Positions 1 through 64,000 of a stretch of 64,000 nucleotides of DNA are shown piece after piece (position 1 is the first letter of the stretch; each line of letters opens with the position of its first letter). The stretch comes from Devosia sp. ZB163 (GTDB lineage Bacteria; Pseudomonadota; Alphaproteobacteria; Rhizobiales; Devosiaceae), in the NCBI RefSeq assembly GCF_028613635.1, contig NZ_JAQRMY010000001.1, positions 1,282,331-1,346,330 on the forward strand, written 5' to 3'. The notes beneath the pieces are model-generated. The model searched no databases and was not told the DNA's origin. It saw only the letters and a program-made list of their open reading frames with translations. The position numbers were made by a program, and so were the translations under genes.

Positions 1-1
1 C

Positions 2-430
2 CCGCGCTCCTGGCAATCGGTCATCCGGCAGCTGACCGCGATGGGCCTCCTCACCGTCGATCACTCCTTCGGCGCGCTCCACCTCGGCGAGGGTTCGCGC
101 GATGTCTTCCGCGGCGAGCGCAAGATCACCTTCCGCCGCGATCGCCCGCGCAAGGCCACCGAAACCCGGCGCTCCCTGCAGAACGCCGTGGCGCTCCCCG
201 GCCCGGCCCAGGCCCTCTTCGACGCCCTGCGCGCCGAACGCGCCCAGATCGCCAAATCCCAGGGCGTCCCGCCTTACGTCGTCTTCCACGACACGACCCT
301 GCGCGAAATGGCCATGGACCGGCCACAGACCATGGCCGAACTCGCCACCATCTCCGGCGTCGGGGAGTCGAAGCTCAAGCGCTACGGGGCCGAATTTCTC
401 GCGGTGCTGAAGGCGGCCGGGCCGGCGTAA
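2..430 (+). CDS. recQ: ATP-dependent DNA helicase RecQ, C-terminal part (5' end outside window)
   Basis: The open frame enters from the left edge (first full codon at base 2) and ends with TAA at 430. The visible part starts in the RecQ winged-helix (RQC) region, with a W..VIRQL..MGLL pattern, then a linker and an HRDC domain near the C terminus (PQTMAELATISGVGESKLKR and onward). The HRDC domain binds nucleic acid and tunes RecQ activity in recombinational repair. The helicase core with its Walker and DEAH motifs lies upstream and cannot be checked. An internal ATG at 41 is not the true start, because homology continues upstream of it. Confidence 0.9.
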   Translation, partial: PRSWQSVIRQLTAMGLLTVDHSFGALHLGEGSRDVFRGERKITFRRDRPRKATETRRSLQNAVALPGPAQALFDALRAERAQIAKSQGVPPYVVFHDTTLREMAMDRPQTMAELATISGVGESKLKRYGAEFLAVLKAAGPA

Positions 431-451
431 GTCCCTGGTCGTGCCCCTCGC

Positions 452-620
452 GTCCCCTCGCCCCTCAGGGGAGAGGGCAAGCGCAGCTTACGAGCGTCGC
501 GAGTTAGCGAAGCTAGGGTGAGGGGTGCAGCCCATCGGCGACGCTGCATCGCCCAGCACCTGCCACCGCCTCACCCTCATCCGGCGCTTCGCGCCACCTT
601 CTCCCCTGAGGGGAGAAGGG
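452..620. repeat. Intergenic palindromic repeat, family A (divergent copy)
   Basis: The recQ-hrpB gap holds two linked hairpins. One is built on CCCCTCAGGGGAG near 470. The other is the family-A unit at about 570-620, with a GGCGC-TTC-GCGCC stem next to a CTTCTCCCCTGAGGGGAGAAG palindrome. The unit recurs at least seven more times in the window. It lies just downstream of both converging genes, so it may also act as a bidirectional terminator. Confidence 0.75.
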
Positions 621-627
621 AGGGCCC

Positions 628-3072
628 TCAAGTCCCCCGCGGCTTCGCCCGCGCCGTCGCCGCCGCCTCCAGCGGGTTGTCCGGCCAGTAGTGCCGCGGA
701 TACCGCCCCTTCAGGTCCTTGGCCACGTCCTTCCAGCTGCCGCGCCAGAAGCCCGGCAGGTCGCGTGTCGTCTGGATCGGCCGGTGCGCTGGCGACAGCA
801 GCACCAGCAGCAGCGGCACCTTCCCGCCCGCGACGCTCGGGTGCTTGTCCATGCCGAACAGTTCCTGCACCCGAACTTCCAGCGCCGGGCCGTTCTCCGC
901 CCCATAGTCGATCGGCAGCCGAGACCCCGACGGCGCGTCGAAATGCGATGGCAGCAGCCGCTCCATCTCCTGCCGCCTGCCCCAGGGCAGCAGCCCCTCC
1001 AGCGCCCCGGCGAGGTCGTCCGCCGTGACTTCGCCCAGTGCCGTCTTGCCGATCAGGCTCGGCACCAGCCAGTCGATATCCGCCGCAAGCCCCGCATCCG
1101 AAAGGTCGGGCCAGTCCTCGCCCAGCGTCGCCCGCAGGTAGCTCGCCCGCTCCCGCAGCGCGCGTTGCTCCTTCGTCCACGGCAGCTGCCCGATGCCGAG
1201 CCCGGCTATACCTTCGGCCAGTGCCTGAGCCGCCGCGGCGTCATCCGCAATCGCCACCGGCGCCTCGTCCAGCCGCAACGCGCCCAGCCGCCGCACCCGT
1301 CGCGCCCTCACGCTCCGCGACGCGCGGTCGAAAGCCATCACCGTTTCGTCGACGATCTGCCCGGCGAACAGCTCTTCGATTGTTGCCCTGTCGATCGCCA
1401 CAGCCGAGCGGATCCGCCCCGTTGCCGCCGCACCGGTCACATCCGCCACGACGAGGTACGGCGCCGTCGCCAGCGCATCCGTCTCATCGAGGCTCGCCTG
1501 CCGGCCGTTGGCCAGCCGGAACCGCCCCCGCGCGCCTGCCTGCTGCGCCACGCGATCGGGATAGGCCCGCGCCAGATGCCGCCCAACCTCGCCGCCGGCG
1601 CCGGTATTGCCCACCATCTGCGCCCAGCGCCGCGCCAGGCCGTGCGCCTCGTCGGCCCGCTTGCCGCGTTCGCGCCCAAGCCGCTCGAGCCGATGTCCGA
1701 GGTCGGTGCCGTCTCCCCCCAGACCGCGCTCACCCAGCAGCACCGCCAGCTGCGCGGCCGTCAGCGCATCGTCTTCCTCGGCGGCCCGGTGGATCATGTG
1801 GGCGAGCCGTGGATGCAGCGGCAACCGTGCCAGCGCCTTGCCCTCGGCGGTGATCCGTCCGCCCTCGTCCAGCGCCTCGAGCCCCTTGAGCAGGCCGACC
1901 GCTTCATTCCACGCTGGCCCCGGCGGCGGATCGAGGAATCTCAGTTGTCCCGGATCGGTCACGCCCCAACCCGCCAGATCGAGCGCCAGCCCGGAAAGAT
2001 CGGCCTCCAGCATTTCCGGCGCATCGAACGCCGCGAGCGCCGCGTTCTGTCCTTCGCCCCACAGGCGATAGCAGACACCCGGTTCGACACGCCCCGCGCG
2101 GCCCCGTCTTTGATCGGCCGACGCCCGCGAGACCTTGCGCGTCTCGAGCACCGTCAGCCCGGTTGCCGGCTCGTAGGCCGGCGCACGCCTCAGGCCGCTG
2201 TCGACGACGATCCGCACCCCTTCGATGGTCAGCGACGTCTCCGCGATCGAGGTCGCCAGCACCACCTTGCGCCGGCCCTTTGGAGCCGGCTGGACCGCTC
2301 GGTCCTGTTCCTCGGGCGTCAGCTGCCCGTAGAGCGGGGCGATGTCGACATCGGCAGGCACCCGCCCGGCCAGCCGCTCCGCCACCCTACCGATCTCGGC
2401 CTGACCGGGCAGGAACACGAGCGCCGAGCCCGGCTGCTCCCGGAGCGCCTCCAGCACCACGCCCGTCACCTGGTCCTCGATCTTTTGCAGGGGATCGCGG
2501 TCGCGCCAGATCGTCTCGACAGGGAAGGCCCGTCCTTCCGACGTCACCACCGGTGCTCCGTCGAGCAGGTCGGCAACGCGCGCCCCGTCGATCGTCGCCG
2601 ACATCACCAGCACGCGCAGGTCGTCGCGCAACGCCGCCGCATCGAGCGCCAATGCCAACCCGAGGTCGGCATCGAGGCTACGTTCGTGGAACTCGTCGAA
2701 CAGCACTGCGGCGATGCCCGTGAGTTCGGGGTCATCGAGGATCATCCCGGTGAACACGCCCTCGGTCACGACCTCGATCCGCGTCCGCTTGCTCACCTTG
2801 GCGTCGAGCCGGACCCGATAGCCGACGACCCCGCCAACCTCGTCGCCGAGCGTCTGCGCCATGCGCCGCGCCGCCGCCCGCGCCGCGAGCCGCCGCGGCT
2901 CCAGCATCACGATCCGGCCATCGCCCCGCCATGCCGCGTCGAGCAGGGCCAGCGGCACCCGCGTCGTCTTGCCCGCCCCCGGCGGCGCCACCAGCACTGC
3001 ATGGGGTCCAGCCTCCAGCGCGGCCAGAAGCCGGGGCAGGGCCTCGTCGATGGGAAGGGGCGGCAGGTTCAT
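628..3072 (-). CDS. hrpB: ATP-dependent helicase HrpB
   Basis: 814 residues, the usual HrpB length. It is a DEAH-box (DExH) superfamily 2 helicase. Walker A is PPGAGKTT at residues 30-37, motif II is DEFH at 126-129, motif III is SAT at 158-160, and QRRGRAGR is motif VI. The long C-terminal HrpB-specific region follows, with WPDLSDAGL and LPIDYG-type patterns. HrpB is a putative RNA/DNA helicase with poorly known physiology in bacteria. The gene converges on recQ and is separated from it by a repeat. The long open frame on the opposite strand across it is a GC-rich shadow. Confidence 0.95.
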   Translation of the reverse strand: MNLPPLPIDEALPRLLAALEAGPHAVLVAPPGAGKTTRVPLALLDAAWRGDGRIVMLEPRRLAARAAARRMAQTLGDEVGGVVGYRVRLDAKVSKRTRIEVVTEGVFTGMILDDPELTGIAAVLFDEFHERSLDADLGLALALDAAALRDDLRVLVMSATIDGARVADLLDGAPVVTSEGRAFPVETIWRDRDPLQKIEDQVTGVVLEALREQPGSALVFLPGQAEIGRVAERLAGRVPADVDIAPLYGQLTPEEQDRAVQPAPKGRRKVVLATSIAETSLTIEGVRIVVDSGLRRAPAYEPATGLTVLETRKVSRASADQRRGRAGRVEPGVCYRLWGEGQNAALAAFDAPEMLEADLSGLALDLAGWGVTDPGQLRFLDPPPGPAWNEAVGLLKGLEALDEGGRITAEGKALARLPLHPRLAHMIHRAAEEDDALTAAQLAVLLGERGLGGDGTDLGHRLERLGRERGKRADEAHGLARRWAQMVGNTGAGGEVGRHLARAYPDRVAQQAGARGRFRLANGRQASLDETDALATAPYLVVADVTGAAATGRIRSAVAIDRATIEELFAGQIVDETVMAFDRASRSVRARRVRRLGALRLDEAPVAIADDAAAAQALAEGIAGLGIGQLPWTKEQRALRERASYLRATLGEDWPDLSDAGLAADIDWLVPSLIGKTALGEVTADDLAGALEGLLPWGRRQEMERLLPSHFDAPSGSRLPIDYGAENGPALEVRVQELFGMDKHPSVAGGKVPLLLVLLSPAHRPIQTTRDLPGFWRGSWKDVAKDLKGRYPRHYWPDNPLEAAATARAKPRGT

Positions 3073-3113
3073 GCCGCTTCAATCGGAGAAAAGCTGATGC
3101 CGCGCAAGCGCGG

Positions 3114-3998
3114 CTAGACCACCGTCTTCAGCATATCGAGCAGCGAGCCATCGAAATCATCGACCGGTTGCGGGGCCGGGGCGGTGGATTTCACGGTCGC
3201 GATCTCCGACCAGCCGATGGTCATGGTGACGCCGCCAACCTTGCGCTCGGCCACGAACCACGGCGAGATGACCGTGGCGAACTGCACTGCCGCCCCGCTG
3301 GTCGGGCTCGCGAACGTCCGTCGCGTCTTGACCGTCTGGCCCTTCAGCGCTGCCTCGTACTCGGCCAGCTGGTCCGCCGGCGTATCGGGCAGAAGCTGGG
3401 TGATCGCCTTGCCCACAACCTCGCGGCGCTCGACGAAGCGGTGCGCCTTGAGCCAGTGGATCGAGCAGTCCATCACCCGCAGCTTGTCGTCGAGGACGAC
3501 GATCGGGGCGGGCAGGTCGCTGACGAGGTCCTGCGCCACCTTCATGCGACCCTGCACCTGCAGCTCGCGTTCCATCTCCGCCGTCACGTCGCGGCTGGCG
3601 CCGAAGAGCTCGGTTACCCGCCCGTCGCGCACCCGGAGGTCGGCGATGGTCTCGATCATTCGCAGCTGGCCGTCGCGCCGCTCGACCCGCAGCCGGCAGC
3701 GGAAGCCGCGCCGGTCCTGCAGCGATTGCGCGATCAGGCCCAGCAGCTTGCCCCGGTCCTCGGCGACATAGAGCTTCACCATGTCCTGCAGCGGCACCGG
3801 CGTCTCCGGTGCGAGCCCGTAGATCTCGGCCATCCGTTCGGACAGCACGACGGTGCCGGGGAAGATCACCTTCCACTGCCCATAGCCCTCGTGCAGCTCG
3901 ATGAGCTGCAGGACGCGCTCGGCATCGGTAATGGCCGGCGCCGGCTCAACCAGCGCCAGCGACTCTGATGGCGCGGCGATCAACTGCTTGTCGAACAT
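3114..3998 (-). CDS. PAS domain protein without output domain
   Basis: 294 residues with two PAS-like folds. The first (about residues 30-140) has YGQWKVIFPGTVVLSERMAE and a PAC-like tail ending LFGASRDVTAEMER. The second (about 145-270) begins VAQDLVSDLPAPIVVLDDKL. No kinase, GGDEF, EAL, HTH or methyl-accepting region is present, and there is no signal peptide or membrane segment, so it should be a soluble sensor or adaptor. It lies just downstream of the PAS-GGDEF-EAL gene on the same strand with a gap of about 60 bp, so the two may be co-transcribed. The ligand is unknown. The ribosome-binding site before the chosen ATG is weak, so the start is less certain than the rest. Confidence 0.7.
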   Translation of the reverse strand: MFDKQLIAAPSESLALVEPAPAITDAERVLQLIELHEGYGQWKVIFPGTVVLSERMAEIYGLAPETPVPLQDMVKLYVAEDRGKLLGLIAQSLQDRRGFRCRLRVERRDGQLRMIETIADLRVRDGRVTELFGASRDVTAEMERELQVQGRMKVAQDLVSDLPAPIVVLDDKLRVMDCSIHWLKAHRFVERREVVGKAITQLLPDTPADQLAEYEAALKGQTVKTRRTFASPTSGAAVQFATVISPWFVAERKVGGVTMTIGWSEIATVKSTAPAPQPVDDFDGSLLDMLKTVV

Positions 3999-4058
3999 TG
4001 GGTCCGTCGCAGGCGTTTGTTTGGGCGCGACGCTAACCGGCCGGGGTTAAGTATTGGT

Positions 4059-6527
4059 TCAGGCCGGCCGCTTGCGGGGCGTCTCCTGCCGGGGCAGGGC
4101 GACGAAACCGGAGAGGGCCAGCCCGCGGGCCTGGCTGGCCGGCAGGGGTCGGCTGAAGAGATAGCCCTGGGCCTCGTTGCAGCCCTCGTCCCTCAGCATC
4201 AGCAGTTGCTCCCAGGTCTCCACGCCCTCGGCCGTGACCCGCGTCTTCAGCGATGCGCCCAGCCCGATGATCGCCCGCACGATCGCGGCCGAGCCTTCGG
4301 CATCCGGCAGGTCGGTGACGAACGACCGGTCGATCTTGATCCGGTCGAACGGGAACCGCCTGAGATAGCTCAGCGACGAGTAGCCCGTGCCGAAATCGTC
4401 GAGCGCCACGCGTATCCCCATACCGTGCAGTTCGTTGAGCGCCGCCACGGCTTCCACGTTGTCGTCGAGGAGCACCGACTCGGTGATTTCGAGCTCCAGC
4501 CGCTCCGCCGGAAGCCCGGATCGCGACAGTGCGTCCGACACGGCCCGCACCACGCCGCGATTGCGGAACTGCGCCGGCGAGAGGTTCACCGCCACCGACA
4601 CCGTTTCCGGCCAGCTCACGGCTTCGCGGCAGGCCTGATCGAGCACGAACGCGCCGATCTCGTCGATCAGCCCGCTCTCCTCGGCGAGCGGAATGAAGAC
4701 AATCGGCGACACCGAGCCATGCGCCGGGCAGTCCCAGCGCACCAGCGCCTCGAACCCGGTCAGCCGGTTGCCCGCGATGTCGATCTGCGGCTGGTAGACC
4801 ACGGACAGCTCGCCGCGCCCCAGCGCCAGCGCCAGGTCGCGCTTCATCTCGCGCCGCTGCCTCAGTTCCTCATCCATCGCCGCCTCGAAGAAGCGGAAGT
4901 TGCGCCCCTTCTCGGCCTTCACCCGATACATGGCGACGTCGGCATGGTGCAGCAGCGCGTCCGCACTCTCGCCATCGCGCGGAGCGGCGGCGATGCCGAT
5001 GCTGGCGCCGATATGGACGATCTCGCCGTCGATTTCGAAGCGGTGCCGCAGGGCGTCGAGAATGGCCTGCGCCGTTGGAGCGGCGTCCTCGGGAGCAGCG
5101 ATATCGAGGAGCAGGGCGAATTCGTCGCCGCCGAGCCGGGCCACGAGGTTGCCGCTGCCGGCGCAGAGCCGCAGCCGCTCGGCCGTCTCGCGCAGCAGCG
5201 CATCGCCGACCTGGTGCCCCAGCGTGTCGTTCACCAGCTTGAAGTCGTCGAGGTCCACCGACATCACGGCCAGCACCCGTCCGCCGAGGTTGTCGAGCGC
5301 GATCTCCAGCCGTTCCTGGAAGTGCATGCGGTTGGGCAGTCCCGTCAGCGTGTCGTGCCGCGCGAGGTGCGCGATCTCGGCTTCGGCGTACTTGGCCTCG
5401 GTCACGTCGCGCGACAGCGCCAGCAGCCGCGCCACCGTCCCGCCCTCGTCGAGGATCGGCGAGATCGACAGGTCCCACCAGCGCGCCTTGCCCTTGGCCG
5501 TGGGCCCGAACAGCGTATGCCGCACCGTGACGCCGCGTCGCGCCGCCACGATCGCGTCTCGGATCGTCTGCTTCACATCGTGCGGCCAGAACGTCTCGAA
5601 CCCGCGTCCGCGGATGGCGTGGAAACTGTCCACCTCCATGATCCGCATGCCCGGTCCGTTCATGAAGATCAGCCGGCCCTCGGCGTCGAGCACCTCGATG
5701 GCCATGGTGCTTGCCTCGAGGATGGAGCGCGAGAAGGCCTCGCTTTCGCGTAGCGCCGCCTCGACCATGCGGCGGTCGTGGATGTCCTCGAGCGTGCCGT
5801 ACCAGCGCAGGATCCGTCCCAGCCGGTCACGCCGGGCTGCCGCCCGCGCGCGCATCCAGCGGTAGCTGCCGCTCTTGAGCCTCAGGCGATACTCCACATC
5901 GAGCGGCTGGCCGGACGACAGGGCCTGCCGCCATCGCTCGATCGTGGGGACCAGGTCGTCCGGGTGGAGAGCCCGCAACCAGCCTCGGCCCAGCGTCTCC
6001 TCCGCGTTGAGTTCCACCATCTCGAGCCAGCGCGGGCCGAACTCGACGATGTTGCCCTCCGGGTCTGCCAGCCACGGCACCTCGGGGTTCAGCGCCACCG
6101 CTGTCCGGTAGTGGTCCTCGCTCTCCCGCAGGGCCAGCTCGGCGCGCTGCATGCGCGTGACGTCCTGGACGATAACCTGCACTTCATTGGGGCCGACCGC
6201 GAAGTGGGTGGCGTTGTACAGGCGGATATCGTCGCCCACCGGGGCGCCGCGAAAGCGGAAGGCGCCGGACTTGCCGCTGCGCACCGCGGCATGGAGGCGC
6301 CGGCGCATGCGCGCCCGGTCGCCGGGGTGCAGGCGCGCCAGCATCTCGGCGAGCGCGATCCCCTGGTCCAGCGCGTCGCCGCGAATGGTCGTGGCCGAGT
6401 GGTACACGCGGTCCGTGGCCGCGTGCCACGTCCATACGGAAATGCCGACCGCATCGCCGATCTGGCGCAGCGTCGCCGCAGCGTCGTCGCGGTGATCCTC
6501 CTGTGGCGGAGCCACTCGGTTCTGCAT
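4059..6527 (-). CDS. PAS-GGDEF-EAL cyclic-di-GMP signalling protein
   Basis: 822 residues from the ATG at 6527, preceded by GAGGGG. A GTG two codons upstream abuts the Shine-Dalgarno sequence and is less likely. Three PAS-like modules (roughly 15-125, 135-255, 260-385) lead into a GGDEF domain with intact RLGGDEF and then an EAL domain with FEALVRW, NLSPAQF, EITESV, DDFGTGYSSL, KIDRSF and EGVE. Both active-site sets look complete, so it could make and degrade cyclic-di-GMP. The RxxD inhibitory site is not seen upstream of GGDEF, where the sequence reads AGSGNLVARLGGDEF. No membrane segment is evident, so sensing is probably cytoplasmic. Confidence 0.95.
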   Translation of the reverse strand: MQNRVAPPQEDHRDDAAATLRQIGDAVGISVWTWHAATDRVYHSATTIRGDALDQGIALAEMLARLHPGDRARMRRRLHAAVRSGKSGAFRFRGAPVGDDIRLYNATHFAVGPNEVQVIVQDVTRMQRAELALRESEDHYRTAVALNPEVPWLADPEGNIVEFGPRWLEMVELNAEETLGRGWLRALHPDDLVPTIERWRQALSSGQPLDVEYRLRLKSGSYRWMRARAAARRDRLGRILRWYGTLEDIHDRRMVEAALRESEAFSRSILEASTMAIEVLDAEGRLIFMNGPGMRIMEVDSFHAIRGRGFETFWPHDVKQTIRDAIVAARRGVTVRHTLFGPTAKGKARWWDLSISPILDEGGTVARLLALSRDVTEAKYAEAEIAHLARHDTLTGLPNRMHFQERLEIALDNLGGRVLAVMSVDLDDFKLVNDTLGHQVGDALLRETAERLRLCAGSGNLVARLGGDEFALLLDIAAPEDAAPTAQAILDALRHRFEIDGEIVHIGASIGIAAAPRDGESADALLHHADVAMYRVKAEKGRNFRFFEAAMDEELRQRREMKRDLALALGRGELSVVYQPQIDIAGNRLTGFEALVRWDCPAHGSVSPIVFIPLAEESGLIDEIGAFVLDQACREAVSWPETVSVAVNLSPAQFRNRGVVRAVSDALSRSGLPAERLELEITESVLLDDNVEAVAALNELHGMGIRVALDDFGTGYSSLSYLRRFPFDRIKIDRSFVTDLPDAEGSAAIVRAIIGLGASLKTRVTAEGVETWEQLLMLRDEGCNEAQGYLFSRPLPASQARGLALSGFVALPRQETPRKRPA

Positions 6528-6673
6528 GCCCACCCCTCAGCGTCGCGGGTGATGCTAGGTCCCGCCCACAAGCCAAAACATTAATCTCGGGGTGCGCATG
6601 GCCCCGCGACAGCATGACAAGTTACACGGATGGTTAAGGAGCGCTTATCGCGCCCCTGAGCATTTGCCCTGAC

Positions 6674-7918
6674 TCAGGCCCATTCGCCCTTGCGCATCAC
6701 CGGCACCTTGCTGCCATCGGGCTTGATGCCGTCGATATCGATCTTGTCCGAGCCGATCATCCAGTCGATGTGGATCAGGCTCTTGTTGCCGCCGCGCGCC
6801 GCAATCTCGTCGGGTGTCATCTTGGTGCCGTTGACGAAGCAATCGGCGTAGCACTGGCCCAGAGCGATGTGGCTGGCGGCATTTTCGTCGAACAGCGTGT
6901 TGTAGAACAGGATCCCCGACTTGCTGATCGGCGAGGAGTGGGGCACGAGCGCCACTTCGCCGAGCCGGCGCGCGCCTTCGTCGGTATCGAGCACCTTGAG
7001 CAGCACCGCCTCGCCCTTCGAGGCCTTGGCCTCGACGATCCGGCCGCCCTCGAACTTCACCTCGATGTCGGCGATCAGCGTGCCGTTGTGGCTCAGCGGC
7101 TTGGTCGAGCGCACATAGCCCTCGACGCGCTGGCTGTGCGGGGTGGTGAAAACTTCCTCGGTCGGGATGTTCGGGTTGCAGGTGATGCCGTTCTTGGCCT
7201 CGGACGCACCGCCCTTCCAGCGGTGCTCGTCGGCGAGCCCGATGGTGAGGTCCGTGCCCGGCCCGGAATAGTGCAGCGACGCGAACTGGTGGCCGTTGAG
7301 CCAGGTCCAGCGCTCCTTGAGCCTGGCGTTGTGGGCGTGCCACTCCGAGATCGGGTCCTCGCGGTCGACGCGGCTCGCCGCAAAGATCGCCTCGGCCAGC
7401 TTGCCGATTGCCACCTCTTCCTCGTCATCGGGGAAGACGAGTTTCGCCCAGGCCGGGTTCGGGTAGGAGACGATGTTCCAGTTGATGTCGAAGCCGGTGA
7501 TCTTCTCGAGCGCCGGCCGATAGGCCATCGAGGTGGCGCGGTTGGCCCGCGCTACCTTGGCCGGGTCTTCCTTGGCCAGCATCATCGGGTTGTCGCCCGA
7601 AATGGCGAGCCGCGCCGCGTTGCCGTCGAACGCCTTGGCCATACCCTCGAACAGCCAGCCCGGCGCCTTGTCGAAGCTCTCATCGGCCGCATAGCGGTAG
7701 CGGTTGAGGGTGATCTCCTCGTCCGAGAAGATCGGCTGCACGATGCCGGCGCCCGCCTTGTAGGCATGCTCGGTGATCTTGCGCACCAGCGGCAGCGCCG
7801 ACATTGGGGCAGTCAGTACAAGGTCCTGTCCGGGCTCTAGTCGGAGGCCGACCTTGATGGCGACCTCCGCCAGTCGGTCGAGTTTGACGGGGTCGATCGG
7901 ATTCTTGCCCAGAGCCAT
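6674..7918 (-). CDS. M29 family metallo-aminopeptidase (AmpS/PepS type)
   Basis: 414 residues, typical for peptidase family M29 (thermophilic aminopeptidase T type). These are cytosolic enzymes that need two divalent metal ions and release N-terminal residues from peptides. Matching features are NIPTEEVFTTP (ligand glutamates), the LVPHSSPIS stretch, FYNTLFDENAASH and the C-terminal HIDWMIGS. The N-terminal nucleotide-like fold begins KLDRLAEVAIKVGL with PGQDLVL, also standard for the family. The start ATG at 7918 follows an AAGG element. It overlaps out of frame with a possible small gene that ends at 7837. Confidence 0.92.
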   Translation of the reverse strand: MALGKNPIDPVKLDRLAEVAIKVGLRLEPGQDLVLTAPMSALPLVRKITEHAYKAGAGIVQPIFSDEEITLNRYRYAADESFDKAPGWLFEGMAKAFDGNAARLAISGDNPMMLAKEDPAKVARANRATSMAYRPALEKITGFDINWNIVSYPNPAWAKLVFPDDEEEVAIGKLAEAIFAASRVDREDPISEWHAHNARLKERWTWLNGHQFASLHYSGPGTDLTIGLADEHRWKGGASEAKNGITCNPNIPTEEVFTTPHSQRVEGYVRSTKPLSHNGTLIADIEVKFEGGRIVEAKASKGEAVLLKVLDTDEGARRLGEVALVPHSSPISKSGILFYNTLFDENAASHIALGQCYADCFVNGTKMTPDEIAARGGNKSLIHIDWMIGSDKIDIDGIKPDGSKVPVMRKGEWA

Positions 7919-8073
7919 TGGAAAACCTTCGCGAAAACGGGGTGAGAACCCTTACCCCTCGCTTCCGCCTGCTTCAAGCGCACGAGCAGCTCCAGCTCGC
8001 TCTCGGGCTGCGCCACCTGCGTCCCCATACCCAGGCACCACGCCCGCACCATCGCATCGTCGATGGGGTTCAT
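7837..8073 (-). CDS. Possible small protein of unknown function
   Basis: A 78-residue frame begins at an ATG (8073) with a good GGGAG ribosome-binding site about 7 bases upstream. It reads MNPIDDAMVRAWCLGMGTQ and then an acidic, helical stretch. The last 27 codons overlap the start of the M29 peptidase in another frame and look like shadow sequence (RSTPSNSTDWRRSPSRS). The first 50 codons are therefore the believable part. If real, it is translationally coupled to the peptidase. No family is recognised, and it may be spurious. Confidence 0.35.
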   Translation of the reverse strand: MNPIDDAMVRAWCLGMGTQVAQPESELELLVRLKQAEARGKGSHPVFAKVFQWLWARIRSTPSNSTDWRRSPSRSASD

Positions 8074-8154
8074 CTTCGCTTCTCCCGTTGGTTACGGGAA
8101 TGGTCGAACGCCCCCGGGGGGAATCGACAGCTCCACGTCCACGCGGGGCGCGGC

Positions 8155-8254
8155 ACCCCTCCCCCTTGAGGGGAGGGTAGGGTGGGGGTCCATCAGTGGA
8201 CCACCGAACCACCCCCTCCCTCAGTCCCTCCCCTCAAGGGGGAGGGAGGCGATA
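8155..8254. repeat. Intergenic palindromic repeat, family B
   Basis: A unit of about 100 bp made of two inverted CCTCCCCCTTGAGGGGAGG-type hairpins separated by GGTGGGGGTCCATCAGTGGA. Its right half (8208-8253) matches the outer arm of the repeats flanking the DUF559 gene at 17.1-17.7 kb almost exactly. It sits between the small frame/M29 unit and the 3' end of ppk2. Confidence 0.85.
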
Positions 8255-8270
8255 GTCGGGCATTCTGCGC

Positions 8271-9194
8271 TCAATACACCTGTGGCACGTACAGTTCGGG
8301 CGGCACCGGATGGCGCACGTAATCGGCGTGCCGCACCCGGTCGGGCAGGGTCACCTCGCTCTTGGGCACGTCGCCATAGGGGACCTGGCTTAGCAGGTGC
8401 GCGATCATGTTGAGCCGCGCCCGCTTCTTGTCCACCGCCTGCACCACCCACCATGGTGCTTCCTCGGTATGGGTGCGGTCGAACATCTCTTCCTTGGCCT
8501 TGGTGTATTCCTCCCAATGCACCCGGCTCTCGAGGTCCATGGGGCTGAGCTTCCACTGCTTGAGCGGATCATGCAGCCGCATCTTGAAGCGGAACTCCTG
8601 CTCCTCGTCGGTGATCGAGAACCAGTATTTGACGAGAATGATGCCCGAGCGGACGAGCATGCGTTCGAACTCGGGCACGGTGCGGAAGAACTCCTCGAGC
8701 TCGTCCCTGGTGCAGAACCCCATCACGCGCTCGACGCCGGCCCGGTTGTACCAGCTGCGGTCGAACAGCACGATCTCGCCCGCCGTCGGCAGGTGCGGCA
8801 CGTAGCGCTGGAAGTACCACTGGTGCCGCTCGCGCTCGGTCGGCGCCGGCAGCGCCACGACGCGCGCCACCCGCGGATTGAGCCGCTGCGTCACCCGCTT
8901 GATCGCGCCGCCCTTGCCGGCCGAGTCGCGTCCCTCGAAGATCACGACCATCTTGAGCTTCTTGTAGGCCACCCAGTCCTGCAGCTTCACCAGTTCGTGC
9001 TGCAGCCGGAACAGCTCGCGGAAGTAGAGCTTGCGGTCGAGCGAACTGCCGCCCTCTTCGCCCATGGCTTCGGCGACCAGCTCGTCCAGCCGGTCGTCCT
9101 CCATCTGCATCTCCAGCTCCTCGTCGAAATCGTCGACGATGGCCTGCTTGATGCGCTCGAGGGCGGCCAGGTCCTTGGTCGGGGGGGCGTTCAT
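8271..9194 (-). CDS. ppk2: Polyphosphate kinase 2 family protein (copy 1)
   Basis: 307 residues from the ATG at 9194, chosen because AAGGGAG lies 8 bases upstream; an in-frame ATG 18 codons earlier lacks this. PPK2 enzymes transfer phosphate between inorganic polyphosphate and nucleotides. The Walker A-like FEGRDSAGKGG is at 86-96 and the lid motif DRSWYNRAG at about 145-153. The acidic N-terminal extension is about 60 residues. MDLESRVHWEEYTKAKEEMF and the WWVV segment are standard PPK2 elements. Nucleotide preference (class I, II or III) cannot be settled from motifs alone. A second, clearly different PPK2 lies at 46.6-47.4 kb. Confidence 0.93.
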   Translation of the reverse strand: MNAPPTKDLAALERIKQAIVDDFDEELEMQMEDDRLDELVAEAMGEEGGSSLDRKLYFRELFRLQHELVKLQDWVAYKKLKMVVIFEGRDSAGKGGAIKRVTQRLNPRVARVVALPAPTERERHQWYFQRYVPHLPTAGEIVLFDRSWYNRAGVERVMGFCTRDELEEFFRTVPEFERMLVRSGIILVKYWFSITDEEQEFRFKMRLHDPLKQWKLSPMDLESRVHWEEYTKAKEEMFDRTHTEEAPWWVVQAVDKKRARLNMIAHLLSQVPYGDVPKSEVTLPDRVRHADYVRHPVPPELYVPQVY

Positions 9195-9268
9195 TTGCGG
9201 GCTCCCTTTGCTGTGGCGTGAGGGGTTGCCCGTGTTGTGCAACAGCAATGTGACGGTCTGTCGCCGGG

Positions 9269-11032
9269 CTATTCTTCGGGCAATCCCGCGAGTCTCAGCC
9301 CCTCGAGCACGGACGCAAGCCGGCTCGGATCGCGCTGCGGCTGCCCGTCCCAGACGCGCTTCACCGTCACGCCGGGCGAGAGCCGCTTCAGCGTCGCGAT
9401 ATGCCGCTTCGCGTCATCCATATGGCCCAGATGCGCGCTGGCCGCCGCCAGCATCCAGAACGTGCACACGAAGCTCGGGTTGGCCGAGGCCGAACGCTTG
9501 GCCCAGCGGAGGGCTTCCTCATAGTCGCCCTTGATCATGTGGGCATGCGAGATCGCCGTCAGCGGCCAGTACCCGCCGTCGAGCGCCGGGCTCAGCCGGA
9601 TCGCATGCTCGCTGTAGGCGATCGCCTTGTCGATGCTGCCCAGGTGCAACTGGGCGATGCCGGCGAACATCATCACCGTCAGGTTGTTGGGGTTGAGCTC
9701 CACCGCCCGCTGGCTGACCTCGAGGCCACGGTCGTAGTCCTTGAGGTTGTGGATCAGCATCATGCTGCACAGGCTGAGGATCACCGCATCGTCGCGGGCA
9801 TGCGCCAGCGCCCGCTCGACGAGCTCGATGCCGCGCGTATGGTCGTCCTCGCCGATCGCCGGCCAGCCCTGCGCCGCCCGGTGCAGCATGGCGTTGCCGG
9901 CATAGACCAGGTAGGTCGGGTTGGTGGGTTCGAACTCGATGGCGCGCAGCAGCAGCGCGATGGCCTCGGCATTGGCCGCTTCCGTCTGCGACAGGTGCAT
10001 CGGCATGGCGCGCAGGTAGAGATCGTAGGCCTCGACGCTGTCCGGCCGCTCGCGCCGCGAACGCTCGATTTCGGCCCAGCGGATCGCCGGCTCGACGATC
10101 GAGGCGACCGTCCCGGTGATGCGGTCCTGGAAATCGAACACGTCCTCGAGCGTGCCGTCGAACTTGTCGGCCCACAGGTGCGCGCCCGTCGTTGCGTCGA
10201 TCAGCTGCGCGGTGATCCTCAGCCGGGTGCCCGCGCGCCGCACGCTGCCTTCGAGCAGGTAGCGCACGCTCAGCTCCTTCGCCACCTGGCGCACGTCGAC
10301 GGCGCGGCCCTTGTAGACGAAGCTCGAGTTGCGGGCGATGACCGCGAAATCCTTGAAGCGGCTGAGCGCCGTGATGATGTCTTCCACCACCCCGTCGGCG
10401 AAGTATTCTTCCTCGCTGTCCCCGCTCATGTTGTCGAAGGGCAGCACCGCTACCGATGGCTTGCGCGGCATGACCGGGCTGGCCCTGCGTCCCCGCGTAT
10501 CCGAACCGCCTTCGGCCACCACTTCGAACACGCGCACCGGCCGGGCGATGTTCTTGAGCTCGCGCTCGCCCAGGTCGAGGAAACCCGCCTTCATGCGGTC
10601 GCGGACTTCGTCGAACACCTTGCCCGAGACGTAGACGCCGCCCGGCTCGGCAATGGCCTGCAGGCGCGCCGCCACATTGATGCCGTCGCCGTAGATGTGG
10701 GTGTCGTCATGCACCACATCGCCCTGGTTGATGCCGATGCGGAAGACCAGCCGCCGGTTGGCCGGCACCTCGGCGTTCCGCTGCTGCATCAGGGCCTGCA
10801 TGGCGAGCGCGGCTTCGACCGCCGATACCGTACTTGGGAACTCGGAGACGATTCCGTCGCCCGCAAGGTCGACAACCCTCCCGCCGTGCCGCTCGAGGAG
10901 CAGGATCACGGCCGTCTGGTGTCCCTTGAGGGCAGCTACCGTGCCGGCTTCGTCAACGCCCACGAGGGCGCTATACCCGGCAACGTCAGCACAAAGCACC
11001 GCAGCTAGGCGGCGCGACAAAACCTGTTCCAT
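9269..11032 (-). CDS. Class III adenylate/guanylate cyclase with TPR region
   Basis: 587 residues. Residues 1-175 form a class III cyclase domain. The two metal-binding aspartates are present (D16 in CADVAGYS, D59 in DLAGDGIV), as is the YGDGINVAARLQ motif with the transition-state Asn/Arg. The middle part (about 190-320) has SVAVLPFDNMSGD...YFADG and YLLEGSVRRAG, a TolB-like module often joined to such cyclases. TPR-like repeats follow to the C terminus (for example AVELNPNNLTVMMFAGIAQ). There are no membrane segments, so it is a soluble cyclase probably regulated through the TPR part. AGGAAG precedes the start. ATP versus GTP specificity is not certain. Confidence 0.92.
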   Translation of the reverse strand: MEQVLSRRLAAVLCADVAGYSALVGVDEAGTVAALKGHQTAVILLLERHGGRVVDLAGDGIVSEFPSTVSAVEAALAMQALMQQRNAEVPANRRLVFRIGINQGDVVHDDTHIYGDGINVAARLQAIAEPGGVYVSGKVFDEVRDRMKAGFLDLGERELKNIARPVRVFEVVAEGGSDTRGRRASPVMPRKPSVAVLPFDNMSGDSEEEYFADGVVEDIITALSRFKDFAVIARNSSFVYKGRAVDVRQVAKELSVRYLLEGSVRRAGTRLRITAQLIDATTGAHLWADKFDGTLEDVFDFQDRITGTVASIVEPAIRWAEIERSRRERPDSVEAYDLYLRAMPMHLSQTEAANAEAIALLLRAIEFEPTNPTYLVYAGNAMLHRAAQGWPAIGEDDHTRGIELVERALAHARDDAVILSLCSMMLIHNLKDYDRGLEVSQRAVELNPNNLTVMMFAGIAQLHLGSIDKAIAYSEHAIRLSPALDGGYWPLTAISHAHMIKGDYEEALRWAKRSASANPSFVCTFWMLAAASAHLGHMDDAKRHIATLKRLSPGVTVKRVWDGQPQRDPSRLASVLEGLRLAGLPEE

Positions 11033-11117
11033 TTCCGCTTCCTAGGCGGAGCCTGCTCGCTCTGTCCAAAAGTAAGTCGTCGGAGCGTTACTTGGAAGTG
11101 GAAACCGACCGAAAGTG

Positions 11118-11528
11118 TTACCGCTCTGTCGGAATCTGCCTGAAATCTGGCAGTTCTCGCAACACCAGCTCCGGTCCGGCGGGAGAATAGACCACAAACA
11201 GCTGCATCGGCGCCGATCCGGTGTTGAGCGTCGAGTGAAAACGACTCTCCGGCACGAACACCGTGCAGCCCGGTCCGACCTTGCGTACCTCCGGCACGCC
11301 CTCCGGCGTTTCGACCATCTGCTCGCCTTCGCCTGATATGACGAAGATGATCTCCTCGGCCCCCGGATGGTTGTGCCGCGTATGACCTTGGCCCGGTGGC
11401 AGGTCCACCACACCCCCCGAGAAATTCCGCGCCCCATTCACCTCCGGCGCCACAGTCAGCGCCAGCCGTCCCCAGTCGAACCCGAACGCACTGACGTCGC
11501 GCGGATAGACGAAGTTGTTCTCGGTCAT
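11118..11528 (-). CDS. Cupin domain protein
   Basis: 136 residues from the ATG at 11528, which follows GAGGAAAAGGAC; an earlier in-frame start 13 codons upstream lies inside repeat sequence. One cupin_2 barrel is visible. Motif 1 is PGQGHTRHNHPGAEEIIFV with the His/His/Glu metal ligands, and motif 2 is CTVFVPESRFHSTLNTG with the final His. Such proteins bind a metal and serve as dioxygenases, isomerases or sugar binders, and substrate cannot be inferred. A family-A repeat separates it from the next upstream gene pair on the same strand. Confidence 0.8.
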   Translation of the reverse strand: MTENNFVYPRDVSAFGFDWGRLALTVAPEVNGARNFSGGVVDLPPGQGHTRHNHPGAEEIIFVISGEGEQMVETPEGVPEVRKVGPGCTVFVPESRFHSTLNTGSAPMQLFVVYSPAGPELVLRELPDFRQIPTER

Positions 11529-11558
11529 GTCCTTTTCCTCATCCCTGGTCCGTTGTCC

Positions 11559-11680
11559 CACCCTCATCCGGCCTGTCGGCCACCTTCTCCCGTCAAGGGA
11601 GAAGGCCCCGCGACTGAGATTGCTGCGGGGTGGCCTTCTCCCCTTGTGGGAGAAGGTGCCCGAAGGGCGGATGAGGGGTG
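11559..11680. repeat. Intergenic palindromic repeat, family A
   Basis: Two arms face each other. The left reads CATCCGGCC-TGTC-GGCC followed by a CTTCTCCC...GGGAGAAG hairpin. The right is the inverse with a GCCC-GAA-GGGC stem. The arms differ in stem sequence but keep base pairing. It sits between the Tm-1-like operon and the cupin gene. Confidence 0.85.
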
Positions 11681-11691
11681 AGCCCCACGCA

Positions 11692-12528
11692 CTATTCCCC
11701 CGTCCTCAACCCCTTGAACCCCTCGACCTGCGCCTTGATGGCCACCTCCACCGGCAGCCGCTCCATCGAGCTCGCGCCATAGAACCCGTGACAGCCCTTC
11801 ACCCGCCCGAGCACGAAGCGCGCATCCTCGGGCATCGCGATCGGCCCGCCATGGCAGAGGACGATCACATCCGGCTTCACGGCCTTGGCCGCCTCCGCGA
11901 TCGCCGCGATCTCGTCGCAGCACTGCTCGAGCGATTTCGCCGCCTTGGCCCCGATGGCCCCGCCGGTCGTCACCCCCATATGCGCCACGACGATATCCGC
12001 GCCCGCGCCGGCCATGGCCCGCGCCTCGTCGGGGTTGAACACATAGGGCGTCGTCAGGAGGTCCAGCCGGTGTGCCTCGGCGATCATGTCGACCTCGAGC
12101 CCGTAGCCCATGCCGGTCTCCTCGAAGCTCTGCCGTATCACCCCGTCGAAGAGCCCGATGGTCGGGAAGTTCTGCACCCCCGAGAACCCCATCGCCTTCA
12201 GCTCTGCGAGAAACTGCGGCATCAGTACGAACGGATCCGTCCCGTTCACGCCCGCCAGCACCGGGGTACGCTTCACCACCGGCAGCACTTCGAGCGCCAT
12301 TTCCTTGACGATCTCGTTGGCGTTGCCATAGGCGAGCAGGCCCGCCGCCGAGCCGCGCCCGGCCATGCGATAGCGTCCCGAATTGTAGATGATGATGAGG
12401 TCGATCCCGCCGGCTTCCTCAGCCTTGGCCGAGATGCCCGTCCCCGCGCCGCCGCCCACGATGGGTTGGCCACGCGCCACCATGTCGTGGAACTTCCTGA
12501 GGATTTCGGCGCGCGCTATCGCTGCCAT
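11692..12528 (-). CDS. Phosphoenolpyruvate hydrolase-like TIM-barrel protein
   Basis: 278 residues with the pattern of the PEP-hydrolase/TIM-barrel signal-transduction family: [45 protein letters not shown] and [11 protein letters not shown]. The same domain forms the C-terminal half of plant and fungal Tm-1-like proteins. In bacteria it is usually encoded next to the Tm-1-like ATP-binding gene, as here. Its start overlaps the upstream gene by 13 bp and it has an AGGAGG ribosome-binding site, so the pair is translationally coupled. The physiological substrate is not established. Confidence 0.85.
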
Positions 12529-13724
12529 GTGGCCTCCTGTGCCGCAATTTCATTGAATGCCGCGACGGCCGCCGCCGCGAACTCGTGATCGTTGATGTGG
12601 CAGTCGAGCGTGATGAGCTGCCGGTCCTCGTGCCACTGCACACCCCGCTCTATCGCCTCGAACAGAGCCGCATCCGCCTCAGCGTCGCGGAAGGGTCCCC
12701 CCTCGATGTCGAGCGCCGAAACGCCCCTGAGCGGAAGCAGGAACCGCACCGGCCCCACCGCGGCATTGAGCTTGCTGCCGATCCATTCCCCGATCACTCG
12801 GCACTCGTCGACCGTCGTCCGCATCAGCGTCACGTTGGCGTTGTGAGAGTAGAAGAGGCGTTCGGCATAGTGCGCCGGCACGGTCTCGGGCGCCCAGAAG
12901 TTGACCATGTCGCACGCCCCGACCGAGCCCACATAGGGTATCGGCCGGCGCGCCAGGCAATCGAGCCGCTCCGGCCCGGCCGGCAGCACGCCGCCCAGCA
13001 GGTAGTCGCAAACCTCGGTCGTCGTGACGTCGATCAGCCCGGTCACGAGGCCGGAATCGACCAGCATTTCCATTGTCTTGCCGCCGGTCCCCGTGGCGTG
13101 GAACACCAGCGGCTCCACCGCCCCCGCGAGCAGGTCGACGATCTGCGTCACCGCCTTGGTCGTCACCCCGAACATGGTGAGCCCCACGGCGCGCCGGGTC
13201 GCCGGCTCCACTGACGTCGGGTTGGCGCTCATCGCGACGATCGCGAGCGCCGCATTCGAGAGGATAACGCGCGATATCCGGTTGAGCCCGGCAAGGTCGG
13301 TCACCGACGGCATCATCACGATGTCGCTGACCCCGACATAGGGACCGACGTCCCCCGAGGCGAGGGTCGAGACCATCACCTTGGGCAGTCCGATCGGCAG
13401 CTTGCGCATGCCCGCGGTCACGATCGAGGTTCCGCCGCCGCCACCGATGCCGACGATCCCGGCAATATCATCACGTGTTATGACAAATCGCGCGAATGCC
13501 TCCGCCATCCCCGCTACGGCGACACCGCGGTCGTTCCCTTCCAGCAGGTCCGGCGCGCCGAACTTGGCGACATCGGCCGCCCATACTTCGGTCGGAATCG
13601 CCGGCGCCCTGGTGCCGACATCCACCACCACCGGATCGCCGCCCAGCGCACGAATGCGCTCGGCGAGAAAGGCGAGTTCCTCCCCCTTCGTGTCGGCGGT
13701 GCCGACCACGTAGATGCGCTTCAT
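12516..13724 (-). CDS. Tm-1-like ATP-binding domain protein (UPF0261)
   Basis: 402 residues of the UPF0261 family, homologous to the N-terminal half of the tomato Tm-1 resistance protein. Visible family features are the N-terminal [19 protein letters not shown], the glycine-rich [30 protein letters not shown], and [15 protein letters not shown] followed by VTTTEV and DYLLGG. Residues from the last part recur as ALDIEGGPF. The family binds ATP, but the reaction is unknown. A strong GGGAGGGG site precedes the start. It is the first gene of a two-gene operon with the TIM-barrel gene and is divergent from a TetR-type regulator. Confidence 0.88.
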
Positions 13725-13857
13725 CGCGCCCCTCCCGGCACGCGCTTTCGCCCCGGTCGCTCTCCTCCCGACCGGGCCGCGCCTGCTCCTTGGCCAAAGT
13801 CATGGCAGACCGGAGGCGGCGTTGCAAAGCATTTTGAGATGTGCGTATCATTTCGAT

Positions 13858-14490
13858 ATGGACGTCTCACAACCTGCCGACCTGCCTGAATCCGAGCCGC
13901 GCGGCGCCCGTGCCCGCACGCGAAAACTCATGCTGGAAACGGCCATTGCCCTGATGCAGAAGGGCGAGACTCCCTCCGTCAGCGACGTCGCCGAGGCCGC
14001 GCAGGTCTCGCGCGCCACCGCCTATCGCTACTTCCCCAGCCAGGCCGCCCTGATCCATGCCGTGGTCGACGAGGGGCTGGGCCCCATCCTCAGCTGGCAG
14101 AGCGCCAGTCCCGACCCCGAGCAGCGCGTCCACGAGCTGCTCGAGCTCACCATGCCGCGCGTCGCCGAGTTCGAGGCCACCTTCAAGGCTGCGCTGAAGC
14201 TCTCGCTCGAGCAGTGGGCCCGCCGCCAGGCTGGGACCCTGGGCGAAGAGCCCCCCTTCAAGCGCGGTCATCGCGTCCACATGCTGCAAATGGCGATCGC
14301 GCCACTCAAGAATAAGCTGCCCGAAGCCAAGTTTCAGCGCCTCGCCAAGGCGTTGTCCCTGGTTTACGGCCTCGAAGTTCTCATTGTTCTCAAAGACTTG
14401 TGGGGACTCGACTTCGATGAGACGAAAGACGTTGCCACCTGGGCTGCTTCGGCGCTTGTGCGTGCCGCAGTCGACGAAGCAGCGGCTTGA
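13858..14490 (+). CDS. TetR/AcrR family transcriptional regulator
   Basis: 210 residues from the ATG at 13858. The open frame continues upstream into the divergent gene, but TetR homology starts only after this codon. The N-terminal helix-turn-helix is clear (ETPSVSDVAEAAQVSRATAY with RYFPSQAALIHAVV, about residues 37-75). The C-terminal ligand domain (about 90-205) matches no family I can name. The gene is divergent from the Tm-1-like operon with a 133-bp shared upstream region, so that operon is its most likely target besides itself. It is also upstream of the sugar operon, which is a less likely target. Confidence 0.85.
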   Translation: MDVSQPADLPESEPRGARARTRKLMLETAIALMQKGETPSVSDVAEAAQVSRATAYRYFPSQAALIHAVVDEGLGPILSWQSASPDPEQRVHELLELTMPRVAEFEATFKAALKLSLEQWARRQAGTLGEEPPFKRGHRVHMLQMAIAPLKNKLPEAKFQRLAKALSLVYGLEVLIVLKDLWGLDFDETKDVATWAASALVRAAVDEAAA

Positions 14491-14538
14491 ATTGGTTGAG
14501 GGAAACGACTTTTCCCGAACCCGCCGAGACTTGCGAAA

Positions 14539-14591
14539 ATGCTAGCATGTTAGCTTGACGAGGCAGGCAAAACGTAGAAACAATACTTGTT
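14539..14591 (+). promoter_or_regulatory. Candidate operator/promoter region of the sugar operon
   Basis: The 347-bp gap 14491-14837 has no convincing gene; a 77-codon frame on the minus strand looks spurious. It contains a 10-bp perfect palindrome ATGCTAGCAT (14539-14548) overlapping a 14-bp imperfect one, GCTAGCATGTTAGC (14541-14554). A further inverted repeat, AACAA-TAC-TTGTT, lies at 14579-14591. These are the only AT-containing dyads before the binding-protein gene and could be operators for a regulator encoded elsewhere. The regulator cannot be named. Confidence 0.45.
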
Positions 14592-14837
14592 AAGACGCAC
14601 GTCGATCAGAAGGAGAGATCAAGTGCGACGGGCGCTGGAGGAGCGCCCTGGCTGGCCGCTTTGGGAGAGGCGATTGCCGGCCGGGAGGGAGGTAACCCCC
14701 GACGTCGCGACCTAAACGGCCTGCCGCATGGCTTGGGAGAGCCTTGGCTGGTCCGCTGCTGAACGCCCCCGGCAATGGAGGAGGGGCTTCGTCCGGCGCT
14801 GCTTGAGCCGGTCGGAAGCGCAAGAGGGAGGACCATT

Positions 14838-16130
14838 ATGCGCACTGTCCATAAGGGCATATTGGCCGGCATCGGCCTTATGCTGGCGTCGAGCACGTCC
14901 GTGCTCGCGCAGGAGCTGACCATCTTCTGGGCCGAATGGGATCCGGCCAACTACCTGCAGGAACTGGTCAACGATTACACCGCCGAGACCGGCGTCACCG
15001 TCACCGTGCAGACCACGCCCTGGTCGGACTTCCAGACCAAGACCTTTGCCGAGCTCAACGCCCAGGGCGATGCCTACGACATGGTCGTGGGCGACAGCCA
15101 GTGGCTGGGCGCCGCCTCCGAGGGCGGCCACTATGTCGACCTGACCAAGTTCATCACCGACAACGGCGTCGACAAGTCGTTCGTGCCCGCCACGCTCCAG
15201 TACTACAGCCTGTACGGCGACAAGTACTGGTCGGTGCCGCTCGAGGGCGACGCCAATGGCTGGGCCTACCGCAAGGACTGGTTCGAGGACCCGACCGAGA
15301 TGGCCAACTTCAAGGCCAAGTACGGCTACGACCTCGGCGTTCCCAAGAACTACAAGGAACTCACCGATATCGCCGAGTTCTTCACCCGGCCCGACGAGAA
15401 CAAGTACGGCGTCGCGCTCTACACCCAGACCTCGTACGACGCCATGGCGATGGGCGTCGAGCAGACCATCTTCACCTGGGGTGGCGATCTGGGCGACTAC
15501 GCCAACAAGAAGGTCACCGGCATCCTCAACTCGCCCCAGAACATCGAGGCGCTCGAGGCTTACCGCAAGCTCTACACCTTTACCCCGCCCAACTGGAACC
15601 AGGCCTTCTTCGTCGAGAACAACCAGGCCTTCACCGAGGGTCTGGTGGCGATGGCGATGAACTACTTCGCCTTCTTCCCGGCGCTGGCCAACGAGGCGAC
15701 CAATCCGCACGCCAAGAGCACCGGCTACTTCGCCAACCCGCCCGGCCCGACCGGGGCCCAGCACGCCGCTCTCGGCGGCCAGGGCATCTCGATCATCAGC
15801 TACTCCAAGAACCAGGAAGAGGCCTACAAATTCCTCCAGTGGTTCATCCGTGACGACGTGCAGCAGAAATGGGCCGACCTGGGCGGCTACACCTGCTCGG
15901 CGGCAGTGCTGAACTCCGAGGGTTTCCTAAAGGCCACGCCGTACAACCAGGCCTTCGCCGACTCCATGAAGATCGTGAAGGACTTCTGGGCCGTGCCGGT
16001 CTTCGCCGACATGCTGTTCCAGATGAACGATCGCCTCCACCCCTACATCACCACGGGTGAGGGCACGGCCAAGGACGCGCTCGATGCGCTGGTCGGCGAC
16101 TGGAACAAGACGCTCGGCAACGACTCCTGA
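14838..16130 (+). CDS. Sugar ABC transporter substrate-binding protein (family 1)
   Basis: 430 residues from the ATG at 14838, preceded by GGGAGGA. It starts with a signal peptide (MRTVHKGILAGIGLMLASS..., cleavage probably after VLAQ). The mature part is a family 1 solute-binding protein: LTIFWAEWDPANYLQELVND, DMVVGDSQWLGAASEGG and a C-terminal EEAYKFLQWFI. It captures sugar in the periplasm for the importer encoded by the next five genes. The ligand cannot be read from sequence; the downstream enzymes point to a sugar or anhydrosugar that is oxidised before cleavage. Confidence 0.92.
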   Translation: MRTVHKGILAGIGLMLASSTSVLAQELTIFWAEWDPANYLQELVNDYTAETGVTVTVQTTPWSDFQTKTFAELNAQGDAYDMVVGDSQWLGAASEGGHYVDLTKFITDNGVDKSFVPATLQYYSLYGDKYWSVPLEGDANGWAYRKDWFEDPTEMANFKAKYGYDLGVPKNYKELTDIAEFFTRPDENKYGVALYTQTSYDAMAMGVEQTIFTWGGDLGDYANKKVTGILNSPQNIEALEAYRKLYTFTPPNWNQAFFVENNQAFTEGLVAMAMNYFAFFPALANEATNPHAKSTGYFANPPGPTGAQHAALGGQGISIISYSKNQEEAYKFLQWFIRDDVQQKWADLGGYTCSAAVLNSEGFLKATPYNQAFADSMKIVKDFWAVPVFADMLFQMNDRLHPYITTGEGTAKDALDALVGDWNKTLGNDS

Positions 16131-16194
16131 CGGAGTCCCGACCACGGACCGGGGCGCGTCCCCGGTCCTCATCTATCGACATCAGGGGGTAAGA

Positions 16195-17091
16195 TTGGCT
16201 GTCCTTGCGACGCTCGATTCCGGTTCCCGGGCCGCCGCGCGGGGCTGGAGCGACCTGGCGATACGGAATGCGTTCATCCTTCCGACCATCGCCTTTCTCA
16301 TCGTGTTCAACATCTTCCCGCTGATCTATTCGCTCGGCTTCTCTTTCACCGAGTATCGCGTCTCGCTGCAGAAACCCGCCGAGTTCGTCGGGCTGCAGAA
16401 CTACGCGGATCTGCTCTCCGATCCGGCCATCTGGCGCAGCTTCACCACCACCGCGCAGTACGTCATCGTCTCCGTCGGCGGACAGATGATCGTCGGCTTC
16501 GGCCTCGCCCTGCTGCTCAACCGGCCCTTCAAGTTCAAGGGTCTCGTGACGACGCTCCTGATGCTGCCCATGATGCTGTCGCCGGCCGTCGTCGGGCTGT
16601 TCTGGAAGCTGCTCTACGACCCCTCCTGGGGGCCCATCAACTATGCGCTGGGCATCGGCAAGTTCGAGTGGCTGAGCAACCGCGTCAACGCCCTGTTCGC
16701 CGTTGCCATCACCGATATCTGGATGTGGTCGCCCTTCGTCATGCTGCTCTCGCTGGCCGGCCTCTCGGCCATTCCCAAGAGCCTCTACGAGGCCGCAGCG
16801 ATCGATCGCGCCAGCTGGTGGTACACGTTCCGCCGCATCACCCTGCCGCTGGTCTCGCCGCTGCTGCTGATCGCCCTGATCTTCCGCACCATGGAAGCCT
16901 TCAAGGCCTTCGACCTGCCCTTCATCATGTCGACCGCCAGCGTCGAAACCATCGCCATCAAGCTCTACCAGATGGCCTTCCAGGGCTGGGACACCGGCCG
17001 CGCCTCGGCGCTCGCCTACATCGTCCTGATCGTCGTCGTCTGCATCACCAACATCTACGTCAAATACCTCAACCGGGCGAAGGAGCGCTGA
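16195..17091 (+). CDS. Sugar ABC transporter permease 1 (TTG start)
   Basis: 298 residues. The start is taken as TTG at 16195 because AGGGGG lies 5 bases upstream and homology begins soon after; no ATG or GTG fits, and the frame upstream overlaps the preceding gene. About six membrane segments are present. The cytoplasmic EAA loop is EAAAIDRASWWYTFRRITLP, which docks the ATPase. The fold is the MalF/UgpA-type permease family. Its stop overlaps the ATG of the DUF559 frame (TGATG) rather than the second permease, because of the cassette inserted between them. Confidence 0.92.
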   Translation: MAVLATLDSGSRAAARGWSDLAIRNAFILPTIAFLIVFNIFPLIYSLGFSFTEYRVSLQKPAEFVGLQNYADLLSDPAIWRSFTTTAQYVIVSVGGQMIVGFGLALLLNRPFKFKGLVTTLLMLPMMLSPAVVGLFWKLLYDPSWGPINYALGIGKFEWLSNRVNALFAVAITDIWMWSPFVMLLSLAGLSAIPKSLYEAAAIDRASWWYTFRRITLPLVSPLLLIALIFRTMEAFKAFDLPFIMSTASVETIAIKLYQMAFQGWDTGRASALAYIVLIVVVCITNIYVKYLNRAKER

Positions 17092-17726
17092 TGATGACCC
17101 AGCCTCCGAGCGTGCAGCAATCGCCTCCCTCCCCCTTGAGGGGAGGGATCGAGGGAGGGGGTGGTTCTGTTGATCACCGCCCGACCCCCACCCCCCACCC
17201 CTCTCTTCCAGGGGGAGCGGAGCCCGCCGACGCCATCTTCTCCAATGCGCGCCATCTCCGCACCAGGAGCGTCGCCTCAGCCCGCCGCCTGCGCACCGGC
17301 GCAACCGTCCCCGAACGCCACATGTGGAGGCTGCTGCGGTCATTCTCTGGCCGCCGTTTCCGCCGACAGGTTCCGTTCGGACCGTTCGTGGTCGACTTCG
17401 CGTGCCACCAGGTCGGTCTGATCATCGAACTGGACGGGGAAACGCATTTCGATACCGAGGCCATCGAGCGCGATCGGCACCGCACGGCTTGGTTGAACGC
17501 AGCCGGCTATCACGTCCTGCGCTTCACCAACGGTGACATCATCACCAACGCCCAGGGTGTCTGGACCACCATCAACGCCGCCCTCAACACCTCGCCCCCC
17601 TCCCCCTTGAGGGGAGGGGCCGGGGGTGGGGGTCCATCAGTGATAACCGCACCACCCCCTCCCTCTATCCCTCCCCTCAAGGGGGAGGGAGGCGATGGGG
17701 TCGCAACAGCCGAGGGGAAATCCTGA
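17091..17726 (+). CDS. DUF559 (endonuclease-like) protein inside an inverted-repeat cassette
   Basis: 211 residues. Residues 54-166 match the DUF559 family, related to Vsr/PD-(D/E)XK-type nucleases: RRLRTGATVPERHMWRLLR, FRRQVPFGPFVVDFACH, LIIELDGETHF and GYHVLRFTNGDI. Candidate catalytic acids are E75, D102, E113 and D115. Residues 11-40 and about 168-205 are translated repeat DNA (PPSPLRGG and IPPLKGEGG), low-complexity and unlikely to fold. The start overlaps permease 1 (TGATG) and the stop overlaps permease 2 (TGATG), so it is embedded in the importer operon without a frame break. It has no evident role in sugar transport. Confidence 0.85.
   Translation: MMTQPPSVQQSPPSPLRGGIEGGGGSVDHRPTPTPHPSLPGGAEPADAIFSNARHLRTRSVASARRLRTGATVPERHMWRLLRSFSGRRFRRQVPFGPFVVDFACHQVGLIIELDGETHFDTEAIERDRHRTAWLNAAGYHVLRFTNGDIITNAQGVWTTINAALNTSPPSPLRGGAGGGGPSVITAPPPPSIPPLKGEGGDGVATAEGKS
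17121..17222. repeat. Family B repeat, left flank of the DUF559 cassette
   Basis: The outer 46 bp (17121-17166) is the inverted copy of 17651-17696 with one mismatch (C versus A at the 31st base). The inner part reads on into a second CCCCACCCC...GGGGG arm that is more degraded. It encodes PPSPLRGGIEGGGG in the DUF559 frame. Confidence 0.9.
17592..17696. repeat. Family B repeat, right flank of the DUF559 cassette
   Basis: A complete family-B unit in opposite orientation to the left flank. The outer arm is 17651-17696; the inner arm carries GGGGGTCCATCAGTGA, shared with the copy at 8.2 kb. It ends 29 bp before the start of permease 2. No target-site duplication could be recognised outside the two flanks. 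Confidence 0.9.
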
Positions 17727-18682
17727 TGGCCGCCGTTACTTCGCGTGGCCAGCGCTTCGGCCGTCCGGTTGCCATCCTCGCCATCCTTGCGGTGACGCTT
17801 ATCTTCCTGTCGCCGATCCTGTGGATCGGGGCCACGGCGTTCAAGCCGCGCGCCGTCGCGACATCCGTCCCACCCACCGTCTTCTTCGAGCCCGAGGTCA
17901 CGCCCTTCGTGAAACTCCTCACCAAGCGCGTGCAGCTGAAGCAACCCGTGGCGCCCGAGGTCTACGAGGCCGCCCCGTGGTGGGAGAAGCTCGTCTACGA
18001 TGGGGGCGAGCGCGTGCTGAAGGTCGGCGACGAGCCGCAGCTGTCGCAGTACCCCAACCGCTTCCTCAACAGCCTGATCGTATCGATCGTCTCGACGGTG
18101 CTCGCCGTCTCGATGGGCACGATCACCGCCTATGGCTTCTCGCGCTTCAAGATCAAGGGCGAGCAGGACCTGCTCTTCTTCATCCTCAGTACGCGCATGC
18201 TGCCGCCGGTGGTCGTCGCCATCCCGATGTTCCTGATGTACCGGCAGTTCGACCTGACCGACTCGCATGTCGGCCTCATTATCCTCTACACCGCCTTCAA
18301 CCTCAGCTTCTCGGTCTGGCTGATGAAGGGCTTCATCGACGAGATCCCGAAGGAATACGAGGAAGCGGCGCTGGTCGACGGCTACACGCGCATGCAGGCG
18401 TTCTTCAAGATCGTCCTGCCCGAGGCGGCCACCGGCATCGCCGCCACCGCGGTGTTCTGCTTCATCACCGCCTGGAACGAGTACGCCTTCGCGCTGATCA
18501 TGACCAACCGGCGCGCCCAGACCGCGCCCCCCTTCATTCCCAGCCAGATCGGTTCGGGCCTCCCCGAGTGGACGGTGATCGCCGCTGGCACCGTGCTGTT
18601 CCTGCTGCCGGTCGCGATCTTCACCTTCCTGTTGCGCAATCACCTGCTGCGCGGCGTTACCTTCGGAGCGATCCGCAAATGA
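17726..18682 (+). CDS. Sugar ABC transporter permease 2
   Basis: 318 residues, MalG/UgpE-type inner-membrane permease with about six membrane segments. The EAA loop is EEAALVDGYTRMQAFFKIVLP. A periplasmic insertion of about 60 residues after the first segment (around VQLKQPVAPEVYEAAPWWEK) is longer than in MalG. The ATG overlaps the stop of the DUF559 frame. Its own stop overlaps the next ATG by 4 bp (ATGA), so the importer genes remain tightly coupled. Confidence 0.93.
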   Translation: MAAVTSRGQRFGRPVAILAILAVTLIFLSPILWIGATAFKPRAVATSVPPTVFFEPEVTPFVKLLTKRVQLKQPVAPEVYEAAPWWEKLVYDGGERVLKVGDEPQLSQYPNRFLNSLIVSIVSTVLAVSMGTITAYGFSRFKIKGEQDLLFFILSTRMLPPVVVAIPMFLMYRQFDLTDSHVGLIILYTAFNLSFSVWLMKGFIDEIPKEYEEAALVDGYTRMQAFFKIVLPEAATGIAATAVFCFITAWNEYAFALIMTNRRAQTAPPFIPSQIGSGLPEWTVIAAGTVLFLLPVAIFTFLLRNHLLRGVTFGAIRK

Positions 18683-18921
18683 ACCTGCGCGTCTTCAACC
18701 AGCGCTTCCTCGAGCCCGGCGCGCAGCTGCTGATGATCCTGGGCATCATCTTCCTCTGCCAGCCCTGGGTGGCGTTCCTGCATGAGTGGAGCGTTCTCGT
18801 CATGCTGGTCGGGCTGATCAGTTTCAACGTCGCCGTCCACATCCCGCCGCCCGAGCCCGCGACGGTCGACGAGGACGACACCGGCCCGGTCTCGGTCCGC
18901 GAGGCGGTGCACCATGGCTGA
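18679..18921 (+). CDS. Small two-helix membrane protein of the sugar importer operon
   Basis: 80 residues. Two hydrophobic helices (about 17-32 and 36-52: LMILGIIFLCQPWVAFL, then SVLVMLVGLISFNVAV) precede a short acidic tail. It overlaps both neighbours (ATGA with permease 2, 8 bp with ATPase 1), which argues that it is a real gene. Small membrane proteins occur in rhizobial polyol/glycerol importer operons that also encode two ATPases, so it may be an accessory subunit. No family is recognised with certainty. Confidence 0.8.
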   Translation: MNLRVFNQRFLEPGAQLLMILGIIFLCQPWVAFLHEWSVLVMLVGLISFNVAVHIPPPEPATVDEDDTGPVSVREAVHHG

Positions 18922-20017
18922 GATCGAGCTCCGCCACATCCAGAAGTACTTCGGCGCCGTCCATGTCATCCGCGATGTGAACCTTACCATCCGCGATCGC
19001 GAGTTCGTCGTCCTTCTCGGCCCCTCGGGCTGCGGCAAGACCACCACGTTGCGCGCCATCGCCGGCCTCGAGGAGATCAGCTCGGGCGAGATCCTCATCG
19101 ACGGCAAGCCCGTCCAGAACCTTCATGCCTCCGAACGCGACATCGCCTTCGTCTTCCAGCTCTATGCGCTCTACCCGCATCTCAGCGTCTTCGAGAACAT
19201 CGCCTTCCCCCTGAAGGCCACGGGCATGGCCAAGGCCGAGGTCGATCGCAGCGTCATGGCCATCGCCGATGCGCTGGCCATCCATCACCTCCTGAGCCTC
19301 AGGCCTTCCGCGCTCTCGGGTGGCGACATGCAGCGCGTCGCCATCGGCCGCGCCCTCGTGCGCCGCCCCAAGGCGCTCCTGCTCGACGAGCCCATCGGCG
19401 CTCTCGATGCCAAGCTCCGCGAGGACATGCGCGTCGAGCTGAAGCGCCTCCACCTCGAGAACGGCTCGACCTCCATCTACGTGACCCACGATCAGGTCGA
19501 AGCCATGTCGCTCGCCGACCGCATCGTCGTCATGCACGATGGCATCCTGCAGCAGGTCGGCACGCCCTCCGAGGTCTATCTCCGCCCCGCCAACCTCTTC
19601 GTTGCCCAGTTCATCGGCTCGCCCGTGATGAACATCGCCGAAGCCTCCATCACCAGCTCCGGCGGCAAGGTCGCGGTTGAGCTCGATGGCGAGAGCTTCG
19701 CCATGCCCCACGACCTCGTCGGCATGCTGGTCGAAAAGAACGCCGACCGCATCTCGCTCGGCGTCCGCCCCGAGGGCGTGCTGCTGAGCCACGAGGAGAA
19801 GGCGGGCTATCGCCCGGTCGAGGCCCACATCATCCAGCCCTACGGCCCCTTCGATATCGTCGACCTGCGCGTCGGCAGCCAGACCCTTCGGGCCCGCACC
19901 CACACCGGCTTCGTCGAGAAGGCGGGCGAGCGCGTCTGGGCCCGCATCGATCCCGCCCAGGCCCATTTCTTCGATACCGCCTCGGGCAATTCGCTCGAAA
20001 TCCGCCTCAGCGAGTAG
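18914..20017 (+). CDS. Sugar ABC transporter ATP-binding protein 1
   Basis: 367 residues of the MalK/UgpC family. Walker A is GPSGCGKTTT, the Q-loop lies in FVFQLYALYPHLSV, the signature is LSGGDMQRVAIG, Walker B is LLLDEPIGALDAKLRE and the H-loop is THDQVEAM. The C-terminal third (about 235-365) is the regulatory OB-fold/TOBE region with a NIAEASI start and GVRPEGV. The Q-loop reads FQLYAL where most homologues have FQNYAL, and the signature has Asp where its partner has Glu. It probably pairs with the next gene as a heterodimer. Confidence 0.93.
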   Translation: MAEIELRHIQKYFGAVHVIRDVNLTIRDREFVVLLGPSGCGKTTTLRAIAGLEEISSGEILIDGKPVQNLHASERDIAFVFQLYALYPHLSVFENIAFPLKATGMAKAEVDRSVMAIADALAIHHLLSLRPSALSGGDMQRVAIGRALVRRPKALLLDEPIGALDAKLREDMRVELKRLHLENGSTSIYVTHDQVEAMSLADRIVVMHDGILQQVGTPSEVYLRPANLFVAQFIGSPVMNIAEASITSSGGKVAVELDGESFAMPHDLVGMLVEKNADRISLGVRPEGVLLSHEEKAGYRPVEAHIIQPYGPFDIVDLRVGSQTLRARTHTGFVEKAGERVWARIDPAQAHFFDTASGNSLEIRLSE

Positions 20018-20021
20018 TCCG

Positions 20022-21095
<1,074 letters not shown>

Positions 21096-21109
21096 TGATG
21101 CTGGCCGCC

Positions 21110-21232
21110 CCCTCATCTGGCCTTCGGCCACCTTCTCCCACGAGGGGAGAAGGCCCGAATGCGAAATCGGCCGGGTGGCCTTCTCCCTTGATGGGAGAAG
21201 GTCGTCGAAGCCCGGATGAGGGTGGGGCAGCG
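21110..21232. repeat. Intergenic palindromic repeat, family A
   Basis: Arms with GGCC-TTC-GGCC and two CTTCTCCC...GGGAGAAG hairpins, closing with CCCGGATGAGGG. It separates the importer genes from the catabolic genes of the same apparent operon. Confidence 0.85.
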
Positions 21233-21276
21233 CACGCCGGATTCAAGTGAAGCAATAATCCCCGGGGGAGGGGGCC

Positions 21277-22326
21277 ATGGCATCCAACAACTACCCGAAA
21301 CTGCACAACGCCGCCTGGCCCGGCATCGTCGGCAAGGGCGCGCCGGACTCCGAGCCGATCATTGCGCTCGATACGCTGCTGAAGCTCACCGCCAATGCCG
21401 AGGTCGACGGCCAGAAGTTCGACGGTATCGACCTCTTCGTCACCTCCCCGCACTTCAACATCGATTCCGATGCCGGCGAAGTCCGCCGCATGTCCGATCA
21501 CATCGCGAGCTACGGCCTGAAGGTCGGCAGCTTCGTTGCCCCCATCTGGGGTGGCGCCGGTGGCGGCTCGGCCATGGGCGACGCCGATGACGTGAAGCGC
21601 TTCCTCACCCAGGTGCGCAAGGCCTGCTCCATCGGCCAGCAGATGCGCGAGATCGGCATCCGCCCCACCGGCGGCGTCCGCGTCGACAGCTCGGTCGGCG
21701 TCGAGGAGTGGGACAAGAACCCCGAGGGCAACACCAGGCGGATCGCAGACACCTTCCGCGAAGCCGGCAAGATCGCCCAGGACCACGGCGAGTACATCGT
21801 CGCCGAGGGCGAGATCTGCTGGGGCGGCATGCACTCCTGGCGCGAGAACGTGAAGCTGCTCGAAATGGTCAACATGCCCGGCATCGTCGGCTACCAGGCC
21901 GACATGGCGCATTCCATGCTCTTCGTCCTCGGCGCCAATGCCGAAAAGGACCGCATCCTGCCCCGCGATTTCGACTGGTCCGACACGGCCGCGCTCGACG
22001 CCGCCTACCACAAGGTCGCCGACGCGCTCCGCCCCTGGACGCTCGATTTCCACGTCGCCCAGAACGACGGGACCACCTTCGGCTCCGGCGATCACGCCAA
22101 GACCGGCCGCCACTGCCAGATCGACGACCCCAACGGCCGGCTCGATGTGACCAAGCATGCCGGCTACTGGCTGCGCGACGACAAGGGCTATCTCAACAAG
22201 AAGATGCGCCACATCTGCTGGGACGGCTGCATGTTCCCCAACGCGGTGATGGAACGGCAGGACACCTGGAACAAGGTGCTCGGCGCCATGCTCAAGGTCC
22301 GCGACGCCCATGGCTGGCGGGAGTAG
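21277..22326 (+). CDS. Sugar phosphate isomerase/epimerase family TIM-barrel protein
   Basis: 349 residues of the AP-endonuclease-2-like TIM-barrel superfamily. The pattern includes [55 protein letters not shown] (likely metal-ligand glutamate), [10 protein letters not shown] and [10 protein letters not shown], with acidic and His residues in the right places for a divalent metal site. A GGGGGAGGGGGCC stretch lies just before the start. Given the neighbouring dehydrogenase, it may act on a 3-keto-sugar (epimerisation, beta-elimination or hydration). That is an inference from context. Confidence 0.85.
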
Positions 22327-22340
22327 GCGATGAAACAAGG

Positions 22341-22470
22341 CCCCCTCACCCGGATTGCTGCGCAATCCGACCTCTCCCCCAAGGGAGAGGTGCGAGTGGG
22401 CCAGATCGTGCCACAGCTCACCTCTCCCTTGGGGGAGAGGTCGGCGCGAAGCGCCGGGTGAGGGGGCCTT
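22341..22470. repeat. Intergenic palindromic repeat, family A variant
   Basis: A shorter-stem variant: CCTCACCCGG-ATTGCTGCGCAAT and ACCTCTCCCCCAAGGGAGAGGT on the left, mirrored on the right by CTCTCCCTTGGGGGAGAG and GGCGCGAAGCGCC. The start of the dehydrogenase lies about 30 bp after it. Confidence 0.8.
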
Positions 22471-22502
22471 GCCCCGCCAACCGTCCACCAGGAACACACC
22501 AG

Positions 22503-23636
22503 ATGACCAAGCAACTCAACATCGGCATGATCGGCTACGGCTTCATGGCCCGCTGCCACTCCCATGCCTGGGCCTCCGTCTCGCACTTCTTCGATACCGG
22601 CTATCACCCGGTGCTCAAGGCCGTCGCCGCGCGCAACGACAGCAAGGTGCGCCGCTTCGCCGAGCAGTGGGGCTACGAGAGCGTCGAGCATGACTGGCGT
22701 GTGCTGATCGAGCGCCGCGACATCGACGCCATCGACATCTGCGTGCCCAACGACCTTCACGCCGAGATCGCCATCGCCGCGGCCCAGGCCGGCAAGATGG
22801 TGCTCACCGAAAAGCCGCTCGCCCGCACCGCGGCGGAGGGGCTGCCCATGGTCGAGGCGGTCGAGAAGGCGGGCGTCCCCAACCTCGTCTGGTACAACTA
22901 CCGCCGCATCCCGGCCGTCACCCTGATCCACAACCTCGTCGCCGAGGGCAAGCTCGGCCGCATCTTTCACTACCGCGCCAAGTTCCTGCAGGATTGGACC
23001 ATCTCGCCCGATGTCCCGCAGGGCGGGCAGGGCACCTGGCGCCTCGATGTCGATGCCGCCGGTTCCGGCGTCACCGGTGACCTGATCTCCCACTGCCTCG
23101 ACAGCGCCATCTGGATCAACGGCGGCATCTCCTCGCTCACCGCCATGACCGAAACCTTCGTCAAGGAGCGCAAGCACGCCGAGACGGGCAAGGTGCAGGC
23201 GGTCGGCATCGACGATGCTGCCGCCGTCCTCACCCGTTTCGCCAATGGCTCGCTCGGCACGTTCGAATCCACCCGCTACGCCCGCGGCCACAAGGCCGGC
23301 TACACGCTCGAGATCAACGGCGAGAAGGGCTCGCTCGCCTGGGACCTGCACGACATGAACCGCGTGCAGTGGTTCGATCATTCGACCGAGGGCACCCTGC
23401 GCGGCTGGACCAACATCCTCGTCACCGACGGCGATCACCCGTACCTGGGCAAATGGTGGGTCCCCGGCCTCATCATCGGCTTCGAGCACAGCTTCACCCA
23501 CACCGCCGCCGATTTCCTCGAGGGCTTGAGGACGGGAAAACCCGCCGCCCCCACCTTCCGCGACGCACTGGAAACCAACAAACTCTGCGACGCCATCATC
23601 GCCTCCGGCCAATCGGGGCAGTGGGTGAACATGTAG
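22503..23636 (+). CDS. Gfo/Idh/MocA oxidoreductase, levoglucosan-dehydrogenase-like
   Basis: 377 residues. The N-terminal Rossmann domain has [23 protein letters not shown] carries the family catalytic Lys. The C-terminal alpha/beta domain has [24 protein letters not shown] and [13 protein letters not shown] with its conserved Asp/His. The FLQDW and EKPLART surroundings, and [17 protein letters not shown], resemble levoglucosan (1,6-anhydroglucose) 3-dehydrogenase as I remember it. Other members of this branch oxidise inositols and disaccharides, so the substrate is open. NAD dependence is expected from the family. Confidence 0.85.
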
Positions 23637-23671
23637 CCCGGATGCAGTAAACCATCGGCGATCACTTCTGT

Positions 23672-23725
23672 TCCTCTCCCCGTCGGGGAGAGGGTGGACC
23701 GGCGAAGCCGGGACGGGTGAGGGGT
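23672..23725. repeat. Partial intergenic repeat (half unit)
   Basis: CCTCTCCCC-GTC-GGGGAGAGG hairpin followed by a GGCGAAGCC stem and GGTGAGGGG. It looks like one arm of the A-type unit. It lies 30 bp before the next gene of the operon. Confidence 0.7.
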
Positions 23726-23755
23726 TGGGCCACCGACAGTCAACGTGAGAACACA

Positions 23756-24607
23756 ATGAAACTCGGCTTCAACCTCCTCCTCTGGACCACTCACGTCACC
23801 GACGAACACTGGCCCATCATCGAGCGCCTGAAGGCCACGGGCTATGACGGGGTCGAAATCCCGATGTTCGAGGGCACGCCCGACCATTACGAACGCCTCG
23901 GCCGCCGCCTGCACGATATCCGGCTTGGCGCCACCGGCATCGGCGTCATGCCCGGCGGCGGCAAATCCGCCGTCTCGCCCGACCTCGCCGAACGCGCCGG
24001 GGCGCTGTCGCATCTGCAGTGGCTCACCGATTGCACCGCGGCCCTCGGCGGCACCCTGGCCGCCGGCCCGTTCCACCAGCCGCTCGGCGAGTTCACCGGC
24101 CGGGGCGCCACCGCCGACGAAAAGGCCCGCGTCCGCGACATCCACAAAGAGGCGGCGCAGTACGCGGCGAAGCAGGGCGTCGCCCTCTCGGTCGAGCCGC
24201 TCAACCGCTTCGAGTGCTATTTCCTCAACTCGGCCGCCCAGGCCGCGGAACTGGTGCAGGCCGTCGACGAGCCGAACTACGGCTATCTCTACGACACCTT
24301 TCACTTCAACATCGAAGAGGACTCGATCACCGCGGTGATCCCGGCGACCATCCGCCAGATCAACCACGTCCACATCTCCGAGAACAACCGCGGCGTCCCC
24401 GGCGCCGGCCACATCGATTTCCAGTCGGTGTTCAACGCCCTGAGACAGGCCGGCTACGACGGCTGGATGACCATCGAAGCCTTCGGCTCGGCTCTCCCGG
24501 ACCTCGCCGCCGCGACGAAGATCTGGCGCCCGCTGTTTGGCAGTGAGGCGGAGGTCTACGAAAAGGGCTTCAAGCTTATGCGCGAGGGGTGGGATCGGGC
24601 GCGCTGA
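23756..24607 (+). CDS. Hydroxypyruvate isomerase/OtnI-like TIM-barrel isomerase
   Basis: 283 residues from the ATG at 23756 (an in-frame ATG 13 codons upstream lies in repeat DNA). AP-endonuclease-2-like fold: MKLGFNLLLWTTHVT, GYDGVEIPMFEG, LSVEPLNRFECYFLNS (Glu ligand), YLYDTFHFNIEE (Asp/His ligands), INHVHISENNRG and GYDGWMTIEAFG (last Glu ligand). This metal-site layout is shared with ketose 3-epimerases such as D-psicose/tagatose 3-epimerase as well as hydroxypyruvate isomerase. Next to the 3-dehydrogenase-type gene, an epimerase or lyase role on a keto-sugar is plausible. Confidence 0.87.
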   Translation: MKLGFNLLLWTTHVTDEHWPIIERLKATGYDGVEIPMFEGTPDHYERLGRRLHDIRLGATGIGVMPGGGKSAVSPDLAERAGALSHLQWLTDCTAALGGTLAAGPFHQPLGEFTGRGATADEKARVRDIHKEAAQYAAKQGVALSVEPLNRFECYFLNSAAQAAELVQAVDEPNYGYLYDTFHFNIEEDSITAVIPATIRQINHVHISENNRGVPGAGHIDFQSVFNALRQAGYDGWMTIEAFGSALPDLAAATKIWRPLFGSEAEVYEKGFKLMREGWDRAR

Positions 24608-24613
24608 CGCGCG

Positions 24614-24735
24614 ACCCCTCATCCGCCCTTCGGGCACCTTCTCCCACAGGGGGAGAAGGCCGTCCCCTCGATATCTCAGTCGGTTGCCTTCTCCCCTTGT
24701 GGGAGAAGGTGGCGCGCAGCGCCGGATGAGGGGTC
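24614..24735. repeat. Intergenic palindromic repeat, family A
   Basis: Complete unit: CATCCGCCC-TTC-GGGC and CTTCTCCC...GGGAGAAG on the left; CTTCTCCCCTTGTGGGAGAAG and GGCGC-GCA-GCGCC on the right. The terminal stems of the two arms differ but each pairs. Confidence 0.88.
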
Positions 24736-24823
24736 GGCAATGCGCAGCACTGCCGTTCTTCGACTTCCCATAACCCCGTGACTCCCCTAACACTTCCGCC
24801 CGCATCTCGAGGAGGAACTGCGT

Positions 24824-25837
24824 ATGACCAAGCTCAACCTGCTGTCCGGATCCTATACCGGCCCCAACGGCGAAGGCCTGAAGCTGCTGAGCTTCGACAC
24901 CGCCACCGGCACCATCGAGCTCGTCCGCAGCTTCCCCGGCACCCCTGATGTCTCGTGGATCGCCTTCGCACTCGCCACCCGCACCGTCTACGTCACCGAC
25001 GAGATGGCCGAAAAAGCCGGCGCCTTCACGCTCGCTGCCGACAACACTACCGCCACCCCGCTCGGCTACCAGTCGACCGGTGCGAAATACCCCTGCTACC
25101 TCAGGCTCAGCCCCAAGGGCACCAAGCTCGCCGTCGCCAACTACGGCGACGACTCGACCCCGGTCTTCTCGATTGACACCACGACCGGCGCGCTGAAGCC
25201 CGACCCCACGGTGCTGCGCAGCGCCCACGCCCACGACAAGGGCCACGCTCACTGGGCCCAGTGGTCGCCCGAAGCCGACCGGCTCTACACCGCCGATCTC
25301 GGCCACGACGAAGTCCGCAGCGTCCGCTACGAAGCCGGCAGTTTCGTCGGCGGCCCCGAGACCGCGTTCTCGACGCCCAAGGGCGCCGGCCCGCGCCACA
25401 TGGCGTTCCACCCGAACGGCAAGTTCGCCTATCTGTTCACCGAGTACGCCGAAACCGTCACCGCGCTTGCCCGCCACGCGGACGGCACCCTCACCGAGCT
25501 CAACACCCTCCCGGCGCTCCCGGCGGACTTCAAGGGCGAGTCGACCGGCGCGCACATCCAGATCAACGCCGCGGGCACCGTGGTCTATGTCTCCAACCGC
25601 GGCCACAACTCGATCACCAGCTTCGCCATCGCCGCCGACGGCACGATCAGCCTCAAGCAGAACATCGCCTGCGGCGGCAACTGGCCCCGCTTCTTCCTGC
25701 TGCTGGACCAGCACCTGATCGTCGCCAACCAGGAAAGCGAAGACCTCGTGGTCTTCAACGTGGCGGCTGATGGCACGCTGACCGCGACGGGCAAGGTGTT
25801 CAAACTGCAGAAGCCGGTGGCGTTGCTGCAGATCTAG
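24824..25837 (+). CDS. Lactonase family protein (7-bladed beta-propeller, 6-phosphogluconolactonase-like)
   Basis: 337 residues of the lactonase (YbhE/Pgl) beta-propeller family. Typical repeats are LLSGSYTGPNGEGLKLLSFD, YPCYLRLSPKGTKLAVANYG, HWAQWSPEADRLYTADLG (propeller His), GPRHMAFHPNGKFAYLFTE, STGAHIQINAAGTVVYVSNR and NWPRFFLLLDQHLIVANQ. No signal peptide is seen, so it is cytoplasmic. GAGGAGG lies 8 bases before the ATG. In this operon it could hydrolyse a sugar lactone produced by a dehydrogenase step. It could also be a true 6-phosphogluconolactonase. Confidence 0.88.
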   Translation: MTKLNLLSGSYTGPNGEGLKLLSFDTATGTIELVRSFPGTPDVSWIAFALATRTVYVTDEMAEKAGAFTLAADNTTATPLGYQSTGAKYPCYLRLSPKGTKLAVANYGDDSTPVFSIDTTTGALKPDPTVLRSAHAHDKGHAHWAQWSPEADRLYTADLGHDEVRSVRYEAGSFVGGPETAFSTPKGAGPRHMAFHPNGKFAYLFTEYAETVTALARHADGTLTELNTLPALPADFKGESTGAHIQINAAGTVVYVSNRGHNSITSFAIAADGTISLKQNIACGGNWPRFFLLLDQHLIVANQESEDLVVFNVAADGTLTATGKVFKLQKPVALLQI

Positions 25838-25859
25838 TAACGCGGCGCACGCGCCGCGA

Positions 25860-25980
25860 CCCCTCATCCGCCCTTCGGGCGCCTTCTCCCACAAGGGGAG
25901 AAGGCGACAGCTTCGACATCTCAGTCGGGATTCCTTCTCCCCTTGTGGGAGAAGGTGGCGCGCAGCGCCGGATGAGGGGT
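25860..25980. repeat. Intergenic palindromic repeat, family A
   Basis: Nearly the same unit as at 24.6 kb: CATCCGCCC-TTC-GGGC...; CTTCTCCC...GGGAGAAG twice; GGCGC-GCA-GCGCC. It lies between the converging lactonase and MFS genes, where it may terminate both transcripts. Confidence 0.88.
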
Positions 25981-26039
25981 CCCGCATCGTTTGGCGATGC
26001 GCGATCGAAGCGCAGCGACGAGCGACGGATGCGGTACGG

Positions 26040-27245
26040 TCACCGCACCTTGTGCTGCATCTCCGGCAGGAACACCGTCAGCAGCCCGGCCAGCGGCAGG
26101 AACGAGCACAGCCAGAACACATACTGGATGCCCGCGACGTCCGCCAAAGCCCCGAGTGCCGCGGCCGCAATGCCGCCCGCCCCGAACGCGAAGCCGAAGA
26201 AGATCCCGGCGATCATCCCGACCCGGCCCGGCATCAGTTCCTGCGCAAACACCACGATGGCCGAGAACGCCGACGAGAAGATCAGCCCGATCAGCACCGT
26301 CAGGATCACGGTCCAGGTGAGGTCCGCATAGGGCAGCGCCAGGGTGAACGGCAGCACCCCGAGGATCGAGAACCAGATCACGAACTTCGCGCCGAACCGG
26401 TCGCCGATCGGCCCGCCGAGGAACACGCCCAGCGCCGAAGCCCCGAGATAGACGAACAGCAGGAGTTGCGCGTCCTGCACGCCGACCTGGAACTTGTCGA
26501 TCAGGAAGAACGTGTAATAGCTCGAAAGCCCCGCCATGTAGGCGTTCTTGGTCAGTGTCAGCACCGTCAGCACGGTGAGCGCGATCGTCGTGGTGCGCTT
26601 GTCGAACAGTAGCGCAGTGCTCGCCGGCGCCTTGCCGGCATTGGCCTTGCGGTGCGCCGCGTACCACATGCCGACGCGCGTCAGGATGAAGATGCCGATC
26701 AGTGAGCCCACCGCGAACCACGCCACGCTCGATTGCCCGCGCGGCAGCACGATGAAGGCCGCCAGCAACGGCCCGATCGCCGAGCCGAGATTGCCGCCCA
26801 CCTGGAACAGCGATTGCGCGAGGCCATGCCGCCCACCCGATGCCAGCCGCGCCACGCGCGAACTCTCCGGATGGAAGATCGCCGAACCCAGGCCCACGAA
26901 TGCCGCACCGAGCAGCAGCAGCCAGTAGCTCTGCGCAAAGCCGAGGATGATGAGGCCCACGAGGCTCGAAGCCATACCCACGGGCAGCGAATAGGGCAGG
27001 GGCCGCTTGTCGGTATACATCCCGATCGCTGGCTGCAGCAGCGACGCCGTGCACTGGAAGGTCAGCGTCAGCAGCCCGATCTGGACGTAGTCCAGGCCGT
27101 AGTTTTCCTTGAGGATCGGGTAGATGGCCGTCAGCAGCGACTGCATCACGTCGTTGATCAGGTGGCACACGCTCACCGCAACGATGATGGAAAGCGTGGT
27201 TTTGCTGGCGATGCTGGTCGCCGGTGCCGAAGCTGTGGCCGTCAA
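26040..27245 (-). CDS. fsr: MFS transporter, fosmidomycin-resistance (Fsr) family
   Basis: 401 residues with about 12 membrane segments. Fsr-type signatures are CHLINDVMQSLLTAIYPILK near the N terminus, GLGSAIFHPESSRVARLASG (the HPE/R motif) and LFQVGGNLGSAIGPLLAA. Members export fosmidomycin or small metabolites by proton antiport; the natural substrate is unknown. It converges on the sugar operon and probably is not part of it. The start is ATG at 27245; the upstream region has no clear operator. Confidence 0.88.
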   Translation of the reverse strand: MTATASAPATSIASKTTLSIIVAVSVCHLINDVMQSLLTAIYPILKENYGLDYVQIGLLTLTFQCTASLLQPAIGMYTDKRPLPYSLPVGMASSLVGLIILGFAQSYWLLLLGAAFVGLGSAIFHPESSRVARLASGGRHGLAQSLFQVGGNLGSAIGPLLAAFIVLPRGQSSVAWFAVGSLIGIFILTRVGMWYAAHRKANAGKAPASTALLFDKRTTTIALTVLTVLTLTKNAYMAGLSSYYTFFLIDKFQVGVQDAQLLLFVYLGASALGVFLGGPIGDRFGAKFVIWFSILGVLPFTLALPYADLTWTVILTVLIGLIFSSAFSAIVVFAQELMPGRVGMIAGIFFGFAFGAGGIAAAALGALADVAGIQYVFWLCSFLPLAGLLTVFLPEMQHKVR

Positions 27246-27402
27246 TTTGGGAATCCGGAAAGAAGGATGGTCGGCGGGTGCCGATCAGAAAGCAATACTT
27301 GCCTCTAGCATGTCAGCCGACCCGAGTCGTTAGCACTCAAGCGGTATTCCGTTCGGTCGAAGGAACTACATCGGCGGATTCCGACCACCCACCGGCCCCT
27401 CC

Positions 27403-27459
27403 TTGATCCTCCCCCGCGTGGCGGGGGAGGGGGACCACCCGAAGGGTGGTGGAGGGGGC
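27403..27459. repeat. Intergenic repeat, family C
   Basis: Two hairpins in tandem: CCTCCCCCGC-GTG-GCGGGGGAGG and ACCACCC-GAA-GGGTGGT, then GGAGGGGGC. The second stem differs from the other C copies by paired changes. The gap 27246-27473 holds nothing else I can support. Confidence 0.88.
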
Positions 27460-27473
27460 GGCCAAGTGCTCGG

Positions 27474-28502
27474 TCAGCTCCCCCGCCACCCCCTGAACCA
27501 CTCGACGAACGCCTGGACCCCGTCCTCCACCGGCGTCGCCGGCACTTCCCCCACCAGCGTCCGCAAAAGCCCTACTTCTGCCGCCGTATCGGTCACGTCC
27601 CCCGGCTGCATCGGCAGCAGTTCCTTGTTCGCCTCGCGCCCCATCGCAGCCTCGATCGCGGAGACGAACCGCATCAACTCCACCGGCCGCCCGCCCGCGA
27701 TGTTCACCACCCGCCAGGGCGCAACTGCGGACAGCGAGTCCCCCGCCACCGGTGCGCCCTTCACCGGCACCGCCTCGATCAGTCGCCGCACCGCCACAAC
27801 CACGTCGTCGACATAGGTGAAGTCCCGCCGCATCCGGCCCTCGCCGAAAATGCTGATCGGTCGCCCCTCGGCAATCGCCTCGGTGAACTTGAAGGGCGCC
27901 ATGTCCGGCCGTCCCCACGGACCATAGACAGTGAAGAACCTCAGGCATGTCGTCGGGATGTCGAACAGGTGCGCATAGGAATGGGTAATCGCCTCGGTCG
28001 CCTTCTTGGTCGCAGCGTAGAGCGACACCGGCTCGTCCGTCTTGTCGGTCTCGCGCGAGGCGCGACCGGCCATGCCGTAGACCGAGCTCGACGACGCAAC
28101 GAGCAGGTGCCGCACCGGCCGCGCCCGCGCCGCCTCGAGCACGGCGAGCGTCCCAGTCACGTTGCTGTCGGTGTAGCTGAACGGCGCCTCGAGGCTGTAG
28201 CGCACGCCCGCCTGCGCCGCGAGATGCACCACCACCTCCGGCCCATCCGCGAACGCCGCCTCGATCGCCGCCGCGTCCTCGAGCCGCCCGATCACCGGCC
28301 GGAACCCCGGCATCGCCTCCAGCATCGCGTGCCGCTGCTCTTTCAGCGCCACGTCGTAGTAGGGCGTCAGCCCGTCGAACCCGACGACCTCGTGCCCCTC
28401 CGCCAGCAGCCGCCGAGCGAGGTGATACCCGATGAATCCGGCGCTGCCGGTGACCAATATGCGCAAACTGGCTTCCCCCGAAAACCGCGGCATGGCGGGC
28501 AC
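27474..28502 (-). CDS. NAD-dependent sugar-nucleotide epimerase (UDP-glucuronate 4-epimerase-like)
   Basis: Up to 342 residues, extended SDR family. Rossmann motif GSAGFIGYHLA, YDVALKEQR, the Ser-Tyr-Lys site SSSSVYG and YAATKKATE, and RFFTVYGPWGRPDMAPFKF, which closely matches UDP-glucuronate 4-epimerases that make UDP-galacturonate for surface polysaccharide. The start is uncertain. ATG at 28502 adds 12 residues before the usual RILVTG, while a TTG at 28466 has GGGGGAAG upstream and matches the family length better. It stands alone; no glycosyltransferases are near. Confidence 0.87.
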   Translation of the reverse strand: MPAMPRFSGEASLRILVTGSAGFIGYHLARRLLAEGHEVVGFDGLTPYYDVALKEQRHAMLEAMPGFRPVIGRLEDAAAIEAAFADGPEVVVHLAAQAGVRYSLEAPFSYTDSNVTGTLAVLEAARARPVRHLLVASSSSVYGMAGRASRETDKTDEPVSLYAATKKATEAITHSYAHLFDIPTTCLRFFTVYGPWGRPDMAPFKFTEAIAEGRPISIFGEGRMRRDFTYVDDVVVAVRRLIEAVPVKGAPVAGDSLSAVAPWRVVNIAGGRPVELMRFVSAIEAAMGREANKELLPMQPGDVTDTAAEVGLLRTLVGEVPATPVEDGVQAFVEWFRGWRGS

Positions 28503-28611
28503 TGGCCCGCCGCCATGTCGAAACTACGCATCCCCAATCGACAATGCCAAGACCTCGGTCAATGACCCCCTCGCGTCGACGCCTGAAGATTCCGCTTGCG
28601 CCTCTGAAATG

Positions 28612-28633
28612 GTGTGCTACATAACTAGCACAC
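28612..28633 (+). promoter_or_regulatory. Candidate YtrA-type operator
   Basis: Perfect inverted repeat GTGTGCTA-CATAAC-TAGCACAC (8-bp arms, 6-bp spacer), 16 bp before the ATG of the GntR/YtrA-type regulator. The AT-rich centre could form part of a -10 element. GntR regulators of this size usually repress their own ABC transporter operon through such dyads, so autoregulation of 28650-30764 is inferred. Confidence 0.75.
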
Positions 28634-28649
28634 TACCAAGGCATAACGC

Positions 28650-29009
28650 ATGAGTCAGTTCAACGACAGCCAGCCGATCTTCGTGCAGATCAGCGAAAGG
28701 ATTGCCGACATGATCCTCAGCAAGACAGCAGGGGAGGGCGAGGCGCTGCCCTCCGTCCGTCAGATCGCCGCCGAGCTCTCGGTGAACCCGCTCACCGTTA
28801 CCCGAGCCTATCAGTCCCTTGTCGATATCGGCGCCGTCGAGTCGCGCCGCGGCATGGGCATGTATGTCGCCCAGGGCGGTCGCGACCGGCTGCTCGCCCA
28901 CGAGCGCGAAAAGTTCCTCTCCGATGAGTGGCCGCGCGTTCTCGCGCGCATTGCAGCTCTCGGCCTCGATCCCAATTCTCTTTTGAAGCAAGGCGGTGAA
29001 GATGAATGA
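28650..29009 (+). CDS. GntR family regulator, YtrA subfamily
   Basis: 119 residues. A winged helix-turn-helix occupies about residues 10-75 (PIFVQISERIADMILSK, ALPSVRQIAAELSVNPLTVT, RGMGMYVA). The tail of about 40 residues is too short for a large ligand domain, which defines the YtrA subfamily. It heads an operon with an ABC ATPase and permease, overlapping the ATPase start. This arrangement is typical of systems induced by cell-envelope stress or antimicrobial peptides. Confidence 0.92.
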   Translation: MSQFNDSQPIFVQISERIADMILSKTAGEGEALPSVRQIAAELSVNPLTVTRAYQSLVDIGAVESRRGMGMYVAQGGRDRLLAHEREKFLSDEWPRVLARIAALGLDPNSLLKQGGEDE

Positions 29010-29883
29010 TCCGGCTCAAACCTCGGCTGCTCCGATCGTCTCGGCGCGCGGCCTCAAGAAGCGCTTCGGCCGCACCGAAATCCTTCACGGTCTCGATTTC
29101 GACATCCCCGCAGGACGCATCTATGGGCTTGTCGGTCACAACGGCGCCGGCAAGACCACCACGCTGAACGCCCTGCTCGGCCTTACCTCCTACGAGGGCA
29201 CCGTTCGCGTCCTCGGCAAGGACCCGTTCGAGAAGCGCGCGAGGCTTATGGAGAACGTCGCCTTCATCTCCGACGTGGCGAGCCTGCCGCGCTTCCTGAG
29301 GGTGCGCGAGCTGTTCGCGCTCCTCACCAATATCCATCCGAACTTCGATCAGGCGAAGGCCCGCAGCTTCCTCGACGGCACCGACGTCAAGATGGAAGCC
29401 AAGATCAAGAACCTTTCGAAGGGGATGATCGCCCAGCTCCATCTCGCGGTGGTGATGGCCATCGACGCCAAGCTTCTCGTCCTCGACGAGCCCACGCTCG
29501 GCCTCGACATCACCTACCGCAAGCGCTTCTACCGGCGCCTGCTCGAGGACTACATGACCGAGGAGCGCACCCTCATCATCACCACCCACCAGGTGGATGA
29601 GATCGAGTTCATGCTCAGTGACATCATGTTCATCCGCGATGGTGATCTGATCCTGCACATGCAGATGGAGACCGTGTCGGGCAAGTTCGCCCAGGTCCTC
29701 GTCCGGCCCGACAATGTCGCGGCCGCCTCGGCGCTCAACCCCATCTACAGCGAGACCCGCTTCGGTCAGACCGCCATGGTCTTCGAAGGCGTCGATCGCG
29801 ATCGCCTCGCCCAGTTCGGCGAGGTTTCCACGCCCACCCTGAGCGACCTGTTCGTCGCCCTCATGCAGCGCGGTGCCAAATGA
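29002..29883 (+). CDS. ABC transporter ATP-binding protein (YtrB/CcmA-type exporter)
   Basis: 293 residues from the ATG at 29002, with AGGCGG upstream; a GTG two codons earlier is also possible. Walker A is VGHNGAGKTTT, Walker B is LLVLDEPTLGLD and the H-loop is TTHQVDEIE. The signature is degenerate: LSKGMIAQLHLA instead of LSGGQ, a form common in YtrB/EcsA-like exporters. It overlaps the regulator by 8 bp and the permease by 4 bp. It powers the permease encoded next. Confidence 0.92.
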   Translation: MNDPAQTSAAPIVSARGLKKRFGRTEILHGLDFDIPAGRIYGLVGHNGAGKTTTLNALLGLTSYEGTVRVLGKDPFEKRARLMENVAFISDVASLPRFLRVRELFALLTNIHPNFDQAKARSFLDGTDVKMEAKIKNLSKGMIAQLHLAVVMAIDAKLLVLDEPTLGLDITYRKRFYRRLLEDYMTEERTLIITTHQVDEIEFMLSDIMFIRDGDLILHMQMETVSGKFAQVLVRPDNVAAASALNPIYSETRFGQTAMVFEGVDRDRLAQFGEVSTPTLSDLFVALMQRGAK

Positions 29884-30764
29884 AGTCCCTGGTTGCCCTC
29901 ATCAAGCGCGAATACATCGAGCACAAGGGTGCCTTTGTCCTCGCGCCGGGCATCATTCTCGCCCTCATGACCGTCATTCTCGTCGGCAGCATCGTCACCC
30001 ATCGTTTCGAGATGGCCTACGAGGTCGGCGCGCCGTCCGCGCTCAAGTTCTTCGAGTTCGGCTTTCTCGCGGTCTCCGCGCTCTGGTTCGTCTACCTGAT
30101 GGCGACGCTGTTCTTCTACTATGCCGACGCCTTCAACGCCGACCGGCGCAACAACGCCATGCTGTTCTGGAAGTCGATGCCCGTCACCGATTTCAAGATT
30201 CTCGGCTCCAAGATGCTCGCCGGCATGACCATCTTCCCGGCCATCATCTTCGCCGCGTCGCTGGTCACGGGCCTGCTGGTCTACTTCACCACCATGGCCG
30301 CGGTCCTGTTCTTCCCCCGCATCAACCTCCCCGGCCTCGACAGCTTTGCCGTCAGCGCCTGGAGCATCGCGAGCTTCGATCTGGTCTATCTGGTGCTGGC
30401 GTTGCTCTGGTACGCCCCGTTCTTCGCCTGGGTCGGCGCCCTGTCCGCCGTGGTCGGCCGCTGGTCCATCCCGCTCGCCTTCCTCATTCCTGCCCTGGTC
30501 GGCCTCGCCGAGAACGTCATCTTCAATCTCGGCGGCCCGCGCGGCGGCTATGTGCTCAACTACCTCCGCGAGCGTTTCCACTTTGGCGACGGGGATGATC
30601 ACGAGATGACGTGGTTCTTCACCGACGGTCCCATCGACACCGGCCGGATGTTCGGCAACCTCCTCGCCTCTATCGATTGGTCCCAGCTGATCGGCGGCCT
30701 CATCGTCGCTGCCCTCCTTGTCTACGCCGCCAGCGAATACCGCCGCCGCAACGTCGCGACCTAA
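29880..30764 (+). CDS. ABC-2-type transporter permease
   Basis: 294 residues. It starts with an N-terminal amphipathic SLVALIKREYIEHKGAF, then a first membrane segment, a periplasmic part, and further segments at about 60-85, 110-145, 155-205 and 260-285. Residues NNAMLFWKSMPVTDFKILGSK are the usual cytoplasmic loop of ABC-2 permeases in YtrC/D-like systems. It forms a two-gene exporter with the preceding ATPase. Substrate unknown. Confidence 0.88.
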   Translation: MKSLVALIKREYIEHKGAFVLAPGIILALMTVILVGSIVTHRFEMAYEVGAPSALKFFEFGFLAVSALWFVYLMATLFFYYADAFNADRRNNAMLFWKSMPVTDFKILGSKMLAGMTIFPAIIFAASLVTGLLVYFTTMAAVLFFPRINLPGLDSFAVSAWSIASFDLVYLVLALLWYAPFFAWVGALSAVVGRWSIPLAFLIPALVGLAENVIFNLGGPRGGYVLNYLRERFHFGDGDDHEMTWFFTDGPIDTGRMFGNLLASIDWSQLIGGLIVAALLVYAASEYRRRNVAT

Positions 30765-30776
30765 CCCGCGCCCCCC

Positions 30777-30910
30777 TTGATCCTCCCCCGCCTGGCGGGG
30801 GAGGGGCTTCGAGCCGTGCCGAAGGCAAGATCGTTCCAGTGGAGCGATCTTAGGGGAGAAGGCCTTGAGAGCTATGCTCGAAAGGCCCGGCCGAAGCTGG
30901 TGAAGGGGGC
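30777..30910. repeat. Family C repeat interrupted by a nested palindromic element
   Basis: The first C hairpin (CCTCCCCCGC-CTG-GCGGGGGAGG) ends near 30806 and the second (CCGGC-CGAA-GCTGG, then GAAGGGGGC) resumes at 30886. Between them lie about 79 bp (30807-30885) bounded by CTTCGAGC and GCTCGAAAG and holding a hairpin AAGATCGTTC...GAGCGATCTT. The rest of the 355-bp gap to 31119 shows only the glyoxalase ribosome-binding site. Confidence 0.75.
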
Positions 30911-31119
30911 AGTCAGACCCACTGTCTACCGCACCGCCTACCTCGAGGGACCGAGGGTGGGGGGCAACAACAAGCAATTCTTGTTTCCAATCCGGCCCAT
31001 CGCCGCCCCATTCGTGCAAATCAGTATCGAGTGCCACCCGCAACCCGGTGATGGTCCCCCGACCGCCTTCGGCTTATATCTGTCCCCAACAGACAAAACC
31101 CGTTTGGGGGACACCCATC

Positions 31120-32040
31120 ATGATCACCGTTGAATCCCAGGCCGCCGTCCGTTCGGCTCCCGTGCTGCCTCTCGCCACCCACCTCGGCCCCGTCCGCATC
31201 GGCGTCACCAATCGCGAGAACGCGCTCGCCGTCTGGCGCGATGTCCTCGGCCTCGAGCTGATTTCGGAGGATGCCGAGGCGCTGCATCTCGGCGCCGGCG
31301 GCACCGAACTCATCATCCTCGAGCTCGGGGCCAAGACCCCGTTCCCGGATCGCTCGCTCGGCCTCTATCACGTCGCCGTCCACGTCCCGACCCGCAAGGC
31401 GCTGGCCGAGATGGTGGTGCGCGCCCTCATGCGCCGCGTCCGCATCTCGCCCACCGATCACCTCGTCTCCGAGGCCATCTACCTGTCGGATTACGACAAT
31501 AACGGCATCGAGATTACCTTCGAGACGCCGTGGCGCGGCACCATCGGCGACGGCGAGGACGGCTACTACGTCAAGACTGTCGATGGCTCGCCCCACTCGG
31601 GCCGCGAGGCCATCGACGTCGATGATCTCCTCGCCGAACTGGATGACATCAACGCCGTCCCGGCCGCGATGCCCGAGGGCACCCGCATCGGCCACATCCA
31701 CCTGCACGTGAACGATCTCGAGCGCGCCATGCGCTTCTATCGCGACGGCATCGGCTTCGGCGGCCTGTTCATCATGCGCCAGTTCGGCATGGGCGATCTC
31801 GGGCTCGACTACCCGCCGCACACCATCGCCTTCAACATCTGGTCCGGCCCCAACGCCGCCCAGGCGTCGAAGGGCTCGGCGGGCCTGCGCTGGTTCCACA
31901 TCGTCGTCCCCGACCAGGCGGCGCTCGACGCCGTCCGCGGCCGGCTCGCCGCCATCGGTGCCGCCTACACCGACACCAACGAAGGCCTTGACACCCGCGA
32001 CCCCGCGGACAACCTCGTCAAGCTCGTCGTGGCCCGCTGA
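31120..32040 (+). CDS. Two-domain glyoxalase/VOC protein (CatE-like ring-cleavage dioxygenase family)
   Basis: 306 residues from the ATG at 31120, preceded by GGGGGA. Two VOC domains are present (about 12-140 and 170-300). Likely metal residues include His in LGLYHVAVH, Glu in NGIEITFE, and His in RIGHIHLHVNDL. This architecture matches bacterial CatE/2,3-dioxygenase-like proteins. An active extradiol dioxygenase would oxidise a catechol, but many homologues have no tested activity. The stop codon is formed by the first bases of a family-C repeat. Confidence 0.85.
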   Translation: MITVESQAAVRSAPVLPLATHLGPVRIGVTNRENALAVWRDVLGLELISEDAEALHLGAGGTELIILELGAKTPFPDRSLGLYHVAVHVPTRKALAEMVVRALMRRVRISPTDHLVSEAIYLSDYDNNGIEITFETPWRGTIGDGEDGYYVKTVDGSPHSGREAIDVDDLLAELDDINAVPAAMPEGTRIGHIHLHVNDLERAMRFYRDGIGFGGLFIMRQFGMGDLGLDYPPHTIAFNIWSGPNAAQASKGSAGLRWFHIVVPDQAALDAVRGRLAAIGAAYTDTNEGLDTRDPADNLVKLVVAR

Positions 32041-32091
32041 TCCTCCCCCGCGTGGCGGGGGAGGGGGACCGGCGTAGCTGGTGGAGGGGGC
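32038..32091. repeat. Intergenic repeat, family C
   Basis: CCTCCCCCGC-GTG-GCGGGGGAGG followed by ACCGGC-GTA-GCTGGT and GGAGGGGGC. The repeat provides the glyoxalase stop codon. It lies between converging genes and may terminate them. Confidence 0.87.
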
Positions 32092-32152
32092 CAGCCCCAT
32101 GCGCAGGCGGCCCCTGCCTCTCCCGACGCGGATGGTAGCGGCGATGTCGCCG

Positions 32153-33190
32153 CTACCCCACCATCGCGAGGAACCGCGCCACCTCGTCAGGGCTCGTCGC
32201 CCAGCTCGTCACCAGCCGCACCAGATCCTCGTCGGCCGTCAGCCCCATGCCCTCGGCCGGCCATTCGTAGAGCGTTCCGCCCGCCAGCCGGATCCTCGCG
32301 ATCGTCTCCCGGGGCAGCACGGCGAACACCTCGTTCGCCTCGCTCCCCCAGCCGAGCCGCGCCTGCGAACTTGCACGCAGTCCTACGCGCAGCTGCTCGG
32401 CCCGCGCATTGGCCTGTCCGGCCCAGCGCAGCCAGTTGCCGCCGGTGAGATAGGCCTCGAACTGCGCCGCGACGAACCGCGACTTCGAGAAGGTGTGCCC
32501 GGCCCGCTGCCGCCGCGCTGCGAGGTCACTCAGCTTGTCGGGCGAGAACACCACGATGGCTTCCGCCGCCCAGCATCCGTTCTTGGTTCCGCCGAAGCTC
32601 AGGAAATCGACGCCCGACTTCCATGTCAGCTCGGCCGGCTTCGCGCCTGTCGCCGCCACCGCATTGCCGAAGCGCGCGCCGTCCATGTGCACGGCCAGCC
32701 CCTGCGCCCGCGCGAGGCCCGCCAGTTCGGCCACCGCGGCCGGCGCGTAGACCGTGCCGCACTCGGTCGCATTGGTAAGGCTCAGCGCCACCGGCACGCC
32801 GAACCGGTTGCCCTCGGGAAAGCGCGACAGCGTCTGGCGCAGGGCCTCGGCCGAAACGCGCCCCGCCACCTGCGGCATGGTCACGAGCTTCATGCCGCCC
32901 GACTGGAACTCGGTCGCCCCCCATTCATCGGAATGGATGTGCGCTTCGCTCGAACACAGCACCAGCCCGCCCGGCCGGCTGAGCGCCGCGAGGCCCAGCG
33001 AGTTCGATCCGGTCCCCGTCGCCGTGAACCAGACCTCGACCTCCTTCTCGAAGACCTCCGAGAACAGCCCGGTCACGCGCCGCGTCAGCGCATCGCTGCC
33101 ATAGGCAGGCGCCGCCCCGTCATTGGCCTTGACCAGAGCCGCCATCACTTCGGGCGTCGCCCCGGCCCAGTTGTCGCTTGCGAAATTCAC
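32153..33190 (-). CDS. ltaE: Low-specificity L-threonine aldolase
   Basis: 345 residues, fold type I PLP enzyme of the beta-eliminating lyase/threonine aldolase family. It starts MNFASDNWAGATPEVMAAL; the SSEAHIHSDE motif, VHMDGARFGNA (Asp pairs with the PLP ring nitrogen) and SFGGTKNGCWAAEA (the Lys that binds PLP) are all intact. It cleaves threonine or allo-threonine to glycine and acetaldehyde. It is divergent from the zinc alcohol dehydrogenase at 33335, and the two may share a control region. Confidence 0.93.
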   Translation of the reverse strand: MNFASDNWAGATPEVMAALVKANDGAAPAYGSDALTRRVTGLFSEVFEKEVEVWFTATGTGSNSLGLAALSRPGGLVLCSSEAHIHSDEWGATEFQSGGMKLVTMPQVAGRVSAEALRQTLSRFPEGNRFGVPVALSLTNATECGTVYAPAAVAELAGLARAQGLAVHMDGARFGNAVAATGAKPAELTWKSGVDFLSFGGTKNGCWAAEAIVVFSPDKLSDLAARRQRAGHTFSKSRFVAAQFEAYLTGGNWLRWAGQANARAEQLRVGLRASSQARLGWGSEANEVFAVLPRETIARIRLAGGTLYEWPAEGMGLTADEDLVRLVTSWATSPDEVARFLAMVG

Positions 33191-33334
33191 TTCACCGAAC
33201 CCTCGATCATCGTGGTCACGCTCCTACCACGCCCGACCCACCAGCTGTCATCCCCGCAGGGTCGGCGGTTTGCGTCCAAAGCCTACTTCCATACCAGCAC
33301 CACGCCGCTATGATCCGCCCAAGAGGAGACCACG

Positions 33335-34336
33335 ATGCGAGCCATATCCTGCGTCGCGCCGAACCAGCTGGCGCTTATCGAAATCCCGCGGCCGGAGCTG
33401 AAGCCGGGCTGGGTGCGCGTCGCCATCCGCCACATCGGCATCTGCGGCACCGACTACCACATCTTCGAGGGCAACTTTCCCTACTTCGAGTACCCGCGCA
33501 TCATCGGCCACGAGCTGAGCGGTACGGTGGTCGATCCGAACGGCTCGAGCCTTTCGGTTGGCGAGAACGTCGTCATCAATCCCTATCTCAACTGCGGCGA
33601 GTGCCCGGCCTGCCTCGAGGGCAAGTCCAATTGCTGCGAGACGCTGAAGGTCATCGGCGTGCATGCCCCCGGCGGCATGGCTGAAGAGATCGTCATGCCC
33701 GCCGCCAACCTCTATCCGGCCGGCGACATGAGCCTGCGCGATGCCGCCATGGTCGAGTTCCTCGCCATCGGCGCCCACGCTATCCGCCGCACCGCCGAGC
33801 TGAAGCCCGGCTCCCGCGCCCTCGTCGTCGGCTCGGGGCCCATCGGCCTCGGCGTCGCCTACTTCGCCCGCATCGCCGGCGCCGAGGTCACTGTCGTTGA
33901 TGCCGCGCCGGACAAGATCGCCGCCACCCGCGAGCTCGGCTTCGAGACCTTCGCTCCGGAAGATCTCGAGGGCGCCGAGTTCACCAACCGCCGCAAAACC
34001 GGGTTCGACGCGGTCTTCGATTCCACCGGCTCGATCAAGGCGATGAACGCCTCGCTCTTCCACACCCGCAACGGCGGCGCCTACACGCTGGTCGGTGTCA
34101 TCAAGGGCGATCTCGTCTTCCCCGACAGCGAGGTGCACCGCCGCGAGCTCACCATCCGCGGCTCGCGCAATGCCACGCGCCAGGATTTCGAGCACGTCAT
34201 GGCCTCGATGCGCGCCGGCAAGGTCGCCACCGATCGCCTCGCCACCCACCAGACGAGCCTCGACGACGTCCCCAACACCATGCCCGCCTGGGCCCACGAC
34301 CGCACGGGTCTGATTAAGGCGATCGTCACCGTCTGA
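33335..34336 (+). CDS. Zinc-dependent alcohol dehydrogenase (sugar-acid/polyol dehydrogenase type)
   Basis: 333 residues, medium-chain dehydrogenase. The catalytic zinc ligands are visible in GICGTDYHIFEG and GHELSG. The structural zinc cluster reads NCGECPACLEGKSNCC. The Rossmann motif is VVGSGPIGLGVAYFA. The sequence resembles L-galactonate/L-idonate/starvation-sensing (RspB-like) dehydrogenases, and hexuronate genes lie 4 kb downstream, so oxidation of a sugar acid is the best guess. It stands alone on the plus strand with a family-B repeat after it. Confidence 0.88.
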   Translation: MRAISCVAPNQLALIEIPRPELKPGWVRVAIRHIGICGTDYHIFEGNFPYFEYPRIIGHELSGTVVDPNGSSLSVGENVVINPYLNCGECPACLEGKSNCCETLKVIGVHAPGGMAEEIVMPAANLYPAGDMSLRDAAMVEFLAIGAHAIRRTAELKPGSRALVVGSGPIGLGVAYFARIAGAEVTVVDAAPDKIAATRELGFETFAPEDLEGAEFTNRRKTGFDAVFDSTGSIKAMNASLFHTRNGGAYTLVGVIKGDLVFPDSEVHRRELTIRGSRNATRQDFEHVMASMRAGKVATDRLATHQTSLDDVPNTMPAWAHDRTGLIKAIVTV

Positions 34337-34359
34337 TCGCTCCTGATCCTCTGTTCCTC

Positions 34360-34458
34360 CGCCTCCCTCCCCCTTGAGGGGAGGGATCGAGGGAGGGGGT
34401 GGCCGCAGTTGACCGCCGGACGACCCCCACCCCAGCCCCTCCCCTCGAGCGGGAGGGG
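34360..34458. repeat. Intergenic palindromic repeat, family B
   Basis: CCTCCCCCTTGAGGGGAGGGATCGAGGG on the left with a GGGGGTGG extension, and CCCCACCCC...CCCCTCGAGCGGGAGGGG on the right. It is close to the left flank of the DUF559 cassette. It lies between converging genes. Confidence 0.87.
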
Positions 34459-34468
34459 AGCTGCCCCG

Positions 34469-35239
34469 CTACTTCTTCGCTGCCGCCTTCGCCGCGGTCT
34501 CGATCAGCGCTGCCGTCGCCGCGGCATTGGCGATGAACGCCAGGTGCCCGCCCTCGACTTCCTCGACTGTCGATCCGGCCCGGGCCGACATCTGCCTCTG
34601 CGCGTCGGGCGGGATCACATGGTCGCCCTTGGCCACCTGGTACCAGCTCGGCTTGGTCTTCCAGGCCGCGACCGTCAGCGGCGTGCTGCCGCCCTGAACC
34701 GAGATCGGCACCTGGCTGTCGCGCATGAACTCGGCGTCCGCCGCCGGCAGCGCGTCGGCGAAGCCGGGCACGTATGCCTCTTCCTTGAAGAACGCGAAGC
34801 CGTCCTTGCCGATGTCGAACGGCGGCGGATTGTTCGGGTCCTGCGGGATGAGGCCGAACGTGGATTCCCCGACCTCCGGCACGAACGCCGCGACATAGAC
34901 CAGCCCGGCCACATTATCGTGGTCGCCCGCCTCGGAGATCACCGCGCCGCCATACGAATGGCCCACGAGGATCGCCGGGCCGTCCATCCGGTCGAGCACC
35001 CGGTCGGTCGCCGCAACGTCCGCCTCTAGCGAAGTCAGCGGGTTCTGCACGATGCGGACGTTGTAGCCGTCCTTCTTGAGGATCTCGTAGATCGGCCGCC
35101 AGCCCGAGCCGTCGGCCCAGGCCCCATGCACCAGAACGATGTTCTTGACGCCGATGTCCTGGGCGGCCGCCCCACCGATATCGGCCATCATCGCCACGCT
35201 GGCGATGAAACCGAGCGCCGTACTGCGAAGAAGAGTCAT
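34469..35239 (-). CDS. Exported alpha/beta hydrolase
   Basis: 256 residues with a signal peptide (about 26 residues, ending GGAAAQ). Alpha/beta hydrolase features are VLVHGAWADGSGW (oxyanion region), GHSYGG with the nucleophile Ser, and a C-terminal EGGHLAFI with the catalytic His. The family includes esterases and salicylate-esterase-like proteins annotated from soil bacteria. No substrate can be named. The 271-bp region 35240-35510 upstream holds no gene or motif I can support. Confidence 0.87.
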   Translation of the reverse strand: MTLLRSTALGFIASVAMMADIGGAAAQDIGVKNIVLVHGAWADGSGWRPIYEILKKDGYNVRIVQNPLTSLEADVAATDRVLDRMDGPAILVGHSYGGAVISEAGDHDNVAGLVYVAAFVPEVGESTFGLIPQDPNNPPPFDIGKDGFAFFKEEAYVPGFADALPAADAEFMRDSQVPISVQGGSTPLTVAAWKTKPSWYQVAKGDHVIPPDAQRQMSARAGSTVEEVEGGHLAFIANAAATAALIETAAKAAAKK

Positions 35240-35510
35240 GATTGCACTCCCGTTGCGTTACGGCGAGGACAGTGCCCGGCGGCCCCTTGCCGCCCGCTTG
35301 TACAAATGCCTCGTTCTTGTACGAAGTTGACGCACAAATTTCCGGGCAGGAGCCCAAGGCCGGCCTCGGGCAAGGCAGCAGCGCCGCGCCGCTCACCTGC
35401 CGACGACGACCACCCAACCCGTGGATGAGACTGCCGCCGGGTGATGGACATGCCACCGGCCGCCTGGCGTCGCGCCCGTCGGTCCGACTCCCAATCCGGG
35501 TGGCTTGTCG

Positions 35511-35723
35511 TCAGCCCCGGCTGAGTGCAGTTCGCGGCGTCACGTCGAGCTCGATCTCTTCCATCCCGAGCAGCCGCGCCACCACGTCCGGTGGGTCCTT
35601 CACCACATGCGTGCCCGACACGGTGTCGATCTTGGTGTCCCGCAGGCCCTTGACGATCGCCACCACGTGCTCGGGGTTGATGTACATGGTGCCTTCCGGC
35701 GTATCGAGCTTCACCAGCCGCAT
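35511..35723 (-). CDS. Small conserved protein, FlbD-like pattern
   Basis: 70 residues from the ATG at 35723 with AGGAGAG just upstream. The open frame extends another 200 codons into repeat DNA, which is not coding. Sequence MRLVKLDTPEGTMYINPEHV, VAIVKGLRDTKIDTVSGTHV and then VKDPPDVVARLL follows the plan of the small FlbD/YlzI family (an opening strand, YINPEHI-like, T.I...SG..V..P...V). FlbD-type proteins are linked with flagella, but no flagellar gene is here, so function is open. Confidence 0.65.
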   Translation of the reverse strand: MRLVKLDTPEGTMYINPEHVVAIVKGLRDTKIDTVSGTHVVKDPPDVVARLLGMEEIELDVTPRTALSRG

Positions 35724-35814
35724 TGAACTCTCCTGTGCCCCCGGGACATAGACGAACGGCTGCGCCCCGGTGACATTCTGCCCGCGCCATGGGAAATGAA
35801 GCATGAAGGCCCTC

Positions 35815-35873
35815 TTGATCCTCCCCCCGCGTGGCGGGGGAGGGGGACCATGCGAAGCATGGTGGAGGGGGCG
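35815..35873. repeat. Intergenic repeat, family C
   Basis: CCTCCCCCCGC-GTG-GCGGGGGAGG, then ACCATGC-GAA-GCATGGT, then GGAGGGGGC. The second stem is ATG/CAT where other copies have ACC/GGT or AGA/TCT. Confidence 0.88.
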
Positions 35874-35903
35874 CTGATTGTCACAGCCGGGAGCCCCGTC
35901 AAC

Positions 35904-36449
35904 ATGCACACCGCCGACGATATTCTGGAGTTCTGGTTCGTCGAGTGCACCAAGGAGCAGTGGTTCGGCGGCGGCCCTGACTTCGATGCCGCGCTCGCCG
36001 CGAGATTTATCGACACCCATGCGGCCGTCGCCGCGGGCGAGGCCTGGACCTGGCGCAGCACCCCGCGCGGCCGCCTCGCCGAAGTCATCGTCCTCGATCA
36101 GTTCTCGCGCCAGATCCACCGCGGCACGGCCCGGGCCTTCGCCTCCGATCCCATGGCGCTCGCCCTTGCGCAGGAGGCAGTCTATGCCGGCCTCGACCAG
36201 CAGCTGACTCCAATGCCCGAGCGCATGTTCCTCTACATGCCCTTCATGCATTCGGAGTCGCTCGTCGTGCACGAGGAGGCGGTGCGCCTCTTCACCACGC
36301 TCGGCAGCGAGGACGTGCTGAACTACGAGATCGCCCATCGCGATCTGCTCCGCCGCTTCGGCCGCTACCCGCGCCGCAACGAGCCGCTGGGCCGCGTCTC
36401 TACGCCCGAAGAAGTCGAGTATTGCGCCAGCGAGGAGGGCAAGTGGTGA
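35904..36449 (+). CDS. DUF924 family protein
   Basis: 181 residues from the ATG at 35904 with GGGAG upstream; homology starts at ADDILEFWFVE. DUF924 features are ILEFWFVE, EQWFGGGPDFD, LAEVIVLDQFSRQIHRGTAR, FASDPMALALAQEA and ERMFLYMPFMHSE. The family is all-helical and TPR-like, and its function is unknown. The stop overlaps the ATG of the LysE-type gene (TGATG), so they form a two-gene operon. Confidence 0.9.
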   Translation: MHTADDILEFWFVECTKEQWFGGGPDFDAALAARFIDTHAAVAAGEAWTWRSTPRGRLAEVIVLDQFSRQIHRGTARAFASDPMALALAQEAVYAGLDQQLTPMPERMFLYMPFMHSESLVVHEEAVRLFTTLGSEDVLNYEIAHRDLLRRFGRYPRRNEPLGRVSTPEEVEYCASEEGKW

Positions 36450-37069
36450 TGGAACACTTCATCCCGCTCTTCGCCATTCTCGGCGCGCTGCTCATCGGCG
36501 CCATCAGCCCCGGCCCGAGCTTCGTCTTCGTCGTCCGCACCTCCGTCGCCCAGTCGCGCCCGGAAGGGCTGGCCGCCGCGCTCGGCATGGGCGTCGGCGC
36601 CATGGCCTATGGTGCGCTCGCCGTCCTCGGCCTGCGCACGCTCATGCACGATGGCGGGCTGCTCTTCACCATCCTCAAGGTCGCCGGCGGCCTCTACCTG
36701 CTCTATCTCGCCTGGAAGATCTGGAGCCATGCCGCCGACCCCATCACGGTGGAGACCTACGGCGCCGCCGCCAATCCCACCAAGGCCTTCACGCTGGGCC
36801 TCTTCACCCAGCTCTCCAATCCCAAGATCGTCGCGGTCTTCGGCGCCGTCTTCGCCGCGCTCCTCCCGGCTAACCCGGAGCCCTGGCTCTACTGGGCCCT
36901 GCCGCCCCTGATCTTCCTCCAGGAAACGATCTGGTACGCCATCGTCGCGCTCGCCTTCTCGTCCTCGAAACCCCGCGCCCTCTATCTCGGCGCCAAGCTC
37001 TGGGTCGATCGCGCCGCCGCCGCCTTCATCGGTATCCTCGGAGTACGGCTGATCATCGAGGCGAGGTAG
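36449..37069 (+). CDS. LysE/RhtB family amino-acid exporter
   Basis: 206 residues with about six membrane segments. LysE-family signature near the N terminus: ALLIGAISPGPSFVFVVRTS. Further matches are GLAAALGMGVGAMAYG, KVAGGLYLLYLAWKIW and GLFTQLSNPKIVAVFGAVF. These proteins export amino acids or homoserine lactone-like compounds. GAGGAGGG lies just before the start. Coupling with DUF924 is structural, with no functional explanation. Confidence 0.9.
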   Translation: MEHFIPLFAILGALLIGAISPGPSFVFVVRTSVAQSRPEGLAAALGMGVGAMAYGALAVLGLRTLMHDGGLLFTILKVAGGLYLLYLAWKIWSHAADPITVETYGAAANPTKAFTLGLFTQLSNPKIVAVFGAVFAALLPANPEPWLYWALPPLIFLQETIWYAIVALAFSSSKPRALYLGAKLWVDRAAAAFIGILGVRLIIEAR

Positions 37070-37080
37070 CGCCGCCCCTC

Positions 37081-37137
37081 TTGATCCTCCCCCGCATAGC
37101 GGGGGAGGGGGACCAGACGAAGTCTGGTGGAGGGGGC
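37081..37137. repeat. Intergenic repeat, family C
   Basis: CCTCCCCCGC-ATA-GCGGGGGAGG, then ACCAGAC-GAA-GTCTGGT, then GGAGGGGGC. It lies between converging lysE-like and kdgK genes. Confidence 0.88.
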
Positions 37138-37207
37138 AACCCCGCGCGTCCTGCCCGCAGCCAGTCCGCTCAAGCTTTGCGCATCCACGCCGCCGTGGAT
37201 GCCTCCA

Positions 37208-38125
37208 TCACACCCCTTGCACCAGCGCCGGATCGACAAGCGCGCCCTTGTGCCCGATCACGACGCCGGCCACGCGATGCGCCCGCTCCGCCGCCTCGAC
37301 CGGCGTGAGGCCACGCGCCCGGCCACTGAGGTATCCGCCATTGAACGAGTCCCCCGCGCCGGTCGCATCCACCACCACGTCCGCCTTCGGCGCCGGCACG
37401 TACTGTGCCACGCCATCAACGGTCGCGACGAATGCGGGCTTGGCGCCATCCTTGGCCACTACCTCGCTGGCGCCGAGCTTGAGGTAGCGCTCGGCCGTCG
37501 CCTCCGGCGACTTGTCGCCAAAGAGTGGCGCCTCGTCCGTATGTGTGGGGAGGACGATGTCGGCGATCGAGGCCGCCGCCGTCAGTGTCGAGGCCATGAC
37601 GCGCGGGCTGGTCCACAGCGCCGGCCTGAGATTGGTGTCGAACACCACGGTCGCCCCGGCATCACGCGCCTTGACGATGGTGCGCATCAGCTTGCCGCGC
37701 GCCCGCGGCGCCAGGATCGCCATCGAGATGCCCGAGAAATAGACCGTGTCGGCGCCCACCACGGCCGCCTCCAGCGCCTCGACGTCGTCGGCGAGGAGCT
37801 TCGCCGCCGATTGGCCGCGCCAGTAGGTGAAGTGGCGGTCGCCCTTCTCCTGGTGGATCATGTAGAGGCCCGGCCGCCGGCCCTCGATCGTCTGGATGCG
37901 GTCCGTACCGATCCCGGCCTTGTCGATGAACGCCCGCATCTGGCCCGAATACATGTCGTCGCCCAGCGCCGTCACATAGTCGACCTGCCACTCCTCGGGC
38001 AGCAGCGCCTTGGCGTACCAGGCGGTGTTGAGCGTGTCGCCGGCATAGCCGAGGCGATACATCCCACCTTCGCCGCCAGACATTTCGATCATGGCTTCGC
38101 CGATGCTAACGAACCGCTTGCTCAC
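37208..38125 (-). CDS. kdgK: 2-dehydro-3-deoxygluconokinase (PfkB family)
   Basis: 305 residues of the PfkB/ribokinase family. GEAMIEMSGG at the N terminus, GYAGDTLNTAWYA and the anion-hole signature DATGAGDSFNGGYL with the catalytic Asp are all clear; the GYAGDTLNTA segment is typical of KdgK. It phosphorylates 2-keto-3-deoxygluconate to KDPG, the last step of hexuronate breakdown before the Entner-Doudoroff aldolase. It is divergent from a UxuB-like gene across 173 bp, which fits one pathway under common control. Confidence 0.9.
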   Translation of the reverse strand: MSKRFVSIGEAMIEMSGGEGGMYRLGYAGDTLNTAWYAKALLPEEWQVDYVTALGDDMYSGQMRAFIDKAGIGTDRIQTIEGRRPGLYMIHQEKGDRHFTYWRGQSAAKLLADDVEALEAAVVGADTVYFSGISMAILAPRARGKLMRTIVKARDAGATVVFDTNLRPALWTSPRVMASTLTAAASIADIVLPTHTDEAPLFGDKSPEATAERYLKLGASEVVAKDGAKPAFVATVDGVAQYVPAPKADVVVDATGAGDSFNGGYLSGRARGLTPVEAAERAHRVAGVVIGHKGALVDPALVQGV

Positions 38126-38235
38126 GCTGGACTTCCCCTCAACTGTCCGTTGCTTATGCCGGGGATATTTCGCCCATGCAACCGCCTGGTATGGCAGTCC
38201 CCGACAAGCTCCGATATTGATGCACGCACCTCTTC

Positions 38236-38274
38236 ACCTCCCCCCCTTCATGGGGGAGGCCGGGAGGGGGCCGT
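38236..38274. repeat. Short repeat fragment, family B/C-like
   Basis: CCTCCCCCC-TTCAT-GGGGGAGG hairpin followed by CCGGGAGGGGGCCG. It lies 25 bp before the uxuB-like start in the divergent kdgK/uxuB region, so it may affect the leader of that gene. Confidence 0.6.
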
Positions 38275-38298
38275 CTGCTTCAGTGGAGGAACCGCCGC

Positions 38299-39774
38299 AT
38301 GCCGCGCCTGTCCATGTCCGAAATCCGTTCAGACGCCGTTCATGCGCGTGGCATTGCGGCGATGGATTACGACAGGTCCGCTGTCACACCCGGCATCGTC
38401 CACCTCGGCATCGGCGCCTTCCACCGCGCCCACATGGCCGCCTATGTCGACGATCTGCTGAAGGACAACCCGTCCTGGGGCATCATCGGCGCCTCGCTGC
38501 GCCGCCCGGACACGCGCGATGCCCTCGCCCCCCAGGACTTCCTCTACACCCTCGCCATCCGCGACGCCTCGGGCACCGGCTGCCGCATCATCGGCTCCAT
38601 CCTCGATGTGCTCGACGCCAGCACGCAGCGAGCCCAACTCATTGAAACCATGGCGGATCCGGCGATCCGCATCGTCTCGCTCACGGTCACCGAGAAGGGC
38701 TATTGCCACGACCCCGCCACCGGTGACCTCGACGAGAACCACCCGGATATCGTCCACGATCTCGCCCACCCCGAGACCCCGATCAGCGCCCCCGGCATCA
38801 TTGTCGCCGCTCTGGCGCTCCGCCAGCAGCGCGGACTTGTCCCCTTCACCGTGATGAGCTGCGATAATCTGCCTTCGAACGGCAAGACCGCCGGCCGCAT
38901 CGTGCGCCGCTTCGCCGAACTGAGAGGGGTGGGTACGAACTTTGCGAACTACGTTCAGACCGTAAGTTTCCCCTCGACGATGATCGACCGGATCGTGCCG
39001 GCCACCACCGACGCTGACCGCGCCATCGTCGCTGAAATCACCGGCCTCGACGACGCGTGGCCGATCATGACCGAGCCCTTCACCCAATGGGTGATCGAGG
39101 ACGATTTCCCAGCCGGCCGGCCGCCCTTCGAGACCGTCGGCGCCGAACTGGTCGAGGACGTCGAGCCGTTCGAGCTGATGAAGCTGAGGATGCTCAACGG
39201 CAGCCACTCGACCATGGCCTATCTCGGCTATCTCTCGGGCTACCAGTACGTCAACGAGGCCATTGCCGACGCCGGAATTCACAAGGTGATTCATGGGCTT
39301 ATGACCGAGGAGGCGATGCCGACCCTGCCCATGTCGCGCGCCACGCTCGAGGCGTACCGCGACCAGCTGCTGGCCCGCTTCGCCAACCCGGCCCTCAAGC
39401 ACCGCACCTGGCAGATCGCCATGGACGGCACCCAGAAGCTCCCCCAGCGCCTGCTCGGCACCATCCGCGACCGCCTAGAGGCGGGGCAGGGGATCCAACG
39501 CCTCGCCCTCGGCGTCGCCGCCTGGATGCGCTACGTCACCGGCATCGACGAAGCCGGCCAACCCATTGATGTCAAAGACCCACTAGCCGCCCGCCTCCGC
39601 GCCATCGCCGACGTGGCCGGGCGTGATCCGGTGCAACTCGCGAACGGCCTCCTCGCCGTCACCGAAGTCTTCGGCACCGACCTGCCCCAGGTCGTCACCT
39701 TCCGCAACACCGTCACCAACCACCTGAAATCGCTGCTGGAAAACGGCGCGAAGGAAACGGTGAGACGCCTCTAA
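38299..39774 (+). CDS. uxuB: Mannitol dehydrogenase family; probable fructuronate reductase
   Basis: 491 residues of the polyol-specific long-chain dehydrogenase family. The N-terminal NAD site is GIVHLGIGAFHRAHMAAYVD. SLTVTEKGYC follows, and the catalytic KLRMLNGSHS keeps the Lys, Asn and His of the family. Members are mannitol 2-dehydrogenase, fructuronate reductase (UxuB) and altronate oxidoreductase. The kdgK gene next door favours fructuronate to mannonate. No uxuA or uxaC lies in the window, so the assignment is by context. Confidence 0.82.
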   Translation: MPRLSMSEIRSDAVHARGIAAMDYDRSAVTPGIVHLGIGAFHRAHMAAYVDDLLKDNPSWGIIGASLRRPDTRDALAPQDFLYTLAIRDASGTGCRIIGSILDVLDASTQRAQLIETMADPAIRIVSLTVTEKGYCHDPATGDLDENHPDIVHDLAHPETPISAPGIIVAALALRQQRGLVPFTVMSCDNLPSNGKTAGRIVRRFAELRGVGTNFANYVQTVSFPSTMIDRIVPATTDADRAIVAEITGLDDAWPIMTEPFTQWVIEDDFPAGRPPFETVGAELVEDVEPFELMKLRMLNGSHSTMAYLGYLSGYQYVNEAIADAGIHKVIHGLMTEEAMPTLPMSRATLEAYRDQLLARFANPALKHRTWQIAMDGTQKLPQRLLGTIRDRLEAGQGIQRLALGVAAWMRYVTGIDEAGQPIDVKDPLAARLRAIADVAGRDPVQLANGLLAVTEVFGTDLPQVVTFRNTVTNHLKSLLENGAKETVRRL

Positions 39775-39785
39775 CCTCTCAGTCG

Positions 39786-39943
39786 GGCCCTTCTCCCCTT
39801 GTGGGAGAAGGTGGCCGACAGGCCGGATGAGGGGTCCCGCAACCAAGGGTTGCGCGATCGGAGCGAAGCGACGAACGACCGAGTGCGCGGAGAGAGACCA
39901 CTCATCCGCCCTTCGGGCACCTTCTCCCACAAGGGGAGAAGGC
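39786..39943. repeat. Intergenic repeat, family A, arms in swapped order
   Basis: CTTCTCCCCTTGTGGGAGAAG with GGCC-GACA-GGCC and GGATGAGGGG come first (39788-39835). CTCATCCGCCC-TTC-GGGC with CTTCTCCC...GGGAGAAG follow at 39900-39943. The order is opposite to the other family-A units, with about 64 bp of unrelated DNA between them. Confidence 0.85.
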
Positions 39944-39963
39944 GAACACCGCGCTGTCGCAGA

Positions 39964-41121
39964 CTAAAGCCGCCCCTCCATCGCCCGGTCGAAAATCTCG
40001 AGCGCCAGCTTTTTGGTCAGTTCCACCGGATTGCCCCCGGCCGTCGGGTCGACGATCGCCATGTCGCCGATCAGCTCGCGCTTCTCCCCGCTCACCTTGA
40101 AGTCGCGCAACGTGTTGGGAACATTGAGCTTCGAGCGCAGCCCGTTGATGGTGTGGAGGAACGCATCGAAGCTGGGCGAGAGCCCGCAATAAGCGGCGAG
40201 CCGGGCGACCTTGGCTTCGATCGCATCGCGGTTGGCGACCAGCACATAGGGCATGAACACGGCGTTGGTCATGCCGTGATGGGTGTCATAGAGCGCCCCC
40301 ACAGGGTGGCTCAGCGAGTGGATCGCGCCCAGCCCCTTCTGGAAGGCGGTCGCTCCCATCGCCGCCGCGCTCATCATGTGGCCGCGTGCCTCGATGTCAT
40401 TGGGGTTGGCGGCGACCTTGGGCAGGTTCTCGAGCGCGAGCCGAACGCCCTCCACTGCGATGCCGTCCGCCAGCGGGTGATACCCCTTGGCGCAATAGGC
40501 CTCGAGACAGTGAGCCAGCGCGTCGAACCCGGTCCCCACCGTGATGAAAGCCGGCATGCCCACCGTCAACTCGGGGTCTGCGATCACCACCTTGGGCATC
40601 ATCAGCGGATGGAAGATCACCTTCTTGGTATGCGTCGTCTCGTCGGTGATGACGCCCGCGCGGCCGACTTCGGAGCCGGTTCCCGCGGTGGTCGGCACCG
40701 CGACGATCGGGAAGATCCCCTTGGGGTCGGCCCGGGTCCACCAGTCGCCGATATCCTCGAAATCCCACATCGGCCGGGTCTGCCCCGCCATGAAGGCGAT
40801 CACCTTGCCCGTATCGAGCCCCGATCCGCCGCCGAACGCGATCACCCCGTCATGCCCGCCCTTGCGCAGCACCTCGATGCCGGCGTTGACATTGGCCGAA
40901 ATCGGATTGGGCTTCACGTCCGAGAACACCCCGACCTCGAAGCCAGCGTCTCGCAGCAATTTCAGCGTGTTCTGCGTCACCGGCAGGTTCACCAGCCCCG
41001 CATCGGTCACGAGAAGCGGCCGGGAAATACCCGCCGTCCTCAGCGCCTCGGGCAGCTCCTTGATCCGCCCCGCGCCGAACTTCACCGCGGTAGGGTAGTT
41101 CCAGTTGGCCTTGATGCTCAT
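39964..41121 (-). CDS. Iron-containing alcohol dehydrogenase
   Basis: 385 residues, group III Fe-ADH. Cofactor site GGGSGLDTGK, PTTAGTGSEVGRAGVI, and the metal ligands in FDALAHCLEAYCAKGYHPLAD and SLSHPVGALYDTHHGMTNAV are intact. It lies last in a minus-strand cluster behind an aldehyde dehydrogenase, a GS-like ligase and an ethanolamine-type permease. The best inference is oxidation of a gamma-glutamyl amino alcohol to its aldehyde. Lactaldehyde reductase-type activity is the alternative. Confidence 0.88.
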   Translation of the reverse strand: MSIKANWNYPTAVKFGAGRIKELPEALRTAGISRPLLVTDAGLVNLPVTQNTLKLLRDAGFEVGVFSDVKPNPISANVNAGIEVLRKGGHDGVIAFGGGSGLDTGKVIAFMAGQTRPMWDFEDIGDWWTRADPKGIFPIVAVPTTAGTGSEVGRAGVITDETTHTKKVIFHPLMMPKVVIADPELTVGMPAFITVGTGFDALAHCLEAYCAKGYHPLADGIAVEGVRLALENLPKVAANPNDIEARGHMMSAAAMGATAFQKGLGAIHSLSHPVGALYDTHHGMTNAVFMPYVLVANRDAIEAKVARLAAYCGLSPSFDAFLHTINGLRSKLNVPNTLRDFKVSGEKRELIGDMAIVDPTAGGNPVELTKKLALEIFDRAMEGRL

Positions 41122-41219
41122 TCCTGCTCTTCTCCTGGCACCGCGTGCCTTGACCCCGGTGTCATCCCGACACGCCGGGATCCATCCCTCAACTTATGCC
41201 TGCGCCCCGAGCGGCGCCG

Positions 41220-42602
41220 CTAAACCCGCCGCAAATGATAGCTCTTCGGCTGCGTCAGGTTCGCGTAGCCGATCTCGCTCAACGCGCCGCCCTTGCCCGT
41301 CTCCTTGACCCCGGTCCACACCAGCGCCGGGTCGAGATAGTCGCAGCGGTTGGCGAACACCGTGCCAGTCTCGACCTTCGATCCGATCTTGGCCGCCGCC
41401 CCGAGATCCTCCGTCCAGATCGAAGCCGTCAGCCCATATGGGCTGTCGTTCATCAGTTCGATCGCCTCGGCGTCGTCGCGCACCTTCATGATGCCGACCA
41501 CCGGCCCGAAGCTCTCCTCGCGCATCACGGCCATCTGGTGGTTGACGTTGGTCAGCACCTCCGGCGCGAGGTAGGGCGAGCTCTCTTCGTCGAGGTCGTG
41601 CTTGCTGTTGAGGTGCGCCTTGGCGCCCTTGCGCAGCGCCTCGAGCGTCTGCCCGCGAACCAGGTCGGCGAAGCGAGGCGTCGCCATCGGCCCCACCATC
41701 GTGTCGGCATCGAGCGGGCTGCCGAGGGTCCAGCCCCGTGCCACCTCGACGAAATCCTTCACGAACCGGTCGTAGACCGAGGCGTGGACATAGATGCGCT
41801 CCACCCCGCAGCAGCTCTGCCCCGAGTTGAAGAACGAGCCGTCGACGAGGTTCTCCACCGCATGGTCGAGCTTGGCATCGGCCCGCACATAGGCCGGGTC
41901 CTTGCCGCCGAGCTCGAGTCCCAGCGTCGCAAACGTCCCCGCCGCCGCCCGCTCGATCCGCCGTCCGCCCTCCACCGAGCCGGTGAAGTTGACGTGGTCG
42001 ATCGAGCCGGAGCCGATCAGCTTTTCGGTGTCGGCGTGGTTCAGCACCAGGTTCTGGAACAGCCCATCGGGCAGGCCCGCTTCCTTGAACGCCTCGGCGA
42101 ACCGCTCACCCGCCAGCAGCGTCTGCGACGCATGCTTCAAGATCACGGCATTGCCCGCCATCAGCGCCGGCACGATCGAGTTGACGGCCGTCAGATAGGG
42201 GTAGTTCCACGGCGCGATCACCATCACCGTGCCGAGCGGCTCGCGTGCGATCCAGCGCTCGAAGCCGTCCTTCTCGGGCCGCATCGAGGGCTTGAGGCTC
42301 TCCTCGGCGATGCCGATCATGTGGCGCGAACGTTCCTCCACGCCACGCTTTTCCCCGCCATAGCGCACCGGCCGGCCCATCTGCCAGGCGAGTTCCGGCA
42401 CGATCTCGTCGTTCTTGGCCAGCAACGCATCGAGGAAGTGCTCGAGGAATTTCACCCGCTCCTTGACGGTGATCTCCCCCCAAACCTCGCGCGCCCGCCG
42501 CGTCTTCGCCACCGCAGTAGCGATCTGCTCGCCGGTCGCCACCGGCCGTTCCGCATACACCCGCCCGTCGATGGGCGAGACGATCTGGACCCTGTCGGTC
42601 AT
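41220..42602 (-). CDS. Aldehyde dehydrogenase (NAD(P))
   Basis: 460 residues. APWNYPYLTAVNSIVPAL, NFTGSVEGGRRI, the general base Glu in LELGGKDPAYV and the catalytic Cys in NSGQSCCGVERIYV are present, along with the C-terminal VWTGVKETGKGG. It is a little shorter than many ALDHs at the N terminus but complete. Within this cluster it should oxidise the aldehyde made by the Fe-ADH (perhaps gamma-glutamyl-aminoacetaldehyde). The start follows the ligase gene by about 30 bp. Confidence 0.92.
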   Translation of the reverse strand: MTDRVQIVSPIDGRVYAERPVATGEQIATAVAKTRRAREVWGEITVKERVKFLEHFLDALLAKNDEIVPELAWQMGRPVRYGGEKRGVEERSRHMIGIAEESLKPSMRPEKDGFERWIAREPLGTVMVIAPWNYPYLTAVNSIVPALMAGNAVILKHASQTLLAGERFAEAFKEAGLPDGLFQNLVLNHADTEKLIGSGSIDHVNFTGSVEGGRRIERAAAGTFATLGLELGGKDPAYVRADAKLDHAVENLVDGSFFNSGQSCCGVERIYVHASVYDRFVKDFVEVARGWTLGSPLDADTMVGPMATPRFADLVRGQTLEALRKGAKAHLNSKHDLDEESSPYLAPEVLTNVNHQMAVMREESFGPVVGIMKVRDDAEAIELMNDSPYGLTASIWTEDLGAAAKIGSKVETGTVFANRCDYLDPALVWTGVKETGKGGALSEIGYANLTQPKSYHLRRV

Positions 42603-42631
42603 CTGTCACCTATGTCGTTGTGCCCGGAGTC

Positions 42632-43996
42632 CTAGCTGCGCTCGAACCCCCGCTTCAACTCCCAATCGGTAACACGCCGGTCATATTCGAACTGCTCCCA
42701 CTCGGCGGTATGCACATAGTGCCCCACCACCTGCTCGCCGATCGCGGCTTTCAGCATGGCCGAGCCCTTGAGAGCGCTGATCGCGTCGCGCAGCGTCTTG
42801 GGCACCTCACGCAGCTTCTCGCCGAGATAGGCGTCGCCTGTGTAAGGCGCCTCGAGCGCGAGCTTCTCCTCGATGCCGCGGAGCCCGGCTGCGATCAGCG
42901 CTGCGAAGGCGAGGTACGGGTTGAGATCGGCGCCGCCGATGCGGCACTCGATGCGAACCCCCTTGGTGTCCTCGCCACAGAGCCGGAACCCGGCCGTGCG
43001 GTTGTCCCGGCTCCAGATCGCCTTGGTCGGCGCAAACGTACCCGCCTGGAAGCGCTTGTACGAGTTGATGTAGGGCGCGAGGAAATAGGTGATGTCGTGG
43101 GCATAGGTGAGCAGCCCCGCCACGTAGTGGCGCATCATCTCGCTCATCCCGAACTCGGCCTTGGGCGCGAAGAACACATTCCCCTTCTTGTCGGCCAGCG
43201 ACATGTGGATGTGGCTCGATGAGCCTGCGAGCCCGTAGTCCCACTTGGCCATGAAGGTGATGGACTTGCCGTGGTTGTGCGCGATTTCCTTCATCGCGTT
43301 CTTCATCACGACGTGCCGGTCCGCCATGGTGAGTGCGTCCGCATAACGAACGTTGAGCTCTTCCTGCCCCGGGCCCCACTCACCCTTCGAGTTCTCGACG
43401 GGAATGCCCGATGCCTGCAGCTGACGCCGCATGTCGCGCAGCACGCCTTCTTCCTTGGTGGTCTGGAAGATGTGGTAGTCCTGGATGTAGTAGCCCGCCG
43501 TCGTCAGGTTCTTGTAGCCCTTGTCCCAGGCAGTCCTGAAGCCGTCGTCGAACAGGTAGAACTCGAGCTCCGAGGCGAAGTTCGCCGTCAGCCCCAGCTT
43601 CTCCAGCCGCGCCAGTTGCCCCTTGAGGATGGCGCGCGGCGAATGCGGGATCGGCTCGTGATGGTGGTGGTCGACGAGGTCGGCGAGGATAATCGCCGTA
43701 CCCTCGAGCCAGGCCGCCTTCATCAGCGTCGTGACATCGGGCTTCATGACGAAATCGCCATAGCCGCGGGCCCAGTTGGCCGCCTCGTAGCCGGGCACCG
43801 GCTCCATGTCGATGTCGTTGGCCAGCAGGTAATCGCAGCCGTGTGTCTCGTCGATTGCGCCTTCGAGGAAGAACTCGGCCTGGAAGCGCTTGCCGATCAG
43901 CCGCCCCTGCATGTCGGGGAAGGCGACCAGCACCGTATCGATGGTCCCGGCCTTCACGTCGGCCTTCAGTTGGTCGAGCGAATAGGCTGCGGCCAT
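42632..43996 (-). CDS. Glutamine synthetase-like gamma-glutamylamide ligase (PuuA/GlnA3 type)
   Basis: 454 residues from the ATG at 43996 with AGGAGT upstream; the frame runs further upstream through non-coding DNA. GS catalytic parts are present: ASELEFYLFD, GPGQEELNVRYADAL, GSSSHIHMSL, YKRFQAGTFAPTKAIWSRDN with the catalytic Arg, and IECRIGGADLNPYLAFAAL. The regulatory adenylylation Tyr segment of true GlnA is not seen, and the C-terminal WEQFEYDRRVTDWELKRG resembles PuuA-type ligases. Such enzymes join glutamate to an amine or amino alcohol with ATP. With an ethanolamine-type permease beside it, ethanolamine is the likely acceptor. Confidence 0.87.
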   Translation of the reverse strand: MAAAYSLDQLKADVKAGTIDTVLVAFPDMQGRLIGKRFQAEFFLEGAIDETHGCDYLLANDIDMEPVPGYEAANWARGYGDFVMKPDVTTLMKAAWLEGTAIILADLVDHHHHEPIPHSPRAILKGQLARLEKLGLTANFASELEFYLFDDGFRTAWDKGYKNLTTAGYYIQDYHIFQTTKEEGVLRDMRRQLQASGIPVENSKGEWGPGQEELNVRYADALTMADRHVVMKNAMKEIAHNHGKSITFMAKWDYGLAGSSSHIHMSLADKKGNVFFAPKAEFGMSEMMRHYVAGLLTYAHDITYFLAPYINSYKRFQAGTFAPTKAIWSRDNRTAGFRLCGEDTKGVRIECRIGGADLNPYLAFAALIAAGLRGIEEKLALEAPYTGDAYLGEKLREVPKTLRDAISALKGSAMLKAAIGEQVVGHYVHTAEWEQFEYDRRVTDWELKRGFERS

Positions 43997-44031
43997 GTCG
44001 AACTCCTGTACGCGTGGATTGATGTCGTGAG

Positions 44032-44064
44032 GAAAGAGGCCGCGGCCAGAACCGCGACCTCCTT
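44032..44064 (-). promoter_or_regulatory. Hairpin between permease and GS-like gene
   Basis: On the transcribed strand AGGTCGCGG-(6)-CCGCGGCCT forms a 9-bp stem with one G-U pair (plus-strand arms 44037-44045 and 44052-44060), followed by CTTTCC. It may be a weak terminator or mRNA stabiliser that lets permease and ligase levels differ. The U-run is poor, so it is not a clear terminator. Confidence 0.5.
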
Positions 44065-44073
44065 GTGGCCCCG

Positions 44074-45597
44074 TTATTTCTTGGCGTGTTCGAGAGCGAA
44101 CTCTTCCTCGGGTGAGAGGATGAGCTTGTGGCGGCCGACCAGCGCGAAATAGACGATACCGACCGCGCACCAGACGATCACCCAGATCACGCCCTTGAAG
44201 AAGTTCGGGTCCTGGACCTGGTAGGACAGCGTCACCGCCGCGATGATGATCGTCAGCACCGCACCGGGAACGCCCACCGGGCTCCGGAACGGCCGCTCGA
44301 TGTTGGGCAGGTTTCGCCTGAGGATGATGAAGCTCACCGCCTGCGCGATGTAGCTCAGCATCGCGCCGAACACCGCCATGTTGAGCAGCACCGAGCCGAT
44401 GATGTCATCGCCCAGCTGCGTTTCGCCGGGCCCGCCGCCGCCATTGGCGAACCAGATCACCAGCATCACGCCGAGCCCGAGCAGGGCGCCCGAGATCATG
44501 GCGAGGTGCGGGGTCTTGTACTTGGCGTGGGTCTCCGACAGCGCCGACGGGAAGTAGCCCGCGCGGCTCAGCGAATAGACCTGCCGACCCTGTGCGTAGA
44601 GGATGGTGTGGAACGAGGCGACGAGGCCCACGAGGGCGACCACGCCGAACGCCGCTGCTGCCCAGGACACGTCCGGGAACATGGCGCGGATACCGTCGAG
44701 TGCCGGCTCCAGCGACGAGCCGAGGGCATGGGAGCCGACCCCGGCGATCGAGGGATTGAGGAACACGACGAGGAAGGCCGACAGGGCGAGCGTCGCAAAG
44801 CCCAGCATGATGCCGCGCGGCATGTCGCGCTTGGGATCGACCGACTCTTCTGCCGCCAGCGGCACCTGCTCGATGGCGAGGAATAGCCACACCGCAAAGG
44901 GCAGGGTGGCGAGCACGCCGCCGAAGCCCTTGGGGAACAGCTCACCGCCGCCTTCCGGCAGCTCCGAGCCGTCGGGCGCAATGTTCAGCGCCCAGCGCGA
45001 GAAGTCGATATGCCCGAACGCGCTAATGTAGAAGAACGCCAGGCCCGCCAGCGAGATCAGCGTCACCGCCAGCGTCACCTTGTAGCTCAGCGCCACCCCG
45101 AAGATGTTGAGCGCAAGGAAGATCGCGTAGAACACGATCCACAGCACTGGATAGAGCGATGTATCGAGCCCGGTTATCGAGCCGAAATAGGCCGATATGA
45201 ACGTACAGATCACCGCTGGCGTCAGCACATACTCGACGTTCTCGAACAGCCCGGTGACGAAGCCGCCCCACGGCCCCATCGAGCTGCGCGCGAACGAGTA
45301 GGCTGCGCCCGTATGCGGCAGCGCCGGGCTCATCTCGGCGATCGAGAAGGTCAGCCCCAGGTACATGATGGCAATGATGATGCCGGCCACCAGCATGCCG
45401 CCCCAGCCGCCGGTGGCAAAGCCGAAGTTCCAGCCCGAGAAATGGCCCGAGATCACGGCGCCGACCCCCAGCGCCCACAGCGACCAGATGCCGGCATAGC
45501 GCTGCAGTCCGCGCTTTTCGAAATAGCTCTTGTCGCGGGTGGCGTATTTCACCCCACCCGCCCGCGTGCCTGTGGCGGTAGAAGGTACGTCAGCCAT
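44074..45597 (-). CDS. APC family amino acid permease, ethanolamine-permease-like
   Basis: 507 residues from the ATG at 45597, with AGGAGGG 6 bases upstream, and about 12 membrane segments. GVGAVISGHFSGWNFG near the N terminus, SPALPHTGAAYSFARSSMG, LFENVEYVLTPAVI and WLFLAIEQVPLAAEES are the patterns I associate with the ethanolamine permease (Eat) subfamily. It imports a small amine or amino alcohol across the inner membrane. Its start overlaps the upstream amidohydrolase-like gene by 8 bp, so the two are coupled. Confidence 0.88.
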   Translation of the reverse strand: MADVPSTATGTRAGGVKYATRDKSYFEKRGLQRYAGIWSLWALGVGAVISGHFSGWNFGFATGGWGGMLVAGIIIAIMYLGLTFSIAEMSPALPHTGAAYSFARSSMGPWGGFVTGLFENVEYVLTPAVICTFISAYFGSITGLDTSLYPVLWIVFYAIFLALNIFGVALSYKVTLAVTLISLAGLAFFYISAFGHIDFSRWALNIAPDGSELPEGGGELFPKGFGGVLATLPFAVWLFLAIEQVPLAAEESVDPKRDMPRGIMLGFATLALSAFLVVFLNPSIAGVGSHALGSSLEPALDGIRAMFPDVSWAAAAFGVVALVGLVASFHTILYAQGRQVYSLSRAGYFPSALSETHAKYKTPHLAMISGALLGLGVMLVIWFANGGGGPGETQLGDDIIGSVLLNMAVFGAMLSYIAQAVSFIILRRNLPNIERPFRSPVGVPGAVLTIIIAAVTLSYQVQDPNFFKGVIWVIVWCAVGIVYFALVGRHKLILSPEEEFALEHAKK

Positions 45598-46426
45598 CAA
45601 ACCCTCCTGTGAACTGGCCGTGTCTTTCAATGAAGTTTGCTGCCCCGCCACGCGAACCATGCGCGGCCTGCAGACACCGGGCGAGCCGTTCGGCCCAGCC
45701 GATGATCCCGTCTGTCTCGAGAATCTCGTCGTGGCGAATCTCGATCATGGTAGATTCGATCCCGCGGCCGTCGCCATGATGCTCGAGCGTGTACGTGACG
45801 CCGTTGAGCGCCGAGTAGGGCTGGTTCCAGCCCACGTCGAGTTCCGGCCCGTCCGCTATCAACGCATCCCTCAGCGCCGCCGTGAAACCTTCGTCCCGGG
45901 GGTGGATCAGCCCGATCGGCCAGGGCCGCGGCACATCCTTGTAGACCGGCGTGAACGAGTGCACCGTGACGAGGATCGGCGCCTGTCCCCCCGCCTTCCG
46001 CGTTTCGATCACCTCGCCCAGCAAGTCGTGGAAGGGCGTGTGATACGCTCCGATCCGTTCCGCCCGCTCGTTGGCGCCGATCCCGCGGTTGCCGGGGATG
46101 TCGGTTCGCTCTGATATCGCGGGGCAGAGGTCCGGCGCGTCGGGCCGGCGGTTGCAGTCGACCACCAGCCGGCTGACCGTCGAGGCAACGAGTGGCGCAT
46201 CGAGCAGGTCGCTGAGCCGCAGCGCCACGGCGAGTGCGCCCGGATCCCATGCGATGTGCATCAGGCGCTGGTGCGGCGTCAGTCCGAGGTCGCCAAATCG
46301 GTCGGGGAAGCGGTTGGAGGCGTGATCGCAGGCCAGCACGAAGGGCGAGCGCCCCGTGACATTGAATACCAGCACTGGCGGCACGACGCTGGCCTCACGG
46401 CCCAAGTCGTATTGGTGCCCCACCAT
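45590..46426 (-). CDS. N-formylglutamate amidohydrolase family protein
   Basis: 278 residues of the FGase family (PF05013-like). LACDHASNRFPDRFGDLGL (His ligand), VVDCNRRPDAPDLCP, GAYHTPFHDLL and VTVHSFTPVYKD with IEIRHDEI are typical. The family hydrolyses N-acyl-glutamate-type amides with zinc; it is best known from histidine breakdown, but no hut genes are here. As first gene of the permease/GS/ALDH/Fe-ADH cluster it may release glutamate from a gamma-glutamyl product. That substrate is inferred, not shown by sequence. Confidence 0.85.
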   Translation of the reverse strand: MVGHQYDLGREASVVPPVLVFNVTGRSPFVLACDHASNRFPDRFGDLGLTPHQRLMHIAWDPGALAVALRLSDLLDAPLVASTVSRLVVDCNRRPDAPDLCPAISERTDIPGNRGIGANERAERIGAYHTPFHDLLGEVIETRKAGGQAPILVTVHSFTPVYKDVPRPWPIGLIHPRDEGFTAALRDALIADGPELDVGWNQPYSALNGVTYTLEHHGDGRGIESTMIEIRHDEILETDGIIGWAERLARCLQAAHGSRGGAANFIERHGQFTGGFDG

Positions 46427-46526
46427 ACTGACCCCTGCGGAACGTTCCGGGCCCCCAAGGCCTCGTCCCGGCTTGTTCGATCCCCCCCGCCTCCGGAGTG
46501 ATCGTTAACAGCCAGTTGACGGGGTT

Positions 46527-46542
46527 TTGACCGATTGGTCAA
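46527..46542. promoter_or_regulatory. Candidate operator upstream of the gamma-glutamylation locus
   Basis: Perfect inverted repeat TTGACC-GATT-GGTCAA located 101 bp upstream of the amidohydrolase start and just past the stop of ppk2 copy 2. It is AT-containing, with no U-run, and not terminator-like. Dyads of this form are often TetR-family operators. No regulator gene lies next to it, so the cognate protein is unknown. Confidence 0.6.
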
Positions 46543-46550
46543 TCCTGCCG

Positions 46551-47408
46551 CTACAACTGGCTGTGAGTACCGAGGAACTGCTTTGCCCCGACGACGATCT
46601 TGCCATCGACTTCCCCGATCAGTTTCTCGTCTTTGCCCTCGTAGTCCAGCGTGTGCAGCACCGTGCGGATGATGCCCAGCCGCCCGCGCTTCTTGTCGTT
46701 GTTGAAGACCACGTGCCAGGGCGCATGCTCGGTGTGGCTCGCTTCGAACATGCGGTTGCGCGCCTTGGAATAGTCGTCGAAGCGCTTCAGCGCCTCGAGG
46801 TCGACGGGCGAGAGCTTCCAGATCTTGAGGGGGTCGTGCCGGCGGTCGTGGAAGCGCTTGAGCTGCATCTCCCTGCCTATGGTCAGCCAGAACTTGAACA
46901 GGTGGATGCCGTCCTTGACCAGCATCCTCTCGAAGTCCGGCACCTCGTCGAGGAACTTGTCCGTCTCCTCGGGCGTGCAGAACCCCATCACCGGCTCGAC
47001 GCCCGCCCGGTTGTACCAGCTGCGGTCGAACAGCACCTGTTCACCCGCCGCCGGCATCCAGTCGACATAGCGCTGGAAATACCATTGCGTGCGTTCCCGG
47101 TCAGTCGGTTTGGTTAGGGCTACGTCAGTGTTGAAGCGCGGGTTGAGGTTCTCGAGATAGGCCGCGATCGAACCGCCCTTGCCGGCGGCGTCACGGCCTT
47201 CGAACACGATCACGATGCGCTTTCCGGTCTTGGCCTGGTCATGCTGCAGCAGCGCCAGCTGGCGCTGCACGTCCAGCATTTCGACCTCGTACTCGTCGTC
47301 GTCGATTTTTTCGTCATAGGGGAAGCCGCCCGAGGTCAGCGCCTTCTTCTTGATGGAGCGGGGCAGGACCGGATCCTCCAGGTCGAACTTCTCAAGTGCA
47401 TCGGACAT
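46551..47408 (-). CDS. ppk2: Polyphosphate kinase 2 family protein (copy 2)
   Basis: 285 residues. FEGRDAAGKGG at 69-79 (Walker A-like), DRSWYNRAG at about 128-136, and ALKRFDDYSKARNRMFE are PPK2 features. It lacks the long acidic N terminus of copy 1 and differs from it throughout (for instance SIAAYLENLNPR versus AIKRVTQRLNPR), so it is not a recent duplicate. It makes or uses polyphosphate. It is divergent from phoR with a PHO box in the shared 97-bp region. Confidence 0.93.
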   Translation of the reverse strand: MSDALEKFDLEDPVLPRSIKKKALTSGGFPYDEKIDDDEYEVEMLDVQRQLALLQHDQAKTGKRIVIVFEGRDAAGKGGSIAAYLENLNPRFNTDVALTKPTDRERTQWYFQRYVDWMPAAGEQVLFDRSWYNRAGVEPVMGFCTPEETDKFLDEVPDFERMLVKDGIHLFKFWLTIGREMQLKRFHDRRHDPLKIWKLSPVDLEALKRFDDYSKARNRMFEASHTEHAPWHVVFNNDKKRGRLGIIRTVLHTLDYEGKDEKLIGEVDGKIVVGAKQFLGTHSQL

Positions 47409-47421
47409 TCACCCGCTCCAT

Positions 47422-47439
47422 CTGTCATAGCCATGTCAC
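47422..47439. promoter_or_regulatory. PHO box (PhoB binding site)
   Basis: Direct repeat CTGTCAT-AGCC-ATGTCAC with exact 11-bp periodicity, which matches the PhoB consensus of two CTGTCA(T/C) half sites. It lies 14 bp from the ppk2 start on one side and 67 bp from the phoR start on the other. Confidence 0.85.
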
Positions 47440-47505
47440 AACCGTGTTATGAACACCCCGGTCTGGCAAGGCGAGCCGAATCGTCGGCGCGCCGGAGAAG
47501 GATTC

Positions 47506-48786
47506 ATGGTGGACCAAGCTGAGCGCCGGACGGGCGGCTCCATCTGGCTCGAAACCCTGCGCAATCGCCTCTATGGGCGCCTGCTGCTGCTGCTGGCCGT
47601 GGCCCTGGTATTCATGGTGCTCGCCGGCTCGAACGTCCTCGATTTCTGGCTCGCCGCGCTGGCCTATGCCGGCGTCGTCGCCATCGCCGCGGTGGTCCCC
47701 GAAACCACCGATTCCGCCTCCGGTCTCTCGGCGGCCGGAGGACGCAGCGAACTGGCCTTCGCCGACGCCGTGCGCCATTTCGCCGACGCATTGCCCGATC
47801 CGTCCATCGTCGTCGATGCCCGCAGCGTGATCGTGCACGTCAACCCGGCCGCAGCCCGCCATTTCCCAGGCGTGTCGCCCGGCAGCCCGATCGCCTTCAC
47901 CCTGCGCTCGCCCCAGCTGATCTCGGCCATCGAGGCCGCCCGGCTCGGTGCCGCGCAGACCATCGAGATGCACCAGACCGTGCCGACCGAGACCTGGTAC
48001 AAGGCCACGATCGCGCCGCTTGCCCCGGGCGATCCGCTCAACGACGGCGTGCTCGTCATCACCCTCCAGAGCCTCACCGAGGCCAAGCGCCTAGAGTCGC
48101 TGCGCACCGATTTCATCGCCAATGCCAGCCATGAGCTGCGCACGCCGCTGACCTCGCTGGTCGGGTTCATCGATACGCTGCTCGGCCCCGCAGCCAACGA
48201 CAAGGAGGCCCGCGAGCGCTTCCTTGGCCTCATGCGCGGCCAGGCCGCCCGCATGGCCAAGCTCATCGAGGACCTGCTGTCGCTGAGCCGCATCGAGATG
48301 CACCAGCACATGAGGCCCACGGCGCCGGTAGAACTCGGCGGGCTGCTGCGCGAGGTAGCAGAAGGCCTCAGCAAGCTTGCCGAGGATTCCGGCACGCAGC
48401 TTGACGTCAAGGTGCCCGAGGCGCCGGTGACGGTCAGCGGCGACCGCGACGAGCTTTACGAGGTGTTCGAGAACCTCATCGACAACGCCATCAAGTATGG
48501 CGCCGACGGCGATACCATCGAGATCACGCTCTCGGCCGACCACGGCCGCCCCGGCTTCGACGCGCTCGTCTCGATCGTCGATCACGGCGCAGGCGTCGCG
48601 TCCGAGCACGTGCCGCGCCTCACCGAGCGCTTTTACCGCGTCGATGCGGAATCGAGCCGCAAGAAGAAGGGCACCGGCCTCGGCCTCGCCATCGTCAAGC
48701 ACATCGTCACCCGCCACCGCGGCCAGCTCTCCATCAGCAGCCAACCCGGCCAGGGCACCCGCGTCGACGTCCTGCTGCGCAAGTAG
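47506..48786 (+). CDS. phoR: Phosphate regulon sensor histidine kinase PhoR
   Basis: 426 residues from the ATG at 47506 with GGAGAAGG upstream. Two membrane helices (about 25-41 and 45-64) with almost no periplasmic loop, a PAS domain (about 85-195), then HisKA with NASHELRTPL (H209) and HATPase_c with NLIDNAIKYG, DHGAGV and GTGLGLAIVKHI. This plan, lacking a periplasmic sensor, is that of PhoR, which reads phosphate through PstSCAB-PhoU. The partner phoB lies 9 kb away in the pst operon, so phoR is transcribed separately, probably autoregulated through the PHO box. Confidence 0.92.
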   Translation: MVDQAERRTGGSIWLETLRNRLYGRLLLLLAVALVFMVLAGSNVLDFWLAALAYAGVVAIAAVVPETTDSASGLSAAGGRSELAFADAVRHFADALPDPSIVVDARSVIVHVNPAAARHFPGVSPGSPIAFTLRSPQLISAIEAARLGAAQTIEMHQTVPTETWYKATIAPLAPGDPLNDGVLVITLQSLTEAKRLESLRTDFIANASHELRTPLTSLVGFIDTLLGPAANDKEARERFLGLMRGQAARMAKLIEDLLSLSRIEMHQHMRPTAPVELGGLLREVAEGLSKLAEDSGTQLDVKVPEAPVTVSGDRDELYEVFENLIDNAIKYGADGDTIEITLSADHGRPGFDALVSIVDHGAGVASEHVPRLTERFYRVDAESSRKKKGTGLGLAIVKHIVTRHRGQLSISSQPGQGTRVDVLLRK

Positions 48787-48810
48787 GATGGCCAGCCCAG
48801 CGCGTGGCGA

Positions 48811-48925
48811 GATGGGTCCGCCGGTCAAGCCCGCGGATGACGGCATTTGATGCTCATAGAGTGGCATCAGCCGCGCACCGGCAAGCCCCTCCCCACCGTC
48901 ATCTGCCGGCTTGACCCGGGGAGCC
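48811..48925. repeat. Inverted repeat, family D1
   Basis: CCGGTCAAGCCCGCGGATGACGG on the left and its inverse CCGTCATCTGCCGGCTTGACC on the right about 55 bp apart. It lies just after phoR in a 408-bp gap (48787-49194) that contains no gene. A related hairpin occurs at 57.68 kb. Confidence 0.8.
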
Positions 48926-48956
48926 CCGCGATGGCGCGGCTCGCCCATCGTTCCCC

Positions 48957-49043
48957 GGCTGTCATCCCTGCGAAAGCAGGGACCTAACGCGGAGCCAACG
49001 CCGGCGGAGAGGTGTATCCCTGCCTTCGCAGGGATGACAACCG
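48957..49043. repeat. Inverted repeat, family D2
   Basis: TGTCATCCCTGCGAAAGCAGGGA is mirrored by TCCCTGCCTTCGCAGGGATGACA about 35 bp later. Each arm is itself a hairpin (CCCTGC-GAAA-GCAGGG). This kind of element is widespread in proteobacterial genomes. The rest of the gap to 49194 holds the ThuA ribosome-binding site only. Confidence 0.8.
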
Positions 49044-49194
49044 TGGTCATGCGGTGTCTGTCGAGTGATTACGGCCCCAACTATCGGGTCCCATGCCCTC
49101 GCCCGCGTCACCCCACCACCCTCCCGATTGCCCCTTGCTCCGATCGGGTGCATTTGTTGAACTCCGGCGCCGGCTCTCGGCGGGAAGAGGAATA

Positions 49195-49836
49195 ATGAAG
49201 TCAGCGTTGGTCGTGTGGGGCGGGCTCGAGTTGCACGAGCCCGAGAAGGGGGCTCATGTCGTTCGTGAGATCCTCGAGGCAGAGAATTTCAAGGTCACGG
49301 TCACTGATGACTACACGGCGCTCGGCGCCGACGGAGTGGGCGCGTTCGACCTGATCGTCCCCCAGATCACCGGCGGCGAGCTCGATCGCGAGCACTCCAT
49401 CCGCTTCTGCTCGGCCATCGAAGCCGGTACCGGCCTTGCCGGCTTCCACCATGCCCTCGCGACCACCTTCCCGGGCAACCCGCGCATGCGCTTCCTTGGC
49501 GGCTCCACCTTCGCCACCCATCCGGGTGACATCATCACGTACAGGGTCGATCCGAAGGTGACGAGCGATCCGATCATGGCCGGGATCGGCAGCTTCGAGC
49601 ACACCTCGGAGCAGTACTACATGCATGTCGACCCCACGGTTGAGGTGCTGGCGACGACGACCTTCAGCGGCGAGCATGCCTTCTGGAAGAAGGGCGTCGA
49701 GATGCCGGTGGTCTACAAGTCCGCCTATGGCAACGGCCGTGTCTTCTACACGGCGCTGGGCCACAAGCCGGCCGAGCTTGACAAGCCCGAGATACGCACC
49801 ATCCTCACCCGGGGGCTGCTATGGGCGGCCCGGTGA
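49195..49836 (+). CDS. ThuA-like domain protein
   Basis: 213 residues from the ATG at 49195. A ThuA (glutamine amidotransferase-like) fold is indicated by VVWGGLELHEPEKGAHVVREIL, FDLIVPQITGGEL, GTGLAGFHHALATTF, GGSTFATHPGDI, the HTSEQYYMHVDP segment and GNGRVFYTALGHKP. ThuA was named from trehalose utilisation in rhizobia, but the reaction is not settled. It overlaps the next gene by 16 bp, so the two are co-translated. Confidence 0.88.
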   Translation: MKSALVVWGGLELHEPEKGAHVVREILEAENFKVTVTDDYTALGADGVGAFDLIVPQITGGELDREHSIRFCSAIEAGTGLAGFHHALATTFPGNPRMRFLGGSTFATHPGDIITYRVDPKVTSDPIMAGIGSFEHTSEQYYMHVDPTVEVLATTTFSGEHAFWKKGVEMPVVYKSAYGNGRVFYTALGHKPAELDKPEIRTILTRGLLWAAR

Positions 49837-50861
49837 TCGAGAAGCGCCCCATCGGCAGTACGGGGGTATCCATCAGTCGCATCGGTTTTGGTGGCGCGCC
49901 ACTGGGCGACGTCAAGCGCGCACCCTCTGACCAGGCCGCGCACCAGCTGTTGCAGATGGCCTGGGATGCCGGCATCCGCTACTTCGACACCGCGCCGTTC
50001 TATGGCCAGGGCCTATCGGAGCGCCGCATCGGCGATTTCCTGCGCGACAAGCCGCGCGACGAATACGTGCTCTCGAGCAAGGTGGGGCGCCTGCTCGTCC
50101 CCGATCGCGAATGGGCGATGGAGCGTCACGGCGATCCGCGTGCCATGCCCTTCCGCCCGGTGTTCGATTTCACCTATGACGGCGTCATCAAGAGCTTCGA
50201 GATGTCGCTGCAGCGGCTCGGCCTCGAGCGCATCGATATCCTGTTCCTGCACGATATCGGCTGGTTCAGCCAGCGCGACAACCACGAAGCGACCATGCGA
50301 CAGGCGCTCGAGGGCGGCGGCATCAAGGCACTTGAGGAGTTGCGCGCCGCCGGCACGGTCAAAGCCATCGGCGCCGGCGTCAACGAGTGGCCGATCATCG
50401 ACGAACTGATGAACCACGCCCGTTTCGACGTGTTCCTTCTCGCCAACCGCTACACCCTGCTCGACCAGGAGGTCATCGATACCCTCCTGCCACGGGTCGA
50501 GCGCGAAGGCGTCGCCATCGTCGACGGGGCTCCGCTCAACAGCGGCATCCTCGCAACCGGACCGGTCCCCGGTGCGACCTACGATTATGCCCCGGCGAGC
50601 GCCGAGATGATCGAGAAGACCCGCCGCATCAAGGTGCTGACGGATCGGTCCGGCACCACGCTGATCCGCGCGGCGCTCAGCTTCCCGCTCGGGCACCCTG
50701 CGATCACCTCGATCATTCCGGGCTTCTCGAAGGCGGAAGAATTCACCGACAACATGGCCGGATACCACAAGGCGATCCCGGACGAGCTGTGGAGCGACCT
50801 CAGGGCCGAGGGGCTGCTGCATCCCGCGGCGCCGTCGCCCCGGACCCCGATCCTCGAGTAA
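49821..50861 (+). CDS. Aldo/keto reductase (D-threo-aldose/L-fucose dehydrogenase type)
   Basis: 346 residues, AKR family TIM barrel. The catalytic tetrad is visible: Asp/Tyr in YFDTAPFYGQGLSERRIG, Lys in VLSSKVGRLL, His in ILFLHDIGWF. The sequence resembles L-fucose/D-arabinose 1-dehydrogenases, which oxidise the free sugar to a lactone. The DLH-like gene is 55 bp downstream and could act on a lactone. The group 49195-51591 may thus be a small sugar catabolic operon; this is inference. Confidence 0.88.
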   Translation: MGGPVIEKRPIGSTGVSISRIGFGGAPLGDVKRAPSDQAAHQLLQMAWDAGIRYFDTAPFYGQGLSERRIGDFLRDKPRDEYVLSSKVGRLLVPDREWAMERHGDPRAMPFRPVFDFTYDGVIKSFEMSLQRLGLERIDILFLHDIGWFSQRDNHEATMRQALEGGGIKALEELRAAGTVKAIGAGVNEWPIIDELMNHARFDVFLLANRYTLLDQEVIDTLLPRVEREGVAIVDGAPLNSGILATGPVPGATYDYAPASAEMIEKTRRIKVLTDRSGTTLIRAALSFPLGHPAITSIIPGFSKAEEFTDNMAGYHKAIPDELWSDLRAEGLLHPAAPSPRTPILE

Positions 50862-50916
50862 TCCCCGCAGCGAGAACTCACGCTACAGCAACCGAAGAAC
50901 CAGGAAAAACCAGGAC

Positions 50917-51591
50917 ATGGGTGAACGTTTCAAGCTGACTGCCTCCGACGGCTTCGTCCTCAACGCCTACCGCGCCCGGCCGGAAGGCAAGGTGCGCGGC
51001 GGCGTTGTGCTCATCCAGGAGGTCTGGGGCCTCAGCAACTGGATCCGCAGCGTCGCCGATCGCTGGGCCCACCATGGCTATCTCACCATCGCGCCCGCCA
51101 TGTTCGACCGCGTCGACTATGGCTACGAGAGCAACGACTACACGCCTGAACAATTCCAGGTCATCGGCGCGCTCATGAAGCAGTTCTCGATGGACACGGC
51201 GATGCTCGATGTCGAGGCGGCCATCCAGTCGGCTGCCGAAGGCGGCAAGGTCGGCATCACCGGCTATTGCTTCGGCGGTCGCATCAGCTGGATCGCGGCG
51301 AGCAACCTGTCGGGCCTCTCGGCCGCCTCGGGCTACTACGGCGGAGGTGTGCCCAACTACATCGACCTCACCCCGCGGGTGCCGACCGAAATGCACTTCG
51401 GCGACAAGGACCAGGGCATCCCCCTCGATCAGGTCGAGCAGCTGAAGTCCCGCCACCCCGAGGCTGACATCTACGTCTACAACGGCGACCATGGCTTCTG
51501 TAACAGCGACCGTCCGGACAAGTTTGACGAGGCCTCCTGCACCAAGGCCTCGGCCCGCTCGCTGGAGTTCTTCCATAAGCACCTCGGCTGA
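50917..51591 (+). CDS. Dienelactone hydrolase family protein
   Basis: 224 residues, alpha/beta hydrolase of the DLH family. The catalytic triad is visible as Cys in GITGYCFGGRISW, Asp in HFGDKDQGIP and His in YNGDHGFCNSDR; the Glu that controls the Cys is in IQEVWGLSNWIR. The true enzyme hydrolyses dienelactone in chloroaromatic breakdown, yet many homologues act on other esters or lactones. No aromatic degradation genes are close. Confidence 0.92.
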   Translation: MGERFKLTASDGFVLNAYRARPEGKVRGGVVLIQEVWGLSNWIRSVADRWAHHGYLTIAPAMFDRVDYGYESNDYTPEQFQVIGALMKQFSMDTAMLDVEAAIQSAAEGGKVGITGYCFGGRISWIAASNLSGLSAASGYYGGGVPNYIDLTPRVPTEMHFGDKDQGIPLDQVEQLKSRHPEADIYVYNGDHGFCNSDRPDKFDEASCTKASARSLEFFHKHLG

Positions 51592-52018
51592 CCTCCGGCG
51601 GCGCCTCGCCTACCTCGAGGAGGCAGTCGCCGACGCGCGGCAGGCCATGCTGTCGCGCAAGAAGGCGATGCTCGCCGCTCATCTGGTCGATGCCTACGCC
51701 GACCGGTTGTTCGAGGCCAAGGCCGAACCGGCCGGCGACATCCTGGCTTTTCGGGCCGGGCTTGCCGCCGCCCATCCCGCCCTCGCCCAGGCCTTCGACC
51801 TCGTGACCGGTCGCACGGAGCTGATCACAGAGGCCGTCGAGGTGCCGATCGCCGAATACGGCAAGCTCAGCGTCGAGGACTTCATGGTCAGCCTCTACAA
51901 CCAGCACACGGTGCAGCGCGTGCGCATCGCCATGCCGGACGGCACCCGGCAGGACGTGCACGAAGTCTTGGCCGCCGCAGTCGCGGCGCTGAAGGGGGAA
52001 GGTGGGCATCACCCGTGA
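51491..52018 (+). CDS. Hypothetical protein with uncertain start
   Basis: Up to 175 residues. The first 33 codons overlap the hydrolase gene in another frame and look non-coding. From residue 34 (ADLRRRLAYLEEAVADARQA) the sequence is protein-like, with a short coiled coil and then a globular part (LVDAYADRLFEAKAEPAGDI, YGKLSVEDFMVSLYNQHTVQ, RVRIAMPDGTRQDVHEVLAA). There is no ATG, GTG or TTG close to the apparent beginning of the coding part. The start is therefore either the overlapping ATG at 51491, a later ATG at 51648, or a rare codon. No family is recognised. Confidence 0.6.
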   Translation: MASVTATVRTSLTRPPAPRPRPARWSSSISTSADLRRRLAYLEEAVADARQAMLSRKKAMLAAHLVDAYADRLFEAKAEPAGDILAFRAGLAAAHPALAQAFDLVTGRTELITEAVEVPIAEYGKLSVEDFMVSLYNQHTVQRVRIAMPDGTRQDVHEVLAAAVAALKGEGGHHP

Positions 52019-52022
52019 GCCG

Positions 52023-52580
52023 TCAGTCCTCGCCGAGCAGCTCCAGCAGCTTTTGCGTCGTCTGCCAGCTGCGAATGGTCATCGACTTGTAGAGAGGGGA
52101 CGCCACGATGCGGCCGAGCCGGCTCTTGGTGCGCTCGGCGCTGAGGCGCTGCGAGTAGATGACGCCCTCGCCGGGCCACACCTTGTCCACGCCGTCGCGC
52201 GGCTTGAACACTGCGAGGGCCTCGTCCCCGTCGATCTCCATCAGGAAGATCGCGTCGCTGTGGAATTTGTCCGGCTCGTCGCCGAAGCCCTTCGGCCGCT
52301 TGTCGACCACGGCCTTGAGCTGGTCGCGGCTGAGCACCAGCACCTTGACCAGTGCGTCGTCCAGCTTGAACGTCGCCGTAAGCCCTTCCTCGATCATCCG
52401 GGCGATGGTCCTGGCGGCGAGGCTGGAGCGGAACATGGCATTGCCGCTCTGGATGTAGGTCGAAACGTCCTCGAGCCCGATCTCCTCGAGCAGCTTCTTC
52501 AGCCCCGCCATCGGCACCTTGTTCTTGCCGCCGACATTGATGCCGCGCAGCAGGGCTAGATAGGTGGTCTTGGCGGTCAT
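52023..52580 (-). CDS. DUF1697 domain protein
   Basis: 185 residues. YLALLRGINVGGKNKVPMAGLKKLLE, DVSTYIQSGNAMF, the KVLVLSRDQLKAVV segment and SRLGRIVASPLYKSMTIRSW (the TARNWRT-like end) are DUF1697 landmarks. The function of the family is unknown. It converges on the preceding gene with only 4 bp between stops. A terminator from gcrA lies upstream, so it has its own promoter. Confidence 0.9.
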   Translation of the reverse strand: MTAKTTYLALLRGINVGGKNKVPMAGLKKLLEEIGLEDVSTYIQSGNAMFRSSLAARTIARMIEEGLTATFKLDDALVKVLVLSRDQLKAVVDKRPKGFGDEPDKFHSDAIFLMEIDGDEALAVFKPRDGVDKVWPGEGVIYSQRLSAERTKSRLGRIVASPLYKSMTIRSWQTTQKLLELLGED

Positions 52581-52590
52581 TCCGCTGCTC

Positions 52591-52621
52591 CAAAAACGAA
52601 GGCCGGGATCGCTCCCGGCCT
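52591..52621 (-). terminator. Rho-independent terminator of gcrA
   Basis: On the minus strand AGGCCGGGA-GCGA-TCCCGGCCT is a perfect 9-bp stem with a 4-nt loop, followed by TCGTTTTTGG. Plus-strand arms are 52600-52608 and 52613-52621, with the A-run at 52592-52596. It lies 20 bp after the gcrA stop. Confidence 0.88.
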
Positions 52622-52640
52622 CTTCATTCCCAGTGCTGTA

Positions 52641-53189
52641 TCAGCGCTTCTTCTTGTCGAGCTGGTGGTAGGCCCGGCGCGAGTGGAACTCGCAGTACGG
52701 CTTGCCCTCGTCGGAGTGCTGGCCGCAGAAGTAGAAGTCGGGGGTCAGCGGATCGCCGATCGGCCACTTGCAGGTGTGCTCGTTGAGCTGCAGCAGGCTC
52801 AGCCGCTGCTCGACCGGGATGAACAGCTCGGCTGCCTGCGGCGTGACCTCGAGTTCCACCGCGAACTCTTCCGACACCTTGAGCGCGGTTGCGCCCTGGA
52901 TGGCGCCGGCGCTGATGGTGTTGCGAGCCTTCATGACGCTGCCCAGACCGCTCGAACGCGAGGCGCTGGCCGGCGACGACACGCGACGGGCGGCCGGGCG
53001 CGGAGCGCTCCGGACCCGCGGGGTCGACGTGGCAGGCTTGGCGCGGCCCGAGAGCTTCAGCCGATGTACCTTGCCGATCACTGCATTGCGGGTAACACCT
53101 TCACCCAGCACGCCCGCGATCTGACTGGCGCTGAGCCCCTCAAGCCAAAGTTTCTTGAGCAGCTCGACGCGTTCTTCAGTCCAGCCCAT
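52641..53189 (-). CDS. gcrA: GcrA cell cycle regulator
   Basis: 182 residues from the ATG at 53189. The family begins here with MGWTEERVELLKKLWLEGLS; the upstream extension is not conserved. The N-terminal DNA-binding part (about 1-45, ASQIAGVLGEGVTRNAVIGK, VHRLKLSG) is followed by a basic, Pro/Ser-rich linker and a C-terminal Cys/His region (CKWPIGDPLTPDFYFCGQHS, then C and H). GcrA works with sigma-70 at promoters carrying CcrM-methylated GANTC sites to time the cell cycle. GcrA is confined to Alphaproteobacteria. It sits opposite argD across a 391-bp gap. Confidence 0.95.
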   Translation of the reverse strand: MGWTEERVELLKKLWLEGLSASQIAGVLGEGVTRNAVIGKVHRLKLSGRAKPATSTPRVRSAPRPAARRVSSPASASRSSGLGSVMKARNTISAGAIQGATALKVSEEFAVELEVTPQAAELFIPVEQRLSLLQLNEHTCKWPIGDPLTPDFYFCGQHSDEGKPYCEFHSRRAYHQLDKKKR

Positions 53190-53227
53190 CAAATCAAATG
53201 CTCCTAACCGCCTTTGAGGCGTGGACG

Positions 53228-53419
53228 GACTCCAAGACCGTGCCGTTGCTCGTGCAACAGCCTGGTACGCTACACATCGTAGGTCAGATGGGTCCGCCAC
53301 ACGAGATATCGTGTCCCAACACCTTGATACTACACGGGTCGCGGAATCTGGTGCAAGACTAGGGGGCGTTTTACACGGGGATAACGTGGCAGGAATCGGG
53401 CAGCCCCCGAAGCCGAGTC
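53228..53419. promoter_or_regulatory. GANTC (CcrM) sites in the gcrA-argD intergenic region
   Basis: Four GANTC sites: GACTC 53228-53232, GAATC 53344-53348, GAATC 53393-53397, GAGTC 53415-53419. Three lie within 76 bp. The 391-bp gap 53190-53580 has no gene that I can support, apart from a possible 28-codon leader before argD. GANTC methylation governs gcrA expression in Caulobacter, so these may be functional. Confidence 0.6.
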
Positions 53420-53490
53420 AAATCAGCCACTTGCCCCCGGGAAAGCCCGTTTCCGTTGACTTCATCACGCCACAAAGGCATATGGAAATA

Positions 53491-53538
53491 CCCACAACGC
53501 GCCGCCCGATGGCAGCGCGTTTTTGGTTTCTGTGGGGC
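53491..53538 (+). promoter_or_regulatory. Candidate leader/attenuator upstream of argD
   Basis: ACGCGC-(12)-GCGCGT (53497-53502 and 53515-53520) is followed by TTTT and looks like a small terminator. An outer pair CCCACA/TGTGGG (53491-53496 and 53533-53538) encloses it. A 28-codon frame starting at an ATG at 53482 (MEIPTTRRPMAARFWFLWGF...) overlaps the structure and ends at 53568, just before argD. It could be a transcription attenuator. No amino-acid codon run identifies a signal. Confidence 0.45.
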
Positions 53539-53580
53539 TTTTGCAACAGTCCCTTCCCCGAGCCCTGAAAGGTGCGAAAC

Positions 53581-54768
53581 ATGTCTGCGCTATACGGCAC
53601 GTATGCCCGGTCCAACCTCGCTTTTGAGCGGGGCGAGGGCGTGCGATTGTTCGCGCAGGATGGCACCGAGTACCTCGATTTCCACGCCGGCGTCGCGGTG
53701 AACGCGCTCGGCCATGGCGATCCGCACATGGTGGCCTCGCTCAAGGCGGCGGCCGAGAAGGTCTGGCACACGGCCAACACCTTCACCATTCCCGAGCAGG
53801 AGCGGCTGGGTCAGCGGCTGGTCGAGAACACGTTCGCCGACGCCTGCTTCTTCACCAACTCGGGCACCGAGGCTGTGGAGTGTGCGGTCAAGACGGCGCG
53901 CCACTACTTCTGGGCCAACGGCGAGAAGGACCGCTACGAGGTCATCGCCTTCACCGGCTCGTTCCACGGCCGCACCATGGGTATGATCGCCGCGGCCGGC
54001 AACGAGCACTATCTCGAAGGCTTCGGCCCGGCGCTGCCTGGCTTCAAGCATGTCGATCCCAATGATCTCGCCGCGGTCGAGAAGGCGATTACCCCCCAGA
54101 CCTGCGCCATCCTCCTCGAGCCCGTCCAGGGCGAGGGCGGCTGCACCGAAATGACCGCCGACTTCATGCGCGGACTGCGCGCGCTATGCGACAAGCACGG
54201 CATGCTGCTCATCCTCGACGAAGTGCAGTCCGGCTACGGCCGCACGGGCAAGTTCTTCGCCCATGAGTGGAGCGGCATCGAGCCCGACATCATGGCCGTC
54301 GCCAAGGGTATCGGCGCCGGCTTCCCGCTCGGCGCCTGCCTCGCCAAGGGCGAGGTAGCCAAGTCCATGGTTCCCGGTACCCACGGCTCGACTTACGGCG
54401 GCAACCCGCTGGCCTGCGCCATGGGCAACGCCGTGCTCGACCGCATGCTGGCCCCCGGCTTCTTCGACCAGGTCGACAAGGTCGGCCAGCGGCTGAAGTG
54501 GCACCTGCAGCAGCTCGCCCAGCGCTTCCCCGACCAGGTGCTGGAACTGCGCGGCCGGGGCCTGCTCGCGGGCATCCGTATCGCCTCGCCGGTGCGTGAC
54601 GTCGTGGCCAAGCTCCGCGACGAGCATCACCTCCTGGCCATGACAGCTAACGAGAACGTGCTGCGCCTTCTGCCGCCGCTCGTCGTCACCGAGGCCGATA
54701 TCGAAGAGGCAGTGAGCCGGCTCGCCGCCGTCTTCGAAGAGTTCGAGGCCGCCAAGGCCACCGCCTGA
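53581..54768 (+). CDS. argD: Acetylornithine aminotransferase
   Basis: 395 residues from the ATG at 53581, with AAAGGTG upstream. Class III PLP aminotransferase: [63 protein letters not shown] and the PLP Lys in [20 protein letters not shown], then [14 protein letters not shown]. It makes N-acetylornithine in arginine biosynthesis. It is followed by argF and hslO, a conserved order in Hyphomicrobiales. Confidence 0.95.
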
Positions 54769-54780
54769 CCCAATTGCTGG

Positions 54781-54825
54781 ACGCGATCTGAAGGGCGGGG
54801 GACAGCAGCTCCCGCCCAGTCGCGT
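54781..54825 (+). promoter_or_regulatory. Nested hairpin between argD and argF
   Basis: Inner stem GGGCGGG/CCCGCCC (54793-54799, 54811-54817) inside an outer pair ACGCGA/TCGCGT (54781-54786, 54820-54825). It is followed by CCGAAAGGAGAGG, the argF ribosome-binding site, with no U-run. It may be an mRNA processing or stability element between the two genes. Confidence 0.5.
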
Positions 54826-54843
54826 TCCGAAAGGAGAGGTCTG

Positions 54844-55779
54844 ATGACCGCCACCCCACCTAGGCACTTCCTCAATCTCGACGACTTCGATGCCGTGACG
54901 CTTCGCGGCATGCTGAACCAGGCCGTCGAACTGAAAGACCGCCTGAAGAAGGGGGACCGACCGCAGCTGCTCAAGGACAAGGTCCTGGCCATGATCTTCG
55001 AGCGCCAGTCCACCCGGACGCGCGTCTCGTTCGACGTCGGCATGCGTCAGCTCGGCGGCGAGACCATCATGCTGACCGGCCAGGAAATGCAGCTTTCGCG
55101 CGAGGAGACGCTGGCCGACACCGCCCGTGTCATGTCGCGTTATGTCGATGCGATCATGATCCGCATCCTGACCCATGCCGACCTGCTCGAGCTGGCGGAG
55201 GCTGCGACCGTTCCCGTCATCAACGGCCTCACGCGTCGCGCCCACCCGTGCCAGGTCATGGCCGACGTGATGACGTTCGAGGAACACCGCGGCAACATCA
55301 AGGGCGCCAAGGTTGCCTGGGTCGGGGACAGCAACAACGTGCTCGCCAGCTGGGTGAACGCCGCCGAGCTGTTCGGCGCTGAGCTGACCATCGCCGTGCC
55401 CGAGGAATATGCGCCCGAAAAGGACCTGCTCTCCGATATCAAGAAGGCCGGCAAGGCCGTCCGGCTGATCGAGGATCCGGAAGAAGCGGTGAAGGATGCC
55501 AACCTCATCATCACCGATACCTGGGTCTCGATGGGCGATACCGATGCCGCCGAGCGTCGCCGGGCCTTGAAACCCTACCAGGTGAATACCCAATTGATGG
55601 CCTTGGCCGACAAGGACGCGCTGTTCATGCACTGCCTGCCGGCCCATCGCGGCGACGAGGTGACCGACGAGGTCATAGACGGGCCGCAATCGGTGGTCTT
55701 TGATGAAGCCGAGAACCGGCTTCACGCCCAGAAGGCAATCCTGTGCTGGGCCCTGGGCCAGGACCGGCAGAACATCTAG
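54844..55779 (+). CDS. argF: Ornithine carbamoyltransferase
   Basis: 311 residues. The carbamoyl phosphate motif STRTR is at 56-60; HPCQ appears as [23 protein letters not shown] is the ornithine/catalytic motif, and TDTWVSMGD is the SMG loop. It converts ornithine and carbamoyl phosphate to citrulline in the cytosol. A strong AAGGAGAGG ribosome-binding site precedes the ATG. It lies between argD and hslO. Confidence 0.96.
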
Positions 55780-55871
55780 CCGTTCTGCCAACTCTGATGC
55801 GCACAATTGAATAAGGCGCGGAGCCGGTCCCCCTGCGGAGCGGTATTGCTCCGCGAGATCGGATTTTGACG

Positions 55872-56888
55872 ATGACGCAGACTGAGCTCAGCACCTATGG
55901 CCTCGATCGCCCGGAGTCGGGCGACGACGTCGTGGTGCCCTTCACCCTCGACCGGCTGGACAGCCGCGGCCGGGTCGTTCGCCTCGGGGCGGCACTCGAT
56001 GCCATCCTTAATCGCCACAACTATCCCGATCCGGTGGCTCGCCTGCTCGGCGAAGCGGTCGTTCTGGCCGCGCTGATCGGCTCGTCGCTGAAGTTCGAGG
56101 GCCGCTTCATCCTGCAGACGCAGACCGACGGTCCGGTAAACCTCATCGTCGTGGACCTCGATGCGCCGGACGGGCTGCGCGGCTATGCCCGGTTCGATGC
56201 TGATGCGATCATGAGCGCCATCCAGCGCGGCGAGACCTCGCCGGCGCAGCTGCTCGGCAAGGGGCACCTGGCGATGACGGTCGACCAGGGTAGCCATATG
56301 GACCGCTATCAGGGCATCGTCGCTCTCGAAGGCGGCTCGCTCGAGGACGTGGCGCACGCCTACTTCCAGCAGTCCGAGCAGATCCCGACGCTCGTCCGCC
56401 TCGCCGTTGCCCAGCATTCGGTGCGTGGCGCGGGCGGTCCGCAATGGCGCGCCGGCGGTGCACTGGTGCAGTTTCTGCCCCCGCACGGCCAGTCGGCAAT
56501 GCCCGATCTGCCGGGGGATGGCAACTTCGACAACCCGGACATGACCGATCCGGACTTTGTCGAGGACGACAAGTGGACGACCACCCGGGCCCTGCTCTCG
56601 ACGGTCGGTGACGACGAACTCGCCGATCCCGACCTGTCGGCCGAGCGGCTGCTGTTCCGGCTGTTCCACGAACCCGGCGTCCGTGTCTTCGAGCCGATCG
56701 AGCTCGAGGAGCGTTGTACCTGCTCGGCTGGACGGATCGAAGCGATGTTGCGCGACAACTTCACTGCCGAAGAGCGGCAGGAGATGGTCGTCGATGGCGA
56801 GATCGAGGTGGTGTGCGAGTTCTGCTCCGCGGACTACCACTTCAAGCCGCATGAGTTCGACGACACCGACCACTCGCACCAGCACTAG
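55872..56888 (+). CDS. hslO: Redox-regulated chaperone Hsp33
   Basis: 338 residues from the ATG at 55872; a TTG two codons earlier is in frame but less likely. The N-terminal Hsp33 core reads FTLDRLDSRGRVVRLGAALD, ILNRHNYPDPVARLLGEAVV and GKGHLAMTVDQGSHMDRYQG. The C-terminal redox switch keeps its four zinc cysteines as CTC and CEFC (ERCTCSAGRI, VVCEFCSADYHF). Oxidation releases the zinc and activates holdase function. The C terminus has a His/Asp tail. It follows argF by 92 bp. Confidence 0.95.
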   Translation: MTQTELSTYGLDRPESGDDVVVPFTLDRLDSRGRVVRLGAALDAILNRHNYPDPVARLLGEAVVLAALIGSSLKFEGRFILQTQTDGPVNLIVVDLDAPDGLRGYARFDADAIMSAIQRGETSPAQLLGKGHLAMTVDQGSHMDRYQGIVALEGGSLEDVAHAYFQQSEQIPTLVRLAVAQHSVRGAGGPQWRAGGALVQFLPPHGQSAMPDLPGDGNFDNPDMTDPDFVEDDKWTTTRALLSTVGDDELADPDLSAERLLFRLFHEPGVRVFEPIELEERCTCSAGRIEAMLRDNFTAEERQEMVVDGEIEVVCEFCSADYHFKPHEFDDTDHSHQH

Positions 56889-56904
56889 CAATTGATATGA
56901 CTTG

Positions 56905-56944
56905 CCCGTAGCGGCGGAGGTAAAATCCCCGCTGCTACGGGAGG
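56905..56944 (+). promoter_or_regulatory. Long hairpin overlapping the ribosome-binding site of the next gene
   Basis: Arms CCCGTAGCGGCGG (56905-56917) and CCGCTGCTACGGG (56929-56941) form 13 pairs with one G-U. The right arm contains the first GGG of the GGGAGG ribosome-binding site (56939-56944) of the methyltransferase-like gene starting at 56950. The stem could block initiation or be the end of the hslO transcript. There is no U-run. Confidence 0.7.
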
Positions 56945-56949
56945 TCGAC

Positions 56950-57651
56950 ATGCGCGACGCCACCCATCACGGCTTCGGGGCCGACGAGTATCGCGCCCTC
57001 GGTTCGCTGGCCCTCACCATCATCGTCATGACCCTGCTGCTGTTCGTACCGGCAGGGACGCTCGCCTGGCAGCGCGCCTGGTGGTACCTGGCGGTCTTCC
57101 TCGCGGCGATGGCCGTAGCCATCGTCTATGTCTGGCGCACGGACCACGAACTGTTCGCCATCCGGCGCAAGGTCCAGCCGGGCACCAAGCCCTGGGACCT
57201 CGCCTTCGTCGTGGTGACGATCACCTCCATTGCCGCCATCCTGCCGGTCGCCGGTCTGGATTTCCGCCTGGGCTGGCTTCAACTCCACGACGGCTTTGTC
57301 TGGCTCGGCTATGCCGCCTTCCTCGGCGGCTTCTGGCTGACCGCGTGGGCGCAGGGGGTCAACCGGCACTTCGAACTCACGGTGCGCATACAGACTGATC
57401 GGGGGCACAGGGTCATCGACGACGGCCCCTACGCCACCGTGCGGCACCCAGGATATGTCGGTGGTACGGCACTCGCCGCCGGCACGGCGCTCGCCCTCGG
57501 CTCGGGCGTAGCGCTGATCCCGGCGCTGATCTGCGCCGTCGCCCTCGCGCTCCGCACCCTGGCGGAAGAGCAGACCCTGCGCGAAGAGCTGCCGGGCTAT
57601 GCCGCCTATATGCAGCGCGTCCACTTCCGCTGGATCCCCGGCATCTGGTGA
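56950..57651 (+). CDS. Isoprenylcysteine carboxyl methyltransferase/PEMT-like membrane protein
   Basis: 233 residues from the ATG at 56950 (GGGAGGTCGAC before it). About five membrane segments are present (17-35, 42-58, 88-105, 118-135, 178-200). The C-terminal part has the ICMT/NnrU-type signature: TVRIQTDRGHRVIDDGPYAT, VRHPGYVGGTALAAGTALAL and RTLAEEQTLREELPGYAAYM. Such proteins methylate lipid or small substrates with S-adenosylmethionine. The bacterial substrate is unknown. Confidence 0.85.
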   Translation: MRDATHHGFGADEYRALGSLALTIIVMTLLLFVPAGTLAWQRAWWYLAVFLAAMAVAIVYVWRTDHELFAIRRKVQPGTKPWDLAFVVVTITSIAAILPVAGLDFRLGWLQLHDGFVWLGYAAFLGGFWLTAWAQGVNRHFELTVRIQTDRGHRVIDDGPYATVRHPGYVGGTALAAGTALALGSGVALIPALICAVALALRTLAEEQTLREELPGYAAYMQRVHFRWIPGIW

Positions 57652-57675
57652 TACTGGCTCGCGCGCATCGTCGTC

Positions 57676-57698
57676 ATCCGCGGGCTTGACCCGCGGAC
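57676..57698. terminator. Convergent hairpin (family D-like repeat) between methyltransferase and phoB
   Basis: CCGCGGG-CTTGA-CCCGCGG (57678-57684, 57690-57696) lies between two converging genes. It resembles family D1 near 48.8 kb (GTCATCCGCGGGCTTGACC). It may end transcription from either side, though no U-run is present. Confidence 0.5.
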
Positions 57699-57739
57699 AA
57701 TCTCTCTACGCGCTGGAGATCCGACAGCCCTATGGCCGC

Positions 57740-58441
57740 TCAGTTCATTGCGGCGAAGCGTTCGTCGAAGGCGTAGCCGGCGCCGCGGACGGTGCGGATG
57801 GGGTCGGCGTCGCGGTGGCGGTTGATGGCCTTGCGGAGGCGCCCGACATGGACGTCGACGGTGCGCTCGTCGACATAGACATCATTGCCCCAGACGCCGT
57901 CGAGCAGCTGCTCGCGTGAGTAGACCCGGCCGGGGTGGCGCATCAGGTACTCGAGCAGGCGGTACTCGGTGGGGCCGAGATGCACTTCCCGTCCGCCGCG
58001 GCGGACGCGGTGGCTGGTGCGGTCGAGTTCGAGGTCGCCGGCCTTGAGGACTGCCGTGACGAGCTGCGGGCTTGAGCGGCGGAGCAGGGCGTTGATGCGG
58101 GCCAGCAGTTCCGGGATCGAGAAGGGCTTCACCACATAGTCGTCGGCGCCGGTGGCAAGGCCGCGGACGCGTTCCTCTTCTTCGCCGCGCGCGGTGATCA
58201 TGATGATCGGCGTGCGCGCCGTCTCTTCCTTGGCGCGCCAGCGGCGGCAGAGCTCGATGCCCGAGAGGCCGGGCAGCATCCAGTCGAGCAGGATCAGGTC
58301 CGGCACGCCGTCGCGAATACGCTCCACGGCCTCGTCACCCGAAGCGGCGGTCGCGACGCGGAACCCCTCGGCTTCGAGGTTGTAGCGGAGCAGCACGGCG
58401 AGGTCGGCTTCGTCCTCGACGATGAGGATGGTGGCGCTCAT
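57740..58441 (-). CDS. phoB: Phosphate regulon response regulator PhoB
   Basis: 233 residues. Receiver domain 1-120 with E9/D10, phosphorylation site D53 (LILLDWMLPG) and DDYVVKPFS. The OmpR-type winged helix, about 130-230, has LGPTEYRLLEYLMRHPG, YSREQLLDGVWG, DERTVDVHVGRLRKAI and RTVRGAGYAF. It binds PHO boxes when phosphorylated by PhoR. It is the last gene of pstSCAB-phoUB, 10 bp after phoU. Ribosome-binding site AAGGA. Confidence 0.95.
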   Translation of the reverse strand: MSATILIVEDEADLAVLLRYNLEAEGFRVATAASGDEAVERIRDGVPDLILLDWMLPGLSGIELCRRWRAKEETARTPIIMITARGEEEERVRGLATGADDYVVKPFSIPELLARINALLRRSSPQLVTAVLKAGDLELDRTSHRVRRGGREVHLGPTEYRLLEYLMRHPGRVYSREQLLDGVWGNDVYVDERTVDVHVGRLRKAINRHRDADPIRTVRGAGYAFDERFAAMN

Positions 58442-58451
58442 GGGCTAGTCC

Positions 58452-59150
58452 TTAACGGGGCTGGCGCTGCTGTTCTTCGGCGCCGAGATGGCGTCCGGTC
58501 TCGAGGTAGTAGGCGGCTTCAGCGATGTTGGTCGCGTGGTCGCCGACGCGCTCGAGGCTCTTGGCGCAGAACAGCAGGTGCGTGCACTGCGTGATATTGC
58601 GCGGATCTTCCATCATGTAGGTAAGGAGTTCGCGGAACAGCGAGGTGTAGAGCGCATCGACCTGGTCGTCGCGGCCGCACACCTCGACCGCGGCCTTGGA
58701 GTCGCGACCGAGATAGGCGTCGAGCGCCGACTTCAGCTGCTGGGCTACTAGCTCCTTGAGGTGCTTGATACCGTTGTAGAACTTCGGCGCGAGACCCAGC
58801 GTCTCGATCTGCAGCGCACGCTTTGCCAGTTGCTTGGCCATGTCGCCAGTGCGCTCGAGGTCGTTGGCGACCTGGATCGCGGTGACGACCATGCGCAGGT
58901 CCGCCGCCATCGGCTGGCGGCGCGCGATGATGGAGACCGCGGCATCGTTGATGCGCTGCTGCATCTCGTCGATGCGCTTGTCGAAGGCGCGCACGTTCTG
59001 GGCCTGCTGGTGGTCGAGCCGGAGGAGCGCGACCGCCGACTCGGTGATCGCCTGCTCAACCATGCCGCCCATCTCGGAGATGGCCTTGTTGAGGTTGGTG
59101 AGCTCGTCCTCGTAGGAGGTGACGATGTGCTCGTTGAGCGTCGTGGCCAT
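58452..59150 (-). CDS. phoU: Phosphate transport regulator PhoU
   Basis: 232 residues, two PhoU helical repeats (about 15-105 and 120-215). Metal-binding E/DxxxD patterns: NVRAFDKRIDEMQQ and DQVDALYTSLFRELL; ERVGDHATNIAEAAYYLETG is the family end. PhoU links the Pst transporter to PhoR to silence the Pho regulon when phosphate is plentiful. It lies between pstB (23 bp) and phoB. Confidence 0.95.
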   Translation of the reverse strand: MATTLNEHIVTSYEDELTNLNKAISEMGGMVEQAITESAVALLRLDHQQAQNVRAFDKRIDEMQQRINDAAVSIIARRQPMAADLRMVVTAIQVANDLERTGDMAKQLAKRALQIETLGLAPKFYNGIKHLKELVAQQLKSALDAYLGRDSKAAVEVCGRDDQVDALYTSLFRELLTYMMEDPRNITQCTHLLFCAKSLERVGDHATNIAEAAYYLETGRHLGAEEQQRQPR

Positions 59151-59173
59151 TGTGGTTCGGATCCTTGTCGCGG

Positions 59174-59998
59174 TCAGCCGATACGGCCGGTGATGTAGTC
59201 CTGCGTCTGCTTGTTCCGAGGATTGGTGAAGATGTCCTCGGTCTTGCCTTCCTCGATGAGCTTACCGAGGTGGAAGAACGCGGTCTTCTGGCTGACGCGG
59301 GCGGCCTGCTGCATGGAGTGGGTGACGATGACGATGGTGAAGTTCTCGCGCAGCTCGTCGATCAGTTCCTCGATCACGGCAGTCGCGATGGGGTCGAGGG
59401 CCGAGCAGGGCTCGTCCATCAGGAGCACTTCGGGGCGCGTGGCGATGGCGCGCGCGATGCAGAGGCGCTGCTGCTGGCCGCCCGAGAGGCCGGTGCCGGG
59501 CTCGTTGAGGCGATCCTTCACCTCGTTCCACAGGCCGGCGCGGCGCAGCGAGGAATGGACGATCTCGTCCATGTCGGTCTTGTTGCGCGCGATGCCGTGG
59601 ATGCGCGGGCCGTAGGCGACGTTCTCGTAGATCGACTTGGGGAACGGATTGGGCTTCTGGAACACCATGCCCACGCGGGCACGCAGCTCCACCACGTCGA
59701 TCGAGGGATCGTAGATATCGTCCTTGTCGAGCGTGATCTTGCCGCTGACGCGGCAGCCGTCGATGGTGTCGTTCATCCGGTTGAGCGAGCGCAGGAACGT
59801 GGACTTGCCGCAACCCGAGGGGCCGATCAGCGAAGTGACGCTGAACTGCTCGATCTTGAGGTCGACATCGAACAGGGCCTGCTTGGCGCCATAGAACACG
59901 CACACCTTCTCGCCCTGCATCTTGGGCGGGGCGTTGCGCGGTGCGGTGACCGGGGCGGCGGAAGTGGTGGCGACGGTTTCGAGGGACATGTCGTTCAT
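59174..59998 (-). CDS. pstB: Phosphate ABC transporter ATP-binding protein PstB
   Basis: 274 residues from the ATG at 59998, 11 bp after pstA ends; an ATG three codons later (59989) is the other option. Walker A is [19 protein letters not shown] is the PstB-specific stretch, the Q-loop is [13 protein letters not shown], the signature is [15 protein letters not shown], Walker B is [11 protein letters not shown] and the H-loop is [12 protein letters not shown]. It powers phosphate import through PstCA. The first 30 residues are a low-complexity extension. Confidence 0.95.
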
Positions 59999-60009
59999 CC
60001 AGGTGGGGC

Positions 60010-61329
60010 TTACCAGCGGCGCTCGAAGTGGCGGCGCAGCAGGATCGCAGCAATGTTCATGATGGCAAGGAATGCGAGCAGCACGATGATCGCGCCCGAG
60101 GTGCGCTCGACGAAGGCGCGCTCGGCCTCGTTGGACCACATGTAGATCTGGACCGGGAGGGCCGTCGCGGGACTGAGCGGAGAGGTCGGGGCATCGGCGA
60201 CGAAGGCCACCATGCCGATGAGCAGCAGCGGCGCAGTCTCGCCCAGCGCACGTGCGAGGCCGATGATCGTGCCGGTGAGGATACCGGGCGTCGCGAGCGG
60301 CAGCACGTGGTCGAACACCATCTGCATCTTGCTGGCGCCGACGCCGAGGGCGGCCGTGCGGATCGAGGGCGGCACCGAGCGGAGCGCGGCGCGCGTGGCG
60401 ATGATGATGGTGGGCAGCGTCATCAGCGTCAGGACGAGCCCGCCCACGATCGGCGCCGAACGCGGCAGGCCGAAGAAGTTGATGAAGACCGCGAGGCCGA
60501 GGAGGCCGAAGACGATGGAAGGCACCGCCGCGAGGTTGTTGATGTTCACCTCGATGAAGTCCGTGAAGCGGTCTTTCTTGGCGAACTCCTCGAGATAGAT
60601 CGAGGCGGCGACGCCGATGGGCAGCGCGCAGAGCAGCACGATCGCCATCATGTAGAGAGATCCGGCGAGCGCGACGCCCAGGCCCGACGTCTCGGGACGG
60701 CTGGAGGCGCCGAAGGTCAACAGGCCCCAGTTGAACGGGGTCGAGATTGCGCCCTCGGCCTTGAGCTGGTCGAGCCAGGCGATCTGCCGGTCGGAAACCT
60801 TGCGCTTGTCCTGGGGCACCGCCAGATCGATCTGCCCCTTGTTGGCGCTGTCGATGTCGGCGGCAGCAAGGAGCGTGACGTCGCGCGTCGTGCCGATGAC
60901 CGAGGGGTCTTCCATCACGATCTGGCGCAGCGTGGCGCGGTTGCCGTCGGAGACGAACTTGGCCACTTCGCGCATCGCCGCCTTGTCGTCGGGCGAGACA
61001 CCCAGCGCCTTCGCGACGGCATTTCGGGCGACCACCGGATAGTTCGCCGAGACGAGGACGCGCGGGTTGGTGGCGCGCTCATTGTCCTTGTCGATGATGT
61101 CGGCGGAGAACTCCACCGGCACGGTGATCGCGGTCTGGACGAAGGCGGTGTAGCCCTTGCTGACGATCGAGACGAGGAGGATCGCGAGGAAGCCCAGGCC
61201 GATGAAGATTGCCACGATCCCGTACAGGCGGAACCGGCGTTCCGCGGCGTGGCGGCGCTTCAGACCGAAGTCGCGGCGCGCGGGAGCGTCGGCTTCGACG
61301 GCGCTATGGGGCAAGGCAGCGTCGGTCAT
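60010..61329 (-). CDS. pstA: Phosphate ABC transporter permease PstA
   Basis: 439 residues. The C-terminal half is the PstA membrane domain ([61 protein letters not shown]). It is preceded by one helix and a long periplasmic region (about 60-210; DUF3333-like) that is typical of alphaproteobacterial PstA and absent from the E. coli protein. It overlaps pstC by 4 bp. Confidence 0.94.
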
Positions 61330-62795
61330 TCATACTGCTCCCGGTACTTGCGCACGATGTAGAGCGCATAGACGTTCATGCCGAGGGTGATGGCGAACAG
61401 GGTAAGCCCGAGGGCGAAGGCCACCAGCGTCTGCGGCGAGTTGAACTCGAGGTCGCCGGTCAGCTGGTTGACGATCTTGACGGTGATCGTCGTCATCGCC
61501 TCGAACGGGTTGATGGTCAGGCGGGCCGCCACACCGGCCGCGAGCACCACGATCATGGTCTCTCCAATGGCGCGCGAGGCGGTCAGCAGCAGGGCGCCGA
61601 CGATGCCGGGGAGGGCCGCCGGCAGGATCACCCGGCGGATCGTTTCCGAACGGGTGGCGCCAAGCGCCAGGGAGCCGTCGCGCATGGCGCGGGGCACGGC
61701 GGTGATCACGTCATCGGAGAGCGACGACACCACCGGGATGAGCATCACGCCCATGACGATGCCGGCCGTGAACACCGACTGCGACTGGATGAAGGCAAAG
61801 CCGCCGGATAGTGCCGCCGACAGGTCGCGCAGGAAGGGCCCAAGCGTGACTACGGCGAAGATGCCGTAGACGATCGTGGGAATGCCCGCGAGCAGCTCGA
61901 GCAGCGGCTTGACGATGGAGCGGATGCGAGGCGTGGCGTACTCACCCATGTAGACGGCAGCCATCAGGCCGACCGGCACGGCGAAGAGCATCGACACCAG
62001 CGCGATGTAGAGCGTGCCCGAAAGCAGGGGGATGAGGCCGAACTGGCCTTCCTCGCCAGTCGAACCCGCTGCTGCGAAGCGCGGATCCCAGACGGTGCCG
62101 AAGAAGAAGTTGAGCGGGTTGATCTCGGAGAAGAACCGCATCGTCTCGCCCAGCATCGAGAGCACGATGCCGACGGTGGTGAGAATTGCGACGCTCGAGG
62201 CGGCAATCAGGCTCCACAGGACGATGCGTTCGACCTCGTTGCGGGCCCTGAGGCGCAGCCGGATGCGGGAATAGGCGAAGGCGGCGCCGGCGAGCGCCAG
62301 GGCCAGTGTCAGGCCGTGGATGAGCAGCCTGTGGGCGCCGGCATCCTCGTTCACCGACGCGGCGAGCGGGACCATGTAGTCCTCGCCGCTCTGGGCCAGC
62401 ACGATGCCGGCGGACGAAGCCATGTCACGCAGGGCGGCGTAACTGGTGGGAACGTTGGTCCCGGAAAGACCAAGCCGCGTCAGCGCGTTGGCAGCATTGT
62501 GCACGATGCCGATCTGCAGGCTGGACCCGGCGCTGTCCCCGACATGGGAGGTGACCTCGGTGCGCACGCGGTTCTCGAGCAGGCCGCTGGAAACCGAGCT
62601 CAGCACGAGGAAGACGATGAGGGCGGGAAGGGTGGCGAGCAGGAAGCTCAGCCAGCCGTGATAGGTCGGCAGCGAGTGCGCCTGTTCAGTGCGGCGATCT
62701 GCCCCGTCGCGCTGCGTCCGGGCGCGCTGGGCCGCAAAGAAGTACGCCACTGCGCCGATGGCGAGAACTATGGCAACGACCCAACCTGCGGACAT
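61326..62795 (-). CDS. pstC: Phosphate ABC transporter permease PstC
   Basis: 489 residues. The core is a PstC membrane domain (SMLFAVPVGLMAAVYMGEYA, LLELLAGIPTIVYGIFAVVT, ALGATRSETIRRVILPAAL, GETMIVVLAAG). An N-terminal extension of about 200 residues with three further membrane helices and a periplasmic stretch makes it longer than E. coli PstC, as is usual in this class. It follows pstS by 73 bp holding a strong hairpin. Confidence 0.94.
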   Translation of the reverse strand: MSAGWVVAIVLAIGAVAYFFAAQRARTQRDGADRRTEQAHSLPTYHGWLSFLLATLPALIVFLVLSSVSSGLLENRVRTEVTSHVGDSAGSSLQIGIVHNAANALTRLGLSGTNVPTSYAALRDMASSAGIVLAQSGEDYMVPLAASVNEDAGAHRLLIHGLTLALALAGAAFAYSRIRLRLRARNEVERIVLWSLIAASSVAILTTVGIVLSMLGETMRFFSEINPLNFFFGTVWDPRFAAAGSTGEEGQFGLIPLLSGTLYIALVSMLFAVPVGLMAAVYMGEYATPRIRSIVKPLLELLAGIPTIVYGIFAVVTLGPFLRDLSAALSGGFAFIQSQSVFTAGIVMGVMLIPVVSSLSDDVITAVPRAMRDGSLALGATRSETIRRVILPAALPGIVGALLLTASRAIGETMIVVLAAGVAARLTINPFEAMTTITVKIVNQLTGDLEFNSPQTLVAFALGLTLFAITLGMNVYALYIVRKYREQYE

Positions 62796-62838
62796 CTACG
62801 CCTCACATTGAACGAACAGGACCGCTCCAGGGCGGTAA

Positions 62839-62862
62839 GGCGCGGGCCCTGGGGCCCGCGCC
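62839..62862 (-). promoter_or_regulatory. Hairpin between pstS and pstC
   Basis: Perfect 10-bp stem GGCGCGGGCC-(4)-GGCCCGCGCC just after the pstS stop, with no U-run. It probably protects the upstream pstS mRNA or partly stops transcription, so that the binding protein is made in excess over the permeases. Confidence 0.7.
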
Positions 62863-62868
62863 GAATAA

Positions 62869-63891
62869 TCAGAGAACGGTGCCAGCTTCGAACCTGGCGC
62901 GGATCTCTTCACGCTCGGCCTCCGGAGCGGCGACGAGGCCATACTCTGCCAGCGGCGAGTCGGGGCCGATCATGTCGTCGGAGATGAAGAAATCCACATA
63001 CTCCTTGAGGCCAGGGATGACGCCGATGTGGGCCTTCTTGACGTAGAAGAACAGCGGACGGGAGACCGGATACTCACCCGACGAGATCGACTCGGTCGAG
63101 GGCACGATGCCGCCGACGGTCGCGACCTTCAGCTTGTCGGCATTGTTCTCGTAGAACGACAGGCCGAACACGCCGATGCCGGTCTTGTTGCTGTCGATGC
63201 GGGCGAGGGTCTCGGTGTAGTCGCCGTCGATGTCCACGGCCTTGCCGTCCTTGCGGACCGCGACGCAGGTCTTGAACAGGTCGGCATCGGCGATACCGGC
63301 GGCGGTCAGGGCCGGCTTGTCGCAACCGCCTTCGAGGAGCTTGGTCTCGAAAACCTCACGGGTGCCGTGCTTCTCGCCCGGGATGTAGGCGGCGATATCC
63401 CACTGGGGGAAAGCCGGGTTCACTTCGCTCCACTTGGTGTAGGGGTTGGCGACGAGCTTGCCGTCGACGATTACCTGAGCGGCGAGGGCCTTGTAGATGT
63501 CGGCCGGCGTGAAGGCGAAGTCCGGGCCGGCGATGTCCGAGGCGAACACGATGCCGTCGTAGCCGATCTTGACTTCCTCGACGTCGGCCACGCCGTTCGC
63601 CTTGCAGGTCTCGAGCTCTTCGGCCTTGATGGCGCGCGAGGAGTTGGCGATGTCGATCTTGTCTTCGCCGACGCCTTCACAGAACTGCTTGATGCCGGCG
63701 CCCGAACCACCAGACTCGATGACCGGGGTCTTGAAGTCGGGGAAGGCTTCGCCGAACTGCTCGGCGACGATCTTGGCGTAGGGCAGGACGGTGGACGAAC
63801 CGGCGACCTGGACCTGGTCCCGGGCGGCGGCCGCGCCGAGGCCGGCGGCAAGCGCGATGACCGCGGCGCTCGCGAAAACTGCAATCTTCAT
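62869..63891 (-). CDS. pstS: Phosphate-binding protein PstS
   Basis: 340 residues with a signal peptide (about 23 residues, ending GAAAARDQ). The mature protein has QVAGSSTVLPYAKIVAEQF and VIESGGSGAGIKQFC, with the conserved phosphate-contact Ser/Gly/Thr pattern, then DIANSSRAIKAEE, YIPGEKHGTREVFE, TGIGVFGLSFYENN and a YPVSRPLFFYV end. It captures phosphate in the periplasm. It is the first gene of pstSCAB-phoUB. Confidence 0.95.
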   Translation of the reverse strand: MKIAVFASAAVIALAAGLGAAAARDQVQVAGSSTVLPYAKIVAEQFGEAFPDFKTPVIESGGSGAGIKQFCEGVGEDKIDIANSSRAIKAEELETCKANGVADVEEVKIGYDGIVFASDIAGPDFAFTPADIYKALAAQVIVDGKLVANPYTKWSEVNPAFPQWDIAAYIPGEKHGTREVFETKLLEGGCDKPALTAAGIADADLFKTCVAVRKDGKAVDIDGDYTETLARIDSNKTGIGVFGLSFYENNADKLKVATVGGIVPSTESISSGEYPVSRPLFFYVKKAHIGVIPGLKEYVDFFISDDMIGPDSPLAEYGLVAAPEAEREEIRARFEAGTVL

Positions 63892-63953
63892 GATGTCTGT
63901 CCCTTTCGGAAGGAGTGGCCGTTTAAGGCCATTCGGCGGTCCCGGCTCCCCGG

Positions 63954-63973
63954 CCGCCCTGTCTGCAGGGCGG
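63954..63973 (-). promoter_or_regulatory. Hairpin in the pstS upstream region
   Basis: CCGCCCTG-TCTG-CAGGGCGG is a perfect 8-bp stem, 63 bp upstream of the pstS start. It may lie in the 5' leader of pstS or end an upstream gene outside the window. A single TGTCAC half site lies at 63987-63992, but a full PHO box is not visible before the window ends. Confidence 0.45.
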
Positions 63974-64000
63974 AACCTATGGGCGTTGTCACAACGTTTT

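Follow-up and report, generated by a model that had tools for sequence, protein, structure and literature searches.

DUF559 nuclease-like genes bracketed by inverted palindromic repeats: candidate partner enzymes for BoxC/PIT-type repeats, viewed from a cassette in Devosia sp. ZB163

Short bacterial repeats of the BoxC/PIT kind have been known since the 1990s without an origin or function (Holder 2015, PMC4666352). In the available sections of that paper, the BoxC/PIT triplex motif is reported from more than 260 genomes, its origin is called 'unclear' and the mechanism is left unanswered, TM_ECO is described as forming an intrastrand triplex in vitro, and E. coli K-12 is credited with 23 motifs, the E. 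coli strains being split into 29 with many motifs and 27 with few (PMC4666352). The same sections tie the motif to no gene class and state that mobility-providing activities around the sites were never found; its main text does not contain the terms 'endonuclease', 'nuclease', 'Vsr' or 'ycjD' (PMC4666352). CGTC REPs, which occur mostly in Alphaproteobacteria, are likewise described, in the portion of the source at hand, as being without a dedicated transposase (Di Nocera 2013, PMC3733652). As for DUF559 proteins, excerpts of a recent study identify Caulobacter VsrA, a DUF559 protein, as the agent behind SOS induction in an scmA mutant, i.e. upon loss of a cytosine methyltransferase, and propose a role in mismatch repair (Matthey 2026, PMC12907096). 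No description of a DUF559–repeat pairing was found in an open-access collection, judged mostly from listings and with most subscription papers and preprints lying outside it. An earlier note on this DNA had known of no such pair; within this scope the same holds for the pairing, but the repeat motif itself was already known as BoxC/PIT/triplex.

The window, by which we mean the whole 64-kb stretch of DNA analysed, comes from the 4.59-Mb genome of Devosia sp. ZB163 (G000, the own genome) and contains the following features.

17120..17696, + strand: cassette of inverted repeats and a DUF559 gene, recognised from its inverted arms and from 8 of 11 readable orthologous junctions being empty
17091..17726, + strand: ORF with a DUF559 (PF04480) nuclease-like domain and repeat-derived peptides at both termini
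17271..17585, + strand: DUF559 domain, in which the positions E, D, ExDG..H, D and R are the invariant ones
17121..17215 (right limit approximate), no strand assigned: left repeat dimer, outer half-unit (17121-17166) intact, inner half-unit degraded
17592..17696, no strand assigned: right repeat dimer, both half-units intact
8158..8245, no strand assigned: solo dimer of the window-cassette family (units at 8158 and 8227); in genome G012 the syntenic gap yielded no repeat core
34366..34456, no strand assigned: solo dimer of the window-cassette family (units at 34366 and 34438); the syntenic gap of G012 has another family
16057..17091, + strand: ABC permease 1, left neighbour of the cassette
17726..18682, + strand: ABC permease 2, right neighbour of the cassette

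The two cassette arms, at 17120-17171 and 17645-17696, form an inverted pair of 52 nt each, 94% complementary and 473 nt apart; they score 43 in a pattern-free bracketing test, which takes the best ungapped inverted match between the 200 bp on either side. The 46-nt arms described earlier (17121-17166 and 17651-17696) indeed differ by one base. Each flank is a dimer of two facing half-units, and the outer arms match because the dimers are themselves inverted. The ORF runs from an ATG at 17091 to a stop at 17724-17726 in a frame that passes through both repeats. At each end it shares a TGATG with a permease gene, on the left with the stop of permease 1 (17089-17091) and on the right with the start of permease 2 (17726), bearing out the earlier description of translated repeats and overlapped permease genes. 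The solo occurrences announced at 8.2 and 34.4 kb were likewise recovered (8158/8227 and 34366/34438). Tying the repeat to 'family B' was too narrow, since DUF559 lineages carry variants of one general motif. Rfam has no match anywhere in the 64-kb window. Elsewhere in the window, pairs of CTTCTCCC-/CCTCTCCC-type hairpins (11584/11635, 21132/21180, 22371/22421, 24638/24688, 25883/25934 and 39790/39921) resemble the repeats flanking the other DUF559 genes of this genome.

Orthologous permease junctions were readable in 11 genomes, the own genome included, and unreadable in two (G001, at a contig start; G008, in a run of N). Eight of the 11 are empty, with abutting genes; G004 holds a bare dimer of another variant and no gene; and G000 and G012 carry the cassette. 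The eight empty junctions identify the cassette as an insertion. They rule out an ancient permease operon that included DUF559, and with it the prospect, raised earlier, that this junction always contains the gene. The proposed comparison of strains with and without the insertion thus supplied empty sites, but the target duplication is ambiguous: G015 is empty, and G012 has a possible 7-bp AGATGGC repeat overlapping a start codon that must stay. At a second site, a topoisomerase-IB junction read at 7 of 13 loci, G004 carries a cassette, the G008 junction is empty, a dimer from a different family stands in G005, one unit in G015 and a partial repeat, at a contig end, in G002, and G000 and G012 have none. 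When the window was aligned with G012 (blocks 78-91% identical), repeats were present in the window only at eight syntenic gaps, in G012 only at three and in both at eight, the last by eye mostly of different families; 11 further gaps were without repeats or exceeded 2.5 kb. We do not claim site-for-site replacement of repeats, as eight shared gaps are hardly above the expectation from the numbers of repeat-bearing gaps. Some cassettes stay at one site across species, a persistence implying that movement may be rare.

Turning to the rest of the own genome, the 20-nt repeat core has 96 and 88 matches on the two strands at up to 3 mismatches, some palindromic sites being counted twice, and the reversed core has 0. 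Six DUF559 domains are encoded, and all six are bracketed, with arm scores of 18-47 against at most 13 in within-locus controls. The repeats around these genes are mostly different variants, of types CTTCTCCC, CACCTCTCCC, CCCCTCKCCCC, CCCTCCCCCTTGTG, CCCTCCCCCTTGAG (the window cassette) and CCACCGC..GGGGGAGGGGGACC (locus L006). A view of L006 as devoid of repeats had come from a pattern search and was ruled out by pattern-free arms scoring 47. Within a 320-kb sample of this genome (16 stretches at round-number positions, with no DUF559 gene inside), solo copies of the six types at up to 3 mismatches numbered 6, 1, 6, 15, 15 and 0, the fourth and fifth overlapping, and reversed patterns numbered 0.

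DUF559 is present in 17 of the 19 genomes of the genus, with 76 matches, 70 of which were examined (six were partial or near contig ends). Sequence of 250 bp was available on either side at 63 of these sites, seven falling short. Inverted arms score at least 16 at 50 of the 63 and at least 20 at 42, compared with 2 of 2926 sliding control positions scoring at least 16 in fetched stretches longer than 9 kb. Both control matches sit in a single stretch of the own genome, L074, where a phage-type structural gene (MTAQSGKDMLLKLDQSGSG...) lies between two window-family dimers (15860-16420; G000 C2 about 107160-107720); non-DUF559 genes can therefore also be flanked. At twelve of the 13 genus sites scoring below 16, a repeat core lies no more than 200 bp away on one side or both, and the remaining site has degenerate units on both. 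Four loci (L007, L015, L027 and L037) have DUF559 directly upstream of what by eye is seemingly one conserved gene shared by several genomes of the genus, with repeats on the upstream side only, and these perhaps represent an older, settled copy.

Bracketing by repeats extends far beyond the window locus. Drawing one DUF559 locus per genome from 199 Pseudomonadota genomes, we found scores of at least 16 at 15 of 29 fully flanked loci and at 5 of 576 controls. Among named loci (the best-scoring 80 of at least 576 relatives, 73 of them fully flanked and seven without 250 bp on a side), 52 of 73 reached that score and 0 of 2063 controls did so; because the named and genus sets share at least one site (L132 = G008), their counts were not summed. 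The 52 span alpha-, beta- and gammaproteobacteria, a Syntrophales, a Gastranaerophilales, SAR202 Chloroflexota and Planctomycetota, and the named loci from Clostridia, Oscillospiraceae and Bacteroidetes score below 16. Of 39 DUF559 places in a plasmid collection, 12 loci were read. Four score at least 16, namely S. meliloti Ak57 (102), Deinococcus (53), Pseudanabaena (40) and Azospirillum lipoferum (24), and eight do not: four other Azospirillum (11-12), Sinorhizobium K101 (9), E. coli ycjD (8), Picosynechococcus (11) and Synechocystis (8). At most of these eight, hairpins resembling the repeats can be seen on at least one side, and the four Azospirillum plasmids have a dimer on the upstream side only. 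In all, 14 of 29 phylum, 21 of 73 named and 8 of 12 plasmid-collection loci are without strong inverted arms. K101 had been considered as an empty site relative to Ak57 and was set aside, the difference being a deletion within the gene. A palindromic intergenic repeat that follows a Sinorhizobium DUF559 gene (L208, 2837-2997) has hundreds of matching places on rhizobial plasmids, and the two are a possible further enzyme/repeat pair.

Under the same test, Vsr genes were bracketed in 0 of 29 cases and Y1_Tnp genes in 1 of 26, which leaves DUF559 as the only one of the three families tested to be recurrently bracketed. The earlier note had asked how often DUF559 genes are flanked relative to other genes, and the answer is far oftener than control positions, Vsr genes or Y1_Tnp genes. 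A RAYT as mobiliser was rejected, as Y1_Tnp has no match in the own genome and is not associated with the repeat.

The repeats and the gene also occur together across genomes. A generic hairpin pattern, CCTCYCCCN{3,8}GGGRGAGG, was counted in 198 Pseudomonadota genomes, the own genome being left out, 56 of which have DUF559 at E<1e-10. Three or more copies were present in 49 of these 56 and in 8 of the 142 others (odds ratio 117; Fisher p 3e-30; 0 of 20000 permutations within families). For any match at E<=0.001, the corresponding numbers are 28 of 114 with and 29 of 84 without Y1_Tnp (odds ratio 0.62), and 20 of 47 with and 37 of 151 without Vsr (odds ratio 2.3, p 0.026); genome size is addressed only indirectly, through these weak associations and the permutation within families. 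The exceptions comprise seven genomes with DUF559 at E<1e-10 and fewer than three copies, and the eight with at least three copies and no DUF559 at that threshold, including G072 (64 copies), G191 (29) and G067 (25). Chance or GC-richness was excluded as the source of the repeats, for reversed patterns gave 0 matches in the own-genome searches, 0-1 per genus genome and 0-3 per Pseudomonadota genome except G216 (11 reversed, 0 forward), and sliding controls are near 0. Within the genus, the lowest counts, 0 and 6, are those of the two genomes that lack DUF559, against 24-448 in the 17 with it. Family-specific patterns gave a mixed outcome there: the CTTCTCCC-type hairpin has at least 13 copies in 14 genomes, of which only five show a matching DUF559 flank (the pattern also catches another family), and none of the five genomes with at most 5 copies shows one.

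The usual half-unit has the order C-rich arm, loop, G-rich arm, short loop and third G-rich arm. Read by eye at DUF559 flanks, this three-arm layout takes the form GGGAGAGGG-TTA-GGGTGAGGG, along with -CCG- forms; the window-cassette family has the third G-rich arm, yet is more divergent from the triplex motif. The outer repeat ends, also by eye, are ATCGCC in the window cassette and GCAGTCGG or CGTC in some other lineages. One lineage has half-units of two hairpins (L043, 9745-9830; L038, 9800-9870), and its second stem, with 25 distinct stems in 41 instances, covaries (mean 3.56 pairs; re-paired null mean 2.19, maximum 3.12 in 2000), so that structure, beyond sequence alone, is kept in this lineage.

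Repeat and protein lineages go together. Over 51 genus sites with arms scoring at least 14 (1194 non-syntenic pairs), protein and repeat similarity correlate with a Spearman coefficient of 0.398, compared with a mean of 0.034 and a maximum of 0.251 in within-genome protein shuffles, of which 0 of 2000 reached the observed value. By eye, one clade of the protein tree has GGGGGACC-type units and another CCTCCCCC-type units, and in G004 three non-syntenic DUF559 paralogues share one repeat unit (two of them read directly). Gene and repeats are thus carried along or inherited together; recognition does not follow from the correlation alone, and the pairing could reflect joint descent instead.

Taken together, we put at about two in three the probability that DUF559 is the dedicated nuclease of dispersed palindromic repeats of the BoxC/PIT/triplex type, an arrangement like that of RAYT and REP with an unrelated enzyme. 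The earlier suggestion that DUF559 mobilises or maintains the repeat is supported by the bracketing, the co-occurrence, the lineage pairing and the empty junctions, from which we infer the cutting and moving. Purifying selection on the protein, the covarying second hairpin of one lineage, the lack of a Y1_Tnp match in the own genome and the E. coli contrast described below also speak for it. Against it stand the exceptions to co-occurrence, the mixed family-level counts, the loci without strong arms, the ambiguous target duplications and the mismatch-repair role proposed for VsrA. The information-bearing unit would be the cassette 'half-unit > DUF559 gene < half-unit', solo half-units and dimers would be its non-autonomous relatives, and each family would be served by the DUF559 lineage with the same repeat. 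The candidate small PD-(D/E)XK nuclease, of Vsr/EDxHD type, would recognise the half-units that belong to it, most likely in the form of hairpins or triplexes on single strands exposed in replication, and would cut at them. Through break repair or strand transfer, repeats, and on rare occasions an entire cassette, could then be copied into further intergenic positions, the route being either transposition or gene conversion of a homing-like kind between repeats.

The alternative that survives best, though we consider it unlikely, is that DUF559 is a homing endonuclease-like gene living on the repeats: it would cut solo dimers and be copied between the palindrome halves, the repeats being made by something else. 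The cassette protein matches PF04480 over residues 61-165 at 103.2 bits (cut-off 20.6), its other match being PF18741, under its cut-off; the AlphaFold2 model has a pLDDT of 89 and a pTM of 0.80; and 16 columns are invariant in 22 DUF559 domains, among them E15, D42, E53, D55, H59, D68 and R71. Solved relatives found by profile are 3hrl, an endonuclease-like protein (E 1.7e-38), and 3r3p (E 1.6e-5), a mobile intron protein, which we take to be I-Bth0305I; the relation to 3r3p favours the homing reading. Architecture is also in keeping with a gene that split a target. At 134 sites (64 genus and 70 named), the third arm, or tail, of the nearest half-units points inward at 40 and outward at 3, the rest being mixed, unclear or without a core on a side; 16 of the 134 have no core within 200 bp by the architecture pattern. 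Solo neighbouring units are tails-out in 21 cases and tails-in in 10, so the notion that a solo dimer is a cassette minus its gene fits some families only. That syntenic gaps often carry different repeat families in two related genomes would suit such a parasite as well. A parasite would not, however, predict that the repeats are near-absent from most genomes without the gene, nor that gene and repeat lineages go together, and neither of the other enzyme families tested, Vsr and Y1_Tnp, is tied to the repeats.

Improbable, in our judgement, is a third reading, in which DUF559 serves the host in repair by resolving the hairpins or triplexes that the repeats form, and repeats are tolerated only in its presence. 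Purifying selection and long residence at shared sites agree with it. For 30 pairs at shared sites (identity above 0.6; non-independent, some being tandem neighbours), dN/dS has a median of 0.16 and a maximum of 0.30, and the window protein and that of G012 give 0.18. The protein is thus under purifying selection, and the gene seems functional and long-lived. The SOS response that Caulobacter VsrA causes on loss of the cytosine methyltransferase, as given in the excerpts (PMC12907096), points the same way, as does the scarcity of BoxC-like places in sampled E. coli chromosomes without ycjD.

In E. coli, ycjD, which carries DUF559, lies between sapF and fabI, with a unit GGGGAGAGGG-TTA-GGGTGAGGGG about 170 bp 3' of it and a degenerate core at the ycjD end; 3364 of 5426 genomes hold a place in which ycjD together with the downstream unit is covered to at least 80%. 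Sixty records were taken at even ranking steps, and 58 chromosomes were kept after two plasmid rows were left out. The 37 with such a ycjD place contain 14-30 BoxC-like places (median 22, the ycjD one counted), and the 21 without it contain 2-19 (median 4, two chromosomes having 18-19). The contrast (p 6e-9, own place subtracted) concerns related and hence non-independent strains, may amount to few independent events, and would miss diverged BoxC copies. Past the degenerate core downstream of ycjD, a stretch resembling the last part of ycjD recurs (L209, 2885-2925), perhaps what is left of a second DUF559 gene, and one strain without ycjD has a TetR regulator and RND efflux genes upstream of fabI (L306, 1-4646). 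A repair role leaves unexplained why, at many unrelated sites, the gene lies between copies of its own repeat, why it multiplies with them, as in the three non-syntenic paralogues of G004 with one repeat, and why it is absent from orthologous junctions.

That DUF559 is a passenger whose cassette ends are moved in trans by another enzyme would accord with the lack of a target-site signature linking the protein to movement and with the phage-type structural gene between two family-B dimers in the own genome, but we regard it as very improbable, since both control matches of 2926 fall in the stretch with that gene and DUF559 alone of the three families tested is recurrently bracketed.

Returning to DUF559 as the dedicated nuclease of the repeats, a wider proposition, to which we give somewhat less than even odds, is that BoxC/PIT-type repeats at large form one mobile-element superfamily whose autonomous members are DUF559 cassettes, with a Vsr/EDxHD-type nuclease acting on hairpins or triplexes, no transposase, and very many lineage-specific enzyme/repeat pairs. 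These results offer a candidate partner enzyme for widespread short bacterial repeats and a candidate function for DUF559, and the question is testable in E. coli K-12, in which ycjD is present. The pairing might also explain the division of E. coli into many- and few-motif strains in the available sections of Holder 2015 (PMC4666352). Each lineage would then provide an enzyme and its target, paired by nature, for the structure-specific recognition of DNA.

How, then, does the DUF559 cassette compare with known systems, as far as the accessible parts of the cited papers describe them? Vsr belongs to a family related to DUF559, but PF03852 genes are unbracketed (0 of 29) and have no match in the own genome, and the Vsr model TIGR00632 matches only 2 of the 22 DUF559 domains, the window domain not among them. 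The EDxHD homing endonuclease I-Bth0305I (PMC3943268) resembles DUF559 by profile, through 3r3p, and may do so in the conserved E-x-D-G..H..D pattern of DUF559; it differs in that the DUF559 domain is about 105 aa, no intron was seen and palindromic repeats bracket the gene. With BoxC/PIT/TM_ECO, the repeats share, by eye, a C-rich arm, a G-rich arm, a TTA or CCG loop and a third G-rich arm, together with intergenic location, some inverted pairs and copy numbers that differ among strains; the difference is the DUF559 pairing found here, the motif having no gene partner in the portions of Holder 2015 available (PMC4666352). RAYT/REP systems (REPtrons, REPINs) use an HUH Y1 transposase where a PD-(D/E)XK-type nuclease is found here (PMC3733652), and their GTAG foot tag is, by eye, absent from the repeats read in this work. 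In both, the gene is flanked by inverted palindromes of its own kind that are dispersed in the genome (PMC3733652, PMC3116915, PMC2817692), and in both, solo copies and dimers appear as presumed non-autonomous relatives, with several families per genome (PMC3733652).
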